Source: a bacterium (lineage in GTDB: Bacteria; Vulcanimicrobiota; Vulcanimicrobiia; Vulcanimicrobiales; SCRA01). Taken from it: 55,334 nucleotides of DNA. The notes below the pieces were generated by a model. It did no database searches. It saw nothing but the letters and a program-made list of their open reading frames with translations, and was not told the origin of the DNA. The stretch lies in contig SCRA01000024.1 of assembly GCA_004297985.1 (NCBI GenBank), positions 1 through 55,334 of the forward strand. The letters are read 5' to 3'. The position numbers were made by a program, and so were the translations under genes. Below, piece after piece: positions 1-55,334 of this stretch (positions are counted from its first letter, which is position 1; each line of letters begins with the position of its first letter).

Positions 1-45
1 CCCCACTCACTGAGGTTCGTGGGGGACCCCAGTCCTTGAGAGAGC

Positions 46-67
46 GCAATCGCGCAAGCGCGATTGC
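46..67 (-). terminator. Hairpin downstream of pstB
   Basis: A perfect 9-bp inverted repeat (GCAATCGCG, loop CAAG, CGCGATTGC) lies 15 bp beyond the pstB stop. There is no T-run on the minus strand after it. It may therefore be an mRNA 3'-stabilising or Rho-assisted hairpin rather than a classical intrinsic terminator. A phoU gene often follows pstB and could lie beyond the window edge. Confidence 0.45.
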
Positions 68-81
68 TTGGCCAGGACCGC

Positions 82-918
82 CTAGCCGAACCGCCCCGTG
101 ATGTAGTCTTCCGTGCGGCGGTCCTTCGGGCGCGTGAAGAGCTCGGAGGTTGGTCCGAACTCGACGAGCTCGCCCACGGCCTCCTCGCCGGCGAGCATGA
201 AGGCCGTATCCTGCGAGACGCGTGCCGCCTGTTGCATGTTGTGGGTCACGACGATGATCGTGAAGCGCTCGGCGAGGGTCGACATGAGATCCTCGATCTT
301 CGCCGTGGAGATCGGGTCCAGCGCCGACGCCGGCTCGTCCATCAGCAGTACCTCAGGCTCCGTAGCCAGCGCCCGGGCGATGCAGAGGCGCTGCTGTTGC
401 CCGCCCGAAAGCGAGAGCCCCGAGCGATCCAGCTTGTCCTTCACTTCGTCCCAAATCGCGGCCAAGCGCAACGTTCGCTCCGCCACCTCTAGCCTCTCGT
501 TGCGCGAGCGGCACTCGCCGACCAATCTCAGCCCCGCCACGACGTTCTCCAGAATCGACATCGTCGGAAAGGGGTTGGGCCGCTGAAATACCATACCGAT
601 CCGCCGGCGCACCGCCACGGGATCGACTCCGGGGGCGTAGATATCGTTCCCTTCGAGCTCGACGACGCCCTCGACCGTGGCGCCTCGCGTAACTTCGTGA
701 ATCCGGTTGAGACAGCGCAGGAGCGTGGTCTTACCGCAACCGGACGGACCGATGAGCGCGGTCACCGTGCGCGGCTTGAAGTCGATCGAGACGTTGCGGA
801 TCGCCAAGCGCTTGCCATAGAACGCGCTCAGCGAGCGGACCGAGAGCTGCACCTTTGGCACATGCGCGCCACCCAGCTCTTCGGGTAACACGGCGGGGGG
901 AATGTCGATCGATGTCAT
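82..918 (-). CDS. pstB: Phosphate ABC transporter ATP-binding protein PstB
   Basis: This is the ATPase that energises high-affinity phosphate import through PstC/PstA at the inner face of the membrane. In the 278-residue protein one sees Walker [10 protein letters not shown] (57-65), a Q-loop in VFQRPNPFP (about 110-118), the ABC signature LSGGQQQR (170-177), Walker B LLMDEP (191-196) and the switch His in VTHN (226). The length is typical for PstB. The start was placed at the ATG 16 bp after the pstA stop; the reading frame stays open further upstream, but that stretch lies in pstA and looks unlike PstB. It is the last visible gene of a pstS-C-A-B operon. Confidence 0.95.
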
Positions 919-934
919 CACTAATTGCCCACGG

Positions 935-1795
935 TCAACGGCTCGTTCGGCTTCGCAGCGCCGCACGTGCCAGGATGTTGAGGACCAGCACGACTACAAT
1001 GAGGATGAGCGCGCCGCCCCACGCCTGCTGGTGCCATTGCGGATACGGCGAGATGGCATAGTTGAAGATCTGCAGCGGGAGCTGAGCCATCGGGTTGCCG
1101 GGATTCAACTCCCAGAATTGGCTGCCGAACGCCGTGAAGAGCAGCGGCGCCGTCTCACCCGTCACGCGTGCGATCGCCAGCAGCAGACCCGTCGTGATCG
1201 CCGCACGAGCCGCAGGAATCACGACACGCACGGTGGTGGCGTAGATCGGCAGCCCCAGGGCGAGCGCGCCTTCGCGGATCGTGATGGGGACGCTCCGAAT
1301 CGCCTCCTCGGTCGTGCGGATGATGACGGGAAGCATCAGCACCGCGAAGGCGAAGGAGCCGGAGAGTGCCGAGAAATGCTTGAACGGCGCTACCAGCACG
1401 GCGTAGGCGAAGAGACCGATGGCGATGCTCGGTACCCCTGCCAACACATCCGACAGGAAGCGAATCGAGGAGGCCACCGTGCCGCGTCCGTACATCGCGA
1501 GATAGACGCCCGTCAACACGCCGATCGGCGTGGCCATCACCGTCGCAATGCCGACGGTGATCCCGGTGCCGAGGATGGCATTCGCCACGCCGCCGCCGGA
1601 GATGCCGATGGGATGCGGAACCTGGGTAAGGAATGGCAAGTTGACGGACGTGATGCCTTCGCGCACCACATAGCCGAGAATCAGCAGCAGCGCCGCAGCG
1701 GCGCCTCCAGCGCAGAGCGCCGTGAGAAAGACGCTGACCGCGCTGCGCACATGGCGTACTTTCAACGTGCGGCGCGCGAAGGCGGAGACGGCCAT
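935..1795 (-). CDS. pstA: Phosphate ABC transporter permease PstA
   Basis: One of the two membrane subunits of the Pst phosphate importer. The 286-residue product has an N-terminal membrane segment (about 20-42), several further hydrophobic helices, and an EAA-type cytoplasmic loop (about 174-193, [10 protein letters not shown]) that docks onto PstB. The ATG at 1795 overlaps the pstC stop by one base (TGATG), which implies translational coupling and decides the start over a longer upstream frame that is only pstC read out of frame. PstA and PstC are homologous; the shorter product following pstC is PstA by gene order and sequence. Confidence 0.94.
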
Positions 1796-2772
1796 CAGCG
1801 TTCCTCGACGTTGCGTAGGACGGTGTGCATCAAGATACGCGCCGCCGCGTTCACGACGATGCTGACCACGAAGAGGAGCAAGCCCAGGCCGATGAGCGTG
1901 CTGATATAGATCTGCGTCGTCGCCTCCGTGAACTCGTTGGCGATCACGCTGGCGAGCGTGTACCCGGGAGCAAACAGCGAGGCCGAGATCGCGGGGCGGT
2001 TGCCGATCACCATCGTCGTGGCGATCGTCTCGCCGAGCGCGCGCCCTACGGCCAGCACGCAAGCGCCGAAGATGCCGGGACGCGCCGCCGGCAGCACCAC
2101 CCTCCGCACCGTCTCCCAACGCGTCGCGCCCAGCGCGAGCATCGCCTCGCGTTGGTCGACGGCCACCGACTCGATGAAGTCGCGCGAGATCGCCGCCACC
2201 GTGGGAACGATCATCAGCGCGAGTATGAGACTGGCGGTGAGCATCCCCACGCCGTAGATCGGCCCGCTAAAGAGCGGAAGCCAACCGAGCTTGGACTGAA
2301 TCGCGGGGCCGATCACCGTACGCATCAGCGGCGCGAGCACGAAGAGGCCCCAGAGGCCATAGACGACGCTCGGCACCGCGGCTAGCAGTTCGATCAGGAA
2401 GGCTAAGGGGCGCGCGATCAGCGGCGGGGCAAACTCCGCCAGGTAGGCGGCCGCCGCTATGCCAACCACCGATGCGATCACGATCGCGATCGCCGAGCTC
2501 ACCACGGTGCCGAAAATGAATGGCAGGGCGCCGAAACGCCCCGCCACGGGATCCCACGACGAGTCCACCAAGAAGTGGAGCCCGAACGATTTGATTGCCA
2601 GCCACGAGCCGGCGAACAGCACGACGAAGAGGCCGAGGATCAGCGCGAGGTAGATCCACGTCGAGAGATTGAGCGCCCAGGAGAACAGACGATCACCGGC
2701 CCGATATCGCGGCCGGAATACGTCGAGCGACTGCGGGGCTACGCGTTCGCTACCGACAACCGTTTCCCCCAC
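1795..2772 (-). CDS. pstC: Phosphate ABC transporter permease PstC
   Basis: The second permease subunit of the Pst importer. The product of about 325 residues has an N-terminal transmembrane helix (WIYLALILGLFVVLFAG), further helices and an EAA loop containing REAMLALGATRWETV. I chose the GTG at 2772 because GGGGGA lies 11 bases upstream. The frame is also open up to a GTG that overlaps the pstS stop at 2871 (TAGTG), but the intervening 33 residues are basic, unlike PstC, and cover an apparent hairpin. If that upstream GTG is used, pstS and pstC would be translationally coupled. The true start is thus uncertain; the identity is not. Confidence 0.92.
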   Translation of the reverse strand: MGETVVGSERVAPQSLDVFRPRYRAGDRLFSWALNLSTWIYLALILGLFVVLFAGSWLAIKSFGLHFLVDSSWDPVAGRFGALPFIFGTVVSSAIAIVIASVVGIAAAAYLAEFAPPLIARPLAFLIELLAAVPSVVYGLWGLFVLAPLMRTVIGPAIQSKLGWLPLFSGPIYGVGMLTASLILALMIVPTVAAISRDFIESVAVDQREAMLALGATRWETVRRVVLPAARPGIFGACVLAVGRALGETIATTMVIGNRPAISASLFAPGYTLASVIANEFTEATTQIYISTLIGLGLLLFVVSIVVNAAARILMHTVLRNVEER

Positions 2773-2789
2773 GCCAGCAGTGATCCCCC

Positions 2790-2829
2790 AAAAAAGCCTA
2801 TCGCCGGGGGGGCGGCGTCTCGCAGACGC
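2790..2829 (-). terminator. Possible attenuator between pstS and pstC
   Basis: On the minus strand a GCGTCT/AGACGC hairpin with a 3-base loop (2815-2829) is followed by a G/C-rich segment that can pair again (GCC...GGC) and then six T residues (2795-2790). It sits in the 98-bp gap between the pstS stop and the chosen pstC start. Partial termination here would give more binding protein than permease, a common arrangement in ABC operons. The second stem is imperfect, so this is a moderate call. Confidence 0.4.
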
Positions 2830-2870
2830 GCCCTCCCAACGCCGATGCCATCGAAGTGGCGATCGCCCCA

Positions 2871-3932
2871 CTAGAACTGCATTTGGCCGAGGACCCGCTT
2901 CGCCTCCTGCTGTACGTTAGCAGGCAGCGGGACGTAGTCGAGCGAGGCGGCAATACTCTGGCCCTTGGTGGCGGTCCACTCAAGCACGTCCTTGATGAGC
3001 TTGGCACGCGCGGCATCGGACGGCTTGGCGAAGACCATCACCCACGAGTAGCCCGCGATAGGATAGGACCCGGCACCGGGGCGATTCACGATCGAGAAGT
3101 CGGACGGGTTGACGCCCGGCTTGGTCGCCGCGGCGGCGCGCACGCTCTCGACCGTGGGAGAGATGAACTTGCGCGCTGCGTTCTCGAGCTGCGCATACAT
3201 CATGTTGTTCTGGAGCGCGTAAGCCAGCTCGACGTAGCCGATGGAGCCGGGGGTCTCGCGCACTTGGCCGGAGACACCCTCGTTGCCCTTGCCGCCGACG
3301 CTGTTCTGCGCAGGCCACTGCACGCTCTTACCCACGCCCACTTTGGACTTCCACTCAGGGGAGACGCTCGAGAGATAGTCGGTGAAGATGTACGAGGTAC
3401 CCGAGCCGTCGGAGCGATGCACCACGATGATCTGGGCATCGGGCAGCTTCAACGACGGGTTGAGCTTGGCTATTGCGCCGTCGTTCCACTTGACGATCTT
3501 GCCGAGGTAGATGGCAACGACAACCGGACCGCTGAGACGGAGTCCCCTTCCGATGCCGGGCACGTTGTACGTGACCGCCACACCGCCCAACGCGATGGGG
3601 ATCTGCAGAACCTTCCCGCCGGCCTGCTCGGCGCGCTTATACTCCTCGGTGTTGAGAGGAACGTCGCTGGCGCCGAAGTCCACGGTCTTCGTCGTGAACT
3701 GCTGGATACCGCCGCCGCTGCCGATCGATTGGTAGTTGACCGTTACGTCGGAGTGCTGCTGGCTGTACTCGTAGAAGGCCTTGGAGAAGAGCGGATAGTC
3801 GAACGAGGAGCCGGCGCCCGTCAACTGGGTCGAGGCGAACGCTGGGACAACCGTGCCGGCACCGAGCGCCACCGCCAAGAGCGCCGCCGCAGCCGAAAGC
3901 GCCTTTCTCCGAGTGAAAAAGTCGGGATGCAT
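2871..3932 (-). CDS. pstS: Phosphate ABC transporter substrate-binding protein PstS
   Basis: An exported phosphate-binding protein delivering Pi to PstCA. The 353-residue product starts with a basic n-region (FFTRRKAL) and a hydrophobic signal ending near AFAS. Typical PstS phosphate-binding blocks follow: GAGSSFDYPLF near the mature N-terminus, GSGGGIQQF, and RSDGSGTSYIFTDYL. The ATG at 3932 was preferred to an upstream one because GGAGGT lies 12 bases before it and the signal peptide then has normal length. It is first in the pst operon. The about 100 bp upstream (3933-4033) should hold the promoter, but I could not recognise a convincing Pho box. Confidence 0.95.
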   Translation of the reverse strand: MHPDFFTRRKALSAAAALLAVALGAGTVVPAFASTQLTGAGSSFDYPLFSKAFYEYSQQHSDVTVNYQSIGSGGGIQQFTTKTVDFGASDVPLNTEEYKRAEQAGGKVLQIPIALGGVAVTYNVPGIGRGLRLSGPVVVAIYLGKIVKWNDGAIAKLNPSLKLPDAQIIVVHRSDGSGTSYIFTDYLSSVSPEWKSKVGVGKSVQWPAQNSVGGKGNEGVSGQVRETPGSIGYVELAYALQNNMMYAQLENAARKFISPTVESVRAAAATKPGVNPSDFSIVNRPGAGSYPIAGYSWVMVFAKPSDAARAKLIKDVLEWTATKGQSIAASLDYVPLPANVQQEAKRVLGQMQF

Positions 3933-4033
3933 GTGCGGAATGATACCTCCGGATTCGTGCGTGGGGCTCATCACCCGGTCCGTCCCCCCTCGACGAGTCT
4001 AGCGAACCTTCCTCAAGACCAGATTAACAAATG

Positions 4034-4065
4034 AACGAGGGCGCCGTGTTTCTGGCGCCCTCGTT
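4034..4065 (-). terminator. Rho-independent terminator of tRNA-Leu
   Basis: A perfect 12-bp stem AACGAGGGCGCC/GGCGCCCTCGTT with an 8-base loop begins 16 bases after the encoded CCA end of the tRNA. On the minus strand it is followed by a T-rich stretch (CATTTGTTAATC). It separates the tRNA transcript from the downstream pst operon. Confidence 0.8.
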
Positions 4066-4080
4066 GGCCTTCGTTAAAAT

Positions 4081-4167
4081 TGGTGCGGAAGACTGGACTC
4101 GAACCAGCACGATATTGCTACCGCCAGCCCCTCAAGCTGGTGCGTCTACCAATTCCGCCACTTCCGC
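4081..4167 (-). tRNA. tRNA-Leu (anticodon GAG)
   Basis: On the minus strand a 7-bp acceptor stem GCGGAAG/CTTCCGC (4167-4161 with 4091-4085), discriminator A and an encoded CCA (4083-4081) enclose a class II tRNA with a long variable arm. The D-arm region reads TGGTAGACGC. The anticodon stem is CCAGC/GCTGG with loop TTGAGGG, giving anticodon GAG, which reads CUC and CUU leucine codons. The T arm contains GGTTCGAGTCC. A long variable arm plus discriminator A is the leucine signature. Confidence 0.96.
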
Positions 4168-4212
4168 AGGCGTCGAGCCCCGCAACCTTGCTAGAAGGCC
4201 GGGACCCAAAGG

Positions 4213-4241
4213 AGTGTAGACTATGGCGCTTCCCTCGTCAA
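4213..4241 (-). promoter_or_regulatory. Sigma70-type promoter for tRNA-Leu
   Basis: Minus-strand -35 TTGACG (4241-4236), a 17-bp spacer and -10 TACACT (4218-4213). The -10 element ends 46 bases before the mature tRNA 5' end, which leaves a short leader for RNase P to remove. Confidence 0.75.
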
Positions 4242-4266
4242 TACCCTCCAGACCAATCCCTTTCCC

Positions 4267-5199
4267 CTACCGCATGTTGGGGTCGAGCGCATCGCGCAGG
4301 CCGTCGCCCATGTAGTTGATGGAGAGGACGGTGACCAGAATGGCCAGACCGGGAAAGATTGCTGCCCACGGCGCGATCGCCATGTTGTACTCGGCGTTGG
4401 CCAGCATGTTTCCCCAGGACGCCGTGGGCGGCTGAATGCCGAATCCCAGGAACGAGAGAGCGGATTCCAAGATGATGACGTTGGCTACGTCGAGTGTCGC
4501 TTGCACGATGATCGGCGCCACCGCGTTGGGGAGCAGGTGGCGGAACATGATGCGGCCGTCGGAGCTTCCGATGGCGCGGGCCGCTTCGGCGAACTCCTTC
4601 TCGCGCAACGAGAGATAGGAGGCTCGGACTAGGCGCGTCACCGGCATCCAGCCTAATCCGCCGATGATGATCACGATGACGCCGAACGACAGCGCCGCCT
4701 TGTTCGAGGAAGCGGCGACAATAGCCGTCAGCACCAAGAGCAACGGCAGCAGCGGGATCGAGAGAAAGATATCCGTGGCGCGCATGATGACGTAGTCGAT
4801 CCACTTGCCGTAATAGCCAGCCAGCGCACCGAGGAAGGTTCCCACAACCACCTCGATCAGCACGGCGAAGATGCCCACGGTCAGCGAGATGCGCGCGCCG
4901 AACATGAGGCGGGCAAGCAGATCGCGCCCGTTCTCGTCGGAGCCGAGCAGATGTCCGAAGGAACCCGGTGCCAGCGGGTACCCGTTCCAATGCGCCTGAT
5001 CGATGTAGTTAGGATTCCAGGGGCTCAAGAACGGCGCGAAGACCGCGACGAGGACGATGAAGATCAGGGCTGCGGTGCCGGCTATCGCGAGCTTGTGGCG
5101 CTTGAATCGCCTCCACGTGGCATGGCGCTCGCGTTCGAACTCGGCGTGGAGCTCGGCCTCCGGCTCAGGGGACTGTTGCAAGGGAACGGTGGTGGCCAT
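4267..5199 (-). CDS. Peptide-type ABC transporter permease (DppC/OppC family)
   Basis: An inner-membrane permease of the peptide/nickel ABC family. The 310-residue product shows the DppC layout: a charged cytoplasmic N-terminus, the first helix (LAIAGTAALIFIVLVAVFAP), the SPW(N/D)P motif just after it, the LLGSDENGRDLLARL block, four more helices, and an EAA loop in the FAEAARAIGSS region. It ends LDPNMR, close to the family's usual LDPR ending. A GGAG lies 10 bases before the ATG. It follows dppB after 22 bp. No solute-binding protein or ATPase gene is next to it, so partners must be encoded elsewhere. The substrate could be peptides, but this family also moves nickel, sugars or opines. Confidence 0.88.
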   Translation of the reverse strand: MATTVPLQQSPEPEAELHAEFERERHATWRRFKRHKLAIAGTAALIFIVLVAVFAPFLSPWNPNYIDQAHWNGYPLAPGSFGHLLGSDENGRDLLARLMFGARISLTVGIFAVLIEVVVGTFLGALAGYYGKWIDYVIMRATDIFLSIPLLPLLLVLTAIVAASSNKAALSFGVIVIIIGGLGWMPVTRLVRASYLSLREKEFAEAARAIGSSDGRIMFRHLLPNAVAPIIVQATLDVANVIILESALSFLGFGIQPPTASWGNMLANAEYNMAIAPWAAIFPGLAILVTVLSINYMGDGLRDALDPNMR

Positions 5200-5221
5200 C
5201 GTGGCGTCTCTCCTCGGAATC

Positions 5222-6181
5222 TCAGTCGTATTTGACGCGGGGGTCGAGCCACGCGTACGCCACGTCGGCGAGCAAGTTGAAGAGCACGACCAGGAACGAG
5301 ACGAGCATCAGGTAGCCCATCAGCAACGGAAAATCGAACTGGCCGAGCGCATTGAAGAAGAGCCGCCCCATCCCCGGCCACGCGAAGATCGTCTCGGTGA
5401 TGATCGCGCCGCCGACGATACCGGGAAGCGAGATGGCAATGACCGTCACCACCGGGATGACGGCATTCTTGAGCCCGTGTTTGAGGATGACCACTGCCGG
5501 TGCCAGCCCCTTCGCGGCCGCCGTGCGCATGTAGTCGGTCTTGATGACTTCGAGCATCGAGCTGCGCGTGAAGCGGCTCCACGTCGCGATGAAGGCGAGC
5601 GAGAGTACGAGCGTCGGCAGGATCAAATGCACGATACGGTCGTCAATGGGACAGGCGTCCGTATAGCACATCGACGCCGACGGGAGCTGGAGGCGATAAC
5701 CGAAGCCCGTGATGCCGTGAACCGAGAAGACGAGCTGCAGCATCAGGGCAAACCAGAAGACCGGCATCGACTGCCCGAAGAAGGCGAACGTCGTCACCAA
5801 GTAGTCCCAGATCGAGTAGGGCTTGATCGCCGCCAGCAGGCCGGCCGGAATGCCGATCAACAGCGACACGACGAACGCGCAGCCCATGAGGATCACCGTG
5901 GCCGGCATGCGATCGAGGATGGCACCCGCAACGGTCATCGAGTTCGAGGTGGAGTAGCCGAAGTCACCTCGCACCACGTGACTGAGCCATGCCAGATATT
6001 GGATGTAGAGCGGACGATCGAGACCGAAGTTGTGCTTCAGACGCGCGATGTCGGCTGCGGTGATGTGCGGATTCTGGAGGTAGGGCGTCAGCGGACCGCC
6101 GGGAGCCTCATGCAGGATGAGAAAAATGATGATGGAGATCAGCAACAAGAGCGGGATCGCTTGACCCGACCGTCGCAGCAC
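5222..6181 (-). CDS. Peptide-type ABC transporter permease (DppB/OppB family)
   Basis: The partner permease, 319 residues from the GTG at 6181. It has the N-terminal LRR-x-hydrophobic helix, then HEAPGGPL, a GLDRPLYIQYLAWLSHVVRGDFG block diagnostic of DppB, and helices with the EAA loop near YMRTAAAKGLAP. The start is not certain. A strong GGAGGG (6207-6202) is 8 bases before an in-frame CTG at 6193, whereas the GTG is 20 bases from it; a CTG start would add LFNY ahead of VLRR. It precedes dppC in the same direction and follows kce after a gap of more than 100 bp. Cluster position suggests peptide or amino-acid uptake feeding the lysine genes, which is inference. Confidence 0.88.
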   Translation of the reverse strand: MLRRSGQAIPLLLLISIIIFLILHEAPGGPLTPYLQNPHITAADIARLKHNFGLDRPLYIQYLAWLSHVVRGDFGYSTSNSMTVAGAILDRMPATVILMGCAFVVSLLIGIPAGLLAAIKPYSIWDYLVTTFAFFGQSMPVFWFALMLQLVFSVHGITGFGYRLQLPSASMCYTDACPIDDRIVHLILPTLVLSLAFIATWSRFTRSSMLEVIKTDYMRTAAAKGLAPAVVILKHGLKNAVIPVVTVIAISLPGIVGGAIITETIFAWPGMGRLFFNALGQFDFPLLMGYLMLVSFLVVLFNLLADVAYAWLDPRVKYD

Positions 6182-6323
6182 GTAGTTGAACAGCGTAGAA
6201 GCCCTCCGAACGCACCGAGAGCAGCCGGGCTGTTAACTCCACCGGCCGCCCGACCCTCGAAATCGCACCAAAGTTACGGCGATATCACCTCTTTCCCCTT
6301 GACGTAGCGGCTCCCGGCATCGA

Positions 6324-7148
6324 TCATCGCACGGTTGTTCGACGCAAAGCCAACAATGCACGTGCCTCATCCGGAGTGGCCACGGGGCGCTGAAGCTCCT
6401 CGGCAAGGCGAGCGACGCGCGCTACCAGCTCCTCGTTGCGTGCCAAACGCCCCTTCGCGTAATAGAGATTGTCTTCCAGGCCGACCCGCACGTGGCCGCC
6501 CATTGCGATCGCCACGGCCGCCAGCGGGAGCTGGGCGCGCCCGATGCCGGCCACCGACCAGGTAGAGCCGGCCGGCAGGCGGCGAACGATGTCCACCAGG
6601 TTCTCTACGCTCCCCTCGGCACCGCCTGGAACGCCCAGCACGATGTCAACGTGACGGGGGAAAGCCAGCAGTCCCTCTCGCTCGAGGCGGCGGGCGTTGT
6701 CCAGGTGGCCGAGATCGAAGATCTCCAGCTCGGGCACGACGTCGAACTCTCGCATGCGGGCGAGGATGCCGCGTATGATGGGAAACGAGTTCTGGAAGAC
6801 GTCGTCGCCGAAGTTCACCGTGCCGCAGGTGAGCGTCGCCATCTCTGGGCGCAATTCGAGGTTGACGGCACGTTCCTGGGGGGTCATCCCCACCGCGCCG
6901 CCCGTCGAAAACTGGATGATCAGATCGCTCTTCGCCCGCACCGCACCGGCGAAGGCGCGGTAGGTTTCCACGTCCTGCGTTGGGCGGCCGTCCGGGCGGC
7001 GCCCATGGATGTGCATCATCGCGGCGCCCGCAGCACGGCAGGCTGCGGCGGTCTCGCCCAGCATCTGCGCCGTATAAGGCAGATGGGGTGTCTGGTTCGG
7101 GAGAACCTCTGCGCCTGTCGGGGCGATGGTGATGATCAGCGGATCCAT
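6324..7148 (-). CDS. kce: 3-keto-5-aminohexanoate cleavage enzyme (BKACE/DUF849 family)
   Basis: Kce condenses acetyl-CoA with 3-keto-5-aminohexanoate to give acetoacetate and 3-aminobutyryl-CoA in lysine fermentation. The 274-residue product has the BKACE fold hallmarks: an N-terminal IITIAPTGAEV strand with conserved Glu, the metal-binding HIHGR motif, the FSTGGAVGM strand, and the C-terminal GLEDN motif. The ATG at 7148 has AGAGGA five to ten bases upstream and begins 13 bases after the kamC stop. The BKACE family includes other beta-keto acid cleavage enzymes, but the presence of kdd, kamA, kamB and kamC in the same cluster makes Kce the natural call. It is the last lysine gene before the dpp permeases. 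Confidence 0.88.
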   Translation of the reverse strand: MDPLIITIAPTGAEVLPNQTPHLPYTAQMLGETAAACRAAGAAMMHIHGRRPDGRPTQDVETYRAFAGAVRAKSDLIIQFSTGGAVGMTPQERAVNLELRPEMATLTCGTVNFGDDVFQNSFPIIRGILARMREFDVVPELEIFDLGHLDNARRLEREGLLAFPRHVDIVLGVPGGAEGSVENLVDIVRRLPAGSTWSVAGIGRAQLPLAAVAIAMGGHVRVGLEDNLYYAKGRLARNEELVARVARLAEELQRPVATPDEARALLALRRTTVR

Positions 7149-7161
7149 GCTTCCTCTTCTT

Positions 7162-8784
7162 CTATAAACGCGCGGAGCGCAGCTCGCGTTCGGCACGTGC
7201 CGTCAGCCCGTCGTCGAGCCCGAGCAGGCGGGCTAGCGCAATGGCGGCCCCGCCGGAGGCCTCAGATTGGGCGGCGGGAGTCAAACGGTAATCCATCGCA
7301 TCGCCGATGACCGCAAGCGCCTCTTCAAGCGCGGGCCGCGCACCACCGGAAACGGGGAAGGCGCGCCGCAGTCCCACTACGGCGAGATGGGGGACGCCGG
7401 CGGCTTCGGCAACGCCGGCAAAGTGCGTCGTGACCAGCGCGAGGTCGCCCCGCTCGCGCAGCGACTCGAGAAGAGCCACCACGAGCGCGCGCCCTTCGTT
7501 GGGACTAGTCGTGCGGGCGAACTCATCGATCAGCAGGAGGCGCTGTCCGGCGATCCCGTCCAACGCTTGGGCGAGCCGAACGATCTCACTCCCGAACGAG
7601 GAGAGCAGGCCGCTGCGATCGGCTGCCCCGGCCGTTACCCCCAGCCAGCAGATGCGTTCCACAAACCCCACGCGAGCAGCGCGCGCAGGCACCGGCAGCC
7701 CCCACTGCGCGCAGAGCTGCACGAAGCCGGCGGTGCGCAGCGCCGCCGACTTTCCGCCCATGTTGGGGCCCGTCACCACGGCCTGCCCGTCGAGGTGGAG
7801 CGAGATCGGAACGTAGCGCCGCCCATGCTCGGCAAGCCGCCGCTCGAGTGGCAATAGGCGTGCCTCCACCATGAGGACTTCAGCGTTCTCGACGATCTCC
7901 GGAGCCACTGCCCTCTCCGCCAACGCGAAGGAGACTGCGGCGAGGTGGAGATCGATCTCGCCCACGCGCTGCGCCTCCGCCAGCAGCGCATCGGCCTGAA
8001 CGCGCACCTCCCGTGTGATGCACGCGCGCACTCGCTCCTCGGCCGCGGCCACGCTCCCCCGTGTCTCTTCCAGGAGCGAGAAGGCCGCCAGTGCCGGTGC
8101 GTCGTTGGCGAGCTCGAAGACACGATAGGTGGCCGCCTCACGGATCACTCTCACGCCCTCGGGCGGGAGCCCTGCGAATGTGCCGCGGAGAACGGCGAAC
8201 TCACCTTCCTCGCGGGCTGCGTCGCCGAGCAACGCCTGCGCCGCCTCACGCAACCGGGCGCGTTCGCACTCGTACGCCTCGCGCGCTCGCCTCTCCGCGG
8301 CGCGCGCCTCGACCAAGGCGGCGTCGAAGGGCCCGTCGAGGTAGAAACCGCCGCTGCGCTGGCGCCCACGAGCCAGCGACGCATGGAGCCCCTCGAACGG
8401 CACCGGCAACAGGCGCTCCGGCAGGCGCCCCGCGCCGCGCTCACGCAACGTGTGAAGCCCGTCGAGAAAGCTTAGCAACTGGTGGATGTCGAGATCTTCG
8501 AGGCCGCCGCCGGCGGCCACGCGCGCCAGCGTCTCGCTGGGTTCCGGCAACCCCCGCACGACTGCGCGCAGCGCATGTGCCTGCTCTAGACTACAGCGCT
8601 CCGCCGTAGCCAGCACGTCGGCGATCGCAGCGCGCGCCTCCCGCTCCTGGCCGGGGGCGAACGGACGCCGCTCTTCCTTCGCGCGCCGTCCGGCGTGCGA
8701 GATCGGTTCGAGCACGCGTTCCAGCCAGAGAGCCCCTACCGCCTCGGCGGTGACGGCATCGGTCAACGACGAAACGCCTCTCAT
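7162..8784 (-). CDS. kamC: MutS-like ATPase, lysine 5,6-aminomutase reactivase subunit KamC
   Basis: A 540-residue protein carrying only the lever/clamp-like helical middle region and the ATPase domain of the MutS family. Walker A is GPNMGGKSA (about 338-346) and Walker B is LLLIDEF (about 416-422), followed by TTSPNEG and a switch His in VTTHFAG. It lacks the mismatch-binding domain, so it is not a repair MutS. Lysine-fermentation clusters of other bacteria contain a MutS-like gene (kamC) beside kamB, assigned to reactivating the B12-dependent aminomutase; the assignment here rests on that synteny. Its ATG overlaps the kamB stop by four bases (ATGA). Confidence 0.85.
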   Translation of the reverse strand: MRGVSSLTDAVTAEAVGALWLERVLEPISHAGRRAKEERRPFAPGQEREARAAIADVLATAERCSLEQAHALRAVVRGLPEPSETLARVAAGGGLEDLDIHQLLSFLDGLHTLRERGAGRLPERLLPVPFEGLHASLARGRQRSGGFYLDGPFDAALVEARAAERRAREAYECERARLREAAQALLGDAAREEGEFAVLRGTFAGLPPEGVRVIREAATYRVFELANDAPALAAFSLLEETRGSVAAAEERVRACITREVRVQADALLAEAQRVGEIDLHLAAVSFALAERAVAPEIVENAEVLMVEARLLPLERRLAEHGRRYVPISLHLDGQAVVTGPNMGGKSAALRTAGFVQLCAQWGLPVPARAARVGFVERICWLGVTAGAADRSGLLSSFGSEIVRLAQALDGIAGQRLLLIDEFARTTSPNEGRALVVALLESLRERGDLALVTTHFAGVAEAAGVPHLAVVGLRRAFPVSGGARPALEEALAVIGDAMDYRLTPAAQSEASGGAAIALARLLGLDDGLTARAERELRSARL

Positions 8785-9701
8785 GAGACCGCAACCGCGT
8801 TGCGGTAGATGTCGTAGACGCAGAGCCCGGTGGCACGCGCGACCGCCGTCGCCAACGCGACGGGATCGACGTCACGCTCTCGCCCCTGCGCCGCGACCGT
8901 AGCCGCCACGACGTGAAGTGGTCGCCGGCATGTCACGCTCGCACGACTGCGCAGCGCTCGCAGCAATGCAGCCGGAAGCTGCAGCGAGAGGGGATCGCGC
9001 ACGACGATGCCTCGTTCGAGGTCCCGACGGGCGAGGAGATCGACCGCCTTTGAAGGCGTGAGCGCCCCCTCGACCTCGATTGCCCCCGCCGGTGGCTGCC
9101 CCGGGATGGTCAGCCGTTCCACCAGGGCACAGGTCCGCTCGACGACGCCCTGTAGTGTAGGTGCGATCGCCGCTCCGGTGGACACGACGATGGCATCGTC
9201 GCCGCCGGCGGTTGCCGCCAATCGATCGACGGCACCATCCATGACGACGAGTTCGGCATAGTTTTTCAATCGATCGACGAGGTTGCGCATCGCCACCCCG
9301 GTGCTCGGACCGCCGAGTCCGACGGTGCACTCCGCACGCAGGCGCACGATCGCCACCGGACCGAGCGCCGTGAGGTGCTCGGTGAGTTCGAGTACTTCGA
9401 CAGCCGGCGAGCGGGGCAGCAGTACTGTCGCAGTGGCGATCACGCTGCCGGCCGGCATCACGAGCCGGGGCTTGGGATACGTCGTCACGACATCGTGAAC
9501 TTCTCCGTCGCGTCCGACGGAAGTCAGCGCCACCGTGATACCGGCGCGCTGCGCTGCGCGGGCCAACGCAAATGCCGTAACGGTCTTTCCCACGTCTTTG
9601 CCGAGGCCCACGACGGCGATCGAGCGCCGCATGCCCGCACGCGCACGTTCGAGAAGAGCGTGCGCTGCATTGGGCCTTCCGGGAAAGTTAGGTACTTTCA
9701 C
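8781..9701 (-). CDS. kamB: P-loop protein, lysine 5,6-aminomutase reactivase subunit KamB
   Basis: A 306-residue P-loop NTPase with Walker A GLGKDVGKT at residues 32-40, followed by a predicted alternating alpha/beta core (VALTSVGRDGE, a conserved-looking VMDGAVDR near 185). Lysine fermentation clusters carry such a protein next to the MutS-like KamC, where the pair is thought to exchange damaged cobalamin on lysine 5,6-aminomutase. The GTG start follows the preceding small gene after 13 bp and the stop overlaps kamC. I saw no close similarity to other P-loop families by eye, so the name depends mainly on context. Confidence 0.82.
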   Translation of the reverse strand: MKVPNFPGRPNAAHALLERARAGMRRSIAVVGLGKDVGKTVTAFALARAAQRAGITVALTSVGRDGEVHDVVTTYPKPRLVMPAGSVIATATVLLPRSPAVEVLELTEHLTALGPVAIVRLRAECTVGLGGPSTGVAMRNLVDRLKNYAELVVMDGAVDRLAATAGGDDAIVVSTGAAIAPTLQGVVERTCALVERLTIPGQPPAGAIEVEGALTPSKAVDLLARRDLERGIVVRDPLSLQLPAALLRALRSRASVTCRRPLHVVAATVAAQGRERDVDPVALATAVARATGLCVYDIYRNAVAVS

Positions 9702-9714
9702 GGATGCCTGCCCG

Positions 9715-9855
9715 CTAGGACGATAGTACTATAACGGCGAGGGCAACACCGAGGAAGGCCCGGGCGATAAAGAGCCGCTTGTCGGTTCCGGTCTGGGTGG
9801 TGAAGCGCTCGTGCCATGCATGGGATGGAGGCTGGGGGAGTTTCCATCCCTGCAT
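9715..9855 (-). CDS. Small single-pass membrane protein of unknown function
   Basis: A 46-codon frame that exactly fills the space between the response regulator and kamB. Its ATG (9855) lies three bases after the regulator's TAG, and its TAG ends 13 bases before the kamB GTG. The N-terminal 27 residues are polar, rich in Trp/His/Pro (GWKLPQPP, AWHERFTT) with DKR just before a hydrophobic segment at 28-44 (LFIARAFLGVALAVIVL). This suggests a C-terminally anchored membrane peptide. There is no strong ribosome site, so translation would be coupled to the upstream gene. The first 14 codons overlap a near-perfect inverted repeat. Real coding is likely but not proven. Confidence 0.5.
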   Translation of the reverse strand: MQGWKLPQPPSHAWHERFTTQTGTDKRLFIARAFLGVALAVIVLSS

Positions 9856-9857
9856 GG
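9814..9857 (-). repeat. Strong inverted repeat just after the response-regulator stop
   Basis: CCATGCA + GGGATGGA (9814-9820, 9822-9829) pairs with TCCATCCC + TGCATGG (9843-9857): 15 bp with a single bulged T and a 13-base loop. There is no T-run. It begins one base past the regulator's stop codon and covers the start of the small membrane ORF, so it could be an RNA-processing or translation-control hairpin inside the operon. Confidence 0.6.
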
Positions 9858-9858
9858 C

Positions 9859-10224
9859 CTATGCGATCAAGAGCTGTTGCACGGCCACCCGTAGTTGAGA
9901 AGGCGAGAACGGTTTGTAAAGGAAGCGGTTGGCACCCGCGGCGATCGCCCGCCCCTCCATCGCATAGTTCGTATGACCCGTAACCATGAGAATCGGCGTG
10001 CCGGCCGTCGTTTCGCGCTCCCGCACCTTCTTCACGAACTCGATGCCGGAGATACCCGGGAGCATGAAGTCGGAGATAATGAGGTCGGGCGCTTCGCGGC
10101 CGATCTCGATCAGCGCCTCCTCCGCGTCGGCGCAGGCGACGACATTCGCCGAGAAGACCTTGAGCGTCACCCGTATCAGCGTCAAGATATCCGGGTCGTC
10201 GTCCGCAACCACGATGCGAGGCAT
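9859..10224 (-). CDS. Single-domain response regulator (CheY-like receiver)
   Basis: A 121-residue stand-alone receiver domain: acidic pocket Asp8-Asp10 (ADDDPD), phosphoacceptor Asp52 in IISDFMLPG, Thr82 (MVTGH) and Lys104 (YKPF). There is no output domain, so it acts by protein contact or as a phosphate relay. It lies inside the lysine catabolic cluster, between kamA and kamB, an unusual place for a receiver. The divergent histidine kinase at 13.4 kb is the nearest possible phosphodonor (inference). It may have its own promoter in the 95-bp gap after kamA. Confidence 0.9.
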   Translation of the reverse strand: MPRIVVADDDPDILTLIRVTLKVFSANVVACADAEEALIEIGREAPDLIISDFMLPGISGIEFVKKVRERETTAGTPILMVTGHTNYAMEGRAIAAGANRFLYKPFSPSQLRVAVQQLLIA

Positions 10225-10308
10225 GGGTTGACATCATTCGGACCTCGACCGGCCTTCCCCCCGGGCCATCCCAGGGGCGATGTGTAAAACAAATGTAAAG
10301 ATGGCTGT

Positions 10309-10331
10309 GCAGGAGACCCCTAGGCTCCTGC
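10309..10331 (-). terminator. Hairpin spanning the kamA stop codon
   Basis: GCAGGAG and CTCCTGC (7 bp) enclose a 9-base loop that contains the kamA stop. On the minus strand the following 25 bases are T-rich (CTTTACATTTGTTTTAC) but not an immediate T-run. It could reduce expression of the response regulator, kamB, kamC and kce relative to kamA. Confidence 0.45.
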
Positions 10332-11702
10332 GGCCTTCAGAGCCATCGTTGCCATCCGTTCTTGCTCTTTGGGATCCTTCCAGCGGGCCTGAGCCTCCGG
10401 AGCGAGACGGTCGATGGGGTCGAAGTAGAGGAACCATTGGCCCGGCTTCACGCTGGGAGCCGTGTAAACGACGATGCCGTTCTCCCGGTCGTAGTACTCG
10501 AAGCTGTGAACGTCACGCTTGCCGCCTCCACCGGGGGCGTCGCAGACGAAGGTCGGCGTATTGAAGCCGGCCGTCGCGCCGCGCACGAACTTCTCGATCT
10601 CGAGCGCCGTGTCGACCGTCGTGCGGAGGTCTTCCACGCCCATCACCATGTCGTGCATATAGACGTAGTAGGGGTGAATGTTGACGTAGCCTAGGCGCTT
10701 GACCAACAGCCGCATGGTCTCCGGCGTATCGTTGACGCCGCGAATCAGCACCGATTGATTGCGCACGTAGATGCCGCGCTCGAAGAGCACCTGCATCGCC
10801 TGCTGCGTGATCCAGGTGATCTCGTTCGGGCTATTGATGTGCGTATGGACGCAAACGTCCTTGCCCATCGAGCGTCCGCGCTCGACCACACGCGTCAGTG
10901 CGTCGACCCAGGCATGATCGGTGAGGATCTTGCTGGGAATGACCGCGATGCCCTTGGTGGCGAAGCGCAGGCGCCGGACGTGGGGGATGTCCAGAAGTGC
11001 GTTGCCGATCTTCTCGAGACTCTTGGCCGGCACCTGATAGGAGTCCCCGCCGGAGATGACGATGTCCTCGAGCTCCGGGCGCGAGGCAACGTAGTCGAAC
11101 GCAGCCTGCCAGCGCTTGGGATCGGTGGCCAACTCCGCCTTCTCCACCGTCTCCGTATCGCCGCCGATGGCGTACGATCGGGTGCAGAACCGGCAGTAGA
11201 CGGGGCAGACGTTGGTCGGCAAGAAGAGCGCCTTGTCCTCGTAGCGGTGCGTGAGGCCGACGACTGGTGCATCCTCCCGCTCGTGCAGCGAGTCCAGCGA
11301 CAGCCTCGGGTGGTCGGGAAGCAGCCGCGAAGCGAGCGGAATGAACTGCGTACGGATGGGATCGTCGTACGGGTCACTCCAGTCGATGAGCGACATCGTA
11401 TAGGGCGGAACGCGAACGTTCATTGGCGCGCGATGGAATCCGCTGCGCAGATCCTCGACGAACTCGCGCGGCGCTAGATCCTGCACCGTCTCCACGAGCT
11501 CCTCGGGGGTCTTCACCGAATTACGGTATTGCCAAACGTGATCGAGGAACGTCGCTTCGTCGACATCCTCGTACTTGGGTATCGCTCGCCAGAACTCGCC
11601 CTGCCGCAGGTTCAAGTGCTCCAGCGCCTCGGGAGGCGCGGGCGGCTTGATCCCCTTGCTGACGGTTGTGGCGTGCTCGCGTGCGATGTTGATGGCGGCC
11701 AT
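10320..11702 (-). CDS. kamA: L-lysine 2,3-aminomutase (radical SAM, PLP)
   Basis: KamA interconverts L-lysine and L-beta-lysine, the first step of the lysine fermentation route. The 460-residue protein carries the radical-SAM cluster motif CPVYCRFC (Cys166, Cys170, Cys173), the SAM-binding GGD segment near 218-220, and the PLP-lysine motif PGGGGK (Lys395). The length is close to clostridial enzymes. EpmB-type paralogues are shorter and would be expected beside efp or genX, which are absent here. The ATG at 11702 has GAGG seven bases upstream and follows kdd after 26 bp; the open frame further upstream is an antisense artefact of kdd. Confidence 0.93.
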   Translation of the reverse strand: MAAINIAREHATTVSKGIKPPAPPEALEHLNLRQGEFWRAIPKYEDVDEATFLDHVWQYRNSVKTPEELVETVQDLAPREFVEDLRSGFHRAPMNVRVPPYTMSLIDWSDPYDDPIRTQFIPLASRLLPDHPRLSLDSLHEREDAPVVGLTHRYEDKALFLPTNVCPVYCRFCTRSYAIGGDTETVEKAELATDPKRWQAAFDYVASRPELEDIVISGGDSYQVPAKSLEKIGNALLDIPHVRRLRFATKGIAVIPSKILTDHAWVDALTRVVERGRSMGKDVCVHTHINSPNEITWITQQAMQVLFERGIYVRNQSVLIRGVNDTPETMRLLVKRLGYVNIHPYYVYMHDMVMGVEDLRTTVDTALEIEKFVRGATAGFNTPTFVCDAPGGGGKRDVHSFEYYDRENGIVVYTAPSVKPGQWFLYFDPIDRLAPEAQARWKDPKEQERMATMALKAAGA

Positions 11703-11728
11703 CGGTATCCTCTGGGAGTCCGCAGACT

Positions 11729-12778
11729 CTAGACTGGTTGCGGCGCGGCGAAGCGCCGCTGGAAGAAGGCGAGGAGGGCGGGGCGCTCCATAATGGTGTC
11801 GAGCGCGATTCGAGCATGCCCGGCGGCGTATCCGTTGCCGATCAGCAGATCGACGTCTTTGCCCACGCCCTCGGCACCCAGCGCCGCGGCCGTGAACGAC
11901 GTCGCCATGTTGAAGAAATACACCGTCCCCCGCTCGCGGCATGGCAGGATCGTCGCAAGCTCCGTGCCCGGGACGTTGACGCAGTTGATGACGATGTCCG
12001 CCTCCTCGCCGGCGAGGGCTGTGTACGCGCGCAGCACGGCCAGCGCATCTCGCGCATCGGCCTCGATCAGCGCATCGAGATAACCCTCCCGCAGGAGCAA
12101 CGCGGTCGACTCGCCTGCCGTCCGCTCCAGACCGAAGACCCGTCCCTGCGCACCGACCGCCTCTCGCGCCTGCGCTACGCAGAGCATTCCGCTCTTCCCG
12201 CCGGCACCAACCACAAGAACACGGCTGCCGGGGCGACAGATGCGCCGCGTCTGCGCGGGCGCGCCCGCCACGTCAAGAACGGCGAGCGCCACTTCCAGGG
12301 ACAGCTCGTCGGGCAGGCGGGCGTAGATTCCGCTCTCGAAGAGCACGGCTTTTCCGCGAACGCGCACGCGTTCGACTTCCAACTCCACGGCGAGGACCTG
12401 CTCGAGGTAGAGCGGCGTCAACGAGAGCGAGACGAGCGTGGCGATGCGATCGCCCACGGCCAGCCCGCCGCGCGCGCGCAACTGCTCGCCGATCTCCGCC
12501 ACGCGGCCGACCAGCATACCACCGCTCCCCGTGACGGGGTTGTGCAGCTTGCCGCGCGTGCGCACCGTCTCGAGCACCTGCGCGCCGACGGCCGAGGGAT
12601 CGCCGCCGCAAGCCTCGCGCATCTGGCGAAACGACGCCGAATCGATGTTGAGCGCTTCGACGTCGATGAGGATCTCGTTCGCATAGGCACGCGGCGTGTT
12701 GTCGATGCGCCACGCACCCTGCGGAAGCGCGCCCGGAGGCTCGATCACGCGATGCGAGCCGTAGCGGCAGAGCTTCAC
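11729..12778 (-). CDS. kdd: L-erythro-3,5-diaminohexanoate dehydrogenase
   Basis: Kdd oxidises 3,5-diaminohexanoate to 3-keto-5-aminohexanoate with NAD+. The 349-residue product starts (GTG 12778) with KLCRYGSHRVIEP, close to the family's conserved YG(T/S)HRV(I/L)EP N-terminus. It contains a Rossmann dinucleotide motif VLVVGAGGKSG at roughly the middle and the GGML segment characteristic of the family. The GTG overlaps the stop of the lrp-type gene by four bases (GTGA), so regulator and enzyme are translationally coupled. It is followed by kamA. Confidence 0.9.
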   Translation of the reverse strand: MKLCRYGSHRVIEPPGALPQGAWRIDNTPRAYANEILIDVEALNIDSASFRQMREACGGDPSAVGAQVLETVRTRGKLHNPVTGSGGMLVGRVAEIGEQLRARGGLAVGDRIATLVSLSLTPLYLEQVLAVELEVERVRVRGKAVLFESGIYARLPDELSLEVALAVLDVAGAPAQTRRICRPGSRVLVVGAGGKSGMLCVAQAREAVGAQGRVFGLERTAGESTALLLREGYLDALIEADARDALAVLRAYTALAGEEADIVINCVNVPGTELATILPCRERGTVYFFNMATSFTAAALGAEGVGKDVDLLIGNGYAAGHARIALDTIMERPALLAFFQRRFAAPQPV

Positions 12779-13278
12779 GCCGAAGCCTTTCTCCAGTACG
12801 ATGGCTCCTCGGGCTCGGAGAGGCTTTGCAGAGGAACGGCGGGGCGCTCGTACGACGTGGAGAGGATGACGGTGGTCTTGGTCCGTGCCGCTCCGGGAAC
12901 GCTCTTGAGACGCGAGAGGAGCGAATCGAGATGGCGCGTGTTGCGCGTTGCGACTTTCAGCAGATACGAGTCTTCGCCCGCAACGCTGTGCACTTCGAGC
13001 ACCTCGGGGAGTGCGGCGACCTGCGAGACGAAGGCGTCGTAGTCGCAATCGGGGGTCGTGATGACGCCGATGAAGGCGTTGACGGCAAGGCCCACCTTTT
13101 CGAGGTCGAGCCGGGCGCCGTACTGCACGAGCACACCTCGCTCCTCGAGCTTACGGATACGATCGTGTACGGCCGGCGGACGGAGCCCGATAGCGTCGCC
13201 CAACTCGGCGTAGGTGGAGCGTGCATTTCGCTGGAGCGCCTCCAGCAGAGCCAGGTCGGTTCGATCTAAGTCGGCCAT
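12775..13278 (-). CDS. Lrp/AsnC-family transcriptional regulator
   Basis: A 167-residue amino-acid-responsive regulator. The N-terminal winged HTH (about 3-60: DRTDLALLEALQRNARSTYAELGDAIGLRPPAVHDRIRKLEERGV) is followed by the RAM ligand-binding domain (VNAFIGVITT..., EVHSVAGEDSYLLKVA). The ATG at 13278 was chosen to match the usual family N-terminus. As first gene of the kdd-kamA operon it is the obvious candidate for lysine or beta-lysine sensing and autoregulation (inference). An inverted-repeat motif in its upstream region supports this. Confidence 0.92.
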   Translation of the reverse strand: MADLDRTDLALLEALQRNARSTYAELGDAIGLRPPAVHDRIRKLEERGVLVQYGARLDLEKVGLAVNAFIGVITTPDCDYDAFVSQVAALPEVLEVHSVAGEDSYLLKVATRNTRHLDSLLSRLKSVPGAARTKTTVILSTSYERPAVPLQSLSEPEEPSYWRKASA

Positions 13279-13299
13279 GGCGTGCAGACATTCGATGCA

Positions 13300-13356
13300 T
13301 TCGGAAAAGTTCCTACGAACCAGCGATTTATTCGGAAGTTTAAGGAAATATCCGAA
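13300..13356. promoter_or_regulatory. Candidate operator, TTCGGA half-sites
   Basis: Within the divergent promoter region (13279-13421) the half-site TTCGGA occurs at 13300 and 13331 and inverted (TCCGAA) at 13351. The starts are separated by 31 and 20 bp, about three and two helical turns, on an AT-richer background. Lrp/AsnC proteins bind such spaced imperfect palindromes, so autoregulation and control of the divergent kinase are plausible. A weak minus-strand promoter TTGCTT-N16-GATATT overlaps it. Confidence 0.4.
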
Positions 13357-13421
13357 CGGATCACCGCCAAGCAACCGATCCCTCAAGCCGCCGCTGCGGC
13401 ATCCGATAACCGTAAGGAACC

Positions 13422-16382
13422 GTGAGCGTAGCGCCTAGGCCGGCCTTTCGGATCGACGACTATACCGGGGCCTTCGTAGGCTTCGCGGCGGGAAGCGTCA
13501 TGCTTTGGATCGGTCCGGAGTCCCTGCCCGCTCCGGTATCCTTGGCGCGGATTCCGTTCATGGCCGTCGGTGCCCTGGTCGCCATGCTCGCCCTCACCTT
13601 CCTCGCTACTGACCTGCTCGATATTCCCGCGCCATGGCGCAATCTCATCCGCCTGGTCTACGCCCTCGCCCTCGCCGTAAGCGGGCTGGCGATCTTTCCT
13701 GCCATCCCCGGCTGCGGCTCTCTGCTGATCGCGCTCGCCTTCGGCGTCGCCGCGCTGTATTGGAGTTCGCGGGCCTTCGCCATCGCGTTGGGCGTCTGGT
13801 GCATCGCTCTTGGTCTTGGGGCCATGCTCGCTCATCCGTTCCTTTCCCCCAGCGCGGTCGCCGGCCTCGGGCGCATCGGCATCCTCATCCGTATTCTTGC
13901 CCCGTTCCTCGTGGCGCTGGGGCTGCTTGGCACCGTGGCGCGAGGCGCACTCCGCGGGCCCACGACACTCGCGGTGGTCTCGACCGTGGCGGTGTTGGCG
14001 AGCCTCGGGCCGGTCCACGGATACCTCGTGAAATCGTCGATCGTTTGGCCCATGCTCGCGGGAGTAGCGGCGGCAACCGCCATCGGGCGGCCGCTCCATT
14101 GGCCGCAGAGCTTGCGCGCCGTCGTCGGCCGCCGCATCGCCTTCGCCGCCTTCGCCGTGCTCTGGCTCTGGGCATCGAGCGCCGCCGTCGCGACCGCCAC
14201 GCACGCGCGGGATGGCGCCTCCGCTGCAGTCCAGAGCACGGCCGCCCGCGTCTCGTTCGCGCTGGAGCTCACCTTGCGAACGCTGCGCCCGCCGGCGGAG
14301 GCTCCATCGACGCTCTCCGCACGAACGATCTATGAGCGCATGAGCATCCACGATCCCGCCCTGCTTTGGGTGGCACGCGCCGGAGCCGACGGAACCCTCA
14401 TCACCGCATGGCCCCGCTCGGCAGCGGCCGCGGCCCCCGCAGCGACGACCCTCGCCTTGGGCACGGCCGCCCGAAACGCCGTCGCGCAAGGAAGCCCGCT
14501 CACCTCGAGCTTCCTCCGCTCCGGTATGCGTAGCGGGCTCGCCGTTGCGGCGATCGTACCGGCGGGCGGGCGCCGGGGAGACGCGCTCGTGGCCGTCTAC
14601 GATCTCGATGCCGTGCTTCCTCGGGTCACCGGGTTCGCCTCCCGAAACGTAAGGGTGGCCATCGGCGACGGAGCCACAACGATCACTCCTTTTGACAACC
14701 AGCCGGCCACCCCGGCAGACGTGACGAGCGCTCTGCCGCTCGCCATGCCCGGCGGCGCGCATCCTTGGCTGGTTATCGCGACCTACTCGGGGAAGGCCGT
14801 GGTCCGCGAGATGGAGCGCAGGGCCATCCTCGTCCTGATCGCCCTGCTGCTCGCCACGCTAGCCATCATCTGGGCATCGGCTCGCTTCGCGGAGGCCGTG
14901 GCCCTCCCCATCCGGCAAATCCGCGAGCGCGCGGGACGGCTGGCCAGAGGCGAGGCATTTGAGCCGCTCTCCACGGACAACGACGAGCTGACCGAGCTCG
15001 TCTCCACGCTGGCCGCGGTGAGCAACGCCATCCGCTCGCGCGACCATGCGCTGACACTGGCCCACGACCTGACGCTCGGCACCTTCGGGTTACGCGAGAC
15101 GGCGTTGGTTCGCGAGATGGCGGAGCAAGCCGTCTCATCGTACTTCGGCATTGCGGCGTGCGCGCGCATCACCGACGTCCGCCCCGCCGAAGCCGCCGAC
15201 GGAGCGACGTCGGAGTGGCCGCGGGAGGATGCGGCAACGATGGTCCTCCGATACGCGCTACGCGCCGCATCGTCGACGCTGGAGGTACGCCTTCCCAACG
15301 CCCTCTCCGACGACGACCTCGCCTCGCTCTCGCTGCTGGCCGACACGGCCGATCTCGCGATCGGCGCCTCGGCCCTCCTGCGTAGCCTGAACGAGGAACG
15401 CGCTCTGCTCGACCACGTCTATGCCAGCGTTCCGGTCGGCATCGTGCTGACCGACCAGCTCGGGTACGTAGCGCGCGCCAACGAAGCCGCATCGAAAATC
15501 CTAGGCGAATCCCCCGCATCCGTTGCGGGTTCCTCGCTTGCCGGGCGCCTTGGTGCGGAAGAGCTCCACGATGGCCGCCTGCTGGTCGGCCAACCGCAGC
15601 GGCCGGTCGACGTTCGCGTACGTCCGGCGATCGACGGATCGCGTTCGCTCGTGGTGCTGCGCGATCTCACCGAGCAAGAAGCCGTCGAGGCATTGAAGTC
15701 GGAGTTCATCGCCGCCGTCTCGCACGATCTGCGAACACCATTGACCGCCATCAAGGGATTTGCCGTCCTGCTCCAGGAGCGCACCGATCTCGAAGATGAG
15801 GTACGCGAGATGCTGCTGCTCATCGACCGCGCCGCCAACCGGCTGACGCGCATGATCGACGACCTGATGCAGTCGGCGCTTTTAGAGAGCGGGCGCCTGG
15901 CACTGATGGTCGAGCCCATTCCGTTAGGCGCGGCGGTGCGCGGCTTGAGCCTGCTCGAGGCGGAGTCTCCCTCGCACCAATTGGTGGTCGAGGTGCCGGC
16001 CGCGCTGGGCGTGCTCGCCGACCGCGATCGCCTCGAGCAAGTCCTGGTGAACCTGGTCACCAACGCGTATAAGTACGCGCCGAGCGGCGGACGCGTCCTG
16101 GTGCGCGCACGAGCCGTCGATGAACGCGTGGAGATCGCCGTCAGCGACGACGGCCCCGGCATCACGCGCGAAGAGCAGGTACGCATCTTCGAAAAGTTCT
16201 ATCAAGCCAGTTCGAAGTCCGGAAAGCGTCGAGGAGTCGGCTTGGGTCTCTACATCTCACGGGAACTGATCGAGCGCATGGGGGGCTCTCTCTCGGTGCG
16301 CTCCGTGCCCGGGTTCGGCGCAACCTTCGCCGTCTCGCTGCGCGGCGCCGAGCTCGGTACGCGCGTCGAGCGCAGCGCGTGA
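13422..16382 (+). CDS. Membrane sensor histidine kinase with multi-helix N-terminus
   Basis: A large hybrid-looking sensor kinase of 986 residues. The first about 260 residues form a block of roughly eight transmembrane helices. An extracytoplasmic-type domain follows (about 270-465), then another helix (about 466-488), a HAMP-like segment (PIRQIRERAGRLARGE), a GAF-like region, a PAS domain (about 660-745), HisKA with SHDLRTP (His768) and HATPase with N-box NLVTNAYKYAP, DDGPG and GVGLGL. A GTG start with AAGGAA upstream was used. It is divergent from the lrp-kdd-kamA operon and overlaps the next response regulator gene by four bases, so the two form a cognate pair. The signal is unknown. Confidence 0.9.
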   Translation: MSVAPRPAFRIDDYTGAFVGFAAGSVMLWIGPESLPAPVSLARIPFMAVGALVAMLALTFLATDLLDIPAPWRNLIRLVYALALAVSGLAIFPAIPGCGSLLIALAFGVAALYWSSRAFAIALGVWCIALGLGAMLAHPFLSPSAVAGLGRIGILIRILAPFLVALGLLGTVARGALRGPTTLAVVSTVAVLASLGPVHGYLVKSSIVWPMLAGVAAATAIGRPLHWPQSLRAVVGRRIAFAAFAVLWLWASSAAVATATHARDGASAAVQSTAARVSFALELTLRTLRPPAEAPSTLSARTIYERMSIHDPALLWVARAGADGTLITAWPRSAAAAAPAATTLALGTAARNAVAQGSPLTSSFLRSGMRSGLAVAAIVPAGGRRGDALVAVYDLDAVLPRVTGFASRNVRVAIGDGATTITPFDNQPATPADVTSALPLAMPGGAHPWLVIATYSGKAVVREMERRAILVLIALLLATLAIIWASARFAEAVALPIRQIRERAGRLARGEAFEPLSTDNDELTELVSTLAAVSNAIRSRDHALTLAHDLTLGTFGLRETALVREMAEQAVSSYFGIAACARITDVRPAEAADGATSEWPREDAATMVLRYALRAASSTLEVRLPNALSDDDLASLSLLADTADLAIGASALLRSLNEERALLDHVYASVPVGIVLTDQLGYVARANEAASKILGESPASVAGSSLAGRLGAEELHDGRLLVGQPQRPVDVRVRPAIDGSRSLVVLRDLTEQEAVEALKSEFIAAVSHDLRTPLTAIKGFAVLLQERTDLEDEVREMLLLIDRAANRLTRMIDDLMQSALLESGRLALMVEPIPLGAAVRGLSLLEAESPSHQLVVEVPAALGVLADRDRLEQVLVNLVTNAYKYAPSGGRVLVRARAVDERVEIAVSDDGPGITREEQVRIFEKFYQASSKSGKRRGVGLGLYISRELIERMGGSLSVRSVPGFGATFAVSLRGAELGTRVERSA

Positions 16383-17275
16383 ACGCGCCGACCGTAGTCA
16401 TCATCGATGACGAAGACGAGATGCTGCAATTGGAACGCCTCACCCTCGAGGCGATGCCCAGCCGCGTCGAGGCGTATCGCAGCGCCGAGGAGGCGTTGGG
16501 CGCGATGCGCCGCAACCCGCCCGACGTCGTCGTTACCGACGTCATGCTGCCCGGCATGTCGGGTACGGAGCTGCTGGCTGCGCTGCGCGCAGAGCCTGCT
16601 ACACGCCACGTGCCCGTCGTACTCGTCACCGCACGCGGCGAAGTCTCCGAACGCGTCCTTGGGCTCGATCTCGGTGCGGCCGACTACATCGCCAAGCCGT
16701 TCTATCCCGCCGAGCTGCGCGCGCGCGTGGCGGCGGCTCTGCGCACCAAGGCATTGGAGTCCGAGCTGCGCGAGGAGCACGTCGAGCTGGCGCAAGCCGC
16801 CTATACCGACGCGCTGACCGGCGTCGCCAACTTGCGTGCCTTTGAAGATGCCCTCGAAGCCGCCGTCGCCTTTGCCGCGCGCACCTTCCGGCCGCTCAGC
16901 CTGCTCTACATAGATCTCGACTCATTCAAAATCCTCAACGACTCGCTCGGCCACGCCGAGGGGGACCGCGCCCTTCAGCGCGTCGCCCACACGCTGCACG
17001 CCGCCGTGCGGGGAACCGATACCGTCGCGCGTATCGGCGGCGACGAGTTCGCCGTGATCCTGCTGGGCTGCGACGGTGCCGATGCGGAGCGCTTCGTGCA
17101 GCGCCTTTTCAACGAAGTGGCGAAGGGCATCATCACCTCGATCTCGGTGGGTATTTCAACTCACCGGCACGTCCACGACGCAGAGAGTCCCATGCTGCGG
17201 GAGAGCGCCGACCGCGCGCTCTACCGCGCCAAGGAGGCGGGGCGCGGCACGTGGAGGAGCGAGGCGTTGCCGTAA
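16379..17275 (+). CDS. Response regulator with GGDEF diguanylate cyclase output
   Basis: A receiver domain (acidic Asp10-Asp11, phosphoacceptor Asp54 in VVTDVMLPG, Lys106) is followed by a short helix and a GGDEF domain. The active-site motif is intact (IGGDEF, about 219-224), and the inhibitory c-di-GMP site RxxD is present (RGTD, 211-214). It should make cyclic di-GMP when phosphorylated, with product feedback. The GTG start overlaps the kinase stop (GTGA). The protein is 298 residues. A YajQ-family gene, whose family has c-di-GMP-binding members, lies at 54 kb. Confidence 0.92.
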   Translation: MNAPTVVIIDDEDEMLQLERLTLEAMPSRVEAYRSAEEALGAMRRNPPDVVVTDVMLPGMSGTELLAALRAEPATRHVPVVLVTARGEVSERVLGLDLGAADYIAKPFYPAELRARVAAALRTKALESELREEHVELAQAAYTDALTGVANLRAFEDALEAAVAFAARTFRPLSLLYIDLDSFKILNDSLGHAEGDRALQRVAHTLHAAVRGTDTVARIGGDEFAVILLGCDGADAERFVQRLFNEVAKGIITSISVGISTHRHVHDAESPMLRESADRALYRAKEAGRGTWRSEALP

Positions 17276-17281
17276 GGTAAC

Positions 17282-18181
17282 GTGAGGTCCATGGCGCTAC
17301 TCGAGCGGGCCATCGCGAGCCCGGGCTTTCAAGAGCGGTTCTTCTTCTTGGCGAAACGCTTCGTCGCCGGCGAGACGATCGAGTCGGCAATCGAGGCGGT
17401 TAGACGGCTCAATGCCGGCGGCCTCACGGCAACGCTCGACTTTCTTGGAGAGGACGTCTTCGAAGTCGCGGAAGCAAGGGCATCGGCATCGCAGACGCTG
17501 CAGACGGTCGAAGCCGTCGATCGCGCGGGCATCGACGCCAACATCTCGCTCAAACTTACCGCGCTGGGCCTCTCCATCGACGAGAGCCTTGCCGCCGAGC
17601 ACCTCTCGAAGATCGCCGAGCGTGCTTCGCGCAACCGAGATCCTTTCGTGCGCATCGATATGGAGGGCAGCGGCGTCGTGGACTCCACGCTTCGCACCTT
17701 CGAGCAGGTCTACGGCCAGCACAAGAACGTCGGCATCGTGCTGCAGTCGTACCTCCACCGTACCGAGCGCGACGTCGAACGCGCCATCGCCTTGGGTGCG
17801 CGCGTACGCATGGTGAAGGGCGCCTACAGGGAGCCTCCCTCGATCGCCTACAGAGACATGGCGGCGATTCGGCGCAACTACCTCAAGCTGGCGCGCTCGC
17901 TGTTGACGCACGGAAGCTATCCCGCCATCGCCACCCATGATCTCTCGCTGATCGAGGCCGTGAAGCGCATGACGGCGGAGTGCGGAATCGCGAAGGATCG
18001 ATTCGAGTTCCAGCTCCTCTACGGCATCCGCCCGGAGACGCAGCGCCAGCTCGTGGCGGAGGGGTACCGCGTGCGCGTCTACGTACCGTTCGGCACGCAC
18101 TGGTCGGGCTATTTCTACCGCCGGCTCGCCGAGCGCAAGGAGAACGTCTTCTTCGTTCTAGGCTCGCTCTTCAGCAAGTAA
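17282..18181 (+). CDS. Proline dehydrogenase (monofunctional)
   Basis: An FAD-dependent (betaalpha)8-barrel enzyme oxidising L-proline to pyrroline-5-carboxylate. The 299-residue protein has NISLKLTALGL, the FVRIDMEGS strand, LQSYLHRTERD, the RMVKGAYREP motif and C-terminal FQLLYGIRPE and YVPFGTHWSGYFYRRLAER, all typical of PutA/ProDH active sites. The length suits the monofunctional Gram-positive-like PutB type. The start may be the GTG at 17282 (AAGG four bases before) or the ATG at 17291. It follows the GGDEF gene after six bases, so kinase, cyclase and proline oxidation are co-transcribed. No P5C dehydrogenase is seen in the window. Confidence 0.93.
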   Translation: MRSMALLERAIASPGFQERFFFLAKRFVAGETIESAIEAVRRLNAGGLTATLDFLGEDVFEVAEARASASQTLQTVEAVDRAGIDANISLKLTALGLSIDESLAAEHLSKIAERASRNRDPFVRIDMEGSGVVDSTLRTFEQVYGQHKNVGIVLQSYLHRTERDVERAIALGARVRMVKGAYREPPSIAYRDMAAIRRNYLKLARSLLTHGSYPAIATHDLSLIEAVKRMTAECGIAKDRFEFQLLYGIRPETQRQLVAEGYRVRVYVPFGTHWSGYFYRRLAERKENVFFVLGSLFSK

Positions 18182-18510
18182 CCACGCCGCCCGTTTTCAC
18201 CCCGGCACCGGCTGCACGAAGGGTACTGGCGAGCAGCCCGCCGCCCCGCGAACGGGCCCGTTTCGAGTTCAAAGTTTCGATCGCCGGGCGCGCGGAGGGC
18301 CCGGAGGCGGGTAAGGGGATGGTAGGGACCGATGCCGCCCCTAGCGAGGAGCACGCAGAGAGCCGAGATCGCATGAACGCGCACGCCACCTCTCCTTACG
18401 AAACTTAGGGAGCCCATCGCGCGTTACATCATTGTAGGAATGCGTCGCGAGCGCCTTCCTCCGGGAGCGCCGTCCCTCGAGGACGAGTATGGAGGATAAC
18501 CCGGTTCATC
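18182..18510. other. Non-coding gap between proline dehydrogenase and KGG gene
   Basis: In these 329 bp I see no convincing coding frame. It holds a 12-bp palindrome AACGGGCCCGTT (18251-18262) and a later GGGCCC, which could fold into a terminator-like structure without a T-run. GGAGG at 18491-18495 lies 15 bases before the next ATG, further than usual. A promoter for the KGG gene should lie here, but I could not assign one. Confidence 0.5.
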
Positions 18511-18819
18511 ATGACGACCAAAAAGAACGGCGGTGGGATGACCGTCCGTGAAGCAGGCCAAAAAGGCGGAGAGACCGTCAAGCGCAAGTACGGGCCCGAG
18601 TTCTACGAATCGATCGGCCGCAAGGGCGGGCAGGCCACGAAAGCCGCGCACGGCCATGAGTTCTACGAACGCATCGGCAAGAAGGGCGGCAAGAAGGGCG
18701 GCGAGGCTACCCGTGACCGCTACGGGCCGACGTTCTACGAAACGATCGGTCAGAAGGGCGGGCAAAAGGTCAAGAAATTGATCGAAGAGGGCAAGAAGGC
18801 CGCGGCCAAGGCCAGTTAA
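18511..18819 (+). CDS. KGG-repeat stress protein (Con-10/YciG-like)
   Basis: A 102-residue, very basic, Gly/Lys-rich protein built from repeats of the form GxKGGxxxxxxYGxxFYExIG: KGG occurs at five positions, and Y/H-G-x-x-F-Y-E at three. This is the Con-10/KGG family found in stress-induced proteins such as YciG; members are probably intrinsically disordered and linked to general stress, desiccation or conidiation. No catalytic function is expected. The ATG at 18511 is preceded by GGAGG at a long distance. It is likely a single-gene unit. Confidence 0.88.
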   Translation: MTTKKNGGGMTVREAGQKGGETVKRKYGPEFYESIGRKGGQATKAAHGHEFYERIGKKGGKKGGEATRDRYGPTFYETIGQKGGQKVKKLIEEGKKAAAKAS

Positions 18820-18843
18820 GCCCACTGTACGAATGCACCGCAG

Positions 18844-19572
18844 ATGATGAGACGGATCGCCGTCGCGCTGTTGCTCTGCGTGTCGGGTGCGTCCGGAGCG
18901 GCGTGGGGCGCCGCTGCTCCGGTGCCGGTCGCGGCGCCGTCGCCCTCGCCGGCGCCAAAGGACGTGTTGCCCGTGAACAGCTCGCTCGTGCTCGAGCTCG
19001 ACGATGAAATCAGCACGGCCACAACGAGCGAAGGACGGACGTTCCGTGCGCACCTCGCCTCCGCACTGATGCTGAGCGGCGTCAAGGTCGCAGCGGCCGG
19101 CACCCCGGTGATCGGTACCGTTACCTTTGTACGCCACGCCGCGGCCCCCGACAAGGACGGCTACATGAGCGTGCGCTTCTCATCGCTCCCGCTCGCGGGG
19201 GGCATCACGTTGCCATTACGTCCGCTCAGCGCTACGTGGAGCATTCACGTCACCGGCGGCCAGGAGAGCACCTCCGCGGTGACCGACGACATCAAAGACA
19301 TCTTCGTTCCGTATCATTTCCTCTATCGCCAGTTTCGCAAGGGGAGTGATCTCGATCTCAAGCCTGGCTCGACCGTCCACGCACTCACGATGGGGACGGT
19401 GCGCCTGATCGCGGGCGCCCCGCGGGTGGAGCTGCTGGACCCTGTGCGCCTGGGAACCTCGGTACCGTACACGGTGGTAACGCCGATCCCGCTCTTCACG
19501 CCAGAGCCGCTCATCACGGCAACTCCAAAGCCGAGCCCGTCTCCCACTCCAGGCGCAACGCCGGGCTCGTAG
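18844..19572 (+). CDS. Secreted Pro-rich protein of unknown function
   Basis: I do not recognise this gene. The 242-residue product has a clear signal peptide (MMRRIAVALLLCVSGASGAAWG), a Pro/Ala/Ser linker (about 25-42), a central beta-rich region (LVLELDDEIST..., GTPVIGTVTFV, MSVRFSSLPLAGG) and a C-terminal Pro/Thr/Ser tail (PSPSPTPGATPGS). The central part resembles a small beta-barrel seen in cell-envelope proteins, but I cannot place it in a family. It lies 24 bp after the KGG gene and 43 bp before rfbB, same strand. A periplasmic or surface location is inferred. Confidence 0.75.
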   Translation: MMRRIAVALLLCVSGASGAAWGAAAPVPVAAPSPSPAPKDVLPVNSSLVLELDDEISTATTSEGRTFRAHLASALMLSGVKVAAAGTPVIGTVTFVRHAAAPDKDGYMSVRFSSLPLAGGITLPLRPLSATWSIHVTGGQESTSAVTDDIKDIFVPYHFLYRQFRKGSDLDLKPGSTVHALTMGTVRLIAGAPRVELLDPVRLGTSVPYTVVTPIPLFTPEPLITATPKPSPSPTPGATPGS

Positions 19573-19615
19573 ACTCCGGCGCGCGGAGGGGACGGCGGCG
19601 CCGCCTGAGAACCGC

Positions 19616-20635
19616 ATGGCCGTGAAACTCCTGGTCACCGGTGGTTGCGGTTTCATCGGCTCGAATTTCGTGCGCCTCATGCTGCGTACGCATGCGAACT
19701 GGTCGATCGTCAACTTCGACAAGCTCACCTATGCCGGCAATCCGGCCAATCTCCGCAGCGTCGAACACGATCCTCGCTACCGCTTCCACCGCGGCGACAT
19801 CTGCGAGGAGGCGGCGGTCGAGGCGGCCATCGGCGACGGCGTCGACGCCGTCGTCAACTTCGCCGCCGAGACGCACGTCGATCGCAGCATCGCCGACCCT
19901 GAAGCCTTCCTGCGTACCGACATCCTCGGCACACACGTGCTGCTGGAAGCCGTGCGCCGTCATGGCGTCGCGCGCTTTCTCCAAGTCTCGACCGACGAGG
20001 TCTACGGCCACGTGGCGGAGGGCTCGTCGCATGAGCGCTACCCGCTGGCGCCGCGCAGTCCGTATGCCGCCAGCAAAGCCGGTGGAGATCTCCAGGTGCA
20101 GGCTTACCACGTGACCTACGGCACGCCGGTGCTGATCACGCGCGGCTCGAATACCTACGGCCCGTACCAATACCCCGAGAAGCTGATCCCGCTCTTCGTG
20201 ACCAATCTCATCGAGGACCAGCAGGTTCCGGTGTACGGTGACGGGCTTCAAGTGCGTGACTGGCTCCACGTCGACGATCACTGCCGCGGCATCGAGCACG
20301 TCCTGCTCCACGGCACGCCAGGCCACGCGTACAACGTGGGCGGCGGCAACGAGCGCACCAATCTGGAGATCACGCATAGGCTCCTCGCCCAGCTCGGTAA
20401 GGATCCGGAGCGCTACGTCCGCCATGTCGAGGATCGTCCGGGTCACGATCGCCGCTACGCGCTGGACACCTCAAAGCTGCGCGCCTTGGGCTGGAGCCCG
20501 CGTGTGGGCTTCGAGCAGGGGCTGGCCGAGACGGTCACCTGGTACCGGGAGCACGAAGTGTGGTGGCGCCCGATCCGCTCCGGCGAGTTCGCCGCCTACT
20601 ACCGCCAGCAGTACGCTAATCGAGGTACAGAATGA
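19616..20635 (+). CDS. rfbB: dTDP-glucose 4,6-dehydratase
   Basis: An NAD-dependent short-chain dehydrogenase/reductase of the dTDP-sugar pathway converting dTDP-glucose to the 4-keto-6-deoxy sugar. The 339-residue protein has TGGCGFIGSN (8-17), NFAAETHVDRS, the catalytic STDEVYG and the YAASK pair, then RGSNTYGPYQYPEKLIP and VRDWLHVDDHC, all RmlB signatures. It overlaps rfbA by four bases (ATGA). The rfbC and rfbD genes needed for dTDP-rhamnose are not in the window. Confidence 0.95.
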   Translation: MAVKLLVTGGCGFIGSNFVRLMLRTHANWSIVNFDKLTYAGNPANLRSVEHDPRYRFHRGDICEEAAVEAAIGDGVDAVVNFAAETHVDRSIADPEAFLRTDILGTHVLLEAVRRHGVARFLQVSTDEVYGHVAEGSSHERYPLAPRSPYAASKAGGDLQVQAYHVTYGTPVLITRGSNTYGPYQYPEKLIPLFVTNLIEDQQVPVYGDGLQVRDWLHVDDHCRGIEHVLLHGTPGHAYNVGGGNERTNLEITHRLLAQLGKDPERYVRHVEDRPGHDRRYALDTSKLRALGWSPRVGFEQGLAETVTWYREHEVWWRPIRSGEFAAYYRQQYANRGTE

Positions 20636-21381
20636 AGGGTGTGATTCTAGCGGGGGGCCTCGGCAGCCGCCTTCGTCCGCTGACCAAGATCACCAACAAG
20701 CATCTTCTGCCTATCTACGATCGCCCGATGATCTACTATCCCCTGCAGACGATGGTGAGCGCGGGGATCGAGGATATCATGATCGTCACCGGCGGCAACA
20801 GCGCCGGGGATTTCTTACGCTTGCTGGGTAACGGCCGCGAGTTCGGCCTCAAGGACATCTACTATACCTATCAGGAGGGTGAAGGCGGCATCGCCGACGC
20901 ACTCAAACTTGCCGAGCACTTCGCCGACGGCGAGCGCATTGCGGTGATCCTCGGCGACAACATCTTCGCGGACGATATCTCGCCGTACGTGCGGGCCTTC
21001 GAACGACAGCCGTCCGGGGCACGCATCCTGCTCAAGGAGGTCACCGACCCCCAGCGCTTCGGCGTTCCCGAGCTCGATGGCGAGCGCATCGTGCGCATCG
21101 AGGAGAAGCCGAAGGATCCCAAGAGTTCCTACGCCGTAACGGGGATCTACATGTACGACGGGCGGGTCTTCGACTATTGCCGCACGCTCAAGCCGAGCCA
21201 CCGCGGCGAGTTGGAGATCACCGATGTCAACAACGCCTACATCGCGGCCGGCGACCTCTACTCGGACGTGCTGCGGGGATGGTGGACCGACGCGGGAACC
21301 TTCGAGAGCCTCCACCTGGCCAATCGCCTCGTTGCGGAGCGCGCCGGATGGTCGGAGGCGGCCGTCACCGCCGCAGGCTAG
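20632..21381 (+). CDS. rfbA: Glucose-1-phosphate thymidylyltransferase (short form)
   Basis: A nucleotidyltransferase making dTDP-glucose from dTTP and glucose-1-phosphate. The 249-residue protein has the N-terminal GGLGSRLRPLT signature, KHLLPIYDRPMIYYPL, the metal-binding ILGDNIF, and FGVPELDG, VRIEEKPKDPKSSYAVTGIYMYD and WTDAGTFES. It is about 40 residues shorter than E. coli RmlA, lacking the C-terminal dimer arm, as in other short-form homologues. It is coupled to rfbB, and its TAG abuts the stop codon of the convergent VanZ-like gene. Confidence 0.93.
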   Translation: MKGVILAGGLGSRLRPLTKITNKHLLPIYDRPMIYYPLQTMVSAGIEDIMIVTGGNSAGDFLRLLGNGREFGLKDIYYTYQEGEGGIADALKLAEHFADGERIAVILGDNIFADDISPYVRAFERQPSGARILLKEVTDPQRFGVPELDGERIVRIEEKPKDPKSSYAVTGIYMYDGRVFDYCRTLKPSHRGELEITDVNNAYIAAGDLYSDVLRGWWTDAGTFESLHLANRLVAERAGWSEAAVTAAG

Positions 21382-21816
21382 CTACGACTCGGGCCGAGCG
21401 TGGCGCCGCTGCTCGCGCCGGCCCCGGCGCCGCGTGAACGCCAGCGCCCATACGGCGATCAGCCCGCCGATCGTCCCCGTGAAGACATCGATCACGTTCC
21501 AGCGGTACGGCTCGATCGGCACGCCGAGATAGCGGTCGTAGTAGTGTTGCGCCACTTCGATGAAGGCGGAGAAGATCGTGCCGGTCAACACCGGCAGCGC
21601 CCAATCGGCGCGACCCCGATCGTGCTCGGCGGCACGCCCCACGCAGAACGAGATGATCACGAAGCACGCGGTGGCCATGACCTTGCGCGGCAGCACGTGC
21701 CAGTGGCCGGGCACCAGACTGACCGAGAAGTCGTAGACGCCTTCCTGCATCGAGAGAAAGAGAAACGCCGCCGCGAAGACGACGGCGGCGATCCACCACT
21801 TGACGGAGGCTGTCAC
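21382..21816 (-). CDS. VanZ-like small membrane protein
   Basis: A 144-residue protein with about four hydrophobic helices (WWIAAVVFAAAFLFLSM, VMATACFVIISFCVG, LPVLTGTIFSAFIEVAQ, VIDVFTGTIGGLIAVWAL) and an Arg-rich C-terminus. The F-I-E-x-x-Q and N-V-x-D-x-x-x-x-x-x-G pattern fits the VanZ-like family, whose founding member confers low-level teicoplanin resistance. The function in most bacteria is unknown. It starts with GTG one base after the rpoD stop, with GAGG overlapping the rpoD end, so it is co-transcribed with the sigma factor gene. Confidence 0.72.
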   Translation of the reverse strand: MTASVKWWIAAVVFAAAFLFLSMQEGVYDFSVSLVPGHWHVLPRKVMATACFVIISFCVGRAAEHDRGRADWALPVLTGTIFSAFIEVAQHYYDRYLGVPIEPYRWNVIDVFTGTIGGLIAVWALAFTRRRGRREQRRHARPES

Positions 21817-21817
21817 C

Positions 21818-23008
21818 TCATTCGTTGTTCCAGTAGTCCTTCAACGCTTTGCCGCGCGAAGGATGACGCAGCTTCCGCAGCGCCTTGGCCTCGATCTGCC
21901 GGATGCGCTCGCGCGTCACGCCGAATTCCTGGCCTACTTCCTCGAGCGTGCGTTGGTGGCCGTCCTCGAGGCCGAAGCGCAGCACGAGAACCTTACGCTC
22001 GCGGTCGGTGAGGTTCTTGAGGACGTCCTGCATCTTTTCTTTGAGCAGCATGACGCTGGCAGCCTCGGCGGGGGCCACGGCCTCGTCGTCCGGAATGAAG
22101 TCGCCCAGATGCGAGTCTTCCTCCTCGCCGATCGGCGTCTCCAGCGAGATCGGCTCCTGCGAGATCTTCATGACCTCGCGCACCTTCTCGGTGGTCAGCC
22201 CCATCTCGGCGGCGATCTCCTCAACCGTCGGCTCGCGCCCCTTCTCCTGCAGCAGCTGGCGCGAGACCTTGATCAGACGGTTGATGGTTTCGACCATATG
22301 CACTGGGATGCGGATGGTGCGTGCCTGATCGGCAAGCGCACGCGTAATCGCCTGACGAATCCACCACGTGGCGTAGGTAGAGAACTTGTAGCCCTTGCGG
22401 TAGTCGAACTTCTCAACGGCGCGGATCAGCCCGAGATTTCCCTCTTGAATCAAATCGAGGAAGAGCATTCCGCGGCCGACATACTTCTTCGCAATCGAGA
22501 CCACGAGGCGTAGGTTAGCCTCGGTAAGCTTACGCTTGGACTCTTCGCCCTGCCAGACGACTCGCGAATCCGGTTCCTCGCCCGGCGCGGGCTCATGCTC
22601 ACCAGCCTCGATGGCTTGCGCCAAACGACGCTCGTCTTCCATGCTCAGGAGCGGGACGCGCCCGATCTCCTTGAGATACATGCGGACAGGATCGTCGAGT
22701 GAGAGCCCACCGGCAATCGCGCTATCGTCGCGGACGCTCTCGCTCTCGTCATCGCTATCCTCGGCCCGCGGCGCCTTCTGTTCGTCGACGATCTCAATGC
22801 CCATGCCCGCGAGATCTTCGAAGAGGTCGTCGATGCGCTCTGGACTCACGTCTTCCGGCGAATTGTCGAAGATCGCGTTGACCTCTTCGTAGGTCAGCGT
22901 CTTCAGCTTCTTGCCCTTCTCGATAAGCCGTTTGATCTGCTCGTCAAGCGAGAGCTGCGGACCGCCACGCTCGGTAGCGGCGGCCTTCTTTGGCGCCTTA
23001 CGCGGCAC
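21818..23008 (-). CDS. rpoD: Primary RNA polymerase sigma factor (RpoD/SigA)
   Basis: The housekeeping sigma70 factor. The 396-residue protein has a region 1.1-like acidic N-terminus, region 1.2 ([18 protein letters not shown]), region 2 ([25 protein letters not shown] and [18 protein letters not shown] for -10 recognition), region 3 and region 4 ([37 protein letters not shown]). I chose the GTG at 23008 because AGGAGG stands six bases upstream. It follows dnaG in the same direction, as in the classical dnaG-rpoD macromolecular-synthesis operon, here without rpsU. The 157-bp spacer may hold a promoter, but I see no clear one. Confidence 0.96.
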
Positions 23009-23165
23009 GACTCCCCTCCTTTCCAATAGAATGACCGGGCAACCACGGCGTCCCATCTCTGAGACACCCGCGGCACCCCGAGCGTTGCCGACACCATTCG
23101 GGACGGCTCTCCCTGCACCCGTTCGAGCGGCGGACGCGAAGAGCCAACCTCAATACGTTGGGACC

Positions 23166-24953
23166 CTACCGTTTCCCCTGCAAGCGATGACGAATTGCCT
23201 GGGACTCATCGCGCAGCTCGGCGGGAACACCATCGCCTTGGGCATACTTCTGCTCGATCTCGCGCTCCAACTCGCCCAGGCGCCTGCGATCTCCCCGCTG
23301 AGCGAGGTCCGCGGCGAAGCGTTGAACCTGCTCTTCTAATGCCTCGGGGGCCAGCGCTTGGCTGGCGGCGGCGGCCGTCGACGAGAGGACGTCAGCCAGT
23401 GCCCCTGCGGCCTCCTCGTCGTCGCCGAGGAAGGCGAATGGCTCGATGCCGGCCTCGAGCTGCCCGCGGTGGGCCAGCAGGGCGCCGTAGAGCCGCCGAT
23501 AGACGGGATCCTCGATGGACTCCAACCGCACGCTCGACGCAACGGTTTCAAGCAGCGCCGGCTGGGCGAGTAGAGTCGCGAGAAAGTCGCGTTCGCGCGG
23601 GTGCCGTTGCGGTATCGCGGGGGCATAGCGTGTGAAGGCGCGGGTTCCCGCGGCCGGCCGCTCGGCCCGGTGCCACGCCTCGGCGAGAAAGCGGCTGGCG
23701 CGGACTTCCTGGGGATCCACGCCCAGCCGGCGGCAGAGCTGCACCAGCCAGTAGTCGCGCTCCAGCTCGTCGATCCCGGCGATCTCGCGGGCGACCGCGC
23801 GCAGCACGTCGGCGCGGCTGGCCGCACCTTCACGGATGCGCTGGTAGGCGCGCTCGATCTTGTAGCTCTCCCACGGCACCGCCGCCCCGAGCAAGCCCGC
23901 GAAGGCCTCCGCACCCCGCCCGCGGACGAACGAGTCGGGATCTTCTCCGCTCGGCAGCAGGACGATCTGCGCCTCGATGCCCGCCGCCCGCAGCGTGTCG
24001 ACGCTCTTGGACGTGGCGTTGGCTCCGGCGCCGTCACCGTCGAAGCAGAGGAACGCCCGCTGCGCGTAGCGGTGCAGCTCCCCCGCCTGCTCCGCCGTGA
24101 ACGAGGTGCCCAGCGACGCCACGGCGGACGCGAAGCCGGCCTCGTGAAGCGCGATGCAGTCGAGGTAGCCCTCGACGATGATCGCCGCCCCCGCCTGCGC
24201 GATAGCCCGGCGCGCGACGTTGAGCGCGAAAAGGTGGCGCCCCTTTGTGTAAACCGCCGTCCCCGCTGTGTTGAGATACTTCGGTTCCTGGTCGCCCAAG
24301 GCACGCCCGCCGAAAGCGATCACTTCACCCGTGGGCGCATAGGTGGGGATCATCAGCCGCCCGCGATAGAAGTCGTACGGGCCGCGCTGCCCTGGCTTCA
24401 GGAGGCCCGCGCGTGCAGCGATCTCGAGATCGATGCCCTGGGTTTGCAGGTAGCCGACGAGCCCGTCCCAACGCTCGGGCGCGTAGCCGATCTTGAAGGC
24501 GGTGAGCGTGGCCTCCGAGAGGCCGCGCTTGGCGCAGTAGAGACGCCCCGCGTCGTTGTCGGCGCCGCGGCGCAACTGCTCTTGAAAGTAGACGACAGCG
24601 GCCGCGTTAGCCTCGTAGATGGCCTCACGCTCGGAGCGGTGGCGCGCCATCGCCGGCGTCTCCTCCTCCACTTCGACGCCGGCGCGCTTGGCGAGCAAAC
24701 GCACCGCCTCAGGAAAGCTGACGCTCTCGATGAGTTCGATGAACTTGAAGAGCCCTCCGCCCTGCCCGCAGCCGAAGCACTTGAAGAAGCCCTTCTCCCC
24801 CGCGACGCTGAAGCTGGGCGTGCGCTCGTTGTGAAACGGGCAGAGGCCGACGTAATCCTTGCCCCGCTTGCGCAACTGCACGTAGGAGCCCACGACCTCC
24901 ACCAACGGGAGGCGCGCTTGGATCTCGGTCAAGACGGAGTCAGCGATCGCCAC
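23166..24953 (-). CDS. dnaG: DNA primase
   Basis: Synthesises RNA primers at the replication fork. The 595-residue protein has an N-terminal zinc ribbon (CPFHNERTPSF ... CFGCGQGG, about residues 38-64), a TOPRIM core with EGYLD and the acidic FDGDGAG motif, and a C-terminal helicase-binding region rich in Ala/Glu (about 430-595). The start codon is GTG. The upstream 467-bp region contains a LexA-like box about 100 bp from the start. rpoD follows 157 bp downstream. Confidence 0.96.
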   Translation of the reverse strand: MAIADSVLTEIQARLPLVEVVGSYVQLRKRGKDYVGLCPFHNERTPSFSVAGEKGFFKCFGCGQGGGLFKFIELIESVSFPEAVRLLAKRAGVEVEEETPAMARHRSEREAIYEANAAAVVYFQEQLRRGADNDAGRLYCAKRGLSEATLTAFKIGYAPERWDGLVGYLQTQGIDLEIAARAGLLKPGQRGPYDFYRGRLMIPTYAPTGEVIAFGGRALGDQEPKYLNTAGTAVYTKGRHLFALNVARRAIAQAGAAIIVEGYLDCIALHEAGFASAVASLGTSFTAEQAGELHRYAQRAFLCFDGDGAGANATSKSVDTLRAAGIEAQIVLLPSGEDPDSFVRGRGAEAFAGLLGAAVPWESYKIERAYQRIREGAASRADVLRAVAREIAGIDELERDYWLVQLCRRLGVDPQEVRASRFLAEAWHRAERPAAGTRAFTRYAPAIPQRHPRERDFLATLLAQPALLETVASSVRLESIEDPVYRRLYGALLAHRGQLEAGIEPFAFLGDDEEAAGALADVLSSTAAAASQALAPEALEEQVQRFAADLAQRGDRRRLGELEREIEQKYAQGDGVPAELRDESQAIRHRLQGKR

Positions 24954-25051
24954 GGAGCTGCCTACGTTCGCACGGGCTCCTGTGGGCGACCCTGTGGAGC
25001 GCGGCGGGTAAGTCTCGTTTTCCGTGGATGGTCTGTGGAAATCTCCATATA

Positions 25052-25065
25052 CGAACGCACGTTCG
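25052..25065. promoter_or_regulatory. LexA-like SOS box
   Basis: CGAACGCACGTTCG is a perfect palindrome of the form CGAAC-N4-GTTCG, the core of the Gram-positive/actinobacterial LexA site. It lies 99 bp upstream of the dnaG start and about 355 bp upstream of the HD-hydrolase start. A TATATG on the minus strand directly follows it and could be a -10 element for dnaG. Confidence 0.45.
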
Positions 25066-25071
25066 CTTCGC

Positions 25072-25202
25072 GGCGGGACGCGCCCCTTCCGGGGACGCGC
25101 GTCGGCGCGCGCCCCTGCGCGCCTCCTGCTCCCTTCGCGCGCGCTCTCGCCCTCCGTGGCTCCGCGCGCGCCTCAGAGGCCCCGTTCGGGACGCATCCCG
25201 CC
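25072..25202 (-). repeat. GC-rich structured repeat element, copy A
   Basis: A 131-bp unit closed by terminal inverted repeats GGCGGGACGCG (25072-25082) and CGCATCCCGCC (25192-25202), which pair with one G-U wobble. Its reverse complement aligns with the second unit at 25269-25403 over most of the length, for example GAGGCGCGCGCGGAGCCA in A against GAGGCGCGAGCGGAACCA in B, and GGGAGCAGGAG against GGGCAGCAGGAG. It also contains an internal CCCC-TTCC-GGGG hairpin. I see no coding sense in it. Confidence 0.6.
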
Positions 25203-25268
25203 TCTTCGCTCACGACCATCCCCGCGAGAACGTACTCTAAGCGCTTACGGGAGCGCTTCACCCGACGA

Positions 25269-25403
25269 GGCGGGGCACTCAGCGCAAAGCGGGGGCTCCG
25301 AGGCGCGAGCGGAACCAGGATGGTGGAGCGAAGCGCGAGGGCAGCAGGAGCGGCACACGGAGGTGCCGCGACGGGCGGCCCCGCGTGCGGTGAGTGCCCC
25401 GCC
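25269..25403 (+). repeat. GC-rich structured repeat element, copy B
   Basis: A 135-bp unit bounded by a perfect 12-bp inverted repeat, GGCGGGGCACTC (25269-25280) and GAGTGCCCCGCC (25392-25403). Inside are a second helix (GCGGGG/CCCCGC), a GCTCC/GGAGC stem with an ACCA-GGA-TGGT tip, and a 7-bp hairpin GCGGCAC-ACGGAG-GTGCCGC (25350-25369). The right end touches the GAGGAG ribosome site of the HD-hydrolase gene, so it would form the folded 5' leader of that mRNA. It is an inverted, diverged copy of the 25072-25202 unit. Confidence 0.6.
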
Positions 25404-25420
25404 GAGGAGTAGCGCAAACG

Positions 25421-26635
25421 GTGAAGCGGATCTTCGACCCCATCCACGGGTTCATCGAGCTGACGGAGGCCGAGGTGGCGCTCATGGATAGCGCTCCGTT
25501 TCAGCGCCTGCGGCGGCTGCGCCAGTTGGGGCTAGCCTACTTGGCTTTTCCCTCGGCGGAGCACTCGCGCTTCACGCATGCCCTGGGGGCGCTGGCCATG
25601 GGGACGCGCGCTCTCGAGGCGCTGCGGGACCACTCGCCGGAGTACTTCCAATCGGAGGCCGACTACGACGCTCAGCGCCGCTTGCTGCGCGTGGCTCTGC
25701 TGCTGCACGACCTCGGCCATGGTCCGTTCTCCCATGCCTCCGAAGCGGTGTTGGGGCGCCGTCACGAGACGCGCACCGAGGAGGTGCTCGCCCTCCCCCA
25801 ACTGCACGAGGGGATGGGGCGCGCGGGCGTAGATCCGCGCGAAGCGCTCGCGCTCATCGTGAACGATCCGCCTTCGTCGTTTCCCGTGCTCAAGGAGCTG
25901 GTGAGCGGGCCGAACCTGGACTGCGACCGCATGGACTACCTGCAGCGTGATGCCTATTTCACGGGGGTCAGCGGCGGGCGCTACGACGCTGCGCAGTTGG
26001 TGGCGTCGCTGCGCGTGCTGCGCGTCGACGGCCAGCCACGCTTGGGCGTCGATGGGCGAGGCTTGGTGGCGCTGGAGCAGTTCGTGCTGGCGCGCTACAT
26101 GATGTTCGCCACCGTCTATTTCCACCACACCACGCGCGCGTTCGAGCGCGTTCTCGGCGACGCGCTGCGCGAGCTCTGGACGGCTCCTCAAGAGCTCGAC
26201 GCCATCGAAGAATTCTTAGCCTGGGACGACTTCCGCGTCATGGAGCAGCTGCGCCCCTCGCAGACGGCGGCGGCTCGCGCGCTGCGCGACCGCGTGGCGC
26301 CCTTTGCGCTGGCCGCCGAGTTCAACGGCGAGCGCGATCTCACGCTCTACGAAGCCTGCGAGCGCGTGCTGCGCGATCGCTTCGCCGACGACGTCTGGGG
26401 TGACGCCCAGGAAGAGCGGATGCGCCGCGGTCCCGCGCTCTACGTGCATCTGATGGGGGCCATCGTCGAGGCAACGGAGGCCTCGGACCTCATCCGCGGG
26501 CTGGCCGGTAAAGCCTACTGGCGCAAGCTCTTCGTACGCCGCGGAGACGATTGCGTGAGCGAGGCACGTCGCCTCTGCGCCGAGGTGCGCGCGCGCCGTC
26601 AAGCGACCTGGAGCTCCGTCCCGCTGCCGTTCTAG
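25421..26635 (+). CDS. HD-domain phosphohydrolase (dNTPase/SAMHD1-like)
   Basis: A 404-residue metal-dependent phosphohydrolase. The N-terminal KRIFDPIHGFIELTEAE and the HD core (HSRFTHALG, then LLHDLGHGPFSHASE with the tandem His-Asp) plus LDCDRMDYLQRDAYFTGV are hallmarks of the YwfO/SAMHD1-like branch, several members of which hydrolyse dNTPs. The GTG at 25421 was selected because the family begins (V/I)KRIxDPIHG; GAGGAG is 11 bases upstream. It is divergent from dnaG across a structured spacer. Its stop codon overlaps that of the convergent sco gene. Confidence 0.9.
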   Translation: MKRIFDPIHGFIELTEAEVALMDSAPFQRLRRLRQLGLAYLAFPSAEHSRFTHALGALAMGTRALEALRDHSPEYFQSEADYDAQRRLLRVALLLHDLGHGPFSHASEAVLGRRHETRTEEVLALPQLHEGMGRAGVDPREALALIVNDPPSSFPVLKELVSGPNLDCDRMDYLQRDAYFTGVSGGRYDAAQLVASLRVLRVDGQPRLGVDGRGLVALEQFVLARYMMFATVYFHHTTRAFERVLGDALRELWTAPQELDAIEEFLAWDDFRVMEQLRPSQTAAARALRDRVAPFALAAEFNGERDLTLYEACERVLRDRFADDVWGDAQEERMRRGPALYVHLMGAIVEATEASDLIRGLAGKAYWRKLFVRRGDDCVSEARRLCAEVRARRQATWSSVPLPF

Positions 26636-27246
26636 CGATGCGATAGCCGCTGCAGGTCGTCAACGAAGGCGGCGACGTCGAGATCGGCGCCGCGGTAGCG
26701 CAGCGCCAGCCGCCCCGTGGCGTCGGCAACGATCACCGCGTCGTCGTGGGCGATGCCGCGACCCTCCCGCGAGGCGCCGAGATCGAAGGCGCGCTGCGCC
26801 GCCGCGATGTCCCCCTGCGACCCCGTCAAGCCCACGAATGCCGGGTCGAATCGCGCGAGATAGCGATGGAGCGCCGGCGCATCGTCGTGCGCGGGATCGA
26901 TGGTCACGAAGATCACGCGCAGCGAGGGGAGCGCGCGATGCGCCCGTGCCAGGCGCGCGAGCGCCAGCGGACAAGCGTCCCGACAATGCGTATAGCCGAA
27001 ATAGAACGCTGCAGGCGCGCGAGAAGCTCCGGGGCGATAGAAGAACGGGCGGCCGCGGTCGTCCTCCAGCCGCAACATGGGCGCCGCTCGCTCCGGCACG
27101 ATCGGCCGTCCTGTAAACGGGCGCAGGGGCGTGTGATGCAGCGCGTGCAGTACGCCCAGCCAAACGATCTCCGCTGCGATCACCAAAACGACGGCGGCGA
27201 GCGCCGCCGTGCCGATCCAAGCGCGCCTCACGTCGAGCGCACGCAT
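26632..27246 (-). CDS. SCO1/SenC-family copper-binding thioredoxin-like protein
   Basis: A membrane-anchored protein of 204 residues: an N-terminal helix (WIGTAALAAVVLVIAAEIVWLG) followed by a thioredoxin fold with the Cu-binding CxxxC (YTHCRDACPLAL) and a downstream His in GIAHDDAV, the standard Sco ligand set. It probably metallates or reduces the CuA site of a cytochrome c oxidase, which would imply aerobic respiration; no oxidase gene is in the window. The ATG lies inside the end of the MocR gene (19-bp overlap). Its TAG shares a CTAG palindrome with the stop of the HD-hydrolase gene. Confidence 0.88.
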   Translation of the reverse strand: MRALDVRRAWIGTAALAAVVLVIAAEIVWLGVLHALHHTPLRPFTGRPIVPERAAPMLRLEDDRGRPFFYRPGASRAPAAFYFGYTHCRDACPLALARLARAHRALPSLRVIFVTIDPAHDDAPALHRYLARFDPAFVGLTGSQGDIAAAQRAFDLGASREGRGIAHDDAVIVADATGRLALRYRGADLDVAAFVDDLQRLSHR

Positions 27247-28553
27247 GTCGTGGGGCACGTCGCGGCGGCTATCGCTCCGGCGAGCGCGACGGCGTCGCGC
27301 GGCTCGAGGCGCGCCGTCGTCACGCGGATCGCCGGTCCGCTGGTCATGCGAAAGCGCGTCCCAGGATAGACGCCCCACCCCGCCTCGAGCAGGAGGCGGA
27401 CGGTAGCGTCCTCGTCGACCACAGGGACCCAGACGTTGAGCCCCGAGCGCGCCTCGACCTCGATACCTTCGGCTCGCAGAGCCGCCACGAAGGCATCCCG
27501 GCGGCGCGCATAGGTCTCCTCGGCCCGCTTCACCAGCGCCTTGACATGAGGATCCGACCACAAGTGCAGCACCATGCTCTGCAGCATGCCGCTCACCCAG
27601 CCGGTGCCGGCGCGCTGGCGCAGGCGAATGCGCGAGACGGTCATCGGATCGCCGGCGAGCACGGCGAGACGGAGGTCGGGGCCCAGCGCCTTGGAGACGG
27701 AGCGCACGACGGCGAACTTCGCACGCCCGTTCACCAGCGTATGGTACGCCGCTCCGGAGATGCCCGCGGTGTGGTCGTCTTCCACGAGCAGCACATCCGG
27801 GTCCTTAGCCACCACGCGCCGCAGCTCGCCGGCGCGGCGTTCGTCGAAGGCGGCGGCAGTGGGGTTCTGCGAGCGAGGCGCGTAGATGGCGGCGCGCGCT
27901 CCGGCGGCAAGCGCGCGCCGCAGTTGCCGTGGAACCATTCCCGCCGCGTCGACGGCCACCGGTTCGGGGAGCAAGCCCAGTACGGCCAACAGGTCGAGAT
28001 AGGGCGGGTAGGCCGGGTCCTCCACTGCGACGCGGTCGCCGGGGCGCAGGCTGGCCGCGAGAGCGCGCTCGATGCCGTCGAGCGCGCCGCCGACGATGGC
28101 GACGGCAGTCCACGGCACGCCGGCCGCGGCAAAGCGTTTGGCGGCCAGCTCCAGCAGCGCCGGGATCTCGGGTTCCTGGCCGTAGAGGACGGGATCGTAG
28201 GCGATCTCCCGCAGCACGGCGGCAAGTGAAGGCAGCAACGCGGGATCGGGGTTCCCGTCCGCCACGTTGCGCACGCCCTCGGGAAAGCGCATTCCCGGAC
28301 GCCCTTGCAGCAATGGCATGGCGCGCACCGTCGTTCCGCGGCGTCCGTCGGTGACGAAGAGACCACGCTCGCGCAGCAAGCGATAGGCCCCCGCTACCGT
28401 CACCACGCTCACCCCCAATGCGCCGGCGAGCGCGCGCACGGTGGGTGCTCGCCCGCCGCCCGCAAGCCGCCCCTCGCGCACGGCCGCCTCGAGGCTCTCG
28501 GCGATCTCGATTGACCGTTTACCGTGGATATGGTATTGTCCTACTACGTTCAC
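27228..28553 (-). CDS. MocR-family regulator (GntR HTH fused to aminotransferase domain)
   Basis: A 441-residue fusion: an N-terminal winged helix of the GntR type (about 10-75, APTVRALAGALGVSVVTVAGAYRLLRERG) and a class I aminotransferase-fold domain binding PLP (LVEDDHTAGISG; Schiff-base Lys in VRSVSKALGPDLRLAV). MocR proteins sense PLP or amino compounds and control neighbouring genes. It starts with GTG only 28 bp from the divergent MFS gene, which is its most likely target. A consensus promoter ends eight bases before this GTG, so the transcript may be leaderless. Confidence 0.9.
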   Translation of the reverse strand: MNVVGQYHIHGKRSIEIAESLEAAVREGRLAGGGRAPTVRALAGALGVSVVTVAGAYRLLRERGLFVTDGRRGTTVRAMPLLQGRPGMRFPEGVRNVADGNPDPALLPSLAAVLREIAYDPVLYGQEPEIPALLELAAKRFAAAGVPWTAVAIVGGALDGIERALAASLRPGDRVAVEDPAYPPYLDLLAVLGLLPEPVAVDAAGMVPRQLRRALAAGARAAIYAPRSQNPTAAAFDERRAGELRRVVAKDPDVLLVEDDHTAGISGAAYHTLVNGRAKFAVVRSVSKALGPDLRLAVLAGDPMTVSRIRLRQRAGTGWVSGMLQSMVLHLWSDPHVKALVKRAEETYARRRDAFVAALRAEGIEVEARSGLNVWVPVVDEDATVRLLLEAGWGVYPGTRFRMTSGPAIRVTTARLEPRDAVALAGAIAAATCPTTCVRST

Positions 28554-28561
28554 TTGTTTGT

Positions 28562-28590
28562 ACTATAACATTAGGAAACACATGCGTCAA
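28562..28590 (-). promoter_or_regulatory. Sigma70-type promoter of the MocR gene
   Basis: Minus-strand TTGACG (28590-28585), 17-bp spacer, TATAGT (28567-28562). The -10 hexamer ends eight bases before the GTG start codon. The -35 hexamer lies within the first codons of the divergent MFS gene, so transcription of one gene could hinder the other. A weaker plus-strand candidate for the MFS gene is TTGACC (28511) - N17 - TATTGT. Confidence 0.65.
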
Positions 28591-29811
28591 GAACGGGCGG
28601 CGATCACCATCATCGGGGCGGCCACGCTGGCCCTGCTCTTCTCGGCGGGGCTGCGATCGATGTTCGGCGTCTTGATCGATCCGCTGGACGCGCAGTTCCA
28701 CGTGGGGCGCGCCGTGCTCGGCACGATCGCCGCCGTCGGACTCTTTCTCTACGGAGCGATCGGCCCGCTCTCCGGCCGATTCGCCGACGGTTGGAGCCCG
28801 CGCTGGGTTCTCTCGGGCGGCCTAGCCCTGCTGGGCATCTCCACGTTCGCCGCAGCGCAGGCACACGGCATCGGCGATATCTGGCTGACCCTCGGGCTGC
28901 TCTCCGCGCTCGGCTCGGGGGCGGTGGGCATGCCGGCGGCGATGTCGCTGGTCACCCGCTGGTTCACCGCCAACCGCGGCATGGTCATCGGCGTGCTGAG
29001 CGCGGGAATGTCGGCAGGGCAGATCCTGGTGATCCCCCTAGCGATGTACATCACGCTGCGCTACGGCTGGCGCACCGCGCTGCTGGCGCTCTCCGTCATC
29101 TGCCTCCTGGTGATCTTGCCGCTGGCGGCAGGCTTGGTACGCGACGGACGTACGCGCGCCGCGGGCGCTAGGCATGCGCCGCTGGAGGGCCTGAGCACGC
29201 TGGCCGCCATCAAGCACCCGCCGTTTTGGCTGCTCTCGGCGACCTTCTTCGTCTGTGGCTACACCTCGACGGGACTGGTTCTCACACACTTCATCCCCGA
29301 TTGCATCGACCGCGGCTTCTCGCCCCAGCTCGCGGCCGGGGCGCTCGCCGTGATGGGCGGCCTCAACGTGGTGGGAACGCTCGGCGCAGGATGGATCTGC
29401 GATCGCTTCGGGCGCACCGTCCCGCTTGCGCTCTTCTACCTCTTCCGCGGTGTGACGCTGATCGCGCTGATCTTCGTCCACGCGCCGCTGGGACTCTTCG
29501 CCTTCGCCGCGGCCTTCGGCCTCAACTACATCGCCACCGTGCCGCCAACGTCGAGCCTGGTCGCGCGCATATTCGGCTCACGCTCCGCCGGTGAGCTCTA
29601 CGGCTGGGTCTTCGTCTCCCACCAAATCGGAGCGGCCCTTGGCGCGTGGGTAGGCGGCGTCGTTTACCAGACGTTCCGCACCTACACGCCGGCCTACGAG
29701 AGCGCCGCGCTCTTGGCGCTGCTCGCCGCGGTGATGGCCGTTGCGATTCGCGACGAGCCGTGCTTCCGGCACAGCGAAGGCGAGATGGAGCTCGCCGCCA
29801 CCACGGGCTAG
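28582..29811 (+). CDS. MFS transporter (OFA/monocarboxylate-like)
   Basis: A 409-residue, 12-helix major facilitator. The N-terminal half has FSAGLRSMFGVLIDPL and a loop-2-like GRFADGWSPRWVL; the central loop is charged (RDGRTRAAGARHAP). The second half repeats the GWICDRFGRTVPLALFY motif. The general pattern is that of oxalate/formate antiporter-like and monocarboxylate porters, but the substrate cannot be read from sequence. The ATG at 28582 has AGGA upstream. It is divergent from the MocR regulator, which probably controls it. Confidence 0.86.
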   Translation: MRQERAAITIIGAATLALLFSAGLRSMFGVLIDPLDAQFHVGRAVLGTIAAVGLFLYGAIGPLSGRFADGWSPRWVLSGGLALLGISTFAAAQAHGIGDIWLTLGLLSALGSGAVGMPAAMSLVTRWFTANRGMVIGVLSAGMSAGQILVIPLAMYITLRYGWRTALLALSVICLLVILPLAAGLVRDGRTRAAGARHAPLEGLSTLAAIKHPPFWLLSATFFVCGYTSTGLVLTHFIPDCIDRGFSPQLAAGALAVMGGLNVVGTLGAGWICDRFGRTVPLALFYLFRGVTLIALIFVHAPLGLFAFAAAFGLNYIATVPPTSSLVARIFGSRSAGELYGWVFVSHQIGAALGAWVGGVVYQTFRTYTPAYESAALLALLAAVMAVAIRDEPCFRHSEGEMELAATTG

Positions 29812-29926
29812 GGTTTGCCGTGCGCTCCGTCACACTGCAGCCGGCGCTCGGCGGCATCCTCGCATCTCCTCGGGTAAGCGAAGCGAATCGCCCCCCTTCA
29901 ACCCGCCAGCGAGGATTGACCCCATC

Positions 29927-30166
29927 ATGATCAGATCGAAGCATTTGCTCGCGACGCTTGCCGCCGCACTAGCCATCGGCGCGACCGGAGCCGCCACCTA
30001 CGCGCAGGCCCACCAAACCACCGCGCAGGCGCAGCAGGGGCCCGCCGAGCAGAGCACGCCCGAGGCATGCCCCAGCAGCTCTCCCAGCTCGTCGAACAGC
30101 CGCGGACCGACAGCACAGGCGACGACGGCACCGAACCCCTGTCCATCGACTTCGCCCAGCTCGTAG
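29927..30166 (+). CDS. Small secreted Ser/Thr/Pro/Gln-rich protein
   Basis: A 79-residue product with a signal peptide (LLATLAAALAIGATGAATYAQA) and a low-complexity mature part rich in Ala, Gln, Thr, Ser and Pro, including two Cys (EACPSSSPSSS, NPCPSTSPSS). No family is recognised. GAGG lies 12 bases before the ATG. The 115 bp between the MFS stop and this gene hold nothing I recognise. The protein could be a small envelope or extracellular peptide; its low complexity means a function cannot be guessed. Confidence 0.55.
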   Translation: MIRSKHLLATLAAALAIGATGAATYAQAHQTTAQAQQGPAEQSTPEACPSSSPSSSNSRGPTAQATTAPNPCPSTSPSS

Positions 30167-30172
30167 CATGAA

Positions 30173-30199
30173 GCTCGGCCGCACGCGGTGCGGCCGAGC
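30173..30199. terminator. Bidirectional hairpin between convergent genes
   Basis: GCTCGGCCGCA and TGCGGCCGAGC form a perfect 11-bp stem with a CGCGG loop, seven bases after the small secreted gene's stop and ten bases before the ppdK stop. No T-run follows on either strand. It probably acts as a transcript end-protecting or Rho-assisted element for both genes. Confidence 0.6.
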
Positions 30200-30209
30200 C
30201 TCCATGCCT

Positions 30210-32936
30210 TCAGTCCTGGTCGGCACCCTCGCGTTTGCCGGCGTGCTCCAGAGCCGCCTGCGCCGCCGCCAGACGCGCGATGGGCACGCGGTACGGCGAG
30301 CACGAGACGTAGTCGAGATTCAACGTGTCGCAGAACGCAACGCTCGACGGATCCCCGCCGTGCTCGCCACAGATGCCGATCTTGAGCTTCGCCCGCGTGC
30401 TACGCCCGCGCTCGACCCCGATGCGCATCAACGCGCCCACGCCTTCGCGATCGAGCGCTTGAAACGGGTCCTCCTCGAGGATCTTCAAGTCGAGATAGTG
30501 CGGAATGAAGCTGTTCTCCGCATCGTCGCGTGAATAGCCTAGCGTCGTCTGCGTGAGGTCGTTGGTCCCGAAGGAGAAGAACTCCGCCACACTCGCCAAC
30601 TGATCGGCCACCACGCAGGCGCGGGGAAACTCGATCATCGTTCCTACTTGGATCTCGAACGGCTGCGCGCCCATCTCCTCGAGCGTCTGCGCAACCGTCG
30701 CCCGCGCGCGCTCGGCAGTGAACTCCATCTCGTGCAAGTTCCCCACGCCGGGGATCATGACGGCGGGACGCGCGTCGACGCCGCGCCCACGCAGCGTCGC
30801 TGCGGCTTCGACGACCGCGCGCACCTGCATCGCATAGATCTCGGGATAGACGATGCCCAACCGGCAGACGCGGAAGCCCAGCATCGGATTCTGCTCATGG
30901 AGCTGGCGCACGCGCTCGAGGATGCGCTGCTTCTCCAGGTAGCGCGCATCGTGCTCGCCGTGCTTGATTCGCAGTTCCGTCGTCTCGACCAGCAAGGCTT
31001 CGTACGACGGGAGAAACTCGTGCAGCGGCGGGTCCAGCAGGCGGATCGTCACCGTGTAGCCGGCCATCGCCTCGAGGATACCTGCGAAGTCGTCGCGCTG
31101 GATGGGCAGGAGGCGCGCCAGCGCCAGCGCCCGTGCCGCGGGCGTGTCGGAGAGGATCATCTCGCGCACGATCGGCAGGCGGTCCTCACCGAAGAGCATG
31201 TGCTCCGTACGGCAGAGCCCGATGCCCCGCGCCCCCAGATCGCGGGCACGGCGCGCGTCTTCCGGCGTGTCGGCGTTCGCCCACACGTCCAGGCGGCGCG
31301 CGTCGTCGGCCCAGCCCAGGAAGCGCGCCAGCCATGCGGGCAGCTCCGATGGCGGCGAGATCAGTGTCAAGCCGCGCAGGATGATCTTGCCGGTGGTGCC
31401 GTCGATGGTGATGGCATCGCCTTCGTTCAGCGTCGTGCCGTCGACGGTCATGGTACGCGCCCGGGAGTCGATGGTGAGGACCTCGCACCCGGCCACGCAC
31501 GGCTTGCCCATGCCGCGGGCCACGACGGCGGCATGCGAGGTGGCACCGCCCTTGGCAGTCAGCACGCCCTGTGCCGCGATCATGCCGTGGACGTCGTCCG
31601 GCGCCGTCTCCTCGCGCACCAGCACCACAGCGCGCCCCTCCCTGGCCCACGCCACGGCCGTGTCGGCGTCGAGAACGATGGCGCCCGTCGCCGCGCCCGG
31701 CGAGGCATTGAGGCCCGTGGCGGCCACCTCGAAGCGCTCGTGCGGATCGATGCGCGCATGGAAAAGCTGGTTGAGGCTCTCCGCATCCACGCGGCGCAGG
31801 GCCTCCGCACGGGAGATCAGCTCCTCGTCCACCATGTCGAGCGCGATCTTCACCGCTGCTTCGGCGGCGCGCTTGCCGTTGCGCGTCTGGAGCATGTAGA
31901 GCTTGCCCCGCTCCACCGTGAACTCCATGTCCTGCATGTCGCGGTAGTGACGCTCGAGCTTACCGGCAATTTCCATGAACTGCCGGTAGACGCCGGGCTG
32001 ACGCTGCTCCAACTCGGCGATGGCCATCGGCGTGCGGATACCGGCAACCACGTCCTCGCCCTGCGCGTTGCTCAGATATTCGCCGAAGAGCTTGCGCTCG
32101 CCGGTCGACGGATTGCGCGTGAATGCCACGCCCGTGCCGCTGTCGTCCCCCATGTTGCCAAAGACCATCGAGACGACATTGACGGCCGTTCCCCAATCGT
32201 CAGGGAACTTGTTGAAGCGCCGGTAGTCGATGGCGCGCTTGGAGTTCCACGAGTCGAAGACGGCCTCGATAGCACGGAAGAGCTGCGCATGGACGTCCTG
32301 CGGGAACGGCGTGCCGCTCTCCCGCTCGATGATACTCTTGAATGCGGTCACCACCGCGCGCCAGCCCTCGGCGCTCACCTCGGGATCGCTTTTCACGCCT
32401 TCGGCGCGCTTGCGCTCGGAGATGACGTGCTCGAAGAGCTCGCCGTCGAGCGAGAGCACGACCTTGCCGAACATCTGCACGAAGCGGCGATAGGCGTCCC
32501 AAGCGAAGCGCGGATTGCCCGTCAACGCCGCGAGCCCCTCGACCGTCTGATCGTTCAAGCCCAGGTTGAGGATCGTGTCCATCATTCCGGGCATCGAGAC
32601 GCGCGCGCCCGATCGCACGGAGACCAGGAGCGGATTCTCGCGCCCACCGAAGCTCTTGCGCGTGTTGCGCTCGAGGATCGCCATGTGAGTGCGCACGCTC
32701 TGATCGAGCCCCGCGGGCAAGGTGCGTCCGCTCCGATAGAAGGCCAGACAGGCCTCGGTGGTGATGGTGAAGCCGTCTGGAACGGGCAAGCCGGCGCGCG
32801 TCATCTCGGCCAACCCCGCGCCCTTGCCGCCCAGCAGGTCCCGCATCGAGGCGGATCCCTCCTCGAAGCGATAGATCCACGTTGCGCCCGTCGTCCCGCC
32901 GCTCGCCGCCGTCACGGGCGCAATCACCTTAGCCAT
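30210..32936 (-). CDS. ppdK: Pyruvate, phosphate dikinase
   Basis: PPDK reversibly converts pyruvate, ATP and Pi to PEP, AMP and PPi. The 908-residue protein shows the ATP-grasp N-terminus (GGKGAGLAEMTRAGLPVPDGF; SVRSGARVSMPGMMDTILNLGLND), the phosphohistidine domain (GGATSHAAVVARGMGKPCVAG, His near 465) and the C-terminal PEP/pyruvate barrel (FGTNDLTQTTLGYSRDD, GICGEHGGDPSSV). PEP synthase lacks this arrangement and is shorter. It may act in gluconeogenesis from amino-acid-derived pyruvate. GAGGAG precedes the ATG by 11 bases. No PPDK regulatory protein gene is in view. Confidence 0.96.
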   Translation of the reverse strand: MAKVIAPVTAASGGTTGATWIYRFEEGSASMRDLLGGKGAGLAEMTRAGLPVPDGFTITTEACLAFYRSGRTLPAGLDQSVRTHMAILERNTRKSFGGRENPLLVSVRSGARVSMPGMMDTILNLGLNDQTVEGLAALTGNPRFAWDAYRRFVQMFGKVVLSLDGELFEHVISERKRAEGVKSDPEVSAEGWRAVVTAFKSIIERESGTPFPQDVHAQLFRAIEAVFDSWNSKRAIDYRRFNKFPDDWGTAVNVVSMVFGNMGDDSGTGVAFTRNPSTGERKLFGEYLSNAQGEDVVAGIRTPMAIAELEQRQPGVYRQFMEIAGKLERHYRDMQDMEFTVERGKLYMLQTRNGKRAAEAAVKIALDMVDEELISRAEALRRVDAESLNQLFHARIDPHERFEVAATGLNASPGAATGAIVLDADTAVAWAREGRAVVLVREETAPDDVHGMIAAQGVLTAKGGATSHAAVVARGMGKPCVAGCEVLTIDSRARTMTVDGTTLNEGDAITIDGTTGKIILRGLTLISPPSELPAWLARFLGWADDARRLDVWANADTPEDARRARDLGARGIGLCRTEHMLFGEDRLPIVREMILSDTPAARALALARLLPIQRDDFAGILEAMAGYTVTIRLLDPPLHEFLPSYEALLVETTELRIKHGEHDARYLEKQRILERVRQLHEQNPMLGFRVCRLGIVYPEIYAMQVRAVVEAAATLRGRGVDARPAVMIPGVGNLHEMEFTAERARATVAQTLEEMGAQPFEIQVGTMIEFPRACVVADQLASVAEFFSFGTNDLTQTTLGYSRDDAENSFIPHYLDLKILEEDPFQALDREGVGALMRIGVERGRSTRAKLKIGICGEHGGDPSSVAFCDTLNLDYVSCSPYRVPIARLAAAQAALEHAGKREGADQD

Positions 32937-33039
32937 CTCTGCCAGTCTCCTCTACCATGAATGAGATTTTTGGCTCTTCGGTCTAGGGCGCAAAGTTTCC
33001 TTACAACTTTCTTCCCGTGGATGGTGAGACCAAAAGCTG

Positions 33040-33062
33040 AAGGGGCCGCCGAAGGGCCCCTT
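33040..33062 (-). terminator. Terminator hairpin after glyS
   Basis: AAGGGGCC/GGCCCCTT (8 bp, 7-base loop) lies 27 bases after the glyS stop. On the minus strand it is followed by CAGCTTTTGG, a short T-run. It separates glyS from ppdK, whose promoter must lie between 32937 and 33039. Confidence 0.6.
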
Positions 33063-33089
33063 CCCGTTCAGCGGACGGTGCTTACGCGG

Positions 33090-34433
33090 CTAGCCCGCGA
33101 GGCGCTCGAGGAGCATCGCCTTCACCTGGTCGGCGGCCAGGCGCGTCTGCTCCATGCTGTCGCGGTCGCGCAGCGTCACGCTCCCATCGTCGAGCGTCTG
33201 GTAGTCGATGGTGACGCACCACGGCGTCCCCACTTCGTCCTGGCGCCGGTAGAGCTGGCCGATGTTCCCCTCGTCATACTGCGTGCGCATGACGCGGCGC
33301 AGATCGTGCTCGATGGAGCGCGCGCGCTCCACCAGCTCCGGCTTGTTGCGTGCCAAGGCGAAGACGGCCACCTTCACCGGTGCGATCTGCCGGTGGAAGC
33401 GCAGCACGACGCGCTCGGCCTCCTTCCCCGTTTGATCGACGTACCGTTGCTTGTCGTATGCATCGATCAACAGCGCAAGCGCCGTGCGGTCGACTCCGGC
33501 CGATGCCTCGACGACGATAGGCACGTACTTCGCCTTGTTGGCCTCGTCGAAGAACGAGAGATCCTTCCCCGACTCCTTGATGTGCGCAGTGAGATCGTAG
33601 GTGCCGCGGTTTGCGATCGACTCGAGCTCTCCCCAACCCCACGGAAAGTGATACTCCACGTCCGTGAGCCCTTTGGCGTAGTGCGCCAGCTCCTCTTTGG
33701 CCAGTTCGCGGAAGCGCACGCGGTCTTCCACCAGGTAACGGCGGTACCACGCCATGCGCACCTCGACCCAGCGGCGGTACCACTGGTCGTCCGTGCCGTC
33801 CGGCGGAATGAAGAACTCCAGCTCCGCCTGCTCGAACTCGCGCGTGCGGAAGGTGAAGTTGCCCGGCGTGATCTCGTTACGGAAGGCCTTGCCGATCTGC
33901 GCGATACCGAACGGCGGCTTGCGACGCGCGGCCTGCGCCACGTTCTTGAAGTTCACGAAGATGCCTTGCGCCGTCTCCGGGCGCAGCCAGGCCTGGCTTG
34001 CGGTGTCCTCCGCGGGCCCCAAGAACGTCTTGAGCATCAAGTTGAAGTCACGCGGCTCCGTCAACGAGCCTTTGCTCCCGCAGTCGGGGCACTTCTCGAG
34101 CGACGGCAGGTGGTCGGCGCGGAAGCGGTGCTTGCAGACTCTGCAGTCCACCATCTTGTCGTGGAACGTCGCCGCGTGGCCCGAGGCCACCCACGTCTGC
34201 GGATTCATCAAGATCGCCGCGTCGAACGGCACCACGTCGTCGCGCGTCTCGACGATCTCGTGCCACCACGCCTGCTTGACGTTGCGCTTGAGCTCGGTAC
34301 CCAGCGGACCGTAGTCCCAGACGCCTCCTGCGCCGCCGTAGATCTCGGAGGACTGGAAGACGAAACCGCGGCGCTTAGCCAGCGCGCTGACGTCTTCGAG
34401 CGAAGGTTGGTAACGCTGCGTCTGGGGGATCAT
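33090..34433 (-). CDS. glyS: Glycyl-tRNA synthetase (alpha2 type)
   Basis: A class II synthetase of 447 residues, the homodimeric eukaryote/archaeal-like form rather than the alpha2beta2 enzyme of proteobacteria. It has motif 1 around WDYGPLGTELKRN, a CxxC...CxxC zinc insertion (CRVCKHRF ... CPDCGS, about 97-118), LRPETAQGIFVNFKN, motif 2 (GKAFRNEITP, FRTREFEQAELEFF), motif 3 with GVDRTALALL and the anticodon-binding domain (about 340-447). It is shorter than average but complete. The alpha2 form is typical of Gram-positive, Deinococcus-like and several soil phyla, a weak taxonomic hint. Confidence 0.95.
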   Translation of the reverse strand: MIPQTQRYQPSLEDVSALAKRRGFVFQSSEIYGGAGGVWDYGPLGTELKRNVKQAWWHEIVETRDDVVPFDAAILMNPQTWVASGHAATFHDKMVDCRVCKHRFRADHLPSLEKCPDCGSKGSLTEPRDFNLMLKTFLGPAEDTASQAWLRPETAQGIFVNFKNVAQAARRKPPFGIAQIGKAFRNEITPGNFTFRTREFEQAELEFFIPPDGTDDQWYRRWVEVRMAWYRRYLVEDRVRFRELAKEELAHYAKGLTDVEYHFPWGWGELESIANRGTYDLTAHIKESGKDLSFFDEANKAKYVPIVVEASAGVDRTALALLIDAYDKQRYVDQTGKEAERVVLRFHRQIAPVKVAVFALARNKPELVERARSIEHDLRRVMRTQYDEGNIGQLYRRQDEVGTPWCVTIDYQTLDDGSVTLRDRDSMEQTRLAADQVKAMLLERLAG

Positions 34434-34497
34434 AGGCCGGAGAGTTGCGCGGTTTGCCGGCTTTACCCCTGTTGAACGGCATACTCGCAGTGTGACG

Positions 34498-35586
34498 CTA
34501 CGCAGGTACGCCGGCGCGCGGCTGGGTCGCGGCGCGCAGTTGGCCGCAGGCGGCGGCGATGTCGCGCCCCATGGGGTGGCGGATGGTCGATGGGACGCCG
34601 GCCGCCGTCAGCACCCGCTGGAATGCGTCGACGACGACACCCTCGGAGCCTTGGAACTCGGCGTCCGGCGTGGCGTTGTAGGGGATCAGATTCACATGGT
34701 AGAGGCGCCCCGCCATCAGCCGCGCGAGCTGTTGCGCATCCTCCTGGCGATCGTTGATCCCCGCGAGCATCAGGTATTCGAAGAAGATCTTGCGCCCGGT
34801 CTTCTCCACGTAACGCGCGCAGGCGTCCATCAGCTCACCGATCTGCCAGCGCTTGTTCACCGGCATGATGGCGCCGCGCTGCTCGTCGGTGGGCGCATGG
34901 AGCGAGATCGCGAGATTGACTTGGAGTCCTTCATCGGCGAAGCGATCGATCATCGGCACCACGCCTACCGTCGAGACGGTGATGTGGCGGTGGCCCAAGC
35001 CGAAGCCCTTGGGATCGTTGAGCATCGCCACGGCGCCCATCACGGCGTCGTAGTTGTGGAACGGCTCGCCCATGCCCATGAAGACGATGTTGGTGACCTT
35101 GCGCCCCTGGAGCGCCAACGTGCGCGCAAAGTAGCGCGCTTGGTCGAAGATCTCGCTGGAGCTCAAGTGACGCGAGAAGCCGGCCTGCCCGGTAGCGCAG
35201 AAGGCACAGGCGAAGGCGCAGCCCGCTTGGCTGGAGATGCAGACGGTGTTGCGCTCGCCGCGGTGCTCCATCAGGACCGCCTCTACCTGCTGGCCGTCAT
35301 GCAGGGCGAAGAGGCCTTTCGTGGTCTGACCGTCGTTCGAGCGTTGGACGACGCTGGGCGTAACGGTATCGAAGGGGAAGCCGCGCGCGGCGAGCTCATC
35401 GCGCAGGGTCTGCGGCAGCACCGTGATCGAGGCCACGTCCTCCAGCAGCTCCTTAGCGGCGGCGCGGTAGAGCTGGTCGATGCGGTAGCGCTTGAGACCG
35501 AGCTCTTCGGCCAAGGATTGGCCGTCGCGCAAGCCGATGGCTTGCGCGCGGTCGTCCCACCAGATCCGCATAGGGTCGCGTTCCAT
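34498..35586 (-). CDS. rlmN: Dual-specificity RNA methyltransferase RlmN
   Basis: A radical-SAM enzyme methylating C2 of A2503 in 23S rRNA (and A37 of some tRNAs). The 362-residue protein has an N-terminal helical accessory domain (LKRYRIDQLYRAAAKELL), the cluster motif CAFACAFC (CxxxCxxC) in the barrel, GMGEPFHNYDAV, STVGVVPMID, NLAISLHA, and a C-terminal catalytic Cys in MGRDIAAACGQLR. The start is uncertain: ATG 35586 is used, but ATG 35571 has better-spaced GGAA, and an upstream ATG at 35616 would overlap the divergent methyltransferase gene. Cfr paralogues are excluded by the overall RlmN-like sequence. Confidence 0.92.
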   Translation of the reverse strand: MERDPMRIWWDDRAQAIGLRDGQSLAEELGLKRYRIDQLYRAAAKELLEDVASITVLPQTLRDELAARGFPFDTVTPSVVQRSNDGQTTKGLFALHDGQQVEAVLMEHRGERNTVCISSQAGCAFACAFCATGQAGFSRHLSSSEIFDQARYFARTLALQGRKVTNIVFMGMGEPFHNYDAVMGAVAMLNDPKGFGLGHRHITVSTVGVVPMIDRFADEGLQVNLAISLHAPTDEQRGAIMPVNKRWQIGELMDACARYVEKTGRKIFFEYLMLAGINDRQEDAQQLARLMAGRLYHVNLIPYNATPDAEFQGSEGVVVDAFQRVLTAAGVPSTIRHPMGRDIAAACGQLRAATQPRAGVPA

Positions 35587-35614
35587 AACCTTCGTATAGT
35601 AGTCGAATCGGCCC

Positions 35615-36550
35615 ATGCCGTCCAGCGCTGGCGGTGGTATCATAGTGCTCCCGGCGCGATTCCAAGAGGAGGCCAGCGGTCTGCTTCACGATCCCGAGCC
35701 TCGGCGTTGCCCCGCCTGCGAGGGTTTCTCCAAGCCGTTCCGCCTGATTCAGCGATACCGCTACGACCGGTGCGGCGCGTGCGGGCTCGCCTTTCTCGAC
35801 CGGGAACCCGAAGGGTTCAGCACGGCGGCGATTTACGGCGATGCGTATTTCTTCGGTGGGGGCGCCGGGTACCCCGACTATCTCCGGGAAGGGCGGATCC
35901 TGACCGCTCGTGGACGCTCCTACGCCCGCATCGTCGGACGCTTCGCGCGCCCTGGGCGTTTGCTCGACGTCGGAGCGGCCGCGGGATTCATCATGTGCGG
36001 CTTCGCGGACGAAGGCTGGAGCGGCGTCGGCGTCGAGCCCAACCACACGATGGCCGCGCACGCCAGATCGATTGGCCTCGACGTCCGCGACGGCGCGATC
36101 GAAGCGTTCGGCACGGACGAACGCTTCGATCTCGTCACGATGATCCAAGCGCTCGCTCACGTGCGCGATCTGAGCGCGGCGCTCGCGCGGGCAGCGACGC
36201 TGACGCGGCCGAACGGTCTCTTGTTCTGCGAAGTCATGGACGGCGGAAGCCTGCTCGCGCGGCTTCTCGGCGCGCAGTGGCACGGCTTCAGCCCGCCCAG
36301 CGTCCTGCGCATCTTCACGCCGCGCGCGCTCGACGACGCGGTGCGGCCGTACGGTTTCGGGCGCGTCACGGCGGGCCGGCCCGTCAAGTGGATCTCCGCC
36401 AGGCACGCCAAGTCGCTCTTGGATGCACGGGCCGCCGAAGGTCGAGTGAGCCGGGCGGCCGCCTTGGCGGCGCGCCTCCTCCCCGACCGGCTCGCGCTGC
36501 CCTATCCTGGGCGCGACCTGCTCTGGGCGCTCTACCGCAAGCGCGATTGA
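35615..36550 (+). CDS. SAM-dependent methyltransferase with N-terminal zinc ribbon
   Basis: A 311-residue protein: four Cys in CPAC...CGAC form a small zinc ribbon (about 32-58), followed by a class I methyltransferase core with the SAM motif LLDVGAAAGFIM, an acidic GVGVEPN, and a later LFCEVMDGG. This architecture occurs in methyltransferases of surface sugars or small molecules (type 11/C-methyltransferase-like). The substrate is unknown. The start may be ATG 35615 or GTG 35645. It is divergent from rlmN and convergent with the uracil-DNA glycosylase gene. Confidence 0.8.
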   Translation: MPSSAGGGIIVLPARFQEEASGLLHDPEPRRCPACEGFSKPFRLIQRYRYDRCGACGLAFLDREPEGFSTAAIYGDAYFFGGGAGYPDYLREGRILTARGRSYARIVGRFARPGRLLDVGAAAGFIMCGFADEGWSGVGVEPNHTMAAHARSIGLDVRDGAIEAFGTDERFDLVTMIQALAHVRDLSAALARAATLTRPNGLLFCEVMDGGSLLARLLGAQWHGFSPPSVLRIFTPRALDDAVRPYGFGRVTAGRPVKWISARHAKSLLDARAAEGRVSRAAALAARLLPDRLALPYPGRDLLWALYRKRD

Positions 36551-36571
36551 TCGTTCGAAGCGGAACGATCA
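36548..36571. terminator. Bidirectional hairpin built from two stop codons
   Basis: TGATCGTTC (36548-36556) and GAACGATCA (36563-36571) form a 9-bp stem with a 6-base loop. The outer TGA on each strand is the stop codon of the methyltransferase (plus) and the glycosylase (minus). It occupies the whole 18-bp intergenic space and should fold at the 3' end of both messages. Confidence 0.6.
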
Positions 36572-37276
36572 GAAGAGCGTCGGCCGCTCCGGTTCGCCGG
36601 GCTGCTCGCTCGCCGCAGGCGGCGCTTGCGGCTCGAGTTGCCGCTCCAGCTCGTCGAGCCGCGCCCAGACGGCCTTGAGGTCCGCCCACACCAACCGCTT
36701 GGTCTCGGTGAGCGCCATCCCCCCTTGCCGCAGCACGTAGGCGGGGTGGAAGGTGACCATCAGCGGGATCCCGTGCGGCCCTTCGTACCAGCGTCCGCGC
36801 ATCCGCGTGATCTGAAAGGCCGGCCCCAGGAACGACTTGGCGGCCGGGGCACCCAGCGCCAGGATCACCTGTGGACGGATGATCGCGATCTGCTCGTCCA
36901 AATAAGGGCGGCAGTTGGTCAGCTCCTGTGGCGTGGGTGCGCGATTTCGCACCTTCGTGCCCTCGCGGTAGCTCGCGCGGCACTTGATGGTGTTGCAGAT
37001 GTAGACCTCGTTGCGCTCGAGGCCGATGGCACCTAACATCTTCGTCAAGAGCTCGCCGGCGCGCCCCACGAACGGACGCCCCGTGGCATCCTCCATCTCG
37101 CCGGGCCCCTCGCCCACGCACATCAGGTGCGCGCACGGATCGCCCTCGCCGAAGACGGTCTTGGTCCGCGCGTAGCCGATCTCGCACTTGCGGCATGCTT
37201 CGACGGTCCGTGCGAGCTGGGCCAGCGCGCGCTCGCGCGATGCCCGTTCCGCCAACGTCGGCTCTCGTTCGCTCAT
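36569..37276 (-). CDS. Uracil-DNA glycosylase, family 4 (Fe-S)
   Basis: Removes uracil from DNA in base-excision repair. The 235-residue protein has the four cluster cysteines of family 4: CRKC (28 and 31), NTIKCR and the later NCRPYL. The catalytic motif is GEGPGEMEDATGRPFVG, and the second loop is FHPAYVLR. The C-terminal 30 residues are Pro/Glu-rich and probably disordered. The start overlaps the stop of the ybjQ-like gene by four bases (ATGA). Confidence 0.93.
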   Translation of the reverse strand: MSEREPTLAERASRERALAQLARTVEACRKCEIGYARTKTVFGEGDPCAHLMCVGEGPGEMEDATGRPFVGRAGELLTKMLGAIGLERNEVYICNTIKCRASYREGTKVRNRAPTPQELTNCRPYLDEQIAIIRPQVILALGAPAAKSFLGPAFQITRMRGRWYEGPHGIPLMVTFHPAYVLRQGGMALTETKRLVWADLKAVWARLDELERQLEPQAPPAASEQPGEPERPTLF

Positions 37277-37611
37277 CGCGGCTCCCGGTCGAGGATGACC
37301 GCCTCACCGACGGCCATGAGCCGCGTTGCGCCCGCCTCGTCGACGGCCTTGAAGCGCAGGCCGATCACGCCGTTGGCGCCCATGCGCTCGGCCCGCTCCA
37401 GCAGTCGCGCGATGGAGTCGGCGCGCGCGCGCTCTGCATCCGTTACGAAATTGTACGGGATCAATCCCAGGAAGGAGCCGACGGCGCGCACCGCATCACG
37501 CAGAACATTGCGCGGCTGAGTAGCCTCTCCCAATGCCGTTCCGCAACGATGGACGATGCGAAAGCCGGTCGCCTCATGCGTGGTAGCGACGCACTCGGTG
37601 CGCAGCGCCAT
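37273..37611 (-). CDS. YbjQ/UPF0145-like small protein
   Basis: A 112-residue protein resembling the UPF0145/YbjQ family, which forms pentameric rings of unknown function: an N-terminal strand region, a central helix with ERARADSIARLLERAERMGANGVIGLRF, and a C-terminal strand ending GEAVILDREP. The motif A-x-x-x-GANGVIG-x-R is the family's most conserved part. It starts on the last base of the glycosyltransferase stop (TGATG) and overlaps the glycosylase, so it is translationally coupled on both sides. Confidence 0.78.
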   Translation of the reverse strand: MALRTECVATTHEATGFRIVHRCGTALGEATQPRNVLRDAVRAVGSFLGLIPYNFVTDAERARADSIARLLERAERMGANGVIGLRFKAVDEAGATRLMAVGEAVILDREPR

Positions 37612-38507
37612 CAGCGCCCCAGCGCGCGCCGCAGCAGCAGCGCACCGCCAACCAGGGGCGCGGCGTAGAGCGCGTAACGCACCACCAGCGCGGCACAGAG
37701 CGAGTAGTACCAGAGACGGCCATGGTGCTTGATCCAGTAGCGGCGCCGCCCTGCGCGCTTATGGCGCTCCACCGCGCCGCGCGAGATCGCCGAGCCCATG
37801 CCCTCGTGAAGCGCGACGCTGGCGGGTACAAACCACGTCTCAATGCCGGCACGCGCCGCACGCTTGCAGAGATCCACCTCCTCCTGATACAGGAAGAAGC
37901 GCTCGTCGAAGCCGCCTAAGCGCCGGATGGTGCTGCTGCGCAGTGCCATCGCCGCGCCGATCACGATGTCCACGCGCCGCTCTTGGCCGTAACCCCAGGC
38001 GCGTAGCGCGTAGCCGTTGGCATAGCGGCGCAGTGGCGGAATCTCGCCCCACGCGCTCGAGCGCAAGAAGGCGCCTAGCCAGGTATCGAACTCGCCGCAC
38101 GACTCCTGGAGCGAGCCGTCCGGGTTGAGCACGCGCGAGCCGGCGATTCCCGCTCGAGGATGGCACGCGAAGAAGTCGAGCATGGCGCTGAGTGCCCCCG
38201 GCAGCACTTGACCATCGGGGTTGAGCAGGTAGTAGTAGGTCGCGTCGAGGGCGGCGAACGCACGGTTGCAGCCTGCGCCGAAGCCGAGGTTCGCACCGTT
38301 CTCGAGCACGAGGATTCGCTGGCCGTACCGCGCCCGCAGAATCTCCGGGGTACCGTCGTGCGAGCCGTTGTCGGAGACGATCAAGGCGAAGCGCTCCGGC
38401 TCGCGCCGCACCTCCGGAAGCGCGAAGAAGGAGTCGATCGCGGCCGCGGCACGCGTGGCGTCGTTCCACGTCACGACGACGACGCAGAGCTGGGGTGCTT
38501 CGCTCAC
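37611..38507 (-). CDS. Family 2 glycosyltransferase
   Basis: A 298-residue GT-A-fold transferase similar to rhamnosyl/N-acetylglucosaminyl-diphospho-decaprenol rhamnosyltransferases: VVVVTWN at the N-terminus, VSDNGSHDGT, NLGFGAGCNRAF, the donor-metal site LLNPDGQ, then GAAMALRSS and GGFDERFFLYQEEVDLCKRA. The C-terminus has a hydrophobic segment (SLCAALVVRYALYAAPLVGGALLL) suggesting membrane association. GTG 38507 overlaps the prfB stop (GTGA). It probably adds a sugar to a surface polymer; the dTDP-sugar genes rfbBA at 20 kb could supply the donor (inference). Confidence 0.86.
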   Translation of the reverse strand: MSEAPQLCVVVVTWNDATRAAAAIDSFFALPEVRREPERFALIVSDNGSHDGTPEILRARYGQRILVLENGANLGFGAGCNRAFAALDATYYYLLNPDGQVLPGALSAMLDFFACHPRAGIAGSRVLNPDGSLQESCGEFDTWLGAFLRSSAWGEIPPLRRYANGYALRAWGYGQERRVDIVIGAAMALRSSTIRRLGGFDERFFLYQEEVDLCKRAARAGIETWFVPASVALHEGMGSAISRGAVERHKRAGRRRYWIKHHGRLWYYSLCAALVVRYALYAAPLVGGALLLRRALGR

Positions 38508-39620
38508 GACACCGCGCTGCCCGCGAAGCGCTCGCGCTGCTGGAGGTAGGGCCAGATGAAGAGATCGAGCTCGCCGTCGAGAACCGACGTGACGCTCCCC
38601 GTCTCGACGCCGGTACGATGATCCTTCACCAGTTGGTACGGATTGAGAACGTAGGAGCGAATCTGACTTCCCCACTCGGTGGAGAGCTTCTCGCCGCGCA
38701 GCTCGGCCAGCTTGCGGTCGCGCTCCTCCAACTCGCGCAGCACGAGCTTGGCGCGCAGGATCGACATCGCCACGTCGCGGTTCTGCATCTGCGAGCGCTC
38801 CTGCTGCGAGGAGACGATGATCCCCGTCGCGAGGTGGATGATGCGGATCGCCGACTCGGTCTTGTTCACGTACTGTCCGCCGGCGCCCCCGCTCTTGAAA
38901 GTCTCGATGCGGATCTCGTCGGGCTTGATCTCGATCTGCCCCTCGCCGGCTTCGAGCTCGGGCACTACGCCCACGCTGGCGAAGGCCGTGTGGCGCCGGT
39001 GCGCGGCGTCGAACGGTGAGATCCGCACCAGACGGTGGACGCCGCGCTCGCTCTCGAGCATTCCGTATGCGTTGCGGCCGCGCACGAAGAACGTGGCGCT
39101 CTTGATGCCGGCCTCATCGCCCGGCGTCTCGTCGCTGAAGTGAACCTCGAAGCCGTGGTGCTCCGCCCAGCGCACGTACATGCGCAGGAGCATCTGCGCC
39201 CAGTCCGCAGCGTCTGTTCCGCCGGCACCGGAGTTGATCGAGACGATCGCACCGTGGTGGTCGAACTCGCGGTCGAACGTAGCGGCCATCTCCAGGCGCT
39301 CGAGCTCCTGGGCCGCTGCGGCCACCTCGCTGCGTGCCTCCTCGTCGGCCCCTGCCTCTTCGCCCATGAGGTCGAGCAGCTCCCAGGCTTCGTCGAGCGT
39401 ACGCCCGACGTGATCGAGCGGCTCCATATCGGCGCGCAGATCGGCGACTTGCTTCATGGCGGCCTGGGCGGCCCCGGCGTTCTCCCAAAAATCGCTCGCC
39501 TCGGCGGATCGCTCGAGCTCCCTCAGGCGATCGCGATGCTTGGCGTAGTCAAAGACGCACCCGCAGCCGCTCGAGCTGCGCGCGTAGACGGGTGATCTCG
39601 GATCGGGTAGCCTCGCTCAT
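38504..39620 (-). CDS. prfB: Peptide chain release factor 2 (programmed +1 frameshift)
   Basis: RF2 terminates at UGA and UAA. The ATG at 39620 opens a 23-codon frame ending in CTT TGA (stop 39551-39549). A +1 shift at CTTTGAC continues with Asp-Tyr-Ala-Lys into the main frame down to 38504, for 371 residues in total. The main frame holds the coiled stalk, the RF2 tripeptide SPF (ISPFDAAHRRHTAF), and GGQ in SGGAGGQYVNKTESA. The frameshift autoregulates RF2 level. It overlaps the glycosyltransferase gene by four bases. Confidence 0.95.
39548..39554 (-). promoter_or_regulatory. prfB frameshift site CTTTGAC
   Basis: The slippery CTT followed by the in-frame TGA and C is the classical RF2 autoregulatory site. 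A weak Shine-Dalgarno-like CGGGTG lies three bases upstream of CTT, the position of AGGGGG in E. coli. Confidence 0.9.
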
Positions 39621-39643
39621 GGTTGCGCCGATTCGTCCGTCCG

Positions 39644-39664
39644 CCCCCGCGGCCCTCGCGGGGG
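39644..39664 (+). promoter_or_regulatory. Hairpin in the leader of the PhnD-like gene
   Basis: CCCCCGCG and CGCGGGGG form a perfect 8-bp stem with a GCCCT loop between the divergent prfB and the transporter operon. The following 80 bases are AT-richer (GTAGAGATTACTGATCATTG) and should hold the operon promoter, though I cannot assign -35/-10 boxes with confidence. Confidence 0.4.
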
Positions 39665-39744
39665 TGAAACTCTCTTCAGGGGTCGAACGTCATAACGTAG
39701 AGATTACTGATCATTGCACTTTCGACATAGGAAGGCCCAATTCG

Positions 39745-40611
39745 ATGCCGTTACCGATTATCAGCCGCCGCCGGCTCCTGCACGGCTCGAGTGCTATGCT
39801 CGTTGGAAGCATGCTCCCCGCTGCCGTCCGCGCAGCCGGTACGGCGATCCGCGTGGGGATGATCCCCGACGCCGGGGCCACGCAGATCTCCGTCGACGAG
39901 AAGCGCCCGTTGCAGGAGTATCTTGCCTCCAAGATCGGGCACGACGTCGACCTGGTGATCCCTACGAACTACAACGCCACCGTAGAGGCGCTCGGCAACG
40001 GCTCGCTGGACTTCGCCTATCTCGGCGGTCTGACGTACGTTCAGGCGCACGCGCGCTACGGCGTGATTCCGCTCGTCCAACGCGCCGGCGACCAGCGCTT
40101 CCACTCGCTCTTCATCACCCAGGGCGACTCGGCGATCCACGCCTTGACGGATCTGCGCGGCAAGAGCTTCGCCTTCGGTGACACCAACTCCACCAGCGGC
40201 CACTTGATGCCGTACTACTACATGCAAGAGAGCGGCATCGATCCCGAGCGGGACCTGAAGTATCGGTTCACGGGCAACCACCCGGCCACGGCCAAGGCCG
40301 TGGGGGCCGGTATCGTCGACGCCGGCGCCATCGACGAGAGCGTCTTCCATGCGATGGTCGACGCCAAGCAGATCGACGGAAGCAAAGTACGGGTCTTCTA
40401 CACGACGCCACCGTTCGTCGACTACGTTTGGGTGGCGCGCAAGGAACTCGACACCAAGCAGCGCCAGTCGCTGGCCCAGGCTTTCCTGGCGCTCAAAGAT
40501 CCACGCGATAAGACCGTACTCGACATCCTGCGCGGGAAGGAGTTCCTGCGCGCCGACGACGCCGAGTACGACACGCTGCGCGGTGTGGCGCGCAAGCTGG
40601 GCATGTTGTAG
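39745..40611 (+). CDS. PhnD-like ABC transporter substrate-binding protein (possible selenium oxyanion)
   Basis: An exported solute-binding protein of 288 residues. It has a twin-arginine-type signal (ISRRRLLHG... to AVRAAG) followed by the PhnD-family core: IRVGMIPDAGATQ, a Y-N-A-T-V-E-A-L segment, DFAYLGGLTYVQA, GDSAIHALTDLRGKSFAFGDTNSTSGHLMPYYYM and the GAGIVDAGAIDESVF hinge region. PhnD relatives bind phosphonate, phosphite, phosphate or other oxyanions. Here the gene leads an operon ending in selD, so selenate or selenite is a reasonable substrate; I recall a family of putative selenate-binding PhnD homologues with this context. GGAAGG is nine bases before the ATG. Confidence 0.85.
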   Translation: MPLPIISRRRLLHGSSAMLVGSMLPAAVRAAGTAIRVGMIPDAGATQISVDEKRPLQEYLASKIGHDVDLVIPTNYNATVEALGNGSLDFAYLGGLTYVQAHARYGVIPLVQRAGDQRFHSLFITQGDSAIHALTDLRGKSFAFGDTNSTSGHLMPYYYMQESGIDPERDLKYRFTGNHPATAKAVGAGIVDAGAIDESVFHAMVDAKQIDGSKVRVFYTTPPFVDYVWVARKELDTKQRQSLAQAFLALKDPRDKTVLDILRGKEFLRADDAEYDTLRGVARKLGML

Positions 40612-40615
40612 CGCC

Positions 40616-41353
40616 ATGCTCTCCGTCGTCGATCTCACCGTCCGTTACACCAACCAGGCCGCGCCGGCGCTGCAGGGCATCTGCCTGAACGTGGCCGGCG
40701 GCGAACGCGTGGCGGTAGTGGGGCCCAGCGGCGGCGGCAAGACCACGCTCTTCCGTGCCGTCAACGGAAGCGTGCCCGTGCAAGGGGGCTACGTGGCGCT
40801 GGAGGGCGAGCGCGTGGGCGAGGCGCGCGGCGTGGAGCTCCGCGCGCTGCGCCGGCGCATCGCCGTCATCGCGCAGATGCACGACCTCGTCGATCGCCTC
40901 GACGTCTACCAGAACGTCATGGCCGGGGCGCTAGGGCGCTGGAGCTCTCTCCACGCCCTGCGCTTCCTGCTCCGGCCCAGCGGCGCGGAGCTGGTCGAAG
41001 CGCGGACGGCGCTCGAGCGCGTGGGCATTCCCGAGAAACTGCGCAGCCGCACCTCCGATCTCTCCGGCGGGCAGCGTCAGCGCGTGGCGATCGCGCGGGC
41101 CCTCGTGCAGCGGCCCGCCGTGCTGCTGGCCGACGAGCCCGTGGCCTCGCTCGATCCCGCGCGCAGCGAGCAGATCCTGGCACTGCTCTGCGACCTGGCG
41201 CGCGAGCGCGGCCTCGCCCTGATCTGCTCGCTCCACCAACCAGAGCTTGCCCTGCGCTACTTCGACCGCATCGTGGGCCTGCGCCACGGGCGCATGGTCT
41301 TCGACCGCCCGGTAGCCAAGATCGAGCCGGAACACCTCGTCTTCGCCTCGTAG
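40616..41353 (+). CDS. PhnC-like ABC transporter ATP-binding protein
   Basis: The ATPase subunit, 245 residues: Walker A GPSGGGKTT (about 36-44), Q-loop in AVIAQMHDLVDRLDVYQNVMAG as in PhnC, signature LSGGQRQR, Walker B LLADEPVASLDP, and switch His in CSLHQPELA. The ATG is four bases after the binding-protein stop, and the stop is one base before the permease start, so the set is a single operon. It is slightly shorter than phosphonate PhnC. Confidence 0.92.
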   Translation: MLSVVDLTVRYTNQAAPALQGICLNVAGGERVAVVGPSGGGKTTLFRAVNGSVPVQGGYVALEGERVGEARGVELRALRRRIAVIAQMHDLVDRLDVYQNVMAGALGRWSSLHALRFLLRPSGAELVEARTALERVGIPEKLRSRTSDLSGGQRQRVAIARALVQRPAVLLADEPVASLDPARSEQILALLCDLARERGLALICSLHQPELALRYFDRIVGLRHGRMVFDRPVAKIEPEHLVFAS

Positions 41354-41354
41354 C

Positions 41355-42749
41355 ATGCATGCGCTGATCATCGCCTGGCACACGCTGCTGGCCTTCTTCC
41401 CCCCGGATCTCTCGCCGTCGTACCTGCGCTACGTCTGGCTCCCCGTAACGCAGACCGTCGGCATGGCCTCCGCGGGGATGGTCGTGGCGCTCTGCTTGGG
41501 GATTCCACTCGCCATCTATGTCGGTACGCGCGCACCCGGGTGGCAAGGCATCGTAGGCATGCTCTCCGCGCTACGCGCCATCCCCGATCTCACGCTGGCG
41601 ATCCTGGCGGTCGTCGTCGTGGGTCTGGGGCCGGCCGCGGGCATGGCGGCGCTGGCAGTCTTCTACACGGCGATGGTGGGCAAGGTCTTCGCCGAGCTCT
41701 TTCTCGCCGCGCCGCAGGCCCCGCTCGAGTCGCTGCGCGCCACCGGCGCACCGCGCCTGGCCGTTGCGCTCTTCGGGCTGATCCCGCTCACGCTCGCCGA
41801 CCTGCTGACGTTCGGCTCTTACTCCTTCGAGTGCGCGATGCGCGCCTCGGTCATCGTGGGCGCCGTCGGCGGCGGCGGCATCGGCACAGAGCTGGTCGGC
41901 GCCGTCAATGGCCTGGACTACCCGCGCGCCACCACGCTTATCGTCATCCTGGCGTTGCTCGTGACCAGCGTCGACACGCTGGGCTGGTTCATGCGCAAGC
42001 ACCCGCGCATCGCACTCGTGCTCTTCCCCATGGGCGTGGCGACGATGCTGCTCAACCCGCCGCAGGTCTTCGTGCTTCGCCACGCCCTGGCGACCTTTGC
42101 CGGTATGTTCCCGCCGCTTCTGAGCACCAAGGCTCTCGCCGCGCTCCCTGCGCTGCTGTGGGAGACGCTGGAGATCGCCGTCGGCGGCACGGCACTTGCA
42201 TTGCTGCTAGCGATACCGCTGGCCTTGGGCGCGGCACGCAACGTCGTCCACACGGCGATCACAGCCGTCGTTCGACGCGTGCTCGACGTCTCGCGCGCCG
42301 TTCCCGAAATCGTCTGGGGGTTGATCTTGGTGGTCATGGCGGGTATCGGGCCGCTGGCGGGCGCGCTGGCGCTGGGTATCCACTCGGCGGGCGTGCTCGG
42401 CAAGCTCTTCGCCGAGGCCTTCGAAAATGTCGATACCGCGCCGGTACGAGCGCTCGAGGCTACCGGTGCCGGGCGCCTGCCGATCGTCGCCTTCGGCATC
42501 TTTCCGCTGGCGATCGGCCCCATCGCCGTGCATACGATGTTCCGCCTGGAGTGGAACGTGCGCGCGGCCACCGTGGTCGGCATGATCGGCGCGGGCGGGA
42601 TCGGCGAAGCACTCTATAACGCGCAGCAGCACATGCACTACCAGCAGATGATGGCCTACATCGCGGCCACCTGGCTGCTCGTGATCCTGGCCGACGTCGC
42701 GGGAGAGCGGGTACGCCGCCGCCTGGGCTGGAACTACGTAGCGACATGA
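41355..42749 (+). CDS. PhnE-like permease, two permease domains fused
   Basis: A 464-residue membrane protein made of two tandem PhnE-type permease domains (about 1-225 and 240-464). Each has its own EAA loop: ESLRATGAPRLAVALFGLIP in the first half and RALEATGAGRLPIVAFGIFP in the second, followed by GAVGGGGIGTEL and GMIGAGGIGEAL. Most PhnE genes encode one domain that dimerises; here both halves are one chain. It starts one base after phnC-like and its TGA overlaps the selD ATG (ATGA). Confidence 0.92.
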   Translation: MHALIIAWHTLLAFFPPDLSPSYLRYVWLPVTQTVGMASAGMVVALCLGIPLAIYVGTRAPGWQGIVGMLSALRAIPDLTLAILAVVVVGLGPAAGMAALAVFYTAMVGKVFAELFLAAPQAPLESLRATGAPRLAVALFGLIPLTLADLLTFGSYSFECAMRASVIVGAVGGGGIGTELVGAVNGLDYPRATTLIVILALLVTSVDTLGWFMRKHPRIALVLFPMGVATMLLNPPQVFVLRHALATFAGMFPPLLSTKALAALPALLWETLEIAVGGTALALLLAIPLALGAARNVVHTAITAVVRRVLDVSRAVPEIVWGLILVVMAGIGPLAGALALGIHSAGVLGKLFAEAFENVDTAPVRALEATGAGRLPIVAFGIFPLAIGPIAVHTMFRLEWNVRAATVVGMIGAGGIGEALYNAQQHMHYQQMMAYIAATWLLVILADVAGERVRRRLGWNYVAT

Positions 42750-43798
42750 CCATCGCGAAATCCATCCGTCTGACCGCCTACAGCTCCTGCGCGGGGTGAG
42801 CGAGCAAAGTCGGCTCCGCCGACCTCGCGCACGTGCTGCGCGACTTGCCGCCGATCACCGATCCCAACGTTCTGGTGGGGACTGCCACCTTCGACGACGC
42901 GGGCGTCTACCGCATCTCCGATGAGCTGGCGCTGGTGCAGACCGTCGACTTCTTCACGCCCATCGTGGACGATCCGTTCACGTTTGGACGCATCGCGGCG
43001 GCGAATGCGCTCTCCGACGTCTATGCCATGGGCGGACGCCCCGTCACCGCGCTCAACATCGCCGCCTTCCCCATGGGTACGCTCCCCGACGACGTGCTTG
43101 CCGCGATCCTGCGCGGCGGCGCCGACGCATGCGTGGAGGCTGGGGTCAGCATCGTCGGCGGCCACACCGTGAAAGACGACGAGCCGAAGTTCGGCATGGC
43201 CGTTACCGGCTTCGTCGACCCACGGCGCATCCTGCGCAACGACGCTGCGCGTCCCGGCGACCTGCTCTACCTCACCAAGCCCTTGGGAACGGGCATCTAC
43301 TCGACGGCACTCAAACACGACGCCATCGACGACGGTGCGATGGCCGAGGCGGTACGCTCGATGTCGGCGCTCAACGCACGCGCCTCCGAGGCGGCGTTGG
43401 AGGCGGCGGCACACGCTTGCACCGACATCACCGGATTCGGCTTCCTCGGCCACGCGCACGAGTTGGCCGCCGGCAGTAGCGTGGCGCTCGAGATCGAAGC
43501 CGGGATGCTCCCGCTGTTCTCGCGCACGCTTGCGCTGATCGAGGCCGGCGAGGTGCCGGGAGGCACCAAGGACAACGCGCAGCAGCACGCCGCCTTCACG
43601 CGCTTCGACGATGCGGTAGACTCCGCGACGCGCTTGGCACTCTCCGACGCGCAGACGTCCGGGGGCTTGCTGATCGCGATTCCCAGCAACCGCGCGGCCG
43701 TCCTGACCGAGGCTCTCGAGCGGCGCGGCCAGCTCGTGTGCGCCGTCGGCCGCGTTGCCGAAGGGCACGGTGAGATCACCGTCCTGGCTCACCGCTAG
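42746..43798 (+). CDS. selD: Selenide, water dikinase SelD (selenoprotein)
   Basis: SelD makes selenophosphate from selenide and ATP for selenocysteine and selenouridine. The frame from ATG 42746 reads through an in-frame TGA at codon 18 (42797-42799). With U18 the N-terminus is SSCAGU-ASK, matching the family's Cys/Sec-x-x-Lys active site with the catalytic Lys at 21. After it come ITDPNVLVGTATFDDAGVY, VDFFTPIVDDPFTFGRIAAANALSDVYAMGG, GGHTVKDDEPKFGM and ITGFGFLGHAHEL, all SelD. A hairpin follows the UGA. Total length is 350 residues. Translation is coupled to the permease gene (ATGA). Confidence 0.94.
42797..42828 (+). promoter_or_regulatory. UGA selenocysteine codon and bacterial SECIS-like stem-loop
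   Basis: Directly after the TGA, GCGAG (42800-42804) pairs with CTCGC (42824-42828), with a CAAA bulge. GTCGGC (42809-42814) then pairs with GCCGAC (42818-42823) around a TCC tip. The upper helix begins nine bases after the UGA, near the about 11-base spacing of known bacterial SECIS elements that recruit SelB. Confidence 0.75.
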
Positions 43799-43799
43799 C

Positions 43800-44828
43800 G
43801 TGAAAGCCCTGGAAAACGAGATCGCGTGGTCGTGGTCGCGCGACAAGATCTACCGCCGCTGCAAGCGCGAGTACTACTGGGCGTACTACGGGAGCTGGGG
43901 CGGATGGGAAGACGGTGCGACACCCACGCAACGCAAGGCACGCTTCCTCAAGAAGCTCTCCGACGTCAACCGTCTGGTCGGCGATGCGATCCATACGCCC
44001 ATCGCCAAAGCGCTTCACCTCCGCAGCCCCGCCGAGCGCACGCCGCCGTTCCAGCAGATCACCGGCGAGGCGAACGAAGCGTTCGAGCACGTCGTACGCC
44101 TGAACGGCTGGCGGATCGGCGACGTCATCACCGATCCCAGCCGAGGCATGGGACAACTCGCGGAACGGTACTATCAGCTTCCCGATCTCGACGAACGCCT
44201 TGCCCTAGCCCGCGTGAAGCTCGGCGCCAACTTGGACGGACTCCGCCAGAGCCTCTACGCAACGATTCCTTTTCGCCACGATGCGCGCGACCTACTGTGG
44301 GTCGACCCGGTCGAGCATCCCGCGATCATGTCGCGCAACGAGGCGATGCAGGCCAAACGCCTCACGCTGGACGATGGCACGCTGCTGTACGGCTCGCCGG
44401 ATGTGGTGGTAAAGGGCACGGACGGCCTCGTGCACATCATCGATTGGAAGACGGGGCGGCTCTCCTCGCCCGACGACCTGCAGATCGGCGCCTATGCCTT
44501 CTTCATCCAGCGCAAACTCGACGTTCCACTCGATACGATGCGCGGGCACCTCGTGCATTTCTTGGCGCCCAGCGAGCATCAAGTCGTGCCGATCGACGGT
44601 CTGGTCGAGAAGGTTGCGCTCGTGCGCAGCATGGTCGGCGAATTTCTTGCCGACCTTCGAGCACGCCTGACCGATCCGCAGTTGAATCGCGCCGATGACA
44701 TCGAGCGCTTCCCCATGATCGAGCCAGGGCCGACGTGCATGCGCTGCAGCTATCGAGAGTTGTGCGGGCGCGCGGCGCTTGGCCAACCGCCGGCCGAAGA
44801 CGACGAAGAGCGCGGCGAGACTGCGTAG
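43800..44828 (+). CDS. RecB/Cas4-like PD-(D/E)XK nuclease with Fe-S cysteines
   Basis: A 342-residue protein. The nuclease core is visible as GSPDVVVKG (the PD motif) and VHIIDWKTGR (D-x-K), followed by QIGAYAFFI. A Cys near the N-terminus (RRCKREYYW) and a C-terminal CMRCSYRELC make a four-cysteine set like the Fe-S cluster of Cas4, AddB and Dna2. It is probably a single-strand DNA exonuclease or recombination accessory. It starts (GTG) one base after the selD stop, so it is co-transcribed with the transporter and selD. No cas genes or CRISPR array are near. Its function in this operon is unclear. Confidence 0.8.
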   Translation: MKALENEIAWSWSRDKIYRRCKREYYWAYYGSWGGWEDGATPTQRKARFLKKLSDVNRLVGDAIHTPIAKALHLRSPAERTPPFQQITGEANEAFEHVVRLNGWRIGDVITDPSRGMGQLAERYYQLPDLDERLALARVKLGANLDGLRQSLYATIPFRHDARDLLWVDPVEHPAIMSRNEAMQAKRLTLDDGTLLYGSPDVVVKGTDGLVHIIDWKTGRLSSPDDLQIGAYAFFIQRKLDVPLDTMRGHLVHFLAPSEHQVVPIDGLVEKVALVRSMVGEFLADLRARLTDPQLNRADDIERFPMIEPGPTCMRCSYRELCGRAALGQPPAEDDEERGETA

Positions 44829-44835
44829 TTCACGA

Positions 44836-44848
44836 TGCAAAATTTGCA
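44836..44848. promoter_or_regulatory. Palindrome TGCAAAATTTGCA
   Basis: A perfect 6+1+6 palindrome in the 145-bp space before the binding-protein gene, in an otherwise GC-rich region. It is a good candidate operator or part of the promoter, but no regulator can be named. Confidence 0.35.
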
Positions 44849-44943
44849 GCCACACGCTTCGCTCGGGGGGAAATTATGTGCACGATACGAGAACTATCGC
44901 GGCCAGCAATCTCAGAAGCTCACTTCCTGTACTCATTTGTTCA

Positions 44944-44960
44944 GCCACGCGCGGCGTGGC
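44944..44960 (+). promoter_or_regulatory. Hairpin directly before the ribosome site
   Basis: GCCACGC/GCGTGGC (7 bp, 3-base loop) ends immediately before AAGGAG, the ribosome site of the binding-protein gene. It may protect the message 5' end or tune translation. Confidence 0.4.
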
Positions 44961-44973
44961 AAGGAGACAGAGT

Positions 44974-46245
44974 ATGCCGAGTGATTTTATTTCTCGTAAA
45001 TCGTTCGTGAAAGGCGTCGGCCTCGGAGCTGCGGCTCTCACAGCGGGCTTCCCGGCCTTCATCCCCAAGATCGGCGAAGCCGCCGACGTCATCAAAGTCG
45101 GTCAGATCGAGGAGTTGACCGGCGTCTATGCCGCGGTAGCACAAAACGAGAAGCGCGGCGCCGCGCTGGCCGTCGAATGGTGGAACCAAAAGGGCGGCGT
45201 CATGGGGCGCAAAGTCGAAGTCGTCCTCGAAGATAACCAGAACAATCCTGGCGTAAGCGTCGAGAAGGCTCGTAAGCTCGTCAACCAGGACAAAGTCGTG
45301 GCGCTCATGGGGACGCTCAACAGCGCCGCTGCGCTAGCCACCAGCAATGCCGCAAACTCGATGGGCAAGTTCTTCATCGACTCCGGCGGCCACACGGACC
45401 TCATCACCGGCAAGAACTGTCACTGGAACACGTTCCAGACGTGTCACACCACGTGGCAGCTCACTCATGCCACCGGCTTCTCGATCGCCAAGCTGTTCGG
45501 CAAGAAGTGGTACCTGATCACGCCGGACTACGCGTTCGGCCACTCGCTAGCCGAAGGCTACGCCGACGTAGCCAAGAGAGTCGGCGGAACCATCGTGGCC
45601 AACGATCTCACGCCGCTTGGAACCAGCGACTTCAGCCCGTATCTCACGAAGGTGGCGGCAGCCAAGCCCGACTGCTTGCTGGTGCTCGTGGCCGGCGAGG
45701 ATTGGGTGAACCTGATGAAGCAGGCCGGCTCGTACGGCATCGTCAAGCAGTTCCCCATTGCCGGCCCCTACGCGGAGCTCGAAGCGGTGTGGGCCGTTCC
45801 CCCGGAGGTGCGGGTCGGCTACTGGGGCACCGAGTGGTACTACAAAGGCGAGACCGTGCTCGGCAAGAACAACGCGACGGCCGAGCGCTTCGTCAGCGAG
45901 TACAAGAAGCTCTACAATGAGCCGCCGACGCCGCGCAGCTGCTTCGGCTACACGGCGATGGACCGGCTGCTCTGGTCCATCGAGGAGACGAAGTCGACCG
46001 ACGCCGCGAAGATGGCGCGGGCACTCGCCGGCACGCATTTCAGCGGCCTCTGGGAAGGCGGCGGAGAGTACCGCAAGGTCGACCACGCGATGCAGTGGCC
46101 GGTGTGGTTCGGCAAGCTCAACCCGCACGGCACTCCCGGCGATCCGCACGACGTCTTCCACATCCTCGATCGCCAGGAAGCCAAAGGCACCGCGCTCTCC
46201 GAGGACGATGCCGCCAAGGTCTGCGATCTGAAGTGGCCTTCTTAG
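44974..46245 (+). CDS. Leu/Ile/Val-type ABC transporter substrate-binding protein
   Basis: An exported periplasmic-binding protein of 423 residues (Peripla_BP_6 type, as for branched-chain amino acids, urea or amides). The signal has a twin-arginine-like n-region (SRKSFVKG) and GLGAAALTAGFPAF. The fold signature follows: IKVGQIEELTGVYAAVAQNEKRGAALAVEWWNQKGGVMGRKV, TLNSAAALATSNAANSMGKF, KKWYLITPDYAFGHSLAEGY. The ATG has GGAG seven bases upstream. No permease or ATPase genes accompany it, so it is an orphan that must use a transporter elsewhere or serve as a sensor. A strong terminator follows. Confidence 0.88.
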   Translation: MPSDFISRKSFVKGVGLGAAALTAGFPAFIPKIGEAADVIKVGQIEELTGVYAAVAQNEKRGAALAVEWWNQKGGVMGRKVEVVLEDNQNNPGVSVEKARKLVNQDKVVALMGTLNSAAALATSNAANSMGKFFIDSGGHTDLITGKNCHWNTFQTCHTTWQLTHATGFSIAKLFGKKWYLITPDYAFGHSLAEGYADVAKRVGGTIVANDLTPLGTSDFSPYLTKVAAAKPDCLLVLVAGEDWVNLMKQAGSYGIVKQFPIAGPYAELEAVWAVPPEVRVGYWGTEWYYKGETVLGKNNATAERFVSEYKKLYNEPPTPRSCFGYTAMDRLLWSIEETKSTDAAKMARALAGTHFSGLWEGGGEYRKVDHAMQWPVWFGKLNPHGTPGDPHDVFHILDRQEAKGTALSEDDAAKVCDLKWPS

Positions 46246-46268
46246 GTTAACCTGCACGACGCAAGCGC

Positions 46269-46306
46269 GCGGCGCGCTCTCATCCGAGAGCGCGCCGCTC
46301 GCTTTT
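46269..46306 (+). terminator. Rho-independent terminator after the binding-protein gene
   Basis: A 13-bp GC stem (GCGGCGCGCTCTC/GAGAGCGCGCCGC) with a 4-base ATCC loop is followed by GCTTTT. It lies 23 bases after the stop. Confidence 0.85.
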
Positions 46307-46377
46307 CCCATGGGCGGCCGCTTCGCGTGACGCGGTGTGCACCTGGGGATAACTCAAAGCACGGAGGTACCTCGACG

Positions 46378-46563
46378 ATGAGCGGCGCTCCGCGGGTCGC
46401 CGGCCAACATCACGCTCTTGCCATTGCGCTACCCAGGACGCTTGAACGGGTGCAACTCGCCGTTCCGCGGGGTCGCCCAAGCGGCGTATTACCCTCGCCC
46501 GCCGATGGAAATGGCCCGCCGCGGACCGCCGTTCTCGGCACGTTCGTCGACGTCTACGCATAG
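46378..46563 (+). CDS. Small hypothetical ORF
   Basis: A 61-codon frame whose ATG has GGAGGT nine bases upstream, better than most genes here. The product is basic and Pro/Gly/Arg-rich (APRVAGQHHALAIALPRTLERVQLAVPRGRPSG) with no signal peptide or known motif. It lies in the gap between the binding-protein terminator and the convergent secA, ending 11 bases before the secA stop. It could equally be chance in GC-rich DNA. Confidence 0.3.
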   Translation: MSGAPRVAGQHHALAIALPRTLERVQLAVPRGRPSGVLPSPADGNGPPRTAVLGTFVDVYA

Positions 46564-46574
46564 CGCCGATCCGG

Positions 46575-49232
46575 CTATGCCGCCTGGCCGGCCCCGTGGC
46601 ACTTCTTGTATTTCTTCCCGCTGCCGCACGGGCAGGGATCATTGCGGCCAATCTTCCCCTGCTCGCGATGCACGGGCTTGGGAGCGGATTCGTCGTCGCG
46701 ATTGGTAGCGAAGGCGCGCGGCTGTGCCGGCGCCGGACCCAGGAGCTGCTCGAGCGCCTTAGGCGGCGCTTGGAGCGCGGCGGCCCGCGGAAGCAGTACC
46801 CCGCTAGGAGCCATCTCGACACCGAGATCGGGCATCGTCGATGCCTGCGGAACCGCTTGAGCCTCTTGCGGCGGAGCAACTTCGATAACGACGCGGAAGA
46901 CGCTCTTGATCGCTTCATCGGCGATCGTCGCCTTGAGGCCCTCGAAGTATTCGTAGGCCTCCTTCTCGTACTCCACGCGCGGGTCTTTCTGACCGTAGCC
47001 GCGCAGGCCGATGCCCGTCTTGAGGGCATCCATGCTGTAGAGGTGATCGACCCACAGCCGGTCGATGATCGGCAGCATGATGTAGCGCTGCTCAACCATA
47101 CGCATCATCCCGGGAGCGATGGCCTCGATCTCGCGCTCCTTGGCTTCGTAGGCGGCTTGCCCGAGATCGCCGACGTGCTGCTTCATCTCCTCGCGCGAGA
47201 GCTTCTCCAGCTCCTCCATGGCGATCTGGCTCTTGATCGGCCAGACCTGCTCCAGCTCCTCGAGGATCGACTCCAGATTCCACTCCGAGGGATGGGCGTT
47301 CTCGGGAGCCGCCGCATCGACGACTTCGTCCACGCGGTCACGGATGGTGGAGATGAAGTAGTCGCGCAGGTTCTCGCCTTCGAGGACGCGGCGCCGCTCA
47401 GCGTAGATGATCTCACGCTGCTTGTTCATGACGTCGTCGTACTCGAGCACCGACTTACGGATCTCGTAGTTGTGGTTCTCGACTTTCGACTGAGCCCGCT
47501 CGATCGACTTCGAGATCATGCCGGACTCGATGGGCGTCTCGTCGGTGAAGCCGACGCGCTCCATGATGCCCGTCAGGCGATCGCCGCCGAACAATCGCAT
47601 GAGTTCGTCGTCCAGCGCCACGTAGAAGCGGGTGCTTCCGGGATCGCCCTGGCGGCCCGAACGGCCGCGCAATTGGTTATCGATGCGCCGGGATTCGTGG
47701 CGCTCGGTGCCGATGATGGCGAGTCCGCCCACCTCTTGGACGCCCTCACCCAGCTTGATGTCCACGCCACGGCCGGCCATGTTCGTGGCGATCGTCACAG
47801 CGCCATACACGCCGGCGTCCTTGATGATCTCCGCTTCCTTCTCGTGGTATTTCGCGTTGAGCACGCTGTGCGCGATGCCCTCGCGTGCCAGCATACGCGA
47901 GAGCCGCTCCGACTTCTCGATCGAGCGCGTGCCCACGAGCACCGGCCGCCCCTTCTCGTGCTCCCCCACCACTTCGGCAATGACGGCCGTGAACTTCGCC
48001 TCCTCCGACTTGAAGACGATGTCCGACATATCCTTACGGGCGATGGACTGGTTGGTGGGGATCACCACGACGTCCAGGCCGTAGATGTCGCGGAACTCGC
48101 GCTCCTCTGTTTTCGCCGTGCCCGTCATGCCGGCGAGTTTCTCGTAGAGCCGGAAGTAGTTCTGGAAGGTGATCGTGGCGAGGGTCTGGTCCTCGCTGCG
48201 TACAGCGAGGCCTTCCTTCGCCTCGATGGCCTGGTGGATGCCGTCGGAGTAGCGCCGCCCGTACATCAGGCGGCCGGTAAACTCGTCGACGATGACGACC
48301 TCGCCGTCCTTGACGATATACTGCTGGTCCTTGTGAAACAGATGCCAAGCCTTGAGCGCGGCGTTGAGCTGGTGCGTGAGCTCCAGATTGCGCTGATCGT
48401 ACAGGTTCTTGATGCTGAGCATCCGCTCGACCTTGGTGACGCCCTGCTCGGTGATCGGCACGGCGTGGGCCTTTTCGTCGACCGTGAAGTCTTCGTCCTT
48501 GATCAGACGCGGAACGATCTGCGCGAACTTCGCGTAGAGCTCCGTGGCATCGGGGCCCTGGCCGCTGATGATGAGCGGCGTGCGCGCTTCGTCGATGAGG
48601 ATCGAATCGACTTCATCGACCACGGCGTAGTGGAGCTCACGCTGGACGAGATCCTCGACCTGCCACGCCATGTTGTCGCGCAGATAATCGAAGCCGACCT
48701 CGTTGTTGGTGACGTAGGTGATGTCGCTGCCGTAGGCTTCGCGCCGCTGCTCCGAGTTGAGATCGTGCTGGATCACGCCCACGGTCAAACCCAGGAAGCG
48801 ATAGATGGGCGCCATCCACTCCGCGTCGCGCTTGGCCAGGTAGTCGTTGACGGTGACGACGTGGACACCACGCCCCGTCAGAGCATTCAAGTAGACGGGA
48901 AGCGTGGCGACGAGCGTCTTGCCCTCACCAGTCTTCATCTCGGCGACCTTACCCTGGTGGAGCACGATACCGCCGATCAACTGCACGTCGAAGTGACGCA
49001 TGCCCGTCACACGCCGTCCGGTCTCGCGCACGACGGCGAACGCCTCGGGCAGCAGATCGTCGATGCTCTCACCGGCGGCGAGACGCTCTTTGAATGCAGG
49101 GGTCTTGGCGGCCAGCTCCTCATCGGAGAGGGCCTGCGTCGGAGGCTCGAGTGCGTTGATGCGCTCGACCACGCGGCGAAAGCGCGCGATCTCGCGTTCG
49201 TTCGAATCGAAGAGGGTTTTTAGAAACGCCAT
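46575..49232 (-). CDS. secA: Preprotein translocase ATPase SecA
   Basis: The motor driving proteins through SecYEG. The 885-residue protein has Walker A MKTGEGKT (99-106), the DEAD-like [21 protein letters not shown], the cross-linking domain, [44 protein letters not shown], a helical scaffold, and the C-terminal zinc-binding SEC-C motif ([14 protein letters not shown]), which binds SecB or ribosomes. The linker before the SEC-C motif is Pro/Ala-rich. It is transcribed from upstream near hpf, as is common. Confidence 0.97.
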
Positions 49233-49328
49233 GACCGGCCCCTGTTCGGCGCTCCCGCCATCATGCCCCGCAAGACGATCCGCGAGCAGGCTTGGGTTGC
49301 AGGACGTTCCTGCCCGCGGTGGCGTGCC

Positions 49329-49865
49329 CTACTCGAGGTACGGATCGATCAGGCCGAGGCTGCCGTCCCGCCTCCGGTAGAGCACCGCGAACTGCTCATT
49401 CTCGGCGTTGACGAAGATGAAGAAATCGTGACCGAGATCCTTCATCTCCTGAGCGGCGTCCTCGGGGGCCATCGGTCGGACCCCGAAGTGCTTGCGCCGC
49501 GTGATGCGCCCCACCTGTGGCACGAGCGGCTCCTCGTCTTCGGCGGCGGGCGCCTCGCCGTCGCGGATGCTCTGATGGCCACGCTTGGTGCGGCGCTCTT
49601 TGAACTTCGTGATCTGCGCCGTCAGCTTGTCGACCACCCCATCCACCGATGCATACATGTCTTGGCTGCGATCGGCTGCGCTGAACGTCTCGCCGGGGAC
49701 GGTGATGCTGGCATCCACGATCTGCCAGTTGCGCTCGATGCTCATCGAGACCGAGGCGTCGAGCACGCGGTCGAAGTAGTGTGCCAGGTGTCCGACTTTC
49801 TGCTCGGCATACGTACGCATCGCCGGCGTGACCTTGACGTTCTTTCCCTTGACGAGCACATTCAT
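49329..49865 (-). CDS. hpf: Ribosome hibernation promoting factor (long form)
   Basis: A 178-residue HPF of the long type, which dimerises 70S ribosomes into 100S particles in stationary phase. The N-terminal S30AE/HPF domain (about 1-100: LVKGKNVKVTPAMRTYAEQKVGHL, DMYASVDGVVDKLTAQITKFKER) is joined by an acidic linker to a C-terminal dimerisation domain (KHFGVRPMAPEDAAQEMKDLGHDFFIFVNAENEQFAVLYRRRDGSLGLIDP). ATG 49865 is preceded by AGGAAG. secA follows 96 bp downstream. Confidence 0.93.
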   Translation of the reverse strand: MNVLVKGKNVKVTPAMRTYAEQKVGHLAHYFDRVLDASVSMSIERNWQIVDASITVPGETFSAADRSQDMYASVDGVVDKLTAQITKFKERRTKRGHQSIRDGEAPAAEDEEPLVPQVGRITRRKHFGVRPMAPEDAAQEMKDLGHDFFIFVNAENEQFAVLYRRRDGSLGLIDPYLE

Positions 49866-49938
49866 CTCTTGCGGCTTCCTCGCTCGGAATGGAACCCCGC
49901 GACGCGGGGGAGTCGAGACTTCTCCGCACGCCGCCGCG

Positions 49939-50778
49939 CTAGCCTCCCAGCACCCGCCGCTGGGGGTCGTTGAGCGCTCGTTCCGGGAGTGCGCGCAGCA
50001 GCTCACCGACGGTGACGAAACGGTATCCCGCCGCACGAAAGCGTGCCACGATCTCCGGCAGCGCCTCGACTGTCGCCAGCTTCCCGCTGTGGAGCAGCAG
50101 AATCTCCGGCGCCGTGGCACGTGTGACGACGTGCGCAACGATCGCCTGCGGCGTCAGGGTGCGCCAATCGCCAGGGTCGTCGGTCCAGAGCACGACCGCG
50201 TAACCGGCGTGCTGGGCCGCCAGCACCGTGGCCATGGTATAGCGCCCATGGGGCGGACGCATCCGCATGCGAATGCTGGATTGATGAAGACCGATGCTCG
50301 CGAGAGCATCGGCTCCCCCGCGCAACTCGTCTTGGACGCCGGCCGGGCTCAGGCGATCGAGATCGGGGTGGCTGTAGGTATGGTTCTCCACTTCGTCGCC
50401 GCCGCCGGCGACGGCGCGCGCCAAGCCGGGAAACTGTTCGGCGTCGTGCCCGATCAGCAGGAACGTGGCTGGCACGTGTAGATTGCGAAGCTGCTCCACG
50501 AGCAACGGCGATTCCACCGGGTAGGGACCGTCGTCGAAGGTCAGCGCGATCAGCCGCGGGCGCACGGGACGGGGGCGCACATCGGCCAGGAGCATTGCGA
50601 GCTGGCGTCTGAGCGAGGGCTGGAGCATCGCGCGCGCGTCGTCATCGGCGGCGACGTAGGCCGGCACCAGTTGGGCGCGCGCATGCTTGAGCAGGCGGCC
50701 CGTCACGAATCCCGCCGTCGCCACCAGGCAGACGGCGATCAGCAGCCACCGCACGCGAGCGCTCACGGACGGGTCCAT
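49939..50778 (-). CDS. Polysaccharide deacetylase (NodB domain), membrane-anchored
   Basis: A 279-residue protein with an uncleaved N-terminal anchor (WLLIAVCLVATAGFVTG) and a NodB homology domain: motif 1 LTFDDGP with the catalytic base Asp and metal Asp, motif 2 HTYSHPDL (metal-binding His pair), motif 3 RPPHGRYT, motif 4 WTDDPGDW, motif 5 LLHSG. It would deacetylate peptidoglycan or surface GlcNAc. It lies seven bases from the LCP gene in the same direction, so the two belong to one envelope operon with uppS. Confidence 0.9.
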   Translation of the reverse strand: MDPSVSARVRWLLIAVCLVATAGFVTGRLLKHARAQLVPAYVAADDDARAMLQPSLRRQLAMLLADVRPRPVRPRLIALTFDDGPYPVESPLLVEQLRNLHVPATFLLIGHDAEQFPGLARAVAGGGDEVENHTYSHPDLDRLSPAGVQDELRGGADALASIGLHQSSIRMRMRPPHGRYTMATVLAAQHAGYAVVLWTDDPGDWRTLTPQAIVAHVVTRATAPEILLLHSGKLATVEALPEIVARFRAAGYRFVTVGELLRALPERALNDPQRRVLGG

Positions 50779-50784
50779 CCGCTC

Positions 50785-52095
50785 CTAGTGCTGGGGGAGG
50801 GCGTCTTGGCCGACGACCACCCTCACAACCGGCGAGGCATCCGTCGAAGATGCGATCGCCGCCGTCTTGAGAGCCAGCGCGGCGCGCACCGCCTCCGCTG
50901 CGGCTTGGTTCGCAGAATCGGCCTCGACCGTGGTATTCGTGTAGTCGGAACGATCCGCGTTGCCGATCGCGTCGATCACGAAGCCCTTTTTCTTGAGCCG
51001 GTCGGCGACGGTCTTGGCCATCCCGCCCAGCCCGCTGCCGTTCTCAACGTCGACGTGCACGGAGCTCGGGGTGACGCTTGCAGCCAGCGCCGGGTTGGGC
51101 GTGGGCGGCGGTGCCAACGGACCCGTCAAATACGTGGCGACCATGCGCTCACGGCCGGGCTGATCGACTTCCAGCGCATCTTCACCGTCGGACTCGATAA
51201 CCGAGTCGACGTACGGAACCTGCGCCGTCTTGACGCCTGCCAGATTGACGTCGCGAAAGGCAAACGCCAAGCTGCGCATCTCATCGAAGGTAAGATTGGT
51301 CTGGATGTTGTGGCGCGCGACGCCGATGAGCGCGCCGATGTGCGTCAAATCATTGAACTTTTCGTTCTTGAGCTTCTGTACGACGATTCGCACGACTTCC
51401 TGTTGGCGTTGGATGCGCCCGATATCGCCTAGCGCGTCGTGGCGAAAACGAATGTAGCCGACGGCCTGCTCACCGCTCAGGTGCTGACAGCCAGGCTTCA
51501 GATGGATGTGCAGGTGTCCCCAACTGTCGTCGTAGCTCATCGTCTGCTTGACACAGACATCGACACCGCCGATCGCGTCGATCAATTCGCGGGTCGCATT
51601 GATCTTCAGCACGACGTAGCGATCGAAGGACGGCAGGCCGAGGAAGCCGGCCACGACGGCCTCCGACTCCTTGACGCCGCCTTCGGTGAACGCGGCGTTG
51701 ATCTTAGCGTGTCCTTGACCTCTGGGCAGCTCGACCCACATGTCGCGCGGCACGGAGACGACGCTCACGACGCGCGAAGGGAAGTCGAGCGCCACCGCCA
51801 TGATGGTGTCGGAACGGTTACTCTTCGTATAGAGCTGATCGGAGTCGGTCCAGTTGTCGTCGGTACCCAGCACCAGCAGGTAGATACGTGATCTACCGAA
51901 GAGCGACTCCGGCGAGGGGACGAAGACGCGCGTCACCGCATCGGTGATGGCGCGGTGGTCGACGGCGAGGAAGCCGAGAAGTGCCGCGACGGCGATCACC
52001 AAGGCGGGGAGGAGTCTCTTGAGCGACCATGTGCGAATAGGTCGAGGCCCGGGTGGCTCTAGATGCTTACCCTGCTGTTCCATGCCGTCGAACAT
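50785..52095 (-). CDS. LytR-CpsA-Psr (LCP) family cell-wall glycopolymer ligase
   Basis: A 436-residue protein: cytoplasmic N-terminus, one transmembrane helix (LLPALVIAVAALLGFLAV, about 30-47), an LCP domain (about 70-290: LLVLGTDDNWTD, RSDTIMAVALD, SVPRDMWVEL, YVVLKINATRELIDAIGGVDV, HLSGEQAVGYIRFRHDALGDIGRIQRQQEV), and a C-terminal LytR_C domain (HVDVENGSGLGGMA...). LCP enzymes transfer undecaprenyl-linked polymers to peptidoglycan. The start may be ATG 52095 or 52083. It is followed by the deacetylase and preceded by uppS, consistent with a lipid-carrier/cell-wall operon. Confidence 0.9.
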   Translation of the reverse strand: MFDGMEQQGKHLEPPGPRPIRTWSLKRLLPALVIAVAALLGFLAVDHRAITDAVTRVFVPSPESLFGRSRIYLLVLGTDDNWTDSDQLYTKSNRSDTIMAVALDFPSRVVSVVSVPRDMWVELPRGQGHAKINAAFTEGGVKESEAVVAGFLGLPSFDRYVVLKINATRELIDAIGGVDVCVKQTMSYDDSWGHLHIHLKPGCQHLSGEQAVGYIRFRHDALGDIGRIQRQQEVVRIVVQKLKNEKFNDLTHIGALIGVARHNIQTNLTFDEMRSLAFAFRDVNLAGVKTAQVPYVDSVIESDGEDALEVDQPGRERMVATYLTGPLAPPPTPNPALAASVTPSSVHVDVENGSGLGGMAKTVADRLKKKGFVIDAIGNADRSDYTNTTVEADSANQAAAEAVRAALALKTAAIASSTDASPVVRVVVGQDALPQH

Positions 52096-52107
52096 TGTAG
52101 CACAGGG

Positions 52108-52866
52108 TCACATACCGCCGAAACGGCGCTGCCGGCTCTGGAACTCGACGATCGCCTGCGCGAACGTCTCTCGGGAGAAGGCCGGCCAGTAGGTCGGCGT
52201 GACCCAGAGCTCCGTGTAGGCCAATTGGTAGAGGAGAAAGTTGGAGAGGCGCATCTCGCCGCCCGGACGGATCAGCAGATCCGGGTCGGGAAACTGGGCG
52301 GTGGAGAGGTGGGAGCTGATGACGGCATCGTCGATGGCAGCCGGATCCAACACCCCTTCGAGCACATCGCGCGCCATGGCCCGCGCCGCGTTGGCTAGCT
52401 CCGAGCGGGCGCTGTAGTTGACGGCGAGATTGAGCACCACGTCGCCGTTGGCCGCGGTGGCCACGATCAAGTCGTCGAGCGCCTCGACGCACGCCGGAGG
52501 GAGCGCGCGGTAGTCGCCGATCACGTTGACGCGCACGCCGTTGCGCTGCAGCTCGGCGAGCTCGTGGCGCGCGAAGAAGACACAGAGCTCCATCAAGAAG
52601 GATATCTCTCGCGGATCGCGCTTCCAGTTCTCCGTCGAGAAGCCGTAAACGGTCAGCACCGAGATGCCCCAGTCCTTGCAGAAGCGCGTGGCCTCACGCA
52701 ATGCGGCGATCCCGCGGCGATGACCCTCCACTGCCGGAAGATGACGCTCGCGCGCCCAGCGCCGGTTGCCATCCATGATGATGGCCACGTGCACTGGCAT
52801 GTGCCGACGATCGATGGCCGCGAAAACGTCGCGCTCCGCCCGAGGCGTCCTGGAGAGCACGTTCAC
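52108..52866 (-). CDS. uppS: Isoprenyl (undecaprenyl) diphosphate synthase
   Basis: A cis-prenyltransferase making the C55 carrier lipid for cell-wall polymers. The 252-residue protein has VAIIMDGNRRWA (catalytic Asp), GHRRGIAALREATRFCKDWGISVLTVYGFSTENWKR, VNVIGD, LNLAVNYSARSE, PDLLIRPGGEMRLSNFLLYQLAYTELWV, all canonical. GTG 52866 overlaps the stop of the winged-helix regulator (GTGA); a second in-frame GTG at 52860 is also possible. The open frame upstream of this is another gene read in the wrong frame. Gene order regulator-uppS-LCP-deacetylase forms one unit. Confidence 0.95.
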   Translation of the reverse strand: MNVLSRTPRAERDVFAAIDRRHMPVHVAIIMDGNRRWARERHLPAVEGHRRGIAALREATRFCKDWGISVLTVYGFSTENWKRDPREISFLMELCVFFARHELAELQRNGVRVNVIGDYRALPPACVEALDDLIVATAANGDVVLNLAVNYSARSELANAARAMARDVLEGVLDPAAIDDAVISSHLSTAQFPDPDLLIRPGGEMRLSNFLLYQLAYTELWVTPTYWPAFSRETFAQAIVEFQSRQRRFGGM

Positions 52867-53270
52867 GTGGTCGCCAATCCTGGGACGGTCGAGCGCGTGC
52901 GGGCACCGCTCTCCTTGGCGGCACCGCGCTGCACGTCGCGCACGACCGCTTCGAGTACGTCGACGTATGCCAAGAAGCGCGCACGCCCAGTGCGCGTGAC
53001 GGTGCAGGTCGTGGTCGGCCTCCCGTTGTTGACGCGGCGCTCCAGCGAGACGATCTTCATCTCCGAGAGCGCCTGAAGGTGACGGCTGAGGTTGCCGTCG
53101 GTCAAGCCGCAGGCGCGCTGGAGATCGGAGAAGCTCATCCCCTCGGGGTGGGCAATGAGGCACGTGCAGACCGCTAGGCGCCCCCGCTCGTGGAAGATCC
53201 GTTCCAGGCCGCTGTAAGCGAAACGCCCTTCGCCTCCGCGCTCGAGGGCGTTCCGTTCCGGGCGGCTCAC
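52863..53270 (-). CDS. Winged-helix transcriptional regulator
   Basis: A 135-residue DNA-binding protein: RLAVCTCLIAHPEGMSFSDLQRACGLTDGNLSRHLQALSEMKIVSLERRVNNGRPTTTCTVTRTGRARFLAYVDVLEAVV is a complete winged helix like those annotated as ArsR/MarR-like 'winged helix DNA-binding' regulators (HTH_34 type), about residues 25-105. GTG 53270 overlaps the stop of the upstream membrane protein gene (GTGA), and its stop overlaps uppS. It is therefore translationally coupled to both. Regulator plus membrane protein pairs of this kind are common; the ligand is unknown. Confidence 0.82.
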   Translation of the reverse strand: MSRPERNALERGGEGRFAYSGLERIFHERGRLAVCTCLIAHPEGMSFSDLQRACGLTDGNLSRHLQALSEMKIVSLERRVNNGRPTTTCTVTRTGRARFLAYVDVLEAVVRDVQRGAAKESGARTRSTVPGLATT

Positions 53271-53878
53271 CGCGCGTGCTCCGCGGCGTGCTCGTGCGCG
53301 AGCAGCCAGCCGATCCACAGCATGCCAAGGCCAAAGCCGGAGGGCATCACCCACCACGAGAGCGCCAGCACATGGGCGGGGATCAGCAACAACGCGGCGC
53401 CCGCTACCATATAGGCAACGGCGACCGCCGACATGCCGCGCGGGATCATCCCTCGCGAGGCGAACAAGCCGGTGCCGTAGGCGGCGAACCATAGGCCCGG
53501 GAGCAGCGCCTCGCCGTGCACGTCCAGGAGCGCTAGCGTCAACATGGCGGAGAGGCTGATGGCCGGCAGGATCGTCGCCCCGACCGTGCGTGTCTGTCGA
53601 CGTTCGCGATCGTCGGCCATGCGCCAGTACCACACGGCCAACGCCCCGTAGTTGACGGTCAGGCCAATAGAGAGACAGCCAAACCAGATCGCCAGATAAC
53701 GGTGGATCTCCAGAGGCGTCGCCGGGTGAGGAACAAGCACCCACTGTGCGGCTCCAGCCGCCAAAGCAACCGCGCCGCTCAGCGCTGCGGCGACGCCGGA
53801 GTACCCGTGGAAGCGCTGGCAGCCGGCCAGGCGCTCGCGAACCTCCTCGAGATCCGAGAGCGCGCGTGCGATCTCCAT
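53267..53878 (-). CDS. Multi-pass membrane protein paired with the regulator
   Basis: A protein of about 203 residues with an N-terminal polar segment (EIARALSDLEEVRERLAGCQRFHGYSG) and roughly six hydrophobic helices, ending HEHAAEHAR. I do not recognise a named family; membrane proteins of this size are often found upstream of small winged-helix regulators. ATG 53878 is chosen because a good -10 element (TATAAA) ends nine bases upstream, which would make the message leaderless; ATG 53884 is too close to that element. It is first in the operon continuing with regulator, uppS, LCP and deacetylase. Confidence 0.7.
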   Translation of the reverse strand: MEIARALSDLEEVRERLAGCQRFHGYSGVAAALSGAVALAAGAAQWVLVPHPATPLEIHRYLAIWFGCLSIGLTVNYGALAVWYWRMADDRERRQTRTVGATILPAISLSAMLTLALLDVHGEALLPGLWFAAYGTGLFASRGMIPRGMSAVAVAYMVAGAALLLIPAHVLALSWWVMPSGFGLGMLWIGWLLAHEHAAEHAR

Positions 53879-53887
53879 ACCCATAAC

Positions 53888-53917
53888 TTTATACCGCAAA
53901 GTATCCTCGGGCCGCAA
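53888..53917 (-). promoter_or_regulatory. Candidate sigma70 promoter of the membrane protein-uppS operon
   Basis: Minus-strand TTGCGG (53917-53912), 18-bp spacer, TATAAA (53893-53888). The distance from -10 to ATG 53878 is nine bases, suggesting a very short or absent leader, as with the MocR promoter at 28.56 kb. Confidence 0.5.
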
Positions 53918-53959
53918 GAGTCTGGGAACCCGCGAGGTCGGGGCTGGCGGCCCTCGTCT

Positions 53960-54448
53960 CTAGCGGTAGTTGACGAACTGCAACGGGAGCTCGTAGTCGA
54001 GCCCCTTCACCACGGTGATGACCTTCTGCAGCTCGTCCTTATCCTTGCCGGAGACGCGGATCTGCTCGTCTTGGATCTGCGCGTTGACCTTGAGCTTGGC
54101 CGCCTTGATCTTCTCGATCAGCGGTTTGGCCTTCTCCTTGGGGATGCCTTGCTTGACGGTGATGACCTGGCGCAGCGTCCCGCCGCTGGCCGGCTCCGCT
54201 TTGCCGTAGTCGAACGCTTTGAGCGAGATGCCGCGCTTGACGGCCTTGCTCTGCACGATATCGATGACGTTCTTTAGCTTCAACTCATCGTCGGCGACGA
54301 TAGTGATCTGCGTGCCTTTGCGCTCGACCGAGCTCTTGGAGTGCTTGAAGTCGAAACGGCTGGCGATCTCCTTCTCGACCTGATTGATCGCGTTCTCGAG
54401 CTCCTGCTCGTCGATTTTCGAGACGATGTCAAACGAATACTCAGCCAT
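53960..54448 (-). CDS. YajQ-family nucleotide-binding protein
   Basis: A 162-residue YajQ-family protein, whose members bind nucleotides and in some species cyclic di-GMP. The sequence follows the family closely: MAEYSFDIVSKID at the N-terminus, the NAINQVEKEIASRFDFKHSKSS segment, LRQVITVKQGIPKEKAKPLIEKIKAAKLKVNAQIQDEQIRVSGKDKDELQKVI, ending LQFVNYR. It is a soluble cytoplasmic protein. The gene upstream is a RodZ-like protein 24 bp away in the same direction. Given the diguanylate cyclase at 16.4 kb, a c-di-GMP link is possible but not shown. Confidence 0.94.
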   Translation of the reverse strand: MAEYSFDIVSKIDEQELENAINQVEKEIASRFDFKHSKSSVERKGTQITIVADDELKLKNVIDIVQSKAVKRGISLKAFDYGKAEPASGGTLRQVITVKQGIPKEKAKPLIEKIKAAKLKVNAQIQDEQIRVSGKDKDELQKVITVVKGLDYELPLQFVNYR

Positions 54449-54472
54449 GATTCCTTACGTTGGATGTGACGC

Positions 54473-55264
54473 TCAGTTGGCGGTCGCGAAGATCCGGTCG
54501 ACCACATTGCCCGCGCCGCCGAGGGGCCCGAGATCGTGGCCGTTCTCGTTGACCTGGACCCCGCCGGCGTTGCCCACGCGCAGCGTAATCCTCGTGCCCT
54601 GGTACGAGCGCACGGTACCGGCCGGGAAGGTACCCTCGCTAACCTGTTTCGCGTCGACCACCACGCGCACCCACGACGGCGCCGTCCAGGTGAGCGTCAG
54701 CCGCACGGGACCGGAGACCGGTGGCACACTTGGTGAGGCGGCCGCTGAGGCGACGGCCGCTGCGGCGAGCGCGGCCTCTGCCGTAGGCCGCACGGCAGGC
54801 ACGCTGGGCGGACCAGGCGACTCCGGCGCGCTGGCCGCCGTTGGCGCAGCCAGCGGCGCTCCGCCACGGGGCGCTCCTGGCGTCTCCAGTTGCCAGAAGC
54901 TGTAGCCCACGATCGCGAGCAGCGCGACGGCGACGATTCCCGCAAGCCAAACCCAGATCGAGGGACCGGAGCGCTCGTGCCGCGCCGGCGCGGCATCGAG
55001 CGAGGCCGTGCCGGCGGGCGCGTGCGGCTGGATTCCCGTAAGATCGTTGAACTGGGCCACGGCACCCTCGGGATCGAGGCCGAGGAAGCGCGCGTACGTG
55101 CGCAGAAAGCCGCGGACGTAAACTGCGGCTCCGATCGAGGGCCAATCTTCTTCCTCGATGGCTTGCAAGTAGACCGACCGGATATGGATGCGCTCGGCGA
55201 CCTCCGAGAGCGTAACGCCTCGCGCCTCGCGGGCGGCGCGAAATTGCTCCCCGAGTGATAGCAA
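54473..55264 (-). CDS. RodZ-like membrane protein (HTH and DUF4115)
   Basis: A 263-residue bitopic protein: a cytoplasmic HTH (LSLGEQFRAAREARGVTLSEVAERIHIRSVYLQAIEEEDW..., about 1-75), a linker, one transmembrane helix (IWVWLAGIVAVALLAIVGYSFW), a long Ala/Pro/Ser-rich extracytoplasmic linker, and a C-terminal DUF4115-like beta domain (VRLTLTWTAPSWVRVVVDAKQV...). RodZ links MreB to the wall-synthesis machinery. The TTG at 55264 is chosen because AAAGGA precedes it and the family begins right at LSLGE; an ATG at 55333 on the window edge would add 23 residues that look unlike the family, and part of the gene could in principle lie outside. Confidence 0.85.
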   Translation of the reverse strand: MLSLGEQFRAAREARGVTLSEVAERIHIRSVYLQAIEEEDWPSIGAAVYVRGFLRTYARFLGLDPEGAVAQFNDLTGIQPHAPAGTASLDAAPARHERSGPSIWVWLAGIVAVALLAIVGYSFWQLETPGAPRGGAPLAAPTAASAPESPGPPSVPAVRPTAEAALAAAAVASAAASPSVPPVSGPVRLTLTWTAPSWVRVVVDAKQVSEGTFPAGTVRSYQGTRITLRVGNAGGVQVNENGHDLGPLGGAGNVVDRIFATAN

Positions 55265-55334
55265 CGGCGCGTGTCCTTTCCGAGCCCGAAAGTTGACGAC
55301 CGTTTTAGCGGCACAAAGCGAGAATCCTGTCATG

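Follow-up and report, generated by a model that had tools for sequence, protein, structure and literature searches.

What are the two inverted, structured units that lie between dnaG and an HD-domain hydrolase gene? The window, which is the whole stretch of DNA analysed (55,334 nucleotides), is one whole contig of a 3.19 Mb genome in 90 contigs. The first-pass annotation had placed two structured units of about 133 bp at this site, and a covariance model built from 15 copies of the same genome (R2) recovered both of them and had no further match in the 55 kb. The matches, copies A and B, are listed with their parts and neighbours, with the evidence in brackets.

25070..25204, minus (folding strand, reads toward dnaG): copy A, whole unit (R2 103.9 bits; z −5.4)
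25180..25204, minus: copy A, closing stem P1, 5' arm (alignment A1, pair counts)
25130..25179, minus: copy A, P2 helix; internal loop G-A, apical loop ACGGAG (model, pair counts, fold)
25104..25123, minus: copy A, P3 hairpin with loop AGGGGC; like some other copies, lacks GGA in P3 (sequence, alignment, fold)
25070..25094, minus: copy A, P1 3' arm (alignment and pair counts)
25205..25268, no strand: spacer of 64 nt between the head-to-head copies (coordinates of the R2 matches)
25269..25403, plus (folding strand, reads toward the HD hydrolase): copy B, whole unit (R2 93.1 bits; z −7.7)
25269..25294, plus: copy B, P1 5' arm (alignment, pair counts; compensatory changes against G001)
25295..25344, plus: copy B, P2 helix with apical hairpin AACCAGGATGGTG (alignment and pair counts)
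25350..25369, plus: copy B, P3 hairpin GCGGCACACGGAGGTGCCGC (sequence, alignment, fold)
25379..25403, plus: copy B, P1 3' arm (alignment and pair counts)
23166..24953, minus: dnaG, context (Pfam Zn_ribbon_DnaG, DNAG_N, Toprim)
25421..26635, plus: HD-domain hydrolase, context, likely start GTG at 25421 (Pfam HD, HD_assoc_2)

Copies A and B were mutually reverse-complementary, as annotated, with 76% identity over 96 nt. Terminal inverted repeats were present as well, but the 11-12 bp assigned to them was too short, as the closing stem P1 was modelled with 25 imperfect base pairs. Copy B was correctly described as ending at the hydrolase ribosome site: P1 ended at 25403 and was followed by GAGGAG (25404-25409), and the GTG start at 25421 was kept in relatives. 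Compared with 200 dinucleotide shuffles, copy A showed z-scores of −5.4 on the minus and −2.3 on the plus strand, and copy B showed −7.7 on the plus and −5.2 on the minus strand; each copy beat all shuffles on its folding strand.

The unit of about 135 nt forms a three-way junction of the closing stem P1 with the hairpins P2 and P3, for which the annotated term 'multi-branched RNA' is apt. On the folding strand, the 5' to 3' order is P1, P2, a linker AG[UC]AG, P3, a linker ending in GCGUCC, and P1'. P2 is interrupted by a G-A internal loop and capped by the apical hairpin GCG[GA]AGCC-AGGAU-GGC, and P3 is usually GGA-looped. In an unfitted MAFFT alignment of the 15 copies from this genome, 92.2% of the cells were paired, against 73.9% after shuffling (0/500 shuffles as high), with double changes at 32/46 pairs. 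For 74 matches in 73 named loci, in an alignment fitted to the model, the values were 91.1% and 54.5%, with 1125 double-change cells against 342 and double changes at 45/46 pairs. The covariation supporting the three-way junction is overwhelming, and the compensating changes that had been annotated are real.

For residue counts, 143 matches were reduced to 129 distinct sequences, 126 of which were used for the P1 strand and coding-overlap counts. GGA was found in the P2 loop of 125/129 distinct matches, where 77/143 source matches came from loci found by a pattern containing that loop; in loci L083-L155, located by a pattern with the P2 apical motif, P2 conservation reflects the selection of loci. 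The P3 region held GGA in 103/129, and P3 was ACGA in 15/129. P1 had a median of 32 Watson-Crick pairs in 126 elements and 36 in 71 elements, with an almost free sequence that was unalignable between most copies, while the core was conserved.

Copy B was intact in the same-genus genomes G003 and G001, with nearly the whole core kept and compensatory changes in P1; intermediates of the P1 pairing were seen as G-G in the window and A-C in G003. Copy A was mostly lost (truncated) in G001, and G002 had neither copy.

Occurrence and copy number

The whole-genome counts were all made with R1, the first covariance model, whose P3 register differs by one column from that of R2; R2 gave nearly the same matches, mostly with higher scores. 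R1 found 27 matches at E<=1e-3 in the genome of the window. The scan of the order found copies in 45/61 genomes and 18/28 genera, and that of the phylum Ca. Eremiobacterota in 74/149 genomes (70 of the same order and 4 of a sister family of the class); the filters of both scans were stricter and miss weak matches, which makes the copy numbers from them minimum values. R1 found no element in the 10 genomes listed for genus g13. The annotation had considered a local GC-rich duplication without function, in case neither further copies nor covariation were found; both were found, and this reading is abandoned.

The P2 apical motif, searched in about 85,000 species genomes, gave 73 stretches, titled Eremiobacterota/Eremiobacteria in 45 cases, Planctomycetota, Ca. 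Kuenenia, Deltaproteobacteria or Oligoflexia in 10, and other bacteria in 18. An R1 match was present in 67/73 of these loci; the six others were L091, L102, L124, L140, L151, and L152, with L102 and L140 truncated at contig ends. Three metagenome-assembled genomes titled Planctomycetota or Ca. Kuenenia showed 42 (G061), 50 (G065), and 40 (G066) R1 matches. Their loci have 65-72% GC, which we take to be unlike Kuenenia, and the genes of locus L155 from this group are of planctomycete type as read from the proteins. Viral contigs gave 0 exact matches. A well-supported structured family without a match in Rfam 15 is common in an almost uncultured phylum and reaches high copy number in some Planctomycetota-titled genomes.

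Two pairs of copies in the genome of the window were near-identical (L016/L050, 100% over 118 nt; L004/L053, 97% over 116 nt), which shows some recent copying. In the same genome, 7/27 matches lay less than 1 kb from a contig end (C23, C24, C32, C33, C40, C66), which suggests that identical copies break the assembly.

Gene ends and turnover in place

Genes around the elements were called with our own crude gene finders, and elements overlapping a called ORF were dropped (14/95 single elements in the first set, 14/71 in the set of 20 kb regions). The 57 elements placed in the 20 kb set occupied 35 codirectional, 18 convergent, and 4 divergent gaps, compared with 295, 98, and 110, respectively, among the full set of 503 gaps measuring 40 nt or more. 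The elements avoid divergent gaps (53/57 in non-divergent ones) and sit near stop codons. The RNA 3' end faced a gene 3' end within 60 nt in 35 of the 57 and the RNA 5' end did so in 12 (p 0.001); for single elements of the first set the counts were 41/81 and 17/81. With respect to strand, 30/57 followed a gene of the same strand and 27/57 did not, and one sense copy lay inside the atpG-atpD operon. Close opposite-strand pairs were head-to-head in 14/14 cases. The window is one of the exceptions, as both of its copies lie in a divergent gap. Lagging-strand insertion was rejected for lack of any relation to GC skew over 20 kb (34/71). Directly beside one element, at L054:1278-1460, a 6S RNA match of 49.2 bits (above the gathering score) was observed.

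Several sites were occupied in related genomes, with gene names taken from a reading of the proteins. Positional conservation was seen at infB-rbfA (genera g2, g25, and g16), atpG-atpD, lpdA-lipB, and pdhB-pdhC, and at hslU-def the element was conserved in place as a pair. Differences in the core and in P1 were 4/89 and 14/44 at infB-rbfA in g16, 1/89 and 10/44 at atpG-atpD, 5/90 and 7/44 for the hslU pair, and 1/91 and 12/44 for L027/L131. At infB-rbfA and atpG-atpD, P1 turned over and yet stayed paired. Few core changes beside many P1 changes at several sites imply selection in place. Core and P1 showed equal counts at lpdA-lipB (12/91 and 12/44) and for L038/L145 (9/90 and 9/46).

In 31/126 elements, P1 overlapped a neighbour's stop codon or the end of its coding region. 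At atpG, synonymous changes of the coding arm were matched by the non-coding P1 arm in L064 and L134, and in L119 the non-coding arm lagged behind.

At infB-rbfA, genomes G010 and G037 held only decayed remnants. In G002, which has neither copy of the window, the gap was unalignable, and no clean empty site that would show a target-site duplication was found. In genus g37 (L205, L207) the unit in the infB-rbfA gap had the opposite orientation, through a separate insertion or through inversion in place between the two P1 arms. Two other repeats were seen in this gap. In genus g2 (L074:1346-1464 and relatives), a second dispersed repeat of about 110 bp lay between the rbfA start and the element. 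G060 contained more than 10 additional matches to this repeat, and G030, G050, and G140 contained many; it looks unrelated to the element. The repeat CCCTTCGACAAGCTCAGGGTGA lay in the infB-rbfA gap of G050, G010, and G037 (L198, L202, L203).

Strand polarity and described families

A neutral palindrome is expected to leave G-U and A-C mismatches equally often. Under strand-neutral scoring, P1 of the 126 elements held 170 G-U and 64 A-C mismatches, and the second set (20 kb regions, 71 elements) held 116 and 54, or 41 against 10 when counted per element (p 1.5e-5), orthologous sites in these counts being partly non-independent. The G-U:A-C ratio was 52:20 (126 elements) and 40:20 (71 elements) where both neighbour genes were on the opposite strand, and 36:12 and 17:6, respectively, where both were on the element strand. 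As the excess appears whichever way the operon runs, the constraint lies on the element's own strand and not on the host mRNA. This polarity argues for an own transcript or for folded single-stranded DNA; being independent of the operon, it separates mRNA-level explanations from those at the level of an own transcript or of DNA. The same test could be extended to REP-like repeats in general.

Rfam 15 at the gathering score gave no match on the element in the window and 16 loci, lenient Rfam scans gave only matches far below the cut-off, and no description of the element was found in the open-access literature searched. The family is apparently undescribed. We file the element as a REP-like structured repeat with a TwoAYGGAY-like core, whose function we infer.

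The portion of PMC3733652 used here describes REP, BIME, and REPIN sequences as GTAG- and CGTC-tagged palindromes with a hairpin of 20-40 bp. According to that portion, REPs are dispersed and extragenic, mostly downstream of unidirectional or convergent genes, and frequently form inverted dimers, and CGTC-tagged families exist without a dedicated transposase. The element resembles them in its extragenic, non-divergent gaps downstream of genes and in its inverted dimers of fixed geometry, and it has AGYAG and GCGUC motifs, here unpaired in the junction. Unlike a palindrome of 20-40 bp with an end tag, it is about 135 nt long with three helices, its long P1 has a free sequence, and copies number 1-50. 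It also differs from GTAG-type REPs in that Y1 (RAYT) genes are almost absent from its order. The Y1 transposase was absent from the genome of the window, and Y1_Tnp was found in 3/70 element-bearing genomes of the order and in 4/4 of sister family f3. Owing to its size, its branching, and the lack of RAYT, the element is kept out of the REP/BIME family, and RAYT was rejected as its mover because most element-bearing genomes lack it.

TwoAYGGAY (Rfam RF01731, in clan CL00106 with RsmW), treated in PMC4333381 and PMC2864571, is the nearest described architecture. PMC4333381 describes two GGA loops, a tandem G-A, and an outer stem of low conservation, and proposes TwoAYGGAY as a CsrA binder. The element likewise has two GGA-loop hairpins ((A)YGGAY in TwoAYGGAY) inside a variable outer stem, a tandem G-A in one stem, and CGUC 3' of the second hairpin. 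The RF01731 model itself gave matches over the gathering cut-off in 0/6 genomes scanned and none at E<=10 in the genome of the window, and its sub-threshold matches elsewhere sat apart from the R1 matches of the same loci. Other TwoAYGGAY- or RsmW-like GGA-hairpin modules below the Rfam cut-off were observed in G061, G065, G066, and G049 (L182-L196); in L184 and L194 such a module lay beside an inverted R1 match, and in L183 one lay about 600 nt after tmRNA.

ERIC is a MITE, and IS200/IS605 ends and integron attC sites are strand-specific folded DNA with variable stems. The element is short, multicopy, structured, and near genes like ERIC and like Nezha, which the consulted portion of PMC3733652 names as a MITE, but it has no fixed terminal inverted repeat, and its ends are non-homologous between most copies. 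The annotated MITE-like candidate, taken as a MITE with fixed terminal inverted repeats, does not agree with an outer stem that is wholly different between most copies around a conserved core. The strand-specific fold and variable stem recall IS200/IS605 ends and attC sites, from which the element differs in having no transposase found nearby and no relation to 20 kb GC skew. No parent transposon was found between inverted copies; in L143, where two opposite copies lie far apart, the only gene between them was read as that of a dehydrogenase.

Readings of the element

That the element is a REP-like dispersed family under selection for its fold is, in our judgement, highly probable. For the pair in the window, our slight preference is for a dispersed gene-boundary element of ancient origin and REP/BIME-like kind, present in two copies. 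The gene-boundary function is put forward tentatively. A cell factor would read the folded strand through both GGA loops and the internal G-A loop at times when this strand is single, either as RNA that heads for the neighbour's 3' end or as exposed DNA. Such reading would mark or protect the gene end, and may limit read-through or antisense transcription, or stabilise or process mRNA. The element may have spread as head-to-head pairs through an enzyme acting in trans, after which some copies would be selected and others decay. Against this best explanation, not every copy is kept, as seen in G001 and G002 and in the infB-rbfA remnants of G010 and G037, and the sense copy within atpG-atpD fits poorly with a strong transcription block. 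A broader form of the reading seems rather doubtful to us: a trans-phylum class of strand-specific folded gene-end elements, unlike described repeats and RNAs, which would be selected in either operon orientation and read through the two GGA loops of the three-way junction, with P1 recruited from host sequence (the last codons and stop of the neighbour, the non-coding arm following synonymous changes).

A non-autonomous mobile element of REPIN or MITE type without host function is unlikely. Its P1 would stay paired via template switching, and its conserved cores would be recent or re-inserted. Head-to-head pairs fit a mobile doublet equally well, and the near-identical copies in one genome, the decay at some sites, the opposite orientation in g37, and the extension of P1 into stop codons or coding ends are all in its favour. 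PMC8604942 reports that template switching makes the arms of inverted repeats homogeneous and inverts the spacer; such switching could keep P1 paired without selection. The G-U excess is not predicted by such homogenisation. In addition, cores with 1-5 changes beside P1 stems with 7-14 at several orthologous sites imply selection in place, and the Y1 transposase is absent from 67/70 element-bearing genomes of the order.

We regard as improbable that the copies are dispersed CsrA/RsmA-binding RNAs, in which a CsrA dimer would find a pair of GGA-loop hairpins in each unit and the copies would jointly serve as a sponge. The frequency of GGA in the P2 loop (under the pattern selection given above) and in the P3 region, together with the TwoAYGGAY likeness, would suit this proposal, and CsrA is encoded in the genome of the window and in 64/74 element-bearing genomes. 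No CsrA was seen in the other 10, most of which are incomplete. Of the 10 genomes listed for g13, 7 have CsrA and none has the element. A tie between CsrA and the element was rejected within the order, CsrA being found in element-free relatives too. For the 27/57 elements that are not downstream of an own-strand gene, read-through would not make the GGA strand, and an own promoter was not indicated by any AT-rich signal at a fixed distance upstream of the elements or in the window gap. The ACGA form of P3 also speaks against CsrA. A free-standing small RNA, likewise raised by the annotation, is a possible form of the element, with no promoter-like signal found upstream. Should a CsrA-type protein read the element, a system known chiefly from a handful of dedicated small RNAs would have a dispersed form that spans the genome.

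Similarly improbable is a strand-specific insulator, in which the fold would form in RNA entering the 3' end of the adjacent gene and would stop or destabilise that RNA, head-to-head pairs guarding both convergent genes. The RNA 3' end facing the neighbour's stop codon (35 against 12, and 41 against 17 for single elements), the constant pair geometry, and a strand polarity independent of the sense operon are consistent with it. The sense copy between atpG and atpD and the lack of a U tract after P1 are not. An intrinsic terminator is disfavoured, as base composition was flat after P1 and the window region contained 0 terminator-like sites.

Cis-acting leaders (riboswitch or attenuator) of dnaG and the hydrolase, a candidate raised by the annotation, are very improbable: both window copies lie in a divergent gap on the strand of the gene that they face and copy B abuts the ribosome site, but the family adjoins many unrelated genes, mostly at their 3' ends, with 4/57 elements in a divergent setting, and the same-genus genomes G002 and G001 lack both copies and most of copy A, respectively.

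Follow-up and report, generated by a model that had tools for sequence, protein, structure and literature searches.

According to reviews published up to 2026, no high-affinity transport system specific for selenium has yet been found in prokaryotes (PMC13188914; PMC9312934), and a dedicated bacterial selenium importer still awaits proof. In Methanococcus maripaludis five selenium-responsive putative transporters were deleted, none of them annotated as PhnD-type, and none was absolutely required for any tested selenium species (PMC11097638). Our literature search for links between selenium transporters and phosphonate, or between phosphite transporters and selenite, found no paper proposing such a link, and none naming the putative selenate-binding family TIGR04553.

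We analysed a stretch of 55,334 nucleotides (the window) on contig SCRA01000024.1 of a 3.19 Mb assembly, 96% complete, whose nearest named relatives are MAGs of the Eremiobacterota (WPS-2, Vulcanimicrobiota). A three-part transporter precedes selD there (Table 1), and several described systems resemble it. The TIGR04553 substrate-binding proteins (SBPs) of Sphaerotilus, encoded in the order mnmH-ATPase-permease-SBP-selD, share the PhnD fold, the three-part transporter and the adjoining selD, but they are 40-43% identical, the gene order differs and mnmH is a partner. The ptxABCD operons of the Ralstonia/Burkholderia type are alike in the SBP (54-67% identical), in a fused permease of ~460 aa and in the order SBP-ATPase-permease-enzyme; in the window, however, the partner is SelD and not PtxD, the genome has no ptxD, and a tree of the three transporter proteins gives a separate branch. 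Picocyanobacterial PhnD1 (7s6g, 5lq5) has the same fold (TM ~0.81) and shares the phosphite pocket (D42, Y76, F119, S149-T150-S151, H179, D226 and Y227 in window numbering), whereas overall identity is 30-34% and its N176 is D197 here. The senA-senB loci of two Acetobacteraceae, one also with selD, have an SBP 61-62% identical and a three-part transporter, but the adjacent pathway is that of selenoneine and in the window that of selenocysteine. We class the window system as a variant within the predicted family of selenate transporters; its novelty lies in a clade held in common with phosphite transporters, in the association with selenoneine genes and in the selenite prediction that follows. 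From its sequence we consider it reasonably probable that the transporter is a selenium-oxyanion importer, probably for selenite, within a selenium supply operon.

Table 1. Features of the transporter-selD locus, in coordinates of the window.
Feature	Position	Strand	Evidence or remark
Substrate-binding protein (SBP), PhnD/PtxB-type, RR-type signal sequence	39745..40611	+	TIGR04553, PF12974
PhnC-type ATPase	40616..41353	+	TIGR02315 236 bits, under cut-off 266
PhnE-type permease, two fused copies	41355..42749	+	TIGR01097 364.7 bits (cut-off 216.7), two stretches
selD, selenophosphate synthetase, selenoprotein form	42746..43798	+	TIGR00476 386.8 bits (cut-off 125), TGA read as Sec
In-frame TGA (Sec18), replaces catalytic Cys of SelD	42797..42799	+	sequence, alignment of relatives
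Candidate bacterial SECIS hairpin	42800..42829	+	GCGAG-caaa-GUCGGC-ucc-GCCGAC-CUCGC
PD-(D/E)XK nuclease-like gene, 1 bp past selD	43800..44828	+	PF12705 43.9 bits
prfB (RF2), divergent from selD operon	38504-39620	-	programmed +1 frameshift site CTTTGAC at 39548-39554

The SBP gene is separated from the ATPase gene by 4 bp and this from the permease gene by 1 bp, and the permease gene overlaps selD by 4 bp (-4) in an ATGA, as the preliminary description had given it; re-reading the coordinates confirmed this. All four species sampled from the genus (Eremiobacterota) retain gene order and ATGA overlap, the three other genomes being 75-88% identical to the window in the SBP and 78-90% in SelD, with the UGA in each. 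Judged from the sequences, this conservation is not chance, and the four genomes represent one evolutionary event, not four. In the order's other family (Eremiobacterota), transporter and selD lie apart, so that the adjacency in the window goes back to a single event; taken alone, adjacency to selD is weak evidence for a selenium role. The true start of prfB lies near 39620 and is connected via the frameshift site, which leaves ~124 bp upstream of the selD operon. This RF2 gene adjoins the UGA-Sec selD operon in all four genus members. The nuclease-like gene is also kept across the genus; it is possibly cotranscribed with selD and probably without connection to selenium. A search of viral contigs gave no match, and an Rfam scan of the window found a tRNA only.

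The selD product matches the SelD profile and reads through a single TGA at codon 18 (context SSCAGU-ASK), the position of the catalytic cysteine, and the genome carries the Sec machinery. An alignment of relatives shows the TGA throughout the genus and in most of the related genomes. The stem directly after the TGA is plausibly a bacterial SECIS. The first 40 nt fold with -17.2 kcal/mol, and the apical stem recurs across the genus and in several relatives further away, the outer stem being partly lost in one genus member. For 64 nt z is -2.05, with a minimum-energy fold that differs from the candidate hairpin, and the candidate is without an Rfam match.

In the host genome selA and selB lie in tandem on another contig (C72), with tRNA-Sec (71.7 bits) ~10 kb further on, while MnmH was searched for and is absent. 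Therefore, the selenium use found in this host is selenocysteine, SelD itself being one selenoprotein. selD is present in all 18 Eremiobacterota genomes checked. PtxD was found neither in the host genome (96% complete) nor in 17 other Eremiobacterota. The best match in the host (198 bits, 37%) is at the level of a generic D-2-hydroxyacid dehydrogenase/glyoxylate reductase, compared with 294-733 bits in genomes with related transporters and 393-566 for solved PtxD. Of the phosphonate enzymes the search covered PhnJ (C-P lyase), which is absent from the host and from the 16 Eremiobacterota genomes searched. Phosphate uptake is already served by a PstS gene in the same window (2889-3824).

Among the family profiles, TIGR04553 (putative selenate) fits the SBP best, with 234.6 bits and so below the curated cut-off of 250, which is reached in none of the 148 genomes of the phylum. 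PF12974 gives 236 bits, and TIGR03431 (PhnD) 159 bits against a cut-off of 261.1, so that the system does not qualify as a PhnCDE phosphonate transporter. Selenium genes, as expected of a TIGR04553 system, are found both adjacent (selD) and elsewhere in the genome (selA, selB, tRNA-Sec). Strong SBP relatives (205-235 bits) occur in 16 of the 148 genomes, all with selA. This co-occurrence (Fisher p = 0.028, kinship ignored) is weak evidence, because selA is common in the phylum (120/148) and the p value is confounded by kinship. Another member of the Eremiobacterota (L049, 5479-8605) has a distant PhnD-like protein (60 bits) near a Sec-type selD, without ATPase or permease matches beside it.

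The AlphaFold (AF2) model of the SBP (pLDDT 88.9) has its closest solved fold in Synechococcus PhnD1 with phosphate (7s6g, TM 0.81). Bisson et al. (PMC5700983) described Y46, S126, T127, S128, H158 and D205 as the phosphite contacts of Prochlorococcus PhnD1, with Y206 as cap and D13, F90 and N176 around the pocket. The aligned window residues are, in the same order, Y76, S149, T150, S151, H179 and D226, with Y227 as cap and D42, F119 and D197 around them; the phosphite-type pocket is therefore conserved except for the change of N176 to D197. Y76, F119, S149-S151, H179, D226 and Y227 do not vary among 42 relatives linked to selenium or to phosphite, and the pocket residues are the same in members of both kinds. 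When pocket residues were screened for a difference between ptxD-linked and selenium-linked members, the cleanest site was S199, with S in 7/7 selenium-linked rows and T in 11/12 ptxD-linked ones, a split that tracks the tree and is not decisive. Selenite (SeO3 2-) is a pyramidal three-oxygen anion whose lone pair takes the place of the P-H of phosphite, and selenate has a fourth oxygen, which would face the tyrosine cap. For PhnD1, one study concluded that the minimum requirement is three oxygens in trigonal arrangement (PMC10284923). Going by these residues, the pocket would favour pyramidal XO3 anions (selenite, sulfite, phosphite) over selenate, and given its three-oxygen shape and tyrosine cap selenite is the better guess.

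Import of selenate and not selenite is a sub-case of the selenium reading, with which its likelihood overlaps. The name of TIGR04553 speaks for it, as does the fact that selenate is a common soluble form of selenium, and phosphate does bind a PhnD1-type pocket weakly. Since the pocket holds three oxygens and the tyrosine cap (Y227) has been described as sterically hindering R groups of larger size (PMC5700983), we regard selenate as a rather unlikely substrate.

A scan of species genomes for related transporters yielded 59 loci. ptxD lies beside the transporter at eleven of these and on one Burkholderia plasmid (12 in total), and nine Sphaerotilaceae-type loci have mnmH, most of them also selD. 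One locus has selA and selD on the same contig (L114), and in Croceibacterium (L119, 5920-12182) selB and selA are convergent with the permease gene. In the two Acetobacteraceae (L089, 5392-9246; sen region of L135, 9038-11704) genes for SenA (510 and 519 bits, cut-off 420) and SenB (435 and 427, cut-off 300) come next after the transporter, and L089 has SelD there as well. PDB matches of the sen products are to the solved SenB and to OvsA/SenA/EgtB, and these transporters could be dedicated importers for selenoneine makers. An NADH-dehydrogenase-SelD fusion is encoded 2.0 kb upstream of a further transporter on the same strand (L096). This NDH-SelD fusion runs with two radical SAM genes and a family 2 glycosyltransferase (3-5817). 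In another of the Eremiobacterota (L042, 9603-12103) the SBP gene shares 4 bp with a gene for an assimilatory sulfite reductase (715 bits); enzymes of this kind can also reduce selenite, and this one is a possible partner for selenite reduction.

In total, 4 of ~22 clade loci outside the genus of the window and not beside ptxD have a selenium gene within ~6 kb. At least four such loci would be expected by chance with p 0.00006-0.004, where the assumed background of 1-3% of stretches is a rough guess. The clade genomes without ptxD outside Eremiobacterota all have selD, although this ptxD-negative set includes fragmented MAGs, in which absence is less certain (the contig of L104 stops at the permease). 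Because 10 of the 12 ptxD-positive genomes carry selD as well, its co-occurrence alone does not separate the two sets.

In the SBP tree the window falls inside a 39-row clade (100/97) that also contains all ptxD-adjacent loci, which are spread over more than one subclade and not separated from the selenium loci. Therefore a three-protein tree was built from the joined SBP, ATPase and permease (987 columns). Here the ptxD-linked loci and close kin form a single 16-row group (71/94), apart from the window, which belongs with the main Eremiobacterota transporters to a group of its own (87/73); the sen loci and the NDH-SelD locus make up a third (98/95). The branch setting the ptxD loci apart is not strongly supported.

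Given the SBP clade shared with 12 ptxD loci, a serious rival reading makes the transporter an importer of phosphite (or methylphosphonate), of the PtxABC type of Ralstonia, that stands before selD by chance, with another enzyme oxidising the phosphite. Operons with ptxD are among its closest relatives in other phyla (Burkholderia G4 plasmid, 54.5%; Acidobacteria, 57-67%), and all PhnD1 phosphite contacts are conserved. Against it stand the lack of ptxD in all 18 and of PhnJ in all 16 Eremiobacterota genomes searched, the separate grouping of ptxD-linked loci in the three-protein tree and the selenium-gene neighbours of relatives in unrelated hosts, and on balance we think it improbable. More doubtful still is the reading as a phosphate importer of secondary role and medium affinity, a function suggested for picocyanobacterial PhnD1. 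The closest solved structure does contain phosphate, and PhnD1 binds phosphite although its host is without ptxD, in a study that does not mention selenium (PMC10284923). However, PstS is already encoded in the window, and this explanation leaves the selD, sen, selBA and mnmH neighbours of the relatives unexplained. An importer of sulfite or another pyramidal sulfur oxyanion, with a secondary selenium link, could be read from the sulfite reductase overlap at L042, but such enzymes can also reduce selenite and other relatives point to selenium genes specifically; we take it to be the least credible reading.

Gene neighbourhood and phylogeny make selenium import appear about twice as likely as phosphite or phosphate import, or better. 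The preliminary description had proposed selenium oxyanion import and not phosphonate. The best profile, the Sec machinery, the absence of PtxD, PhnJ and MnmH and the relatives beside senA/senB/selD and NDH-SelD agree with this; the missed cut-off, the ptxD operons among the closest relatives outside the phylum, the selD adjacency restricted to the genus and a pocket less suited to selenate leave the picture less clear. Matches to phosphite clades, named in advance as an argument against it, did appear, while the ptx and phn genes looked for in the genome (ptxD, phnJ) did not. In the proposed operon, whose four genes would be cotranscribed, the SBP would catch a selenium oxyanion, most likely selenite, in the periplasm, and ATPase and fused permease would bring it into the cell. 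Enzymes encoded outside the operon would reduce it to selenide, which SelD, using its own Sec residue, would convert to selenophosphate for SelA and tRNA-Sec. A concrete clade of candidate selenium importers emerges, found in selenocysteine, selenouridine and selenoneine contexts, with selenite as predicted ligand in place of the selenate of the annotation. A caution also follows, since automatic annotation in this clade does not keep phosphite and selenium transporters apart.

Over 20 labelled rows, among which the four genus members are not independent, one change of neighbour between ptxD and selenium genes suffices. Since the outgroup rows are selenium-linked or from genomes with selA, the selenium state may be older than the ptxD state. 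Tentatively, PtxABC phosphite transporters of the Ralstonia type might have arisen from high-affinity selenite importers, or the reverse; the window operon would retain the selenium state, and the transporter's role would follow the partner gene (selD, senAB, selBA, ptxD) with the XO3 pocket unchanged. Although it adjoins selB-selA, the Croceibacterium transporter is nested in the ptxD group, where its branch is very long (1.2-1.34); it could represent a switch back to selenium.
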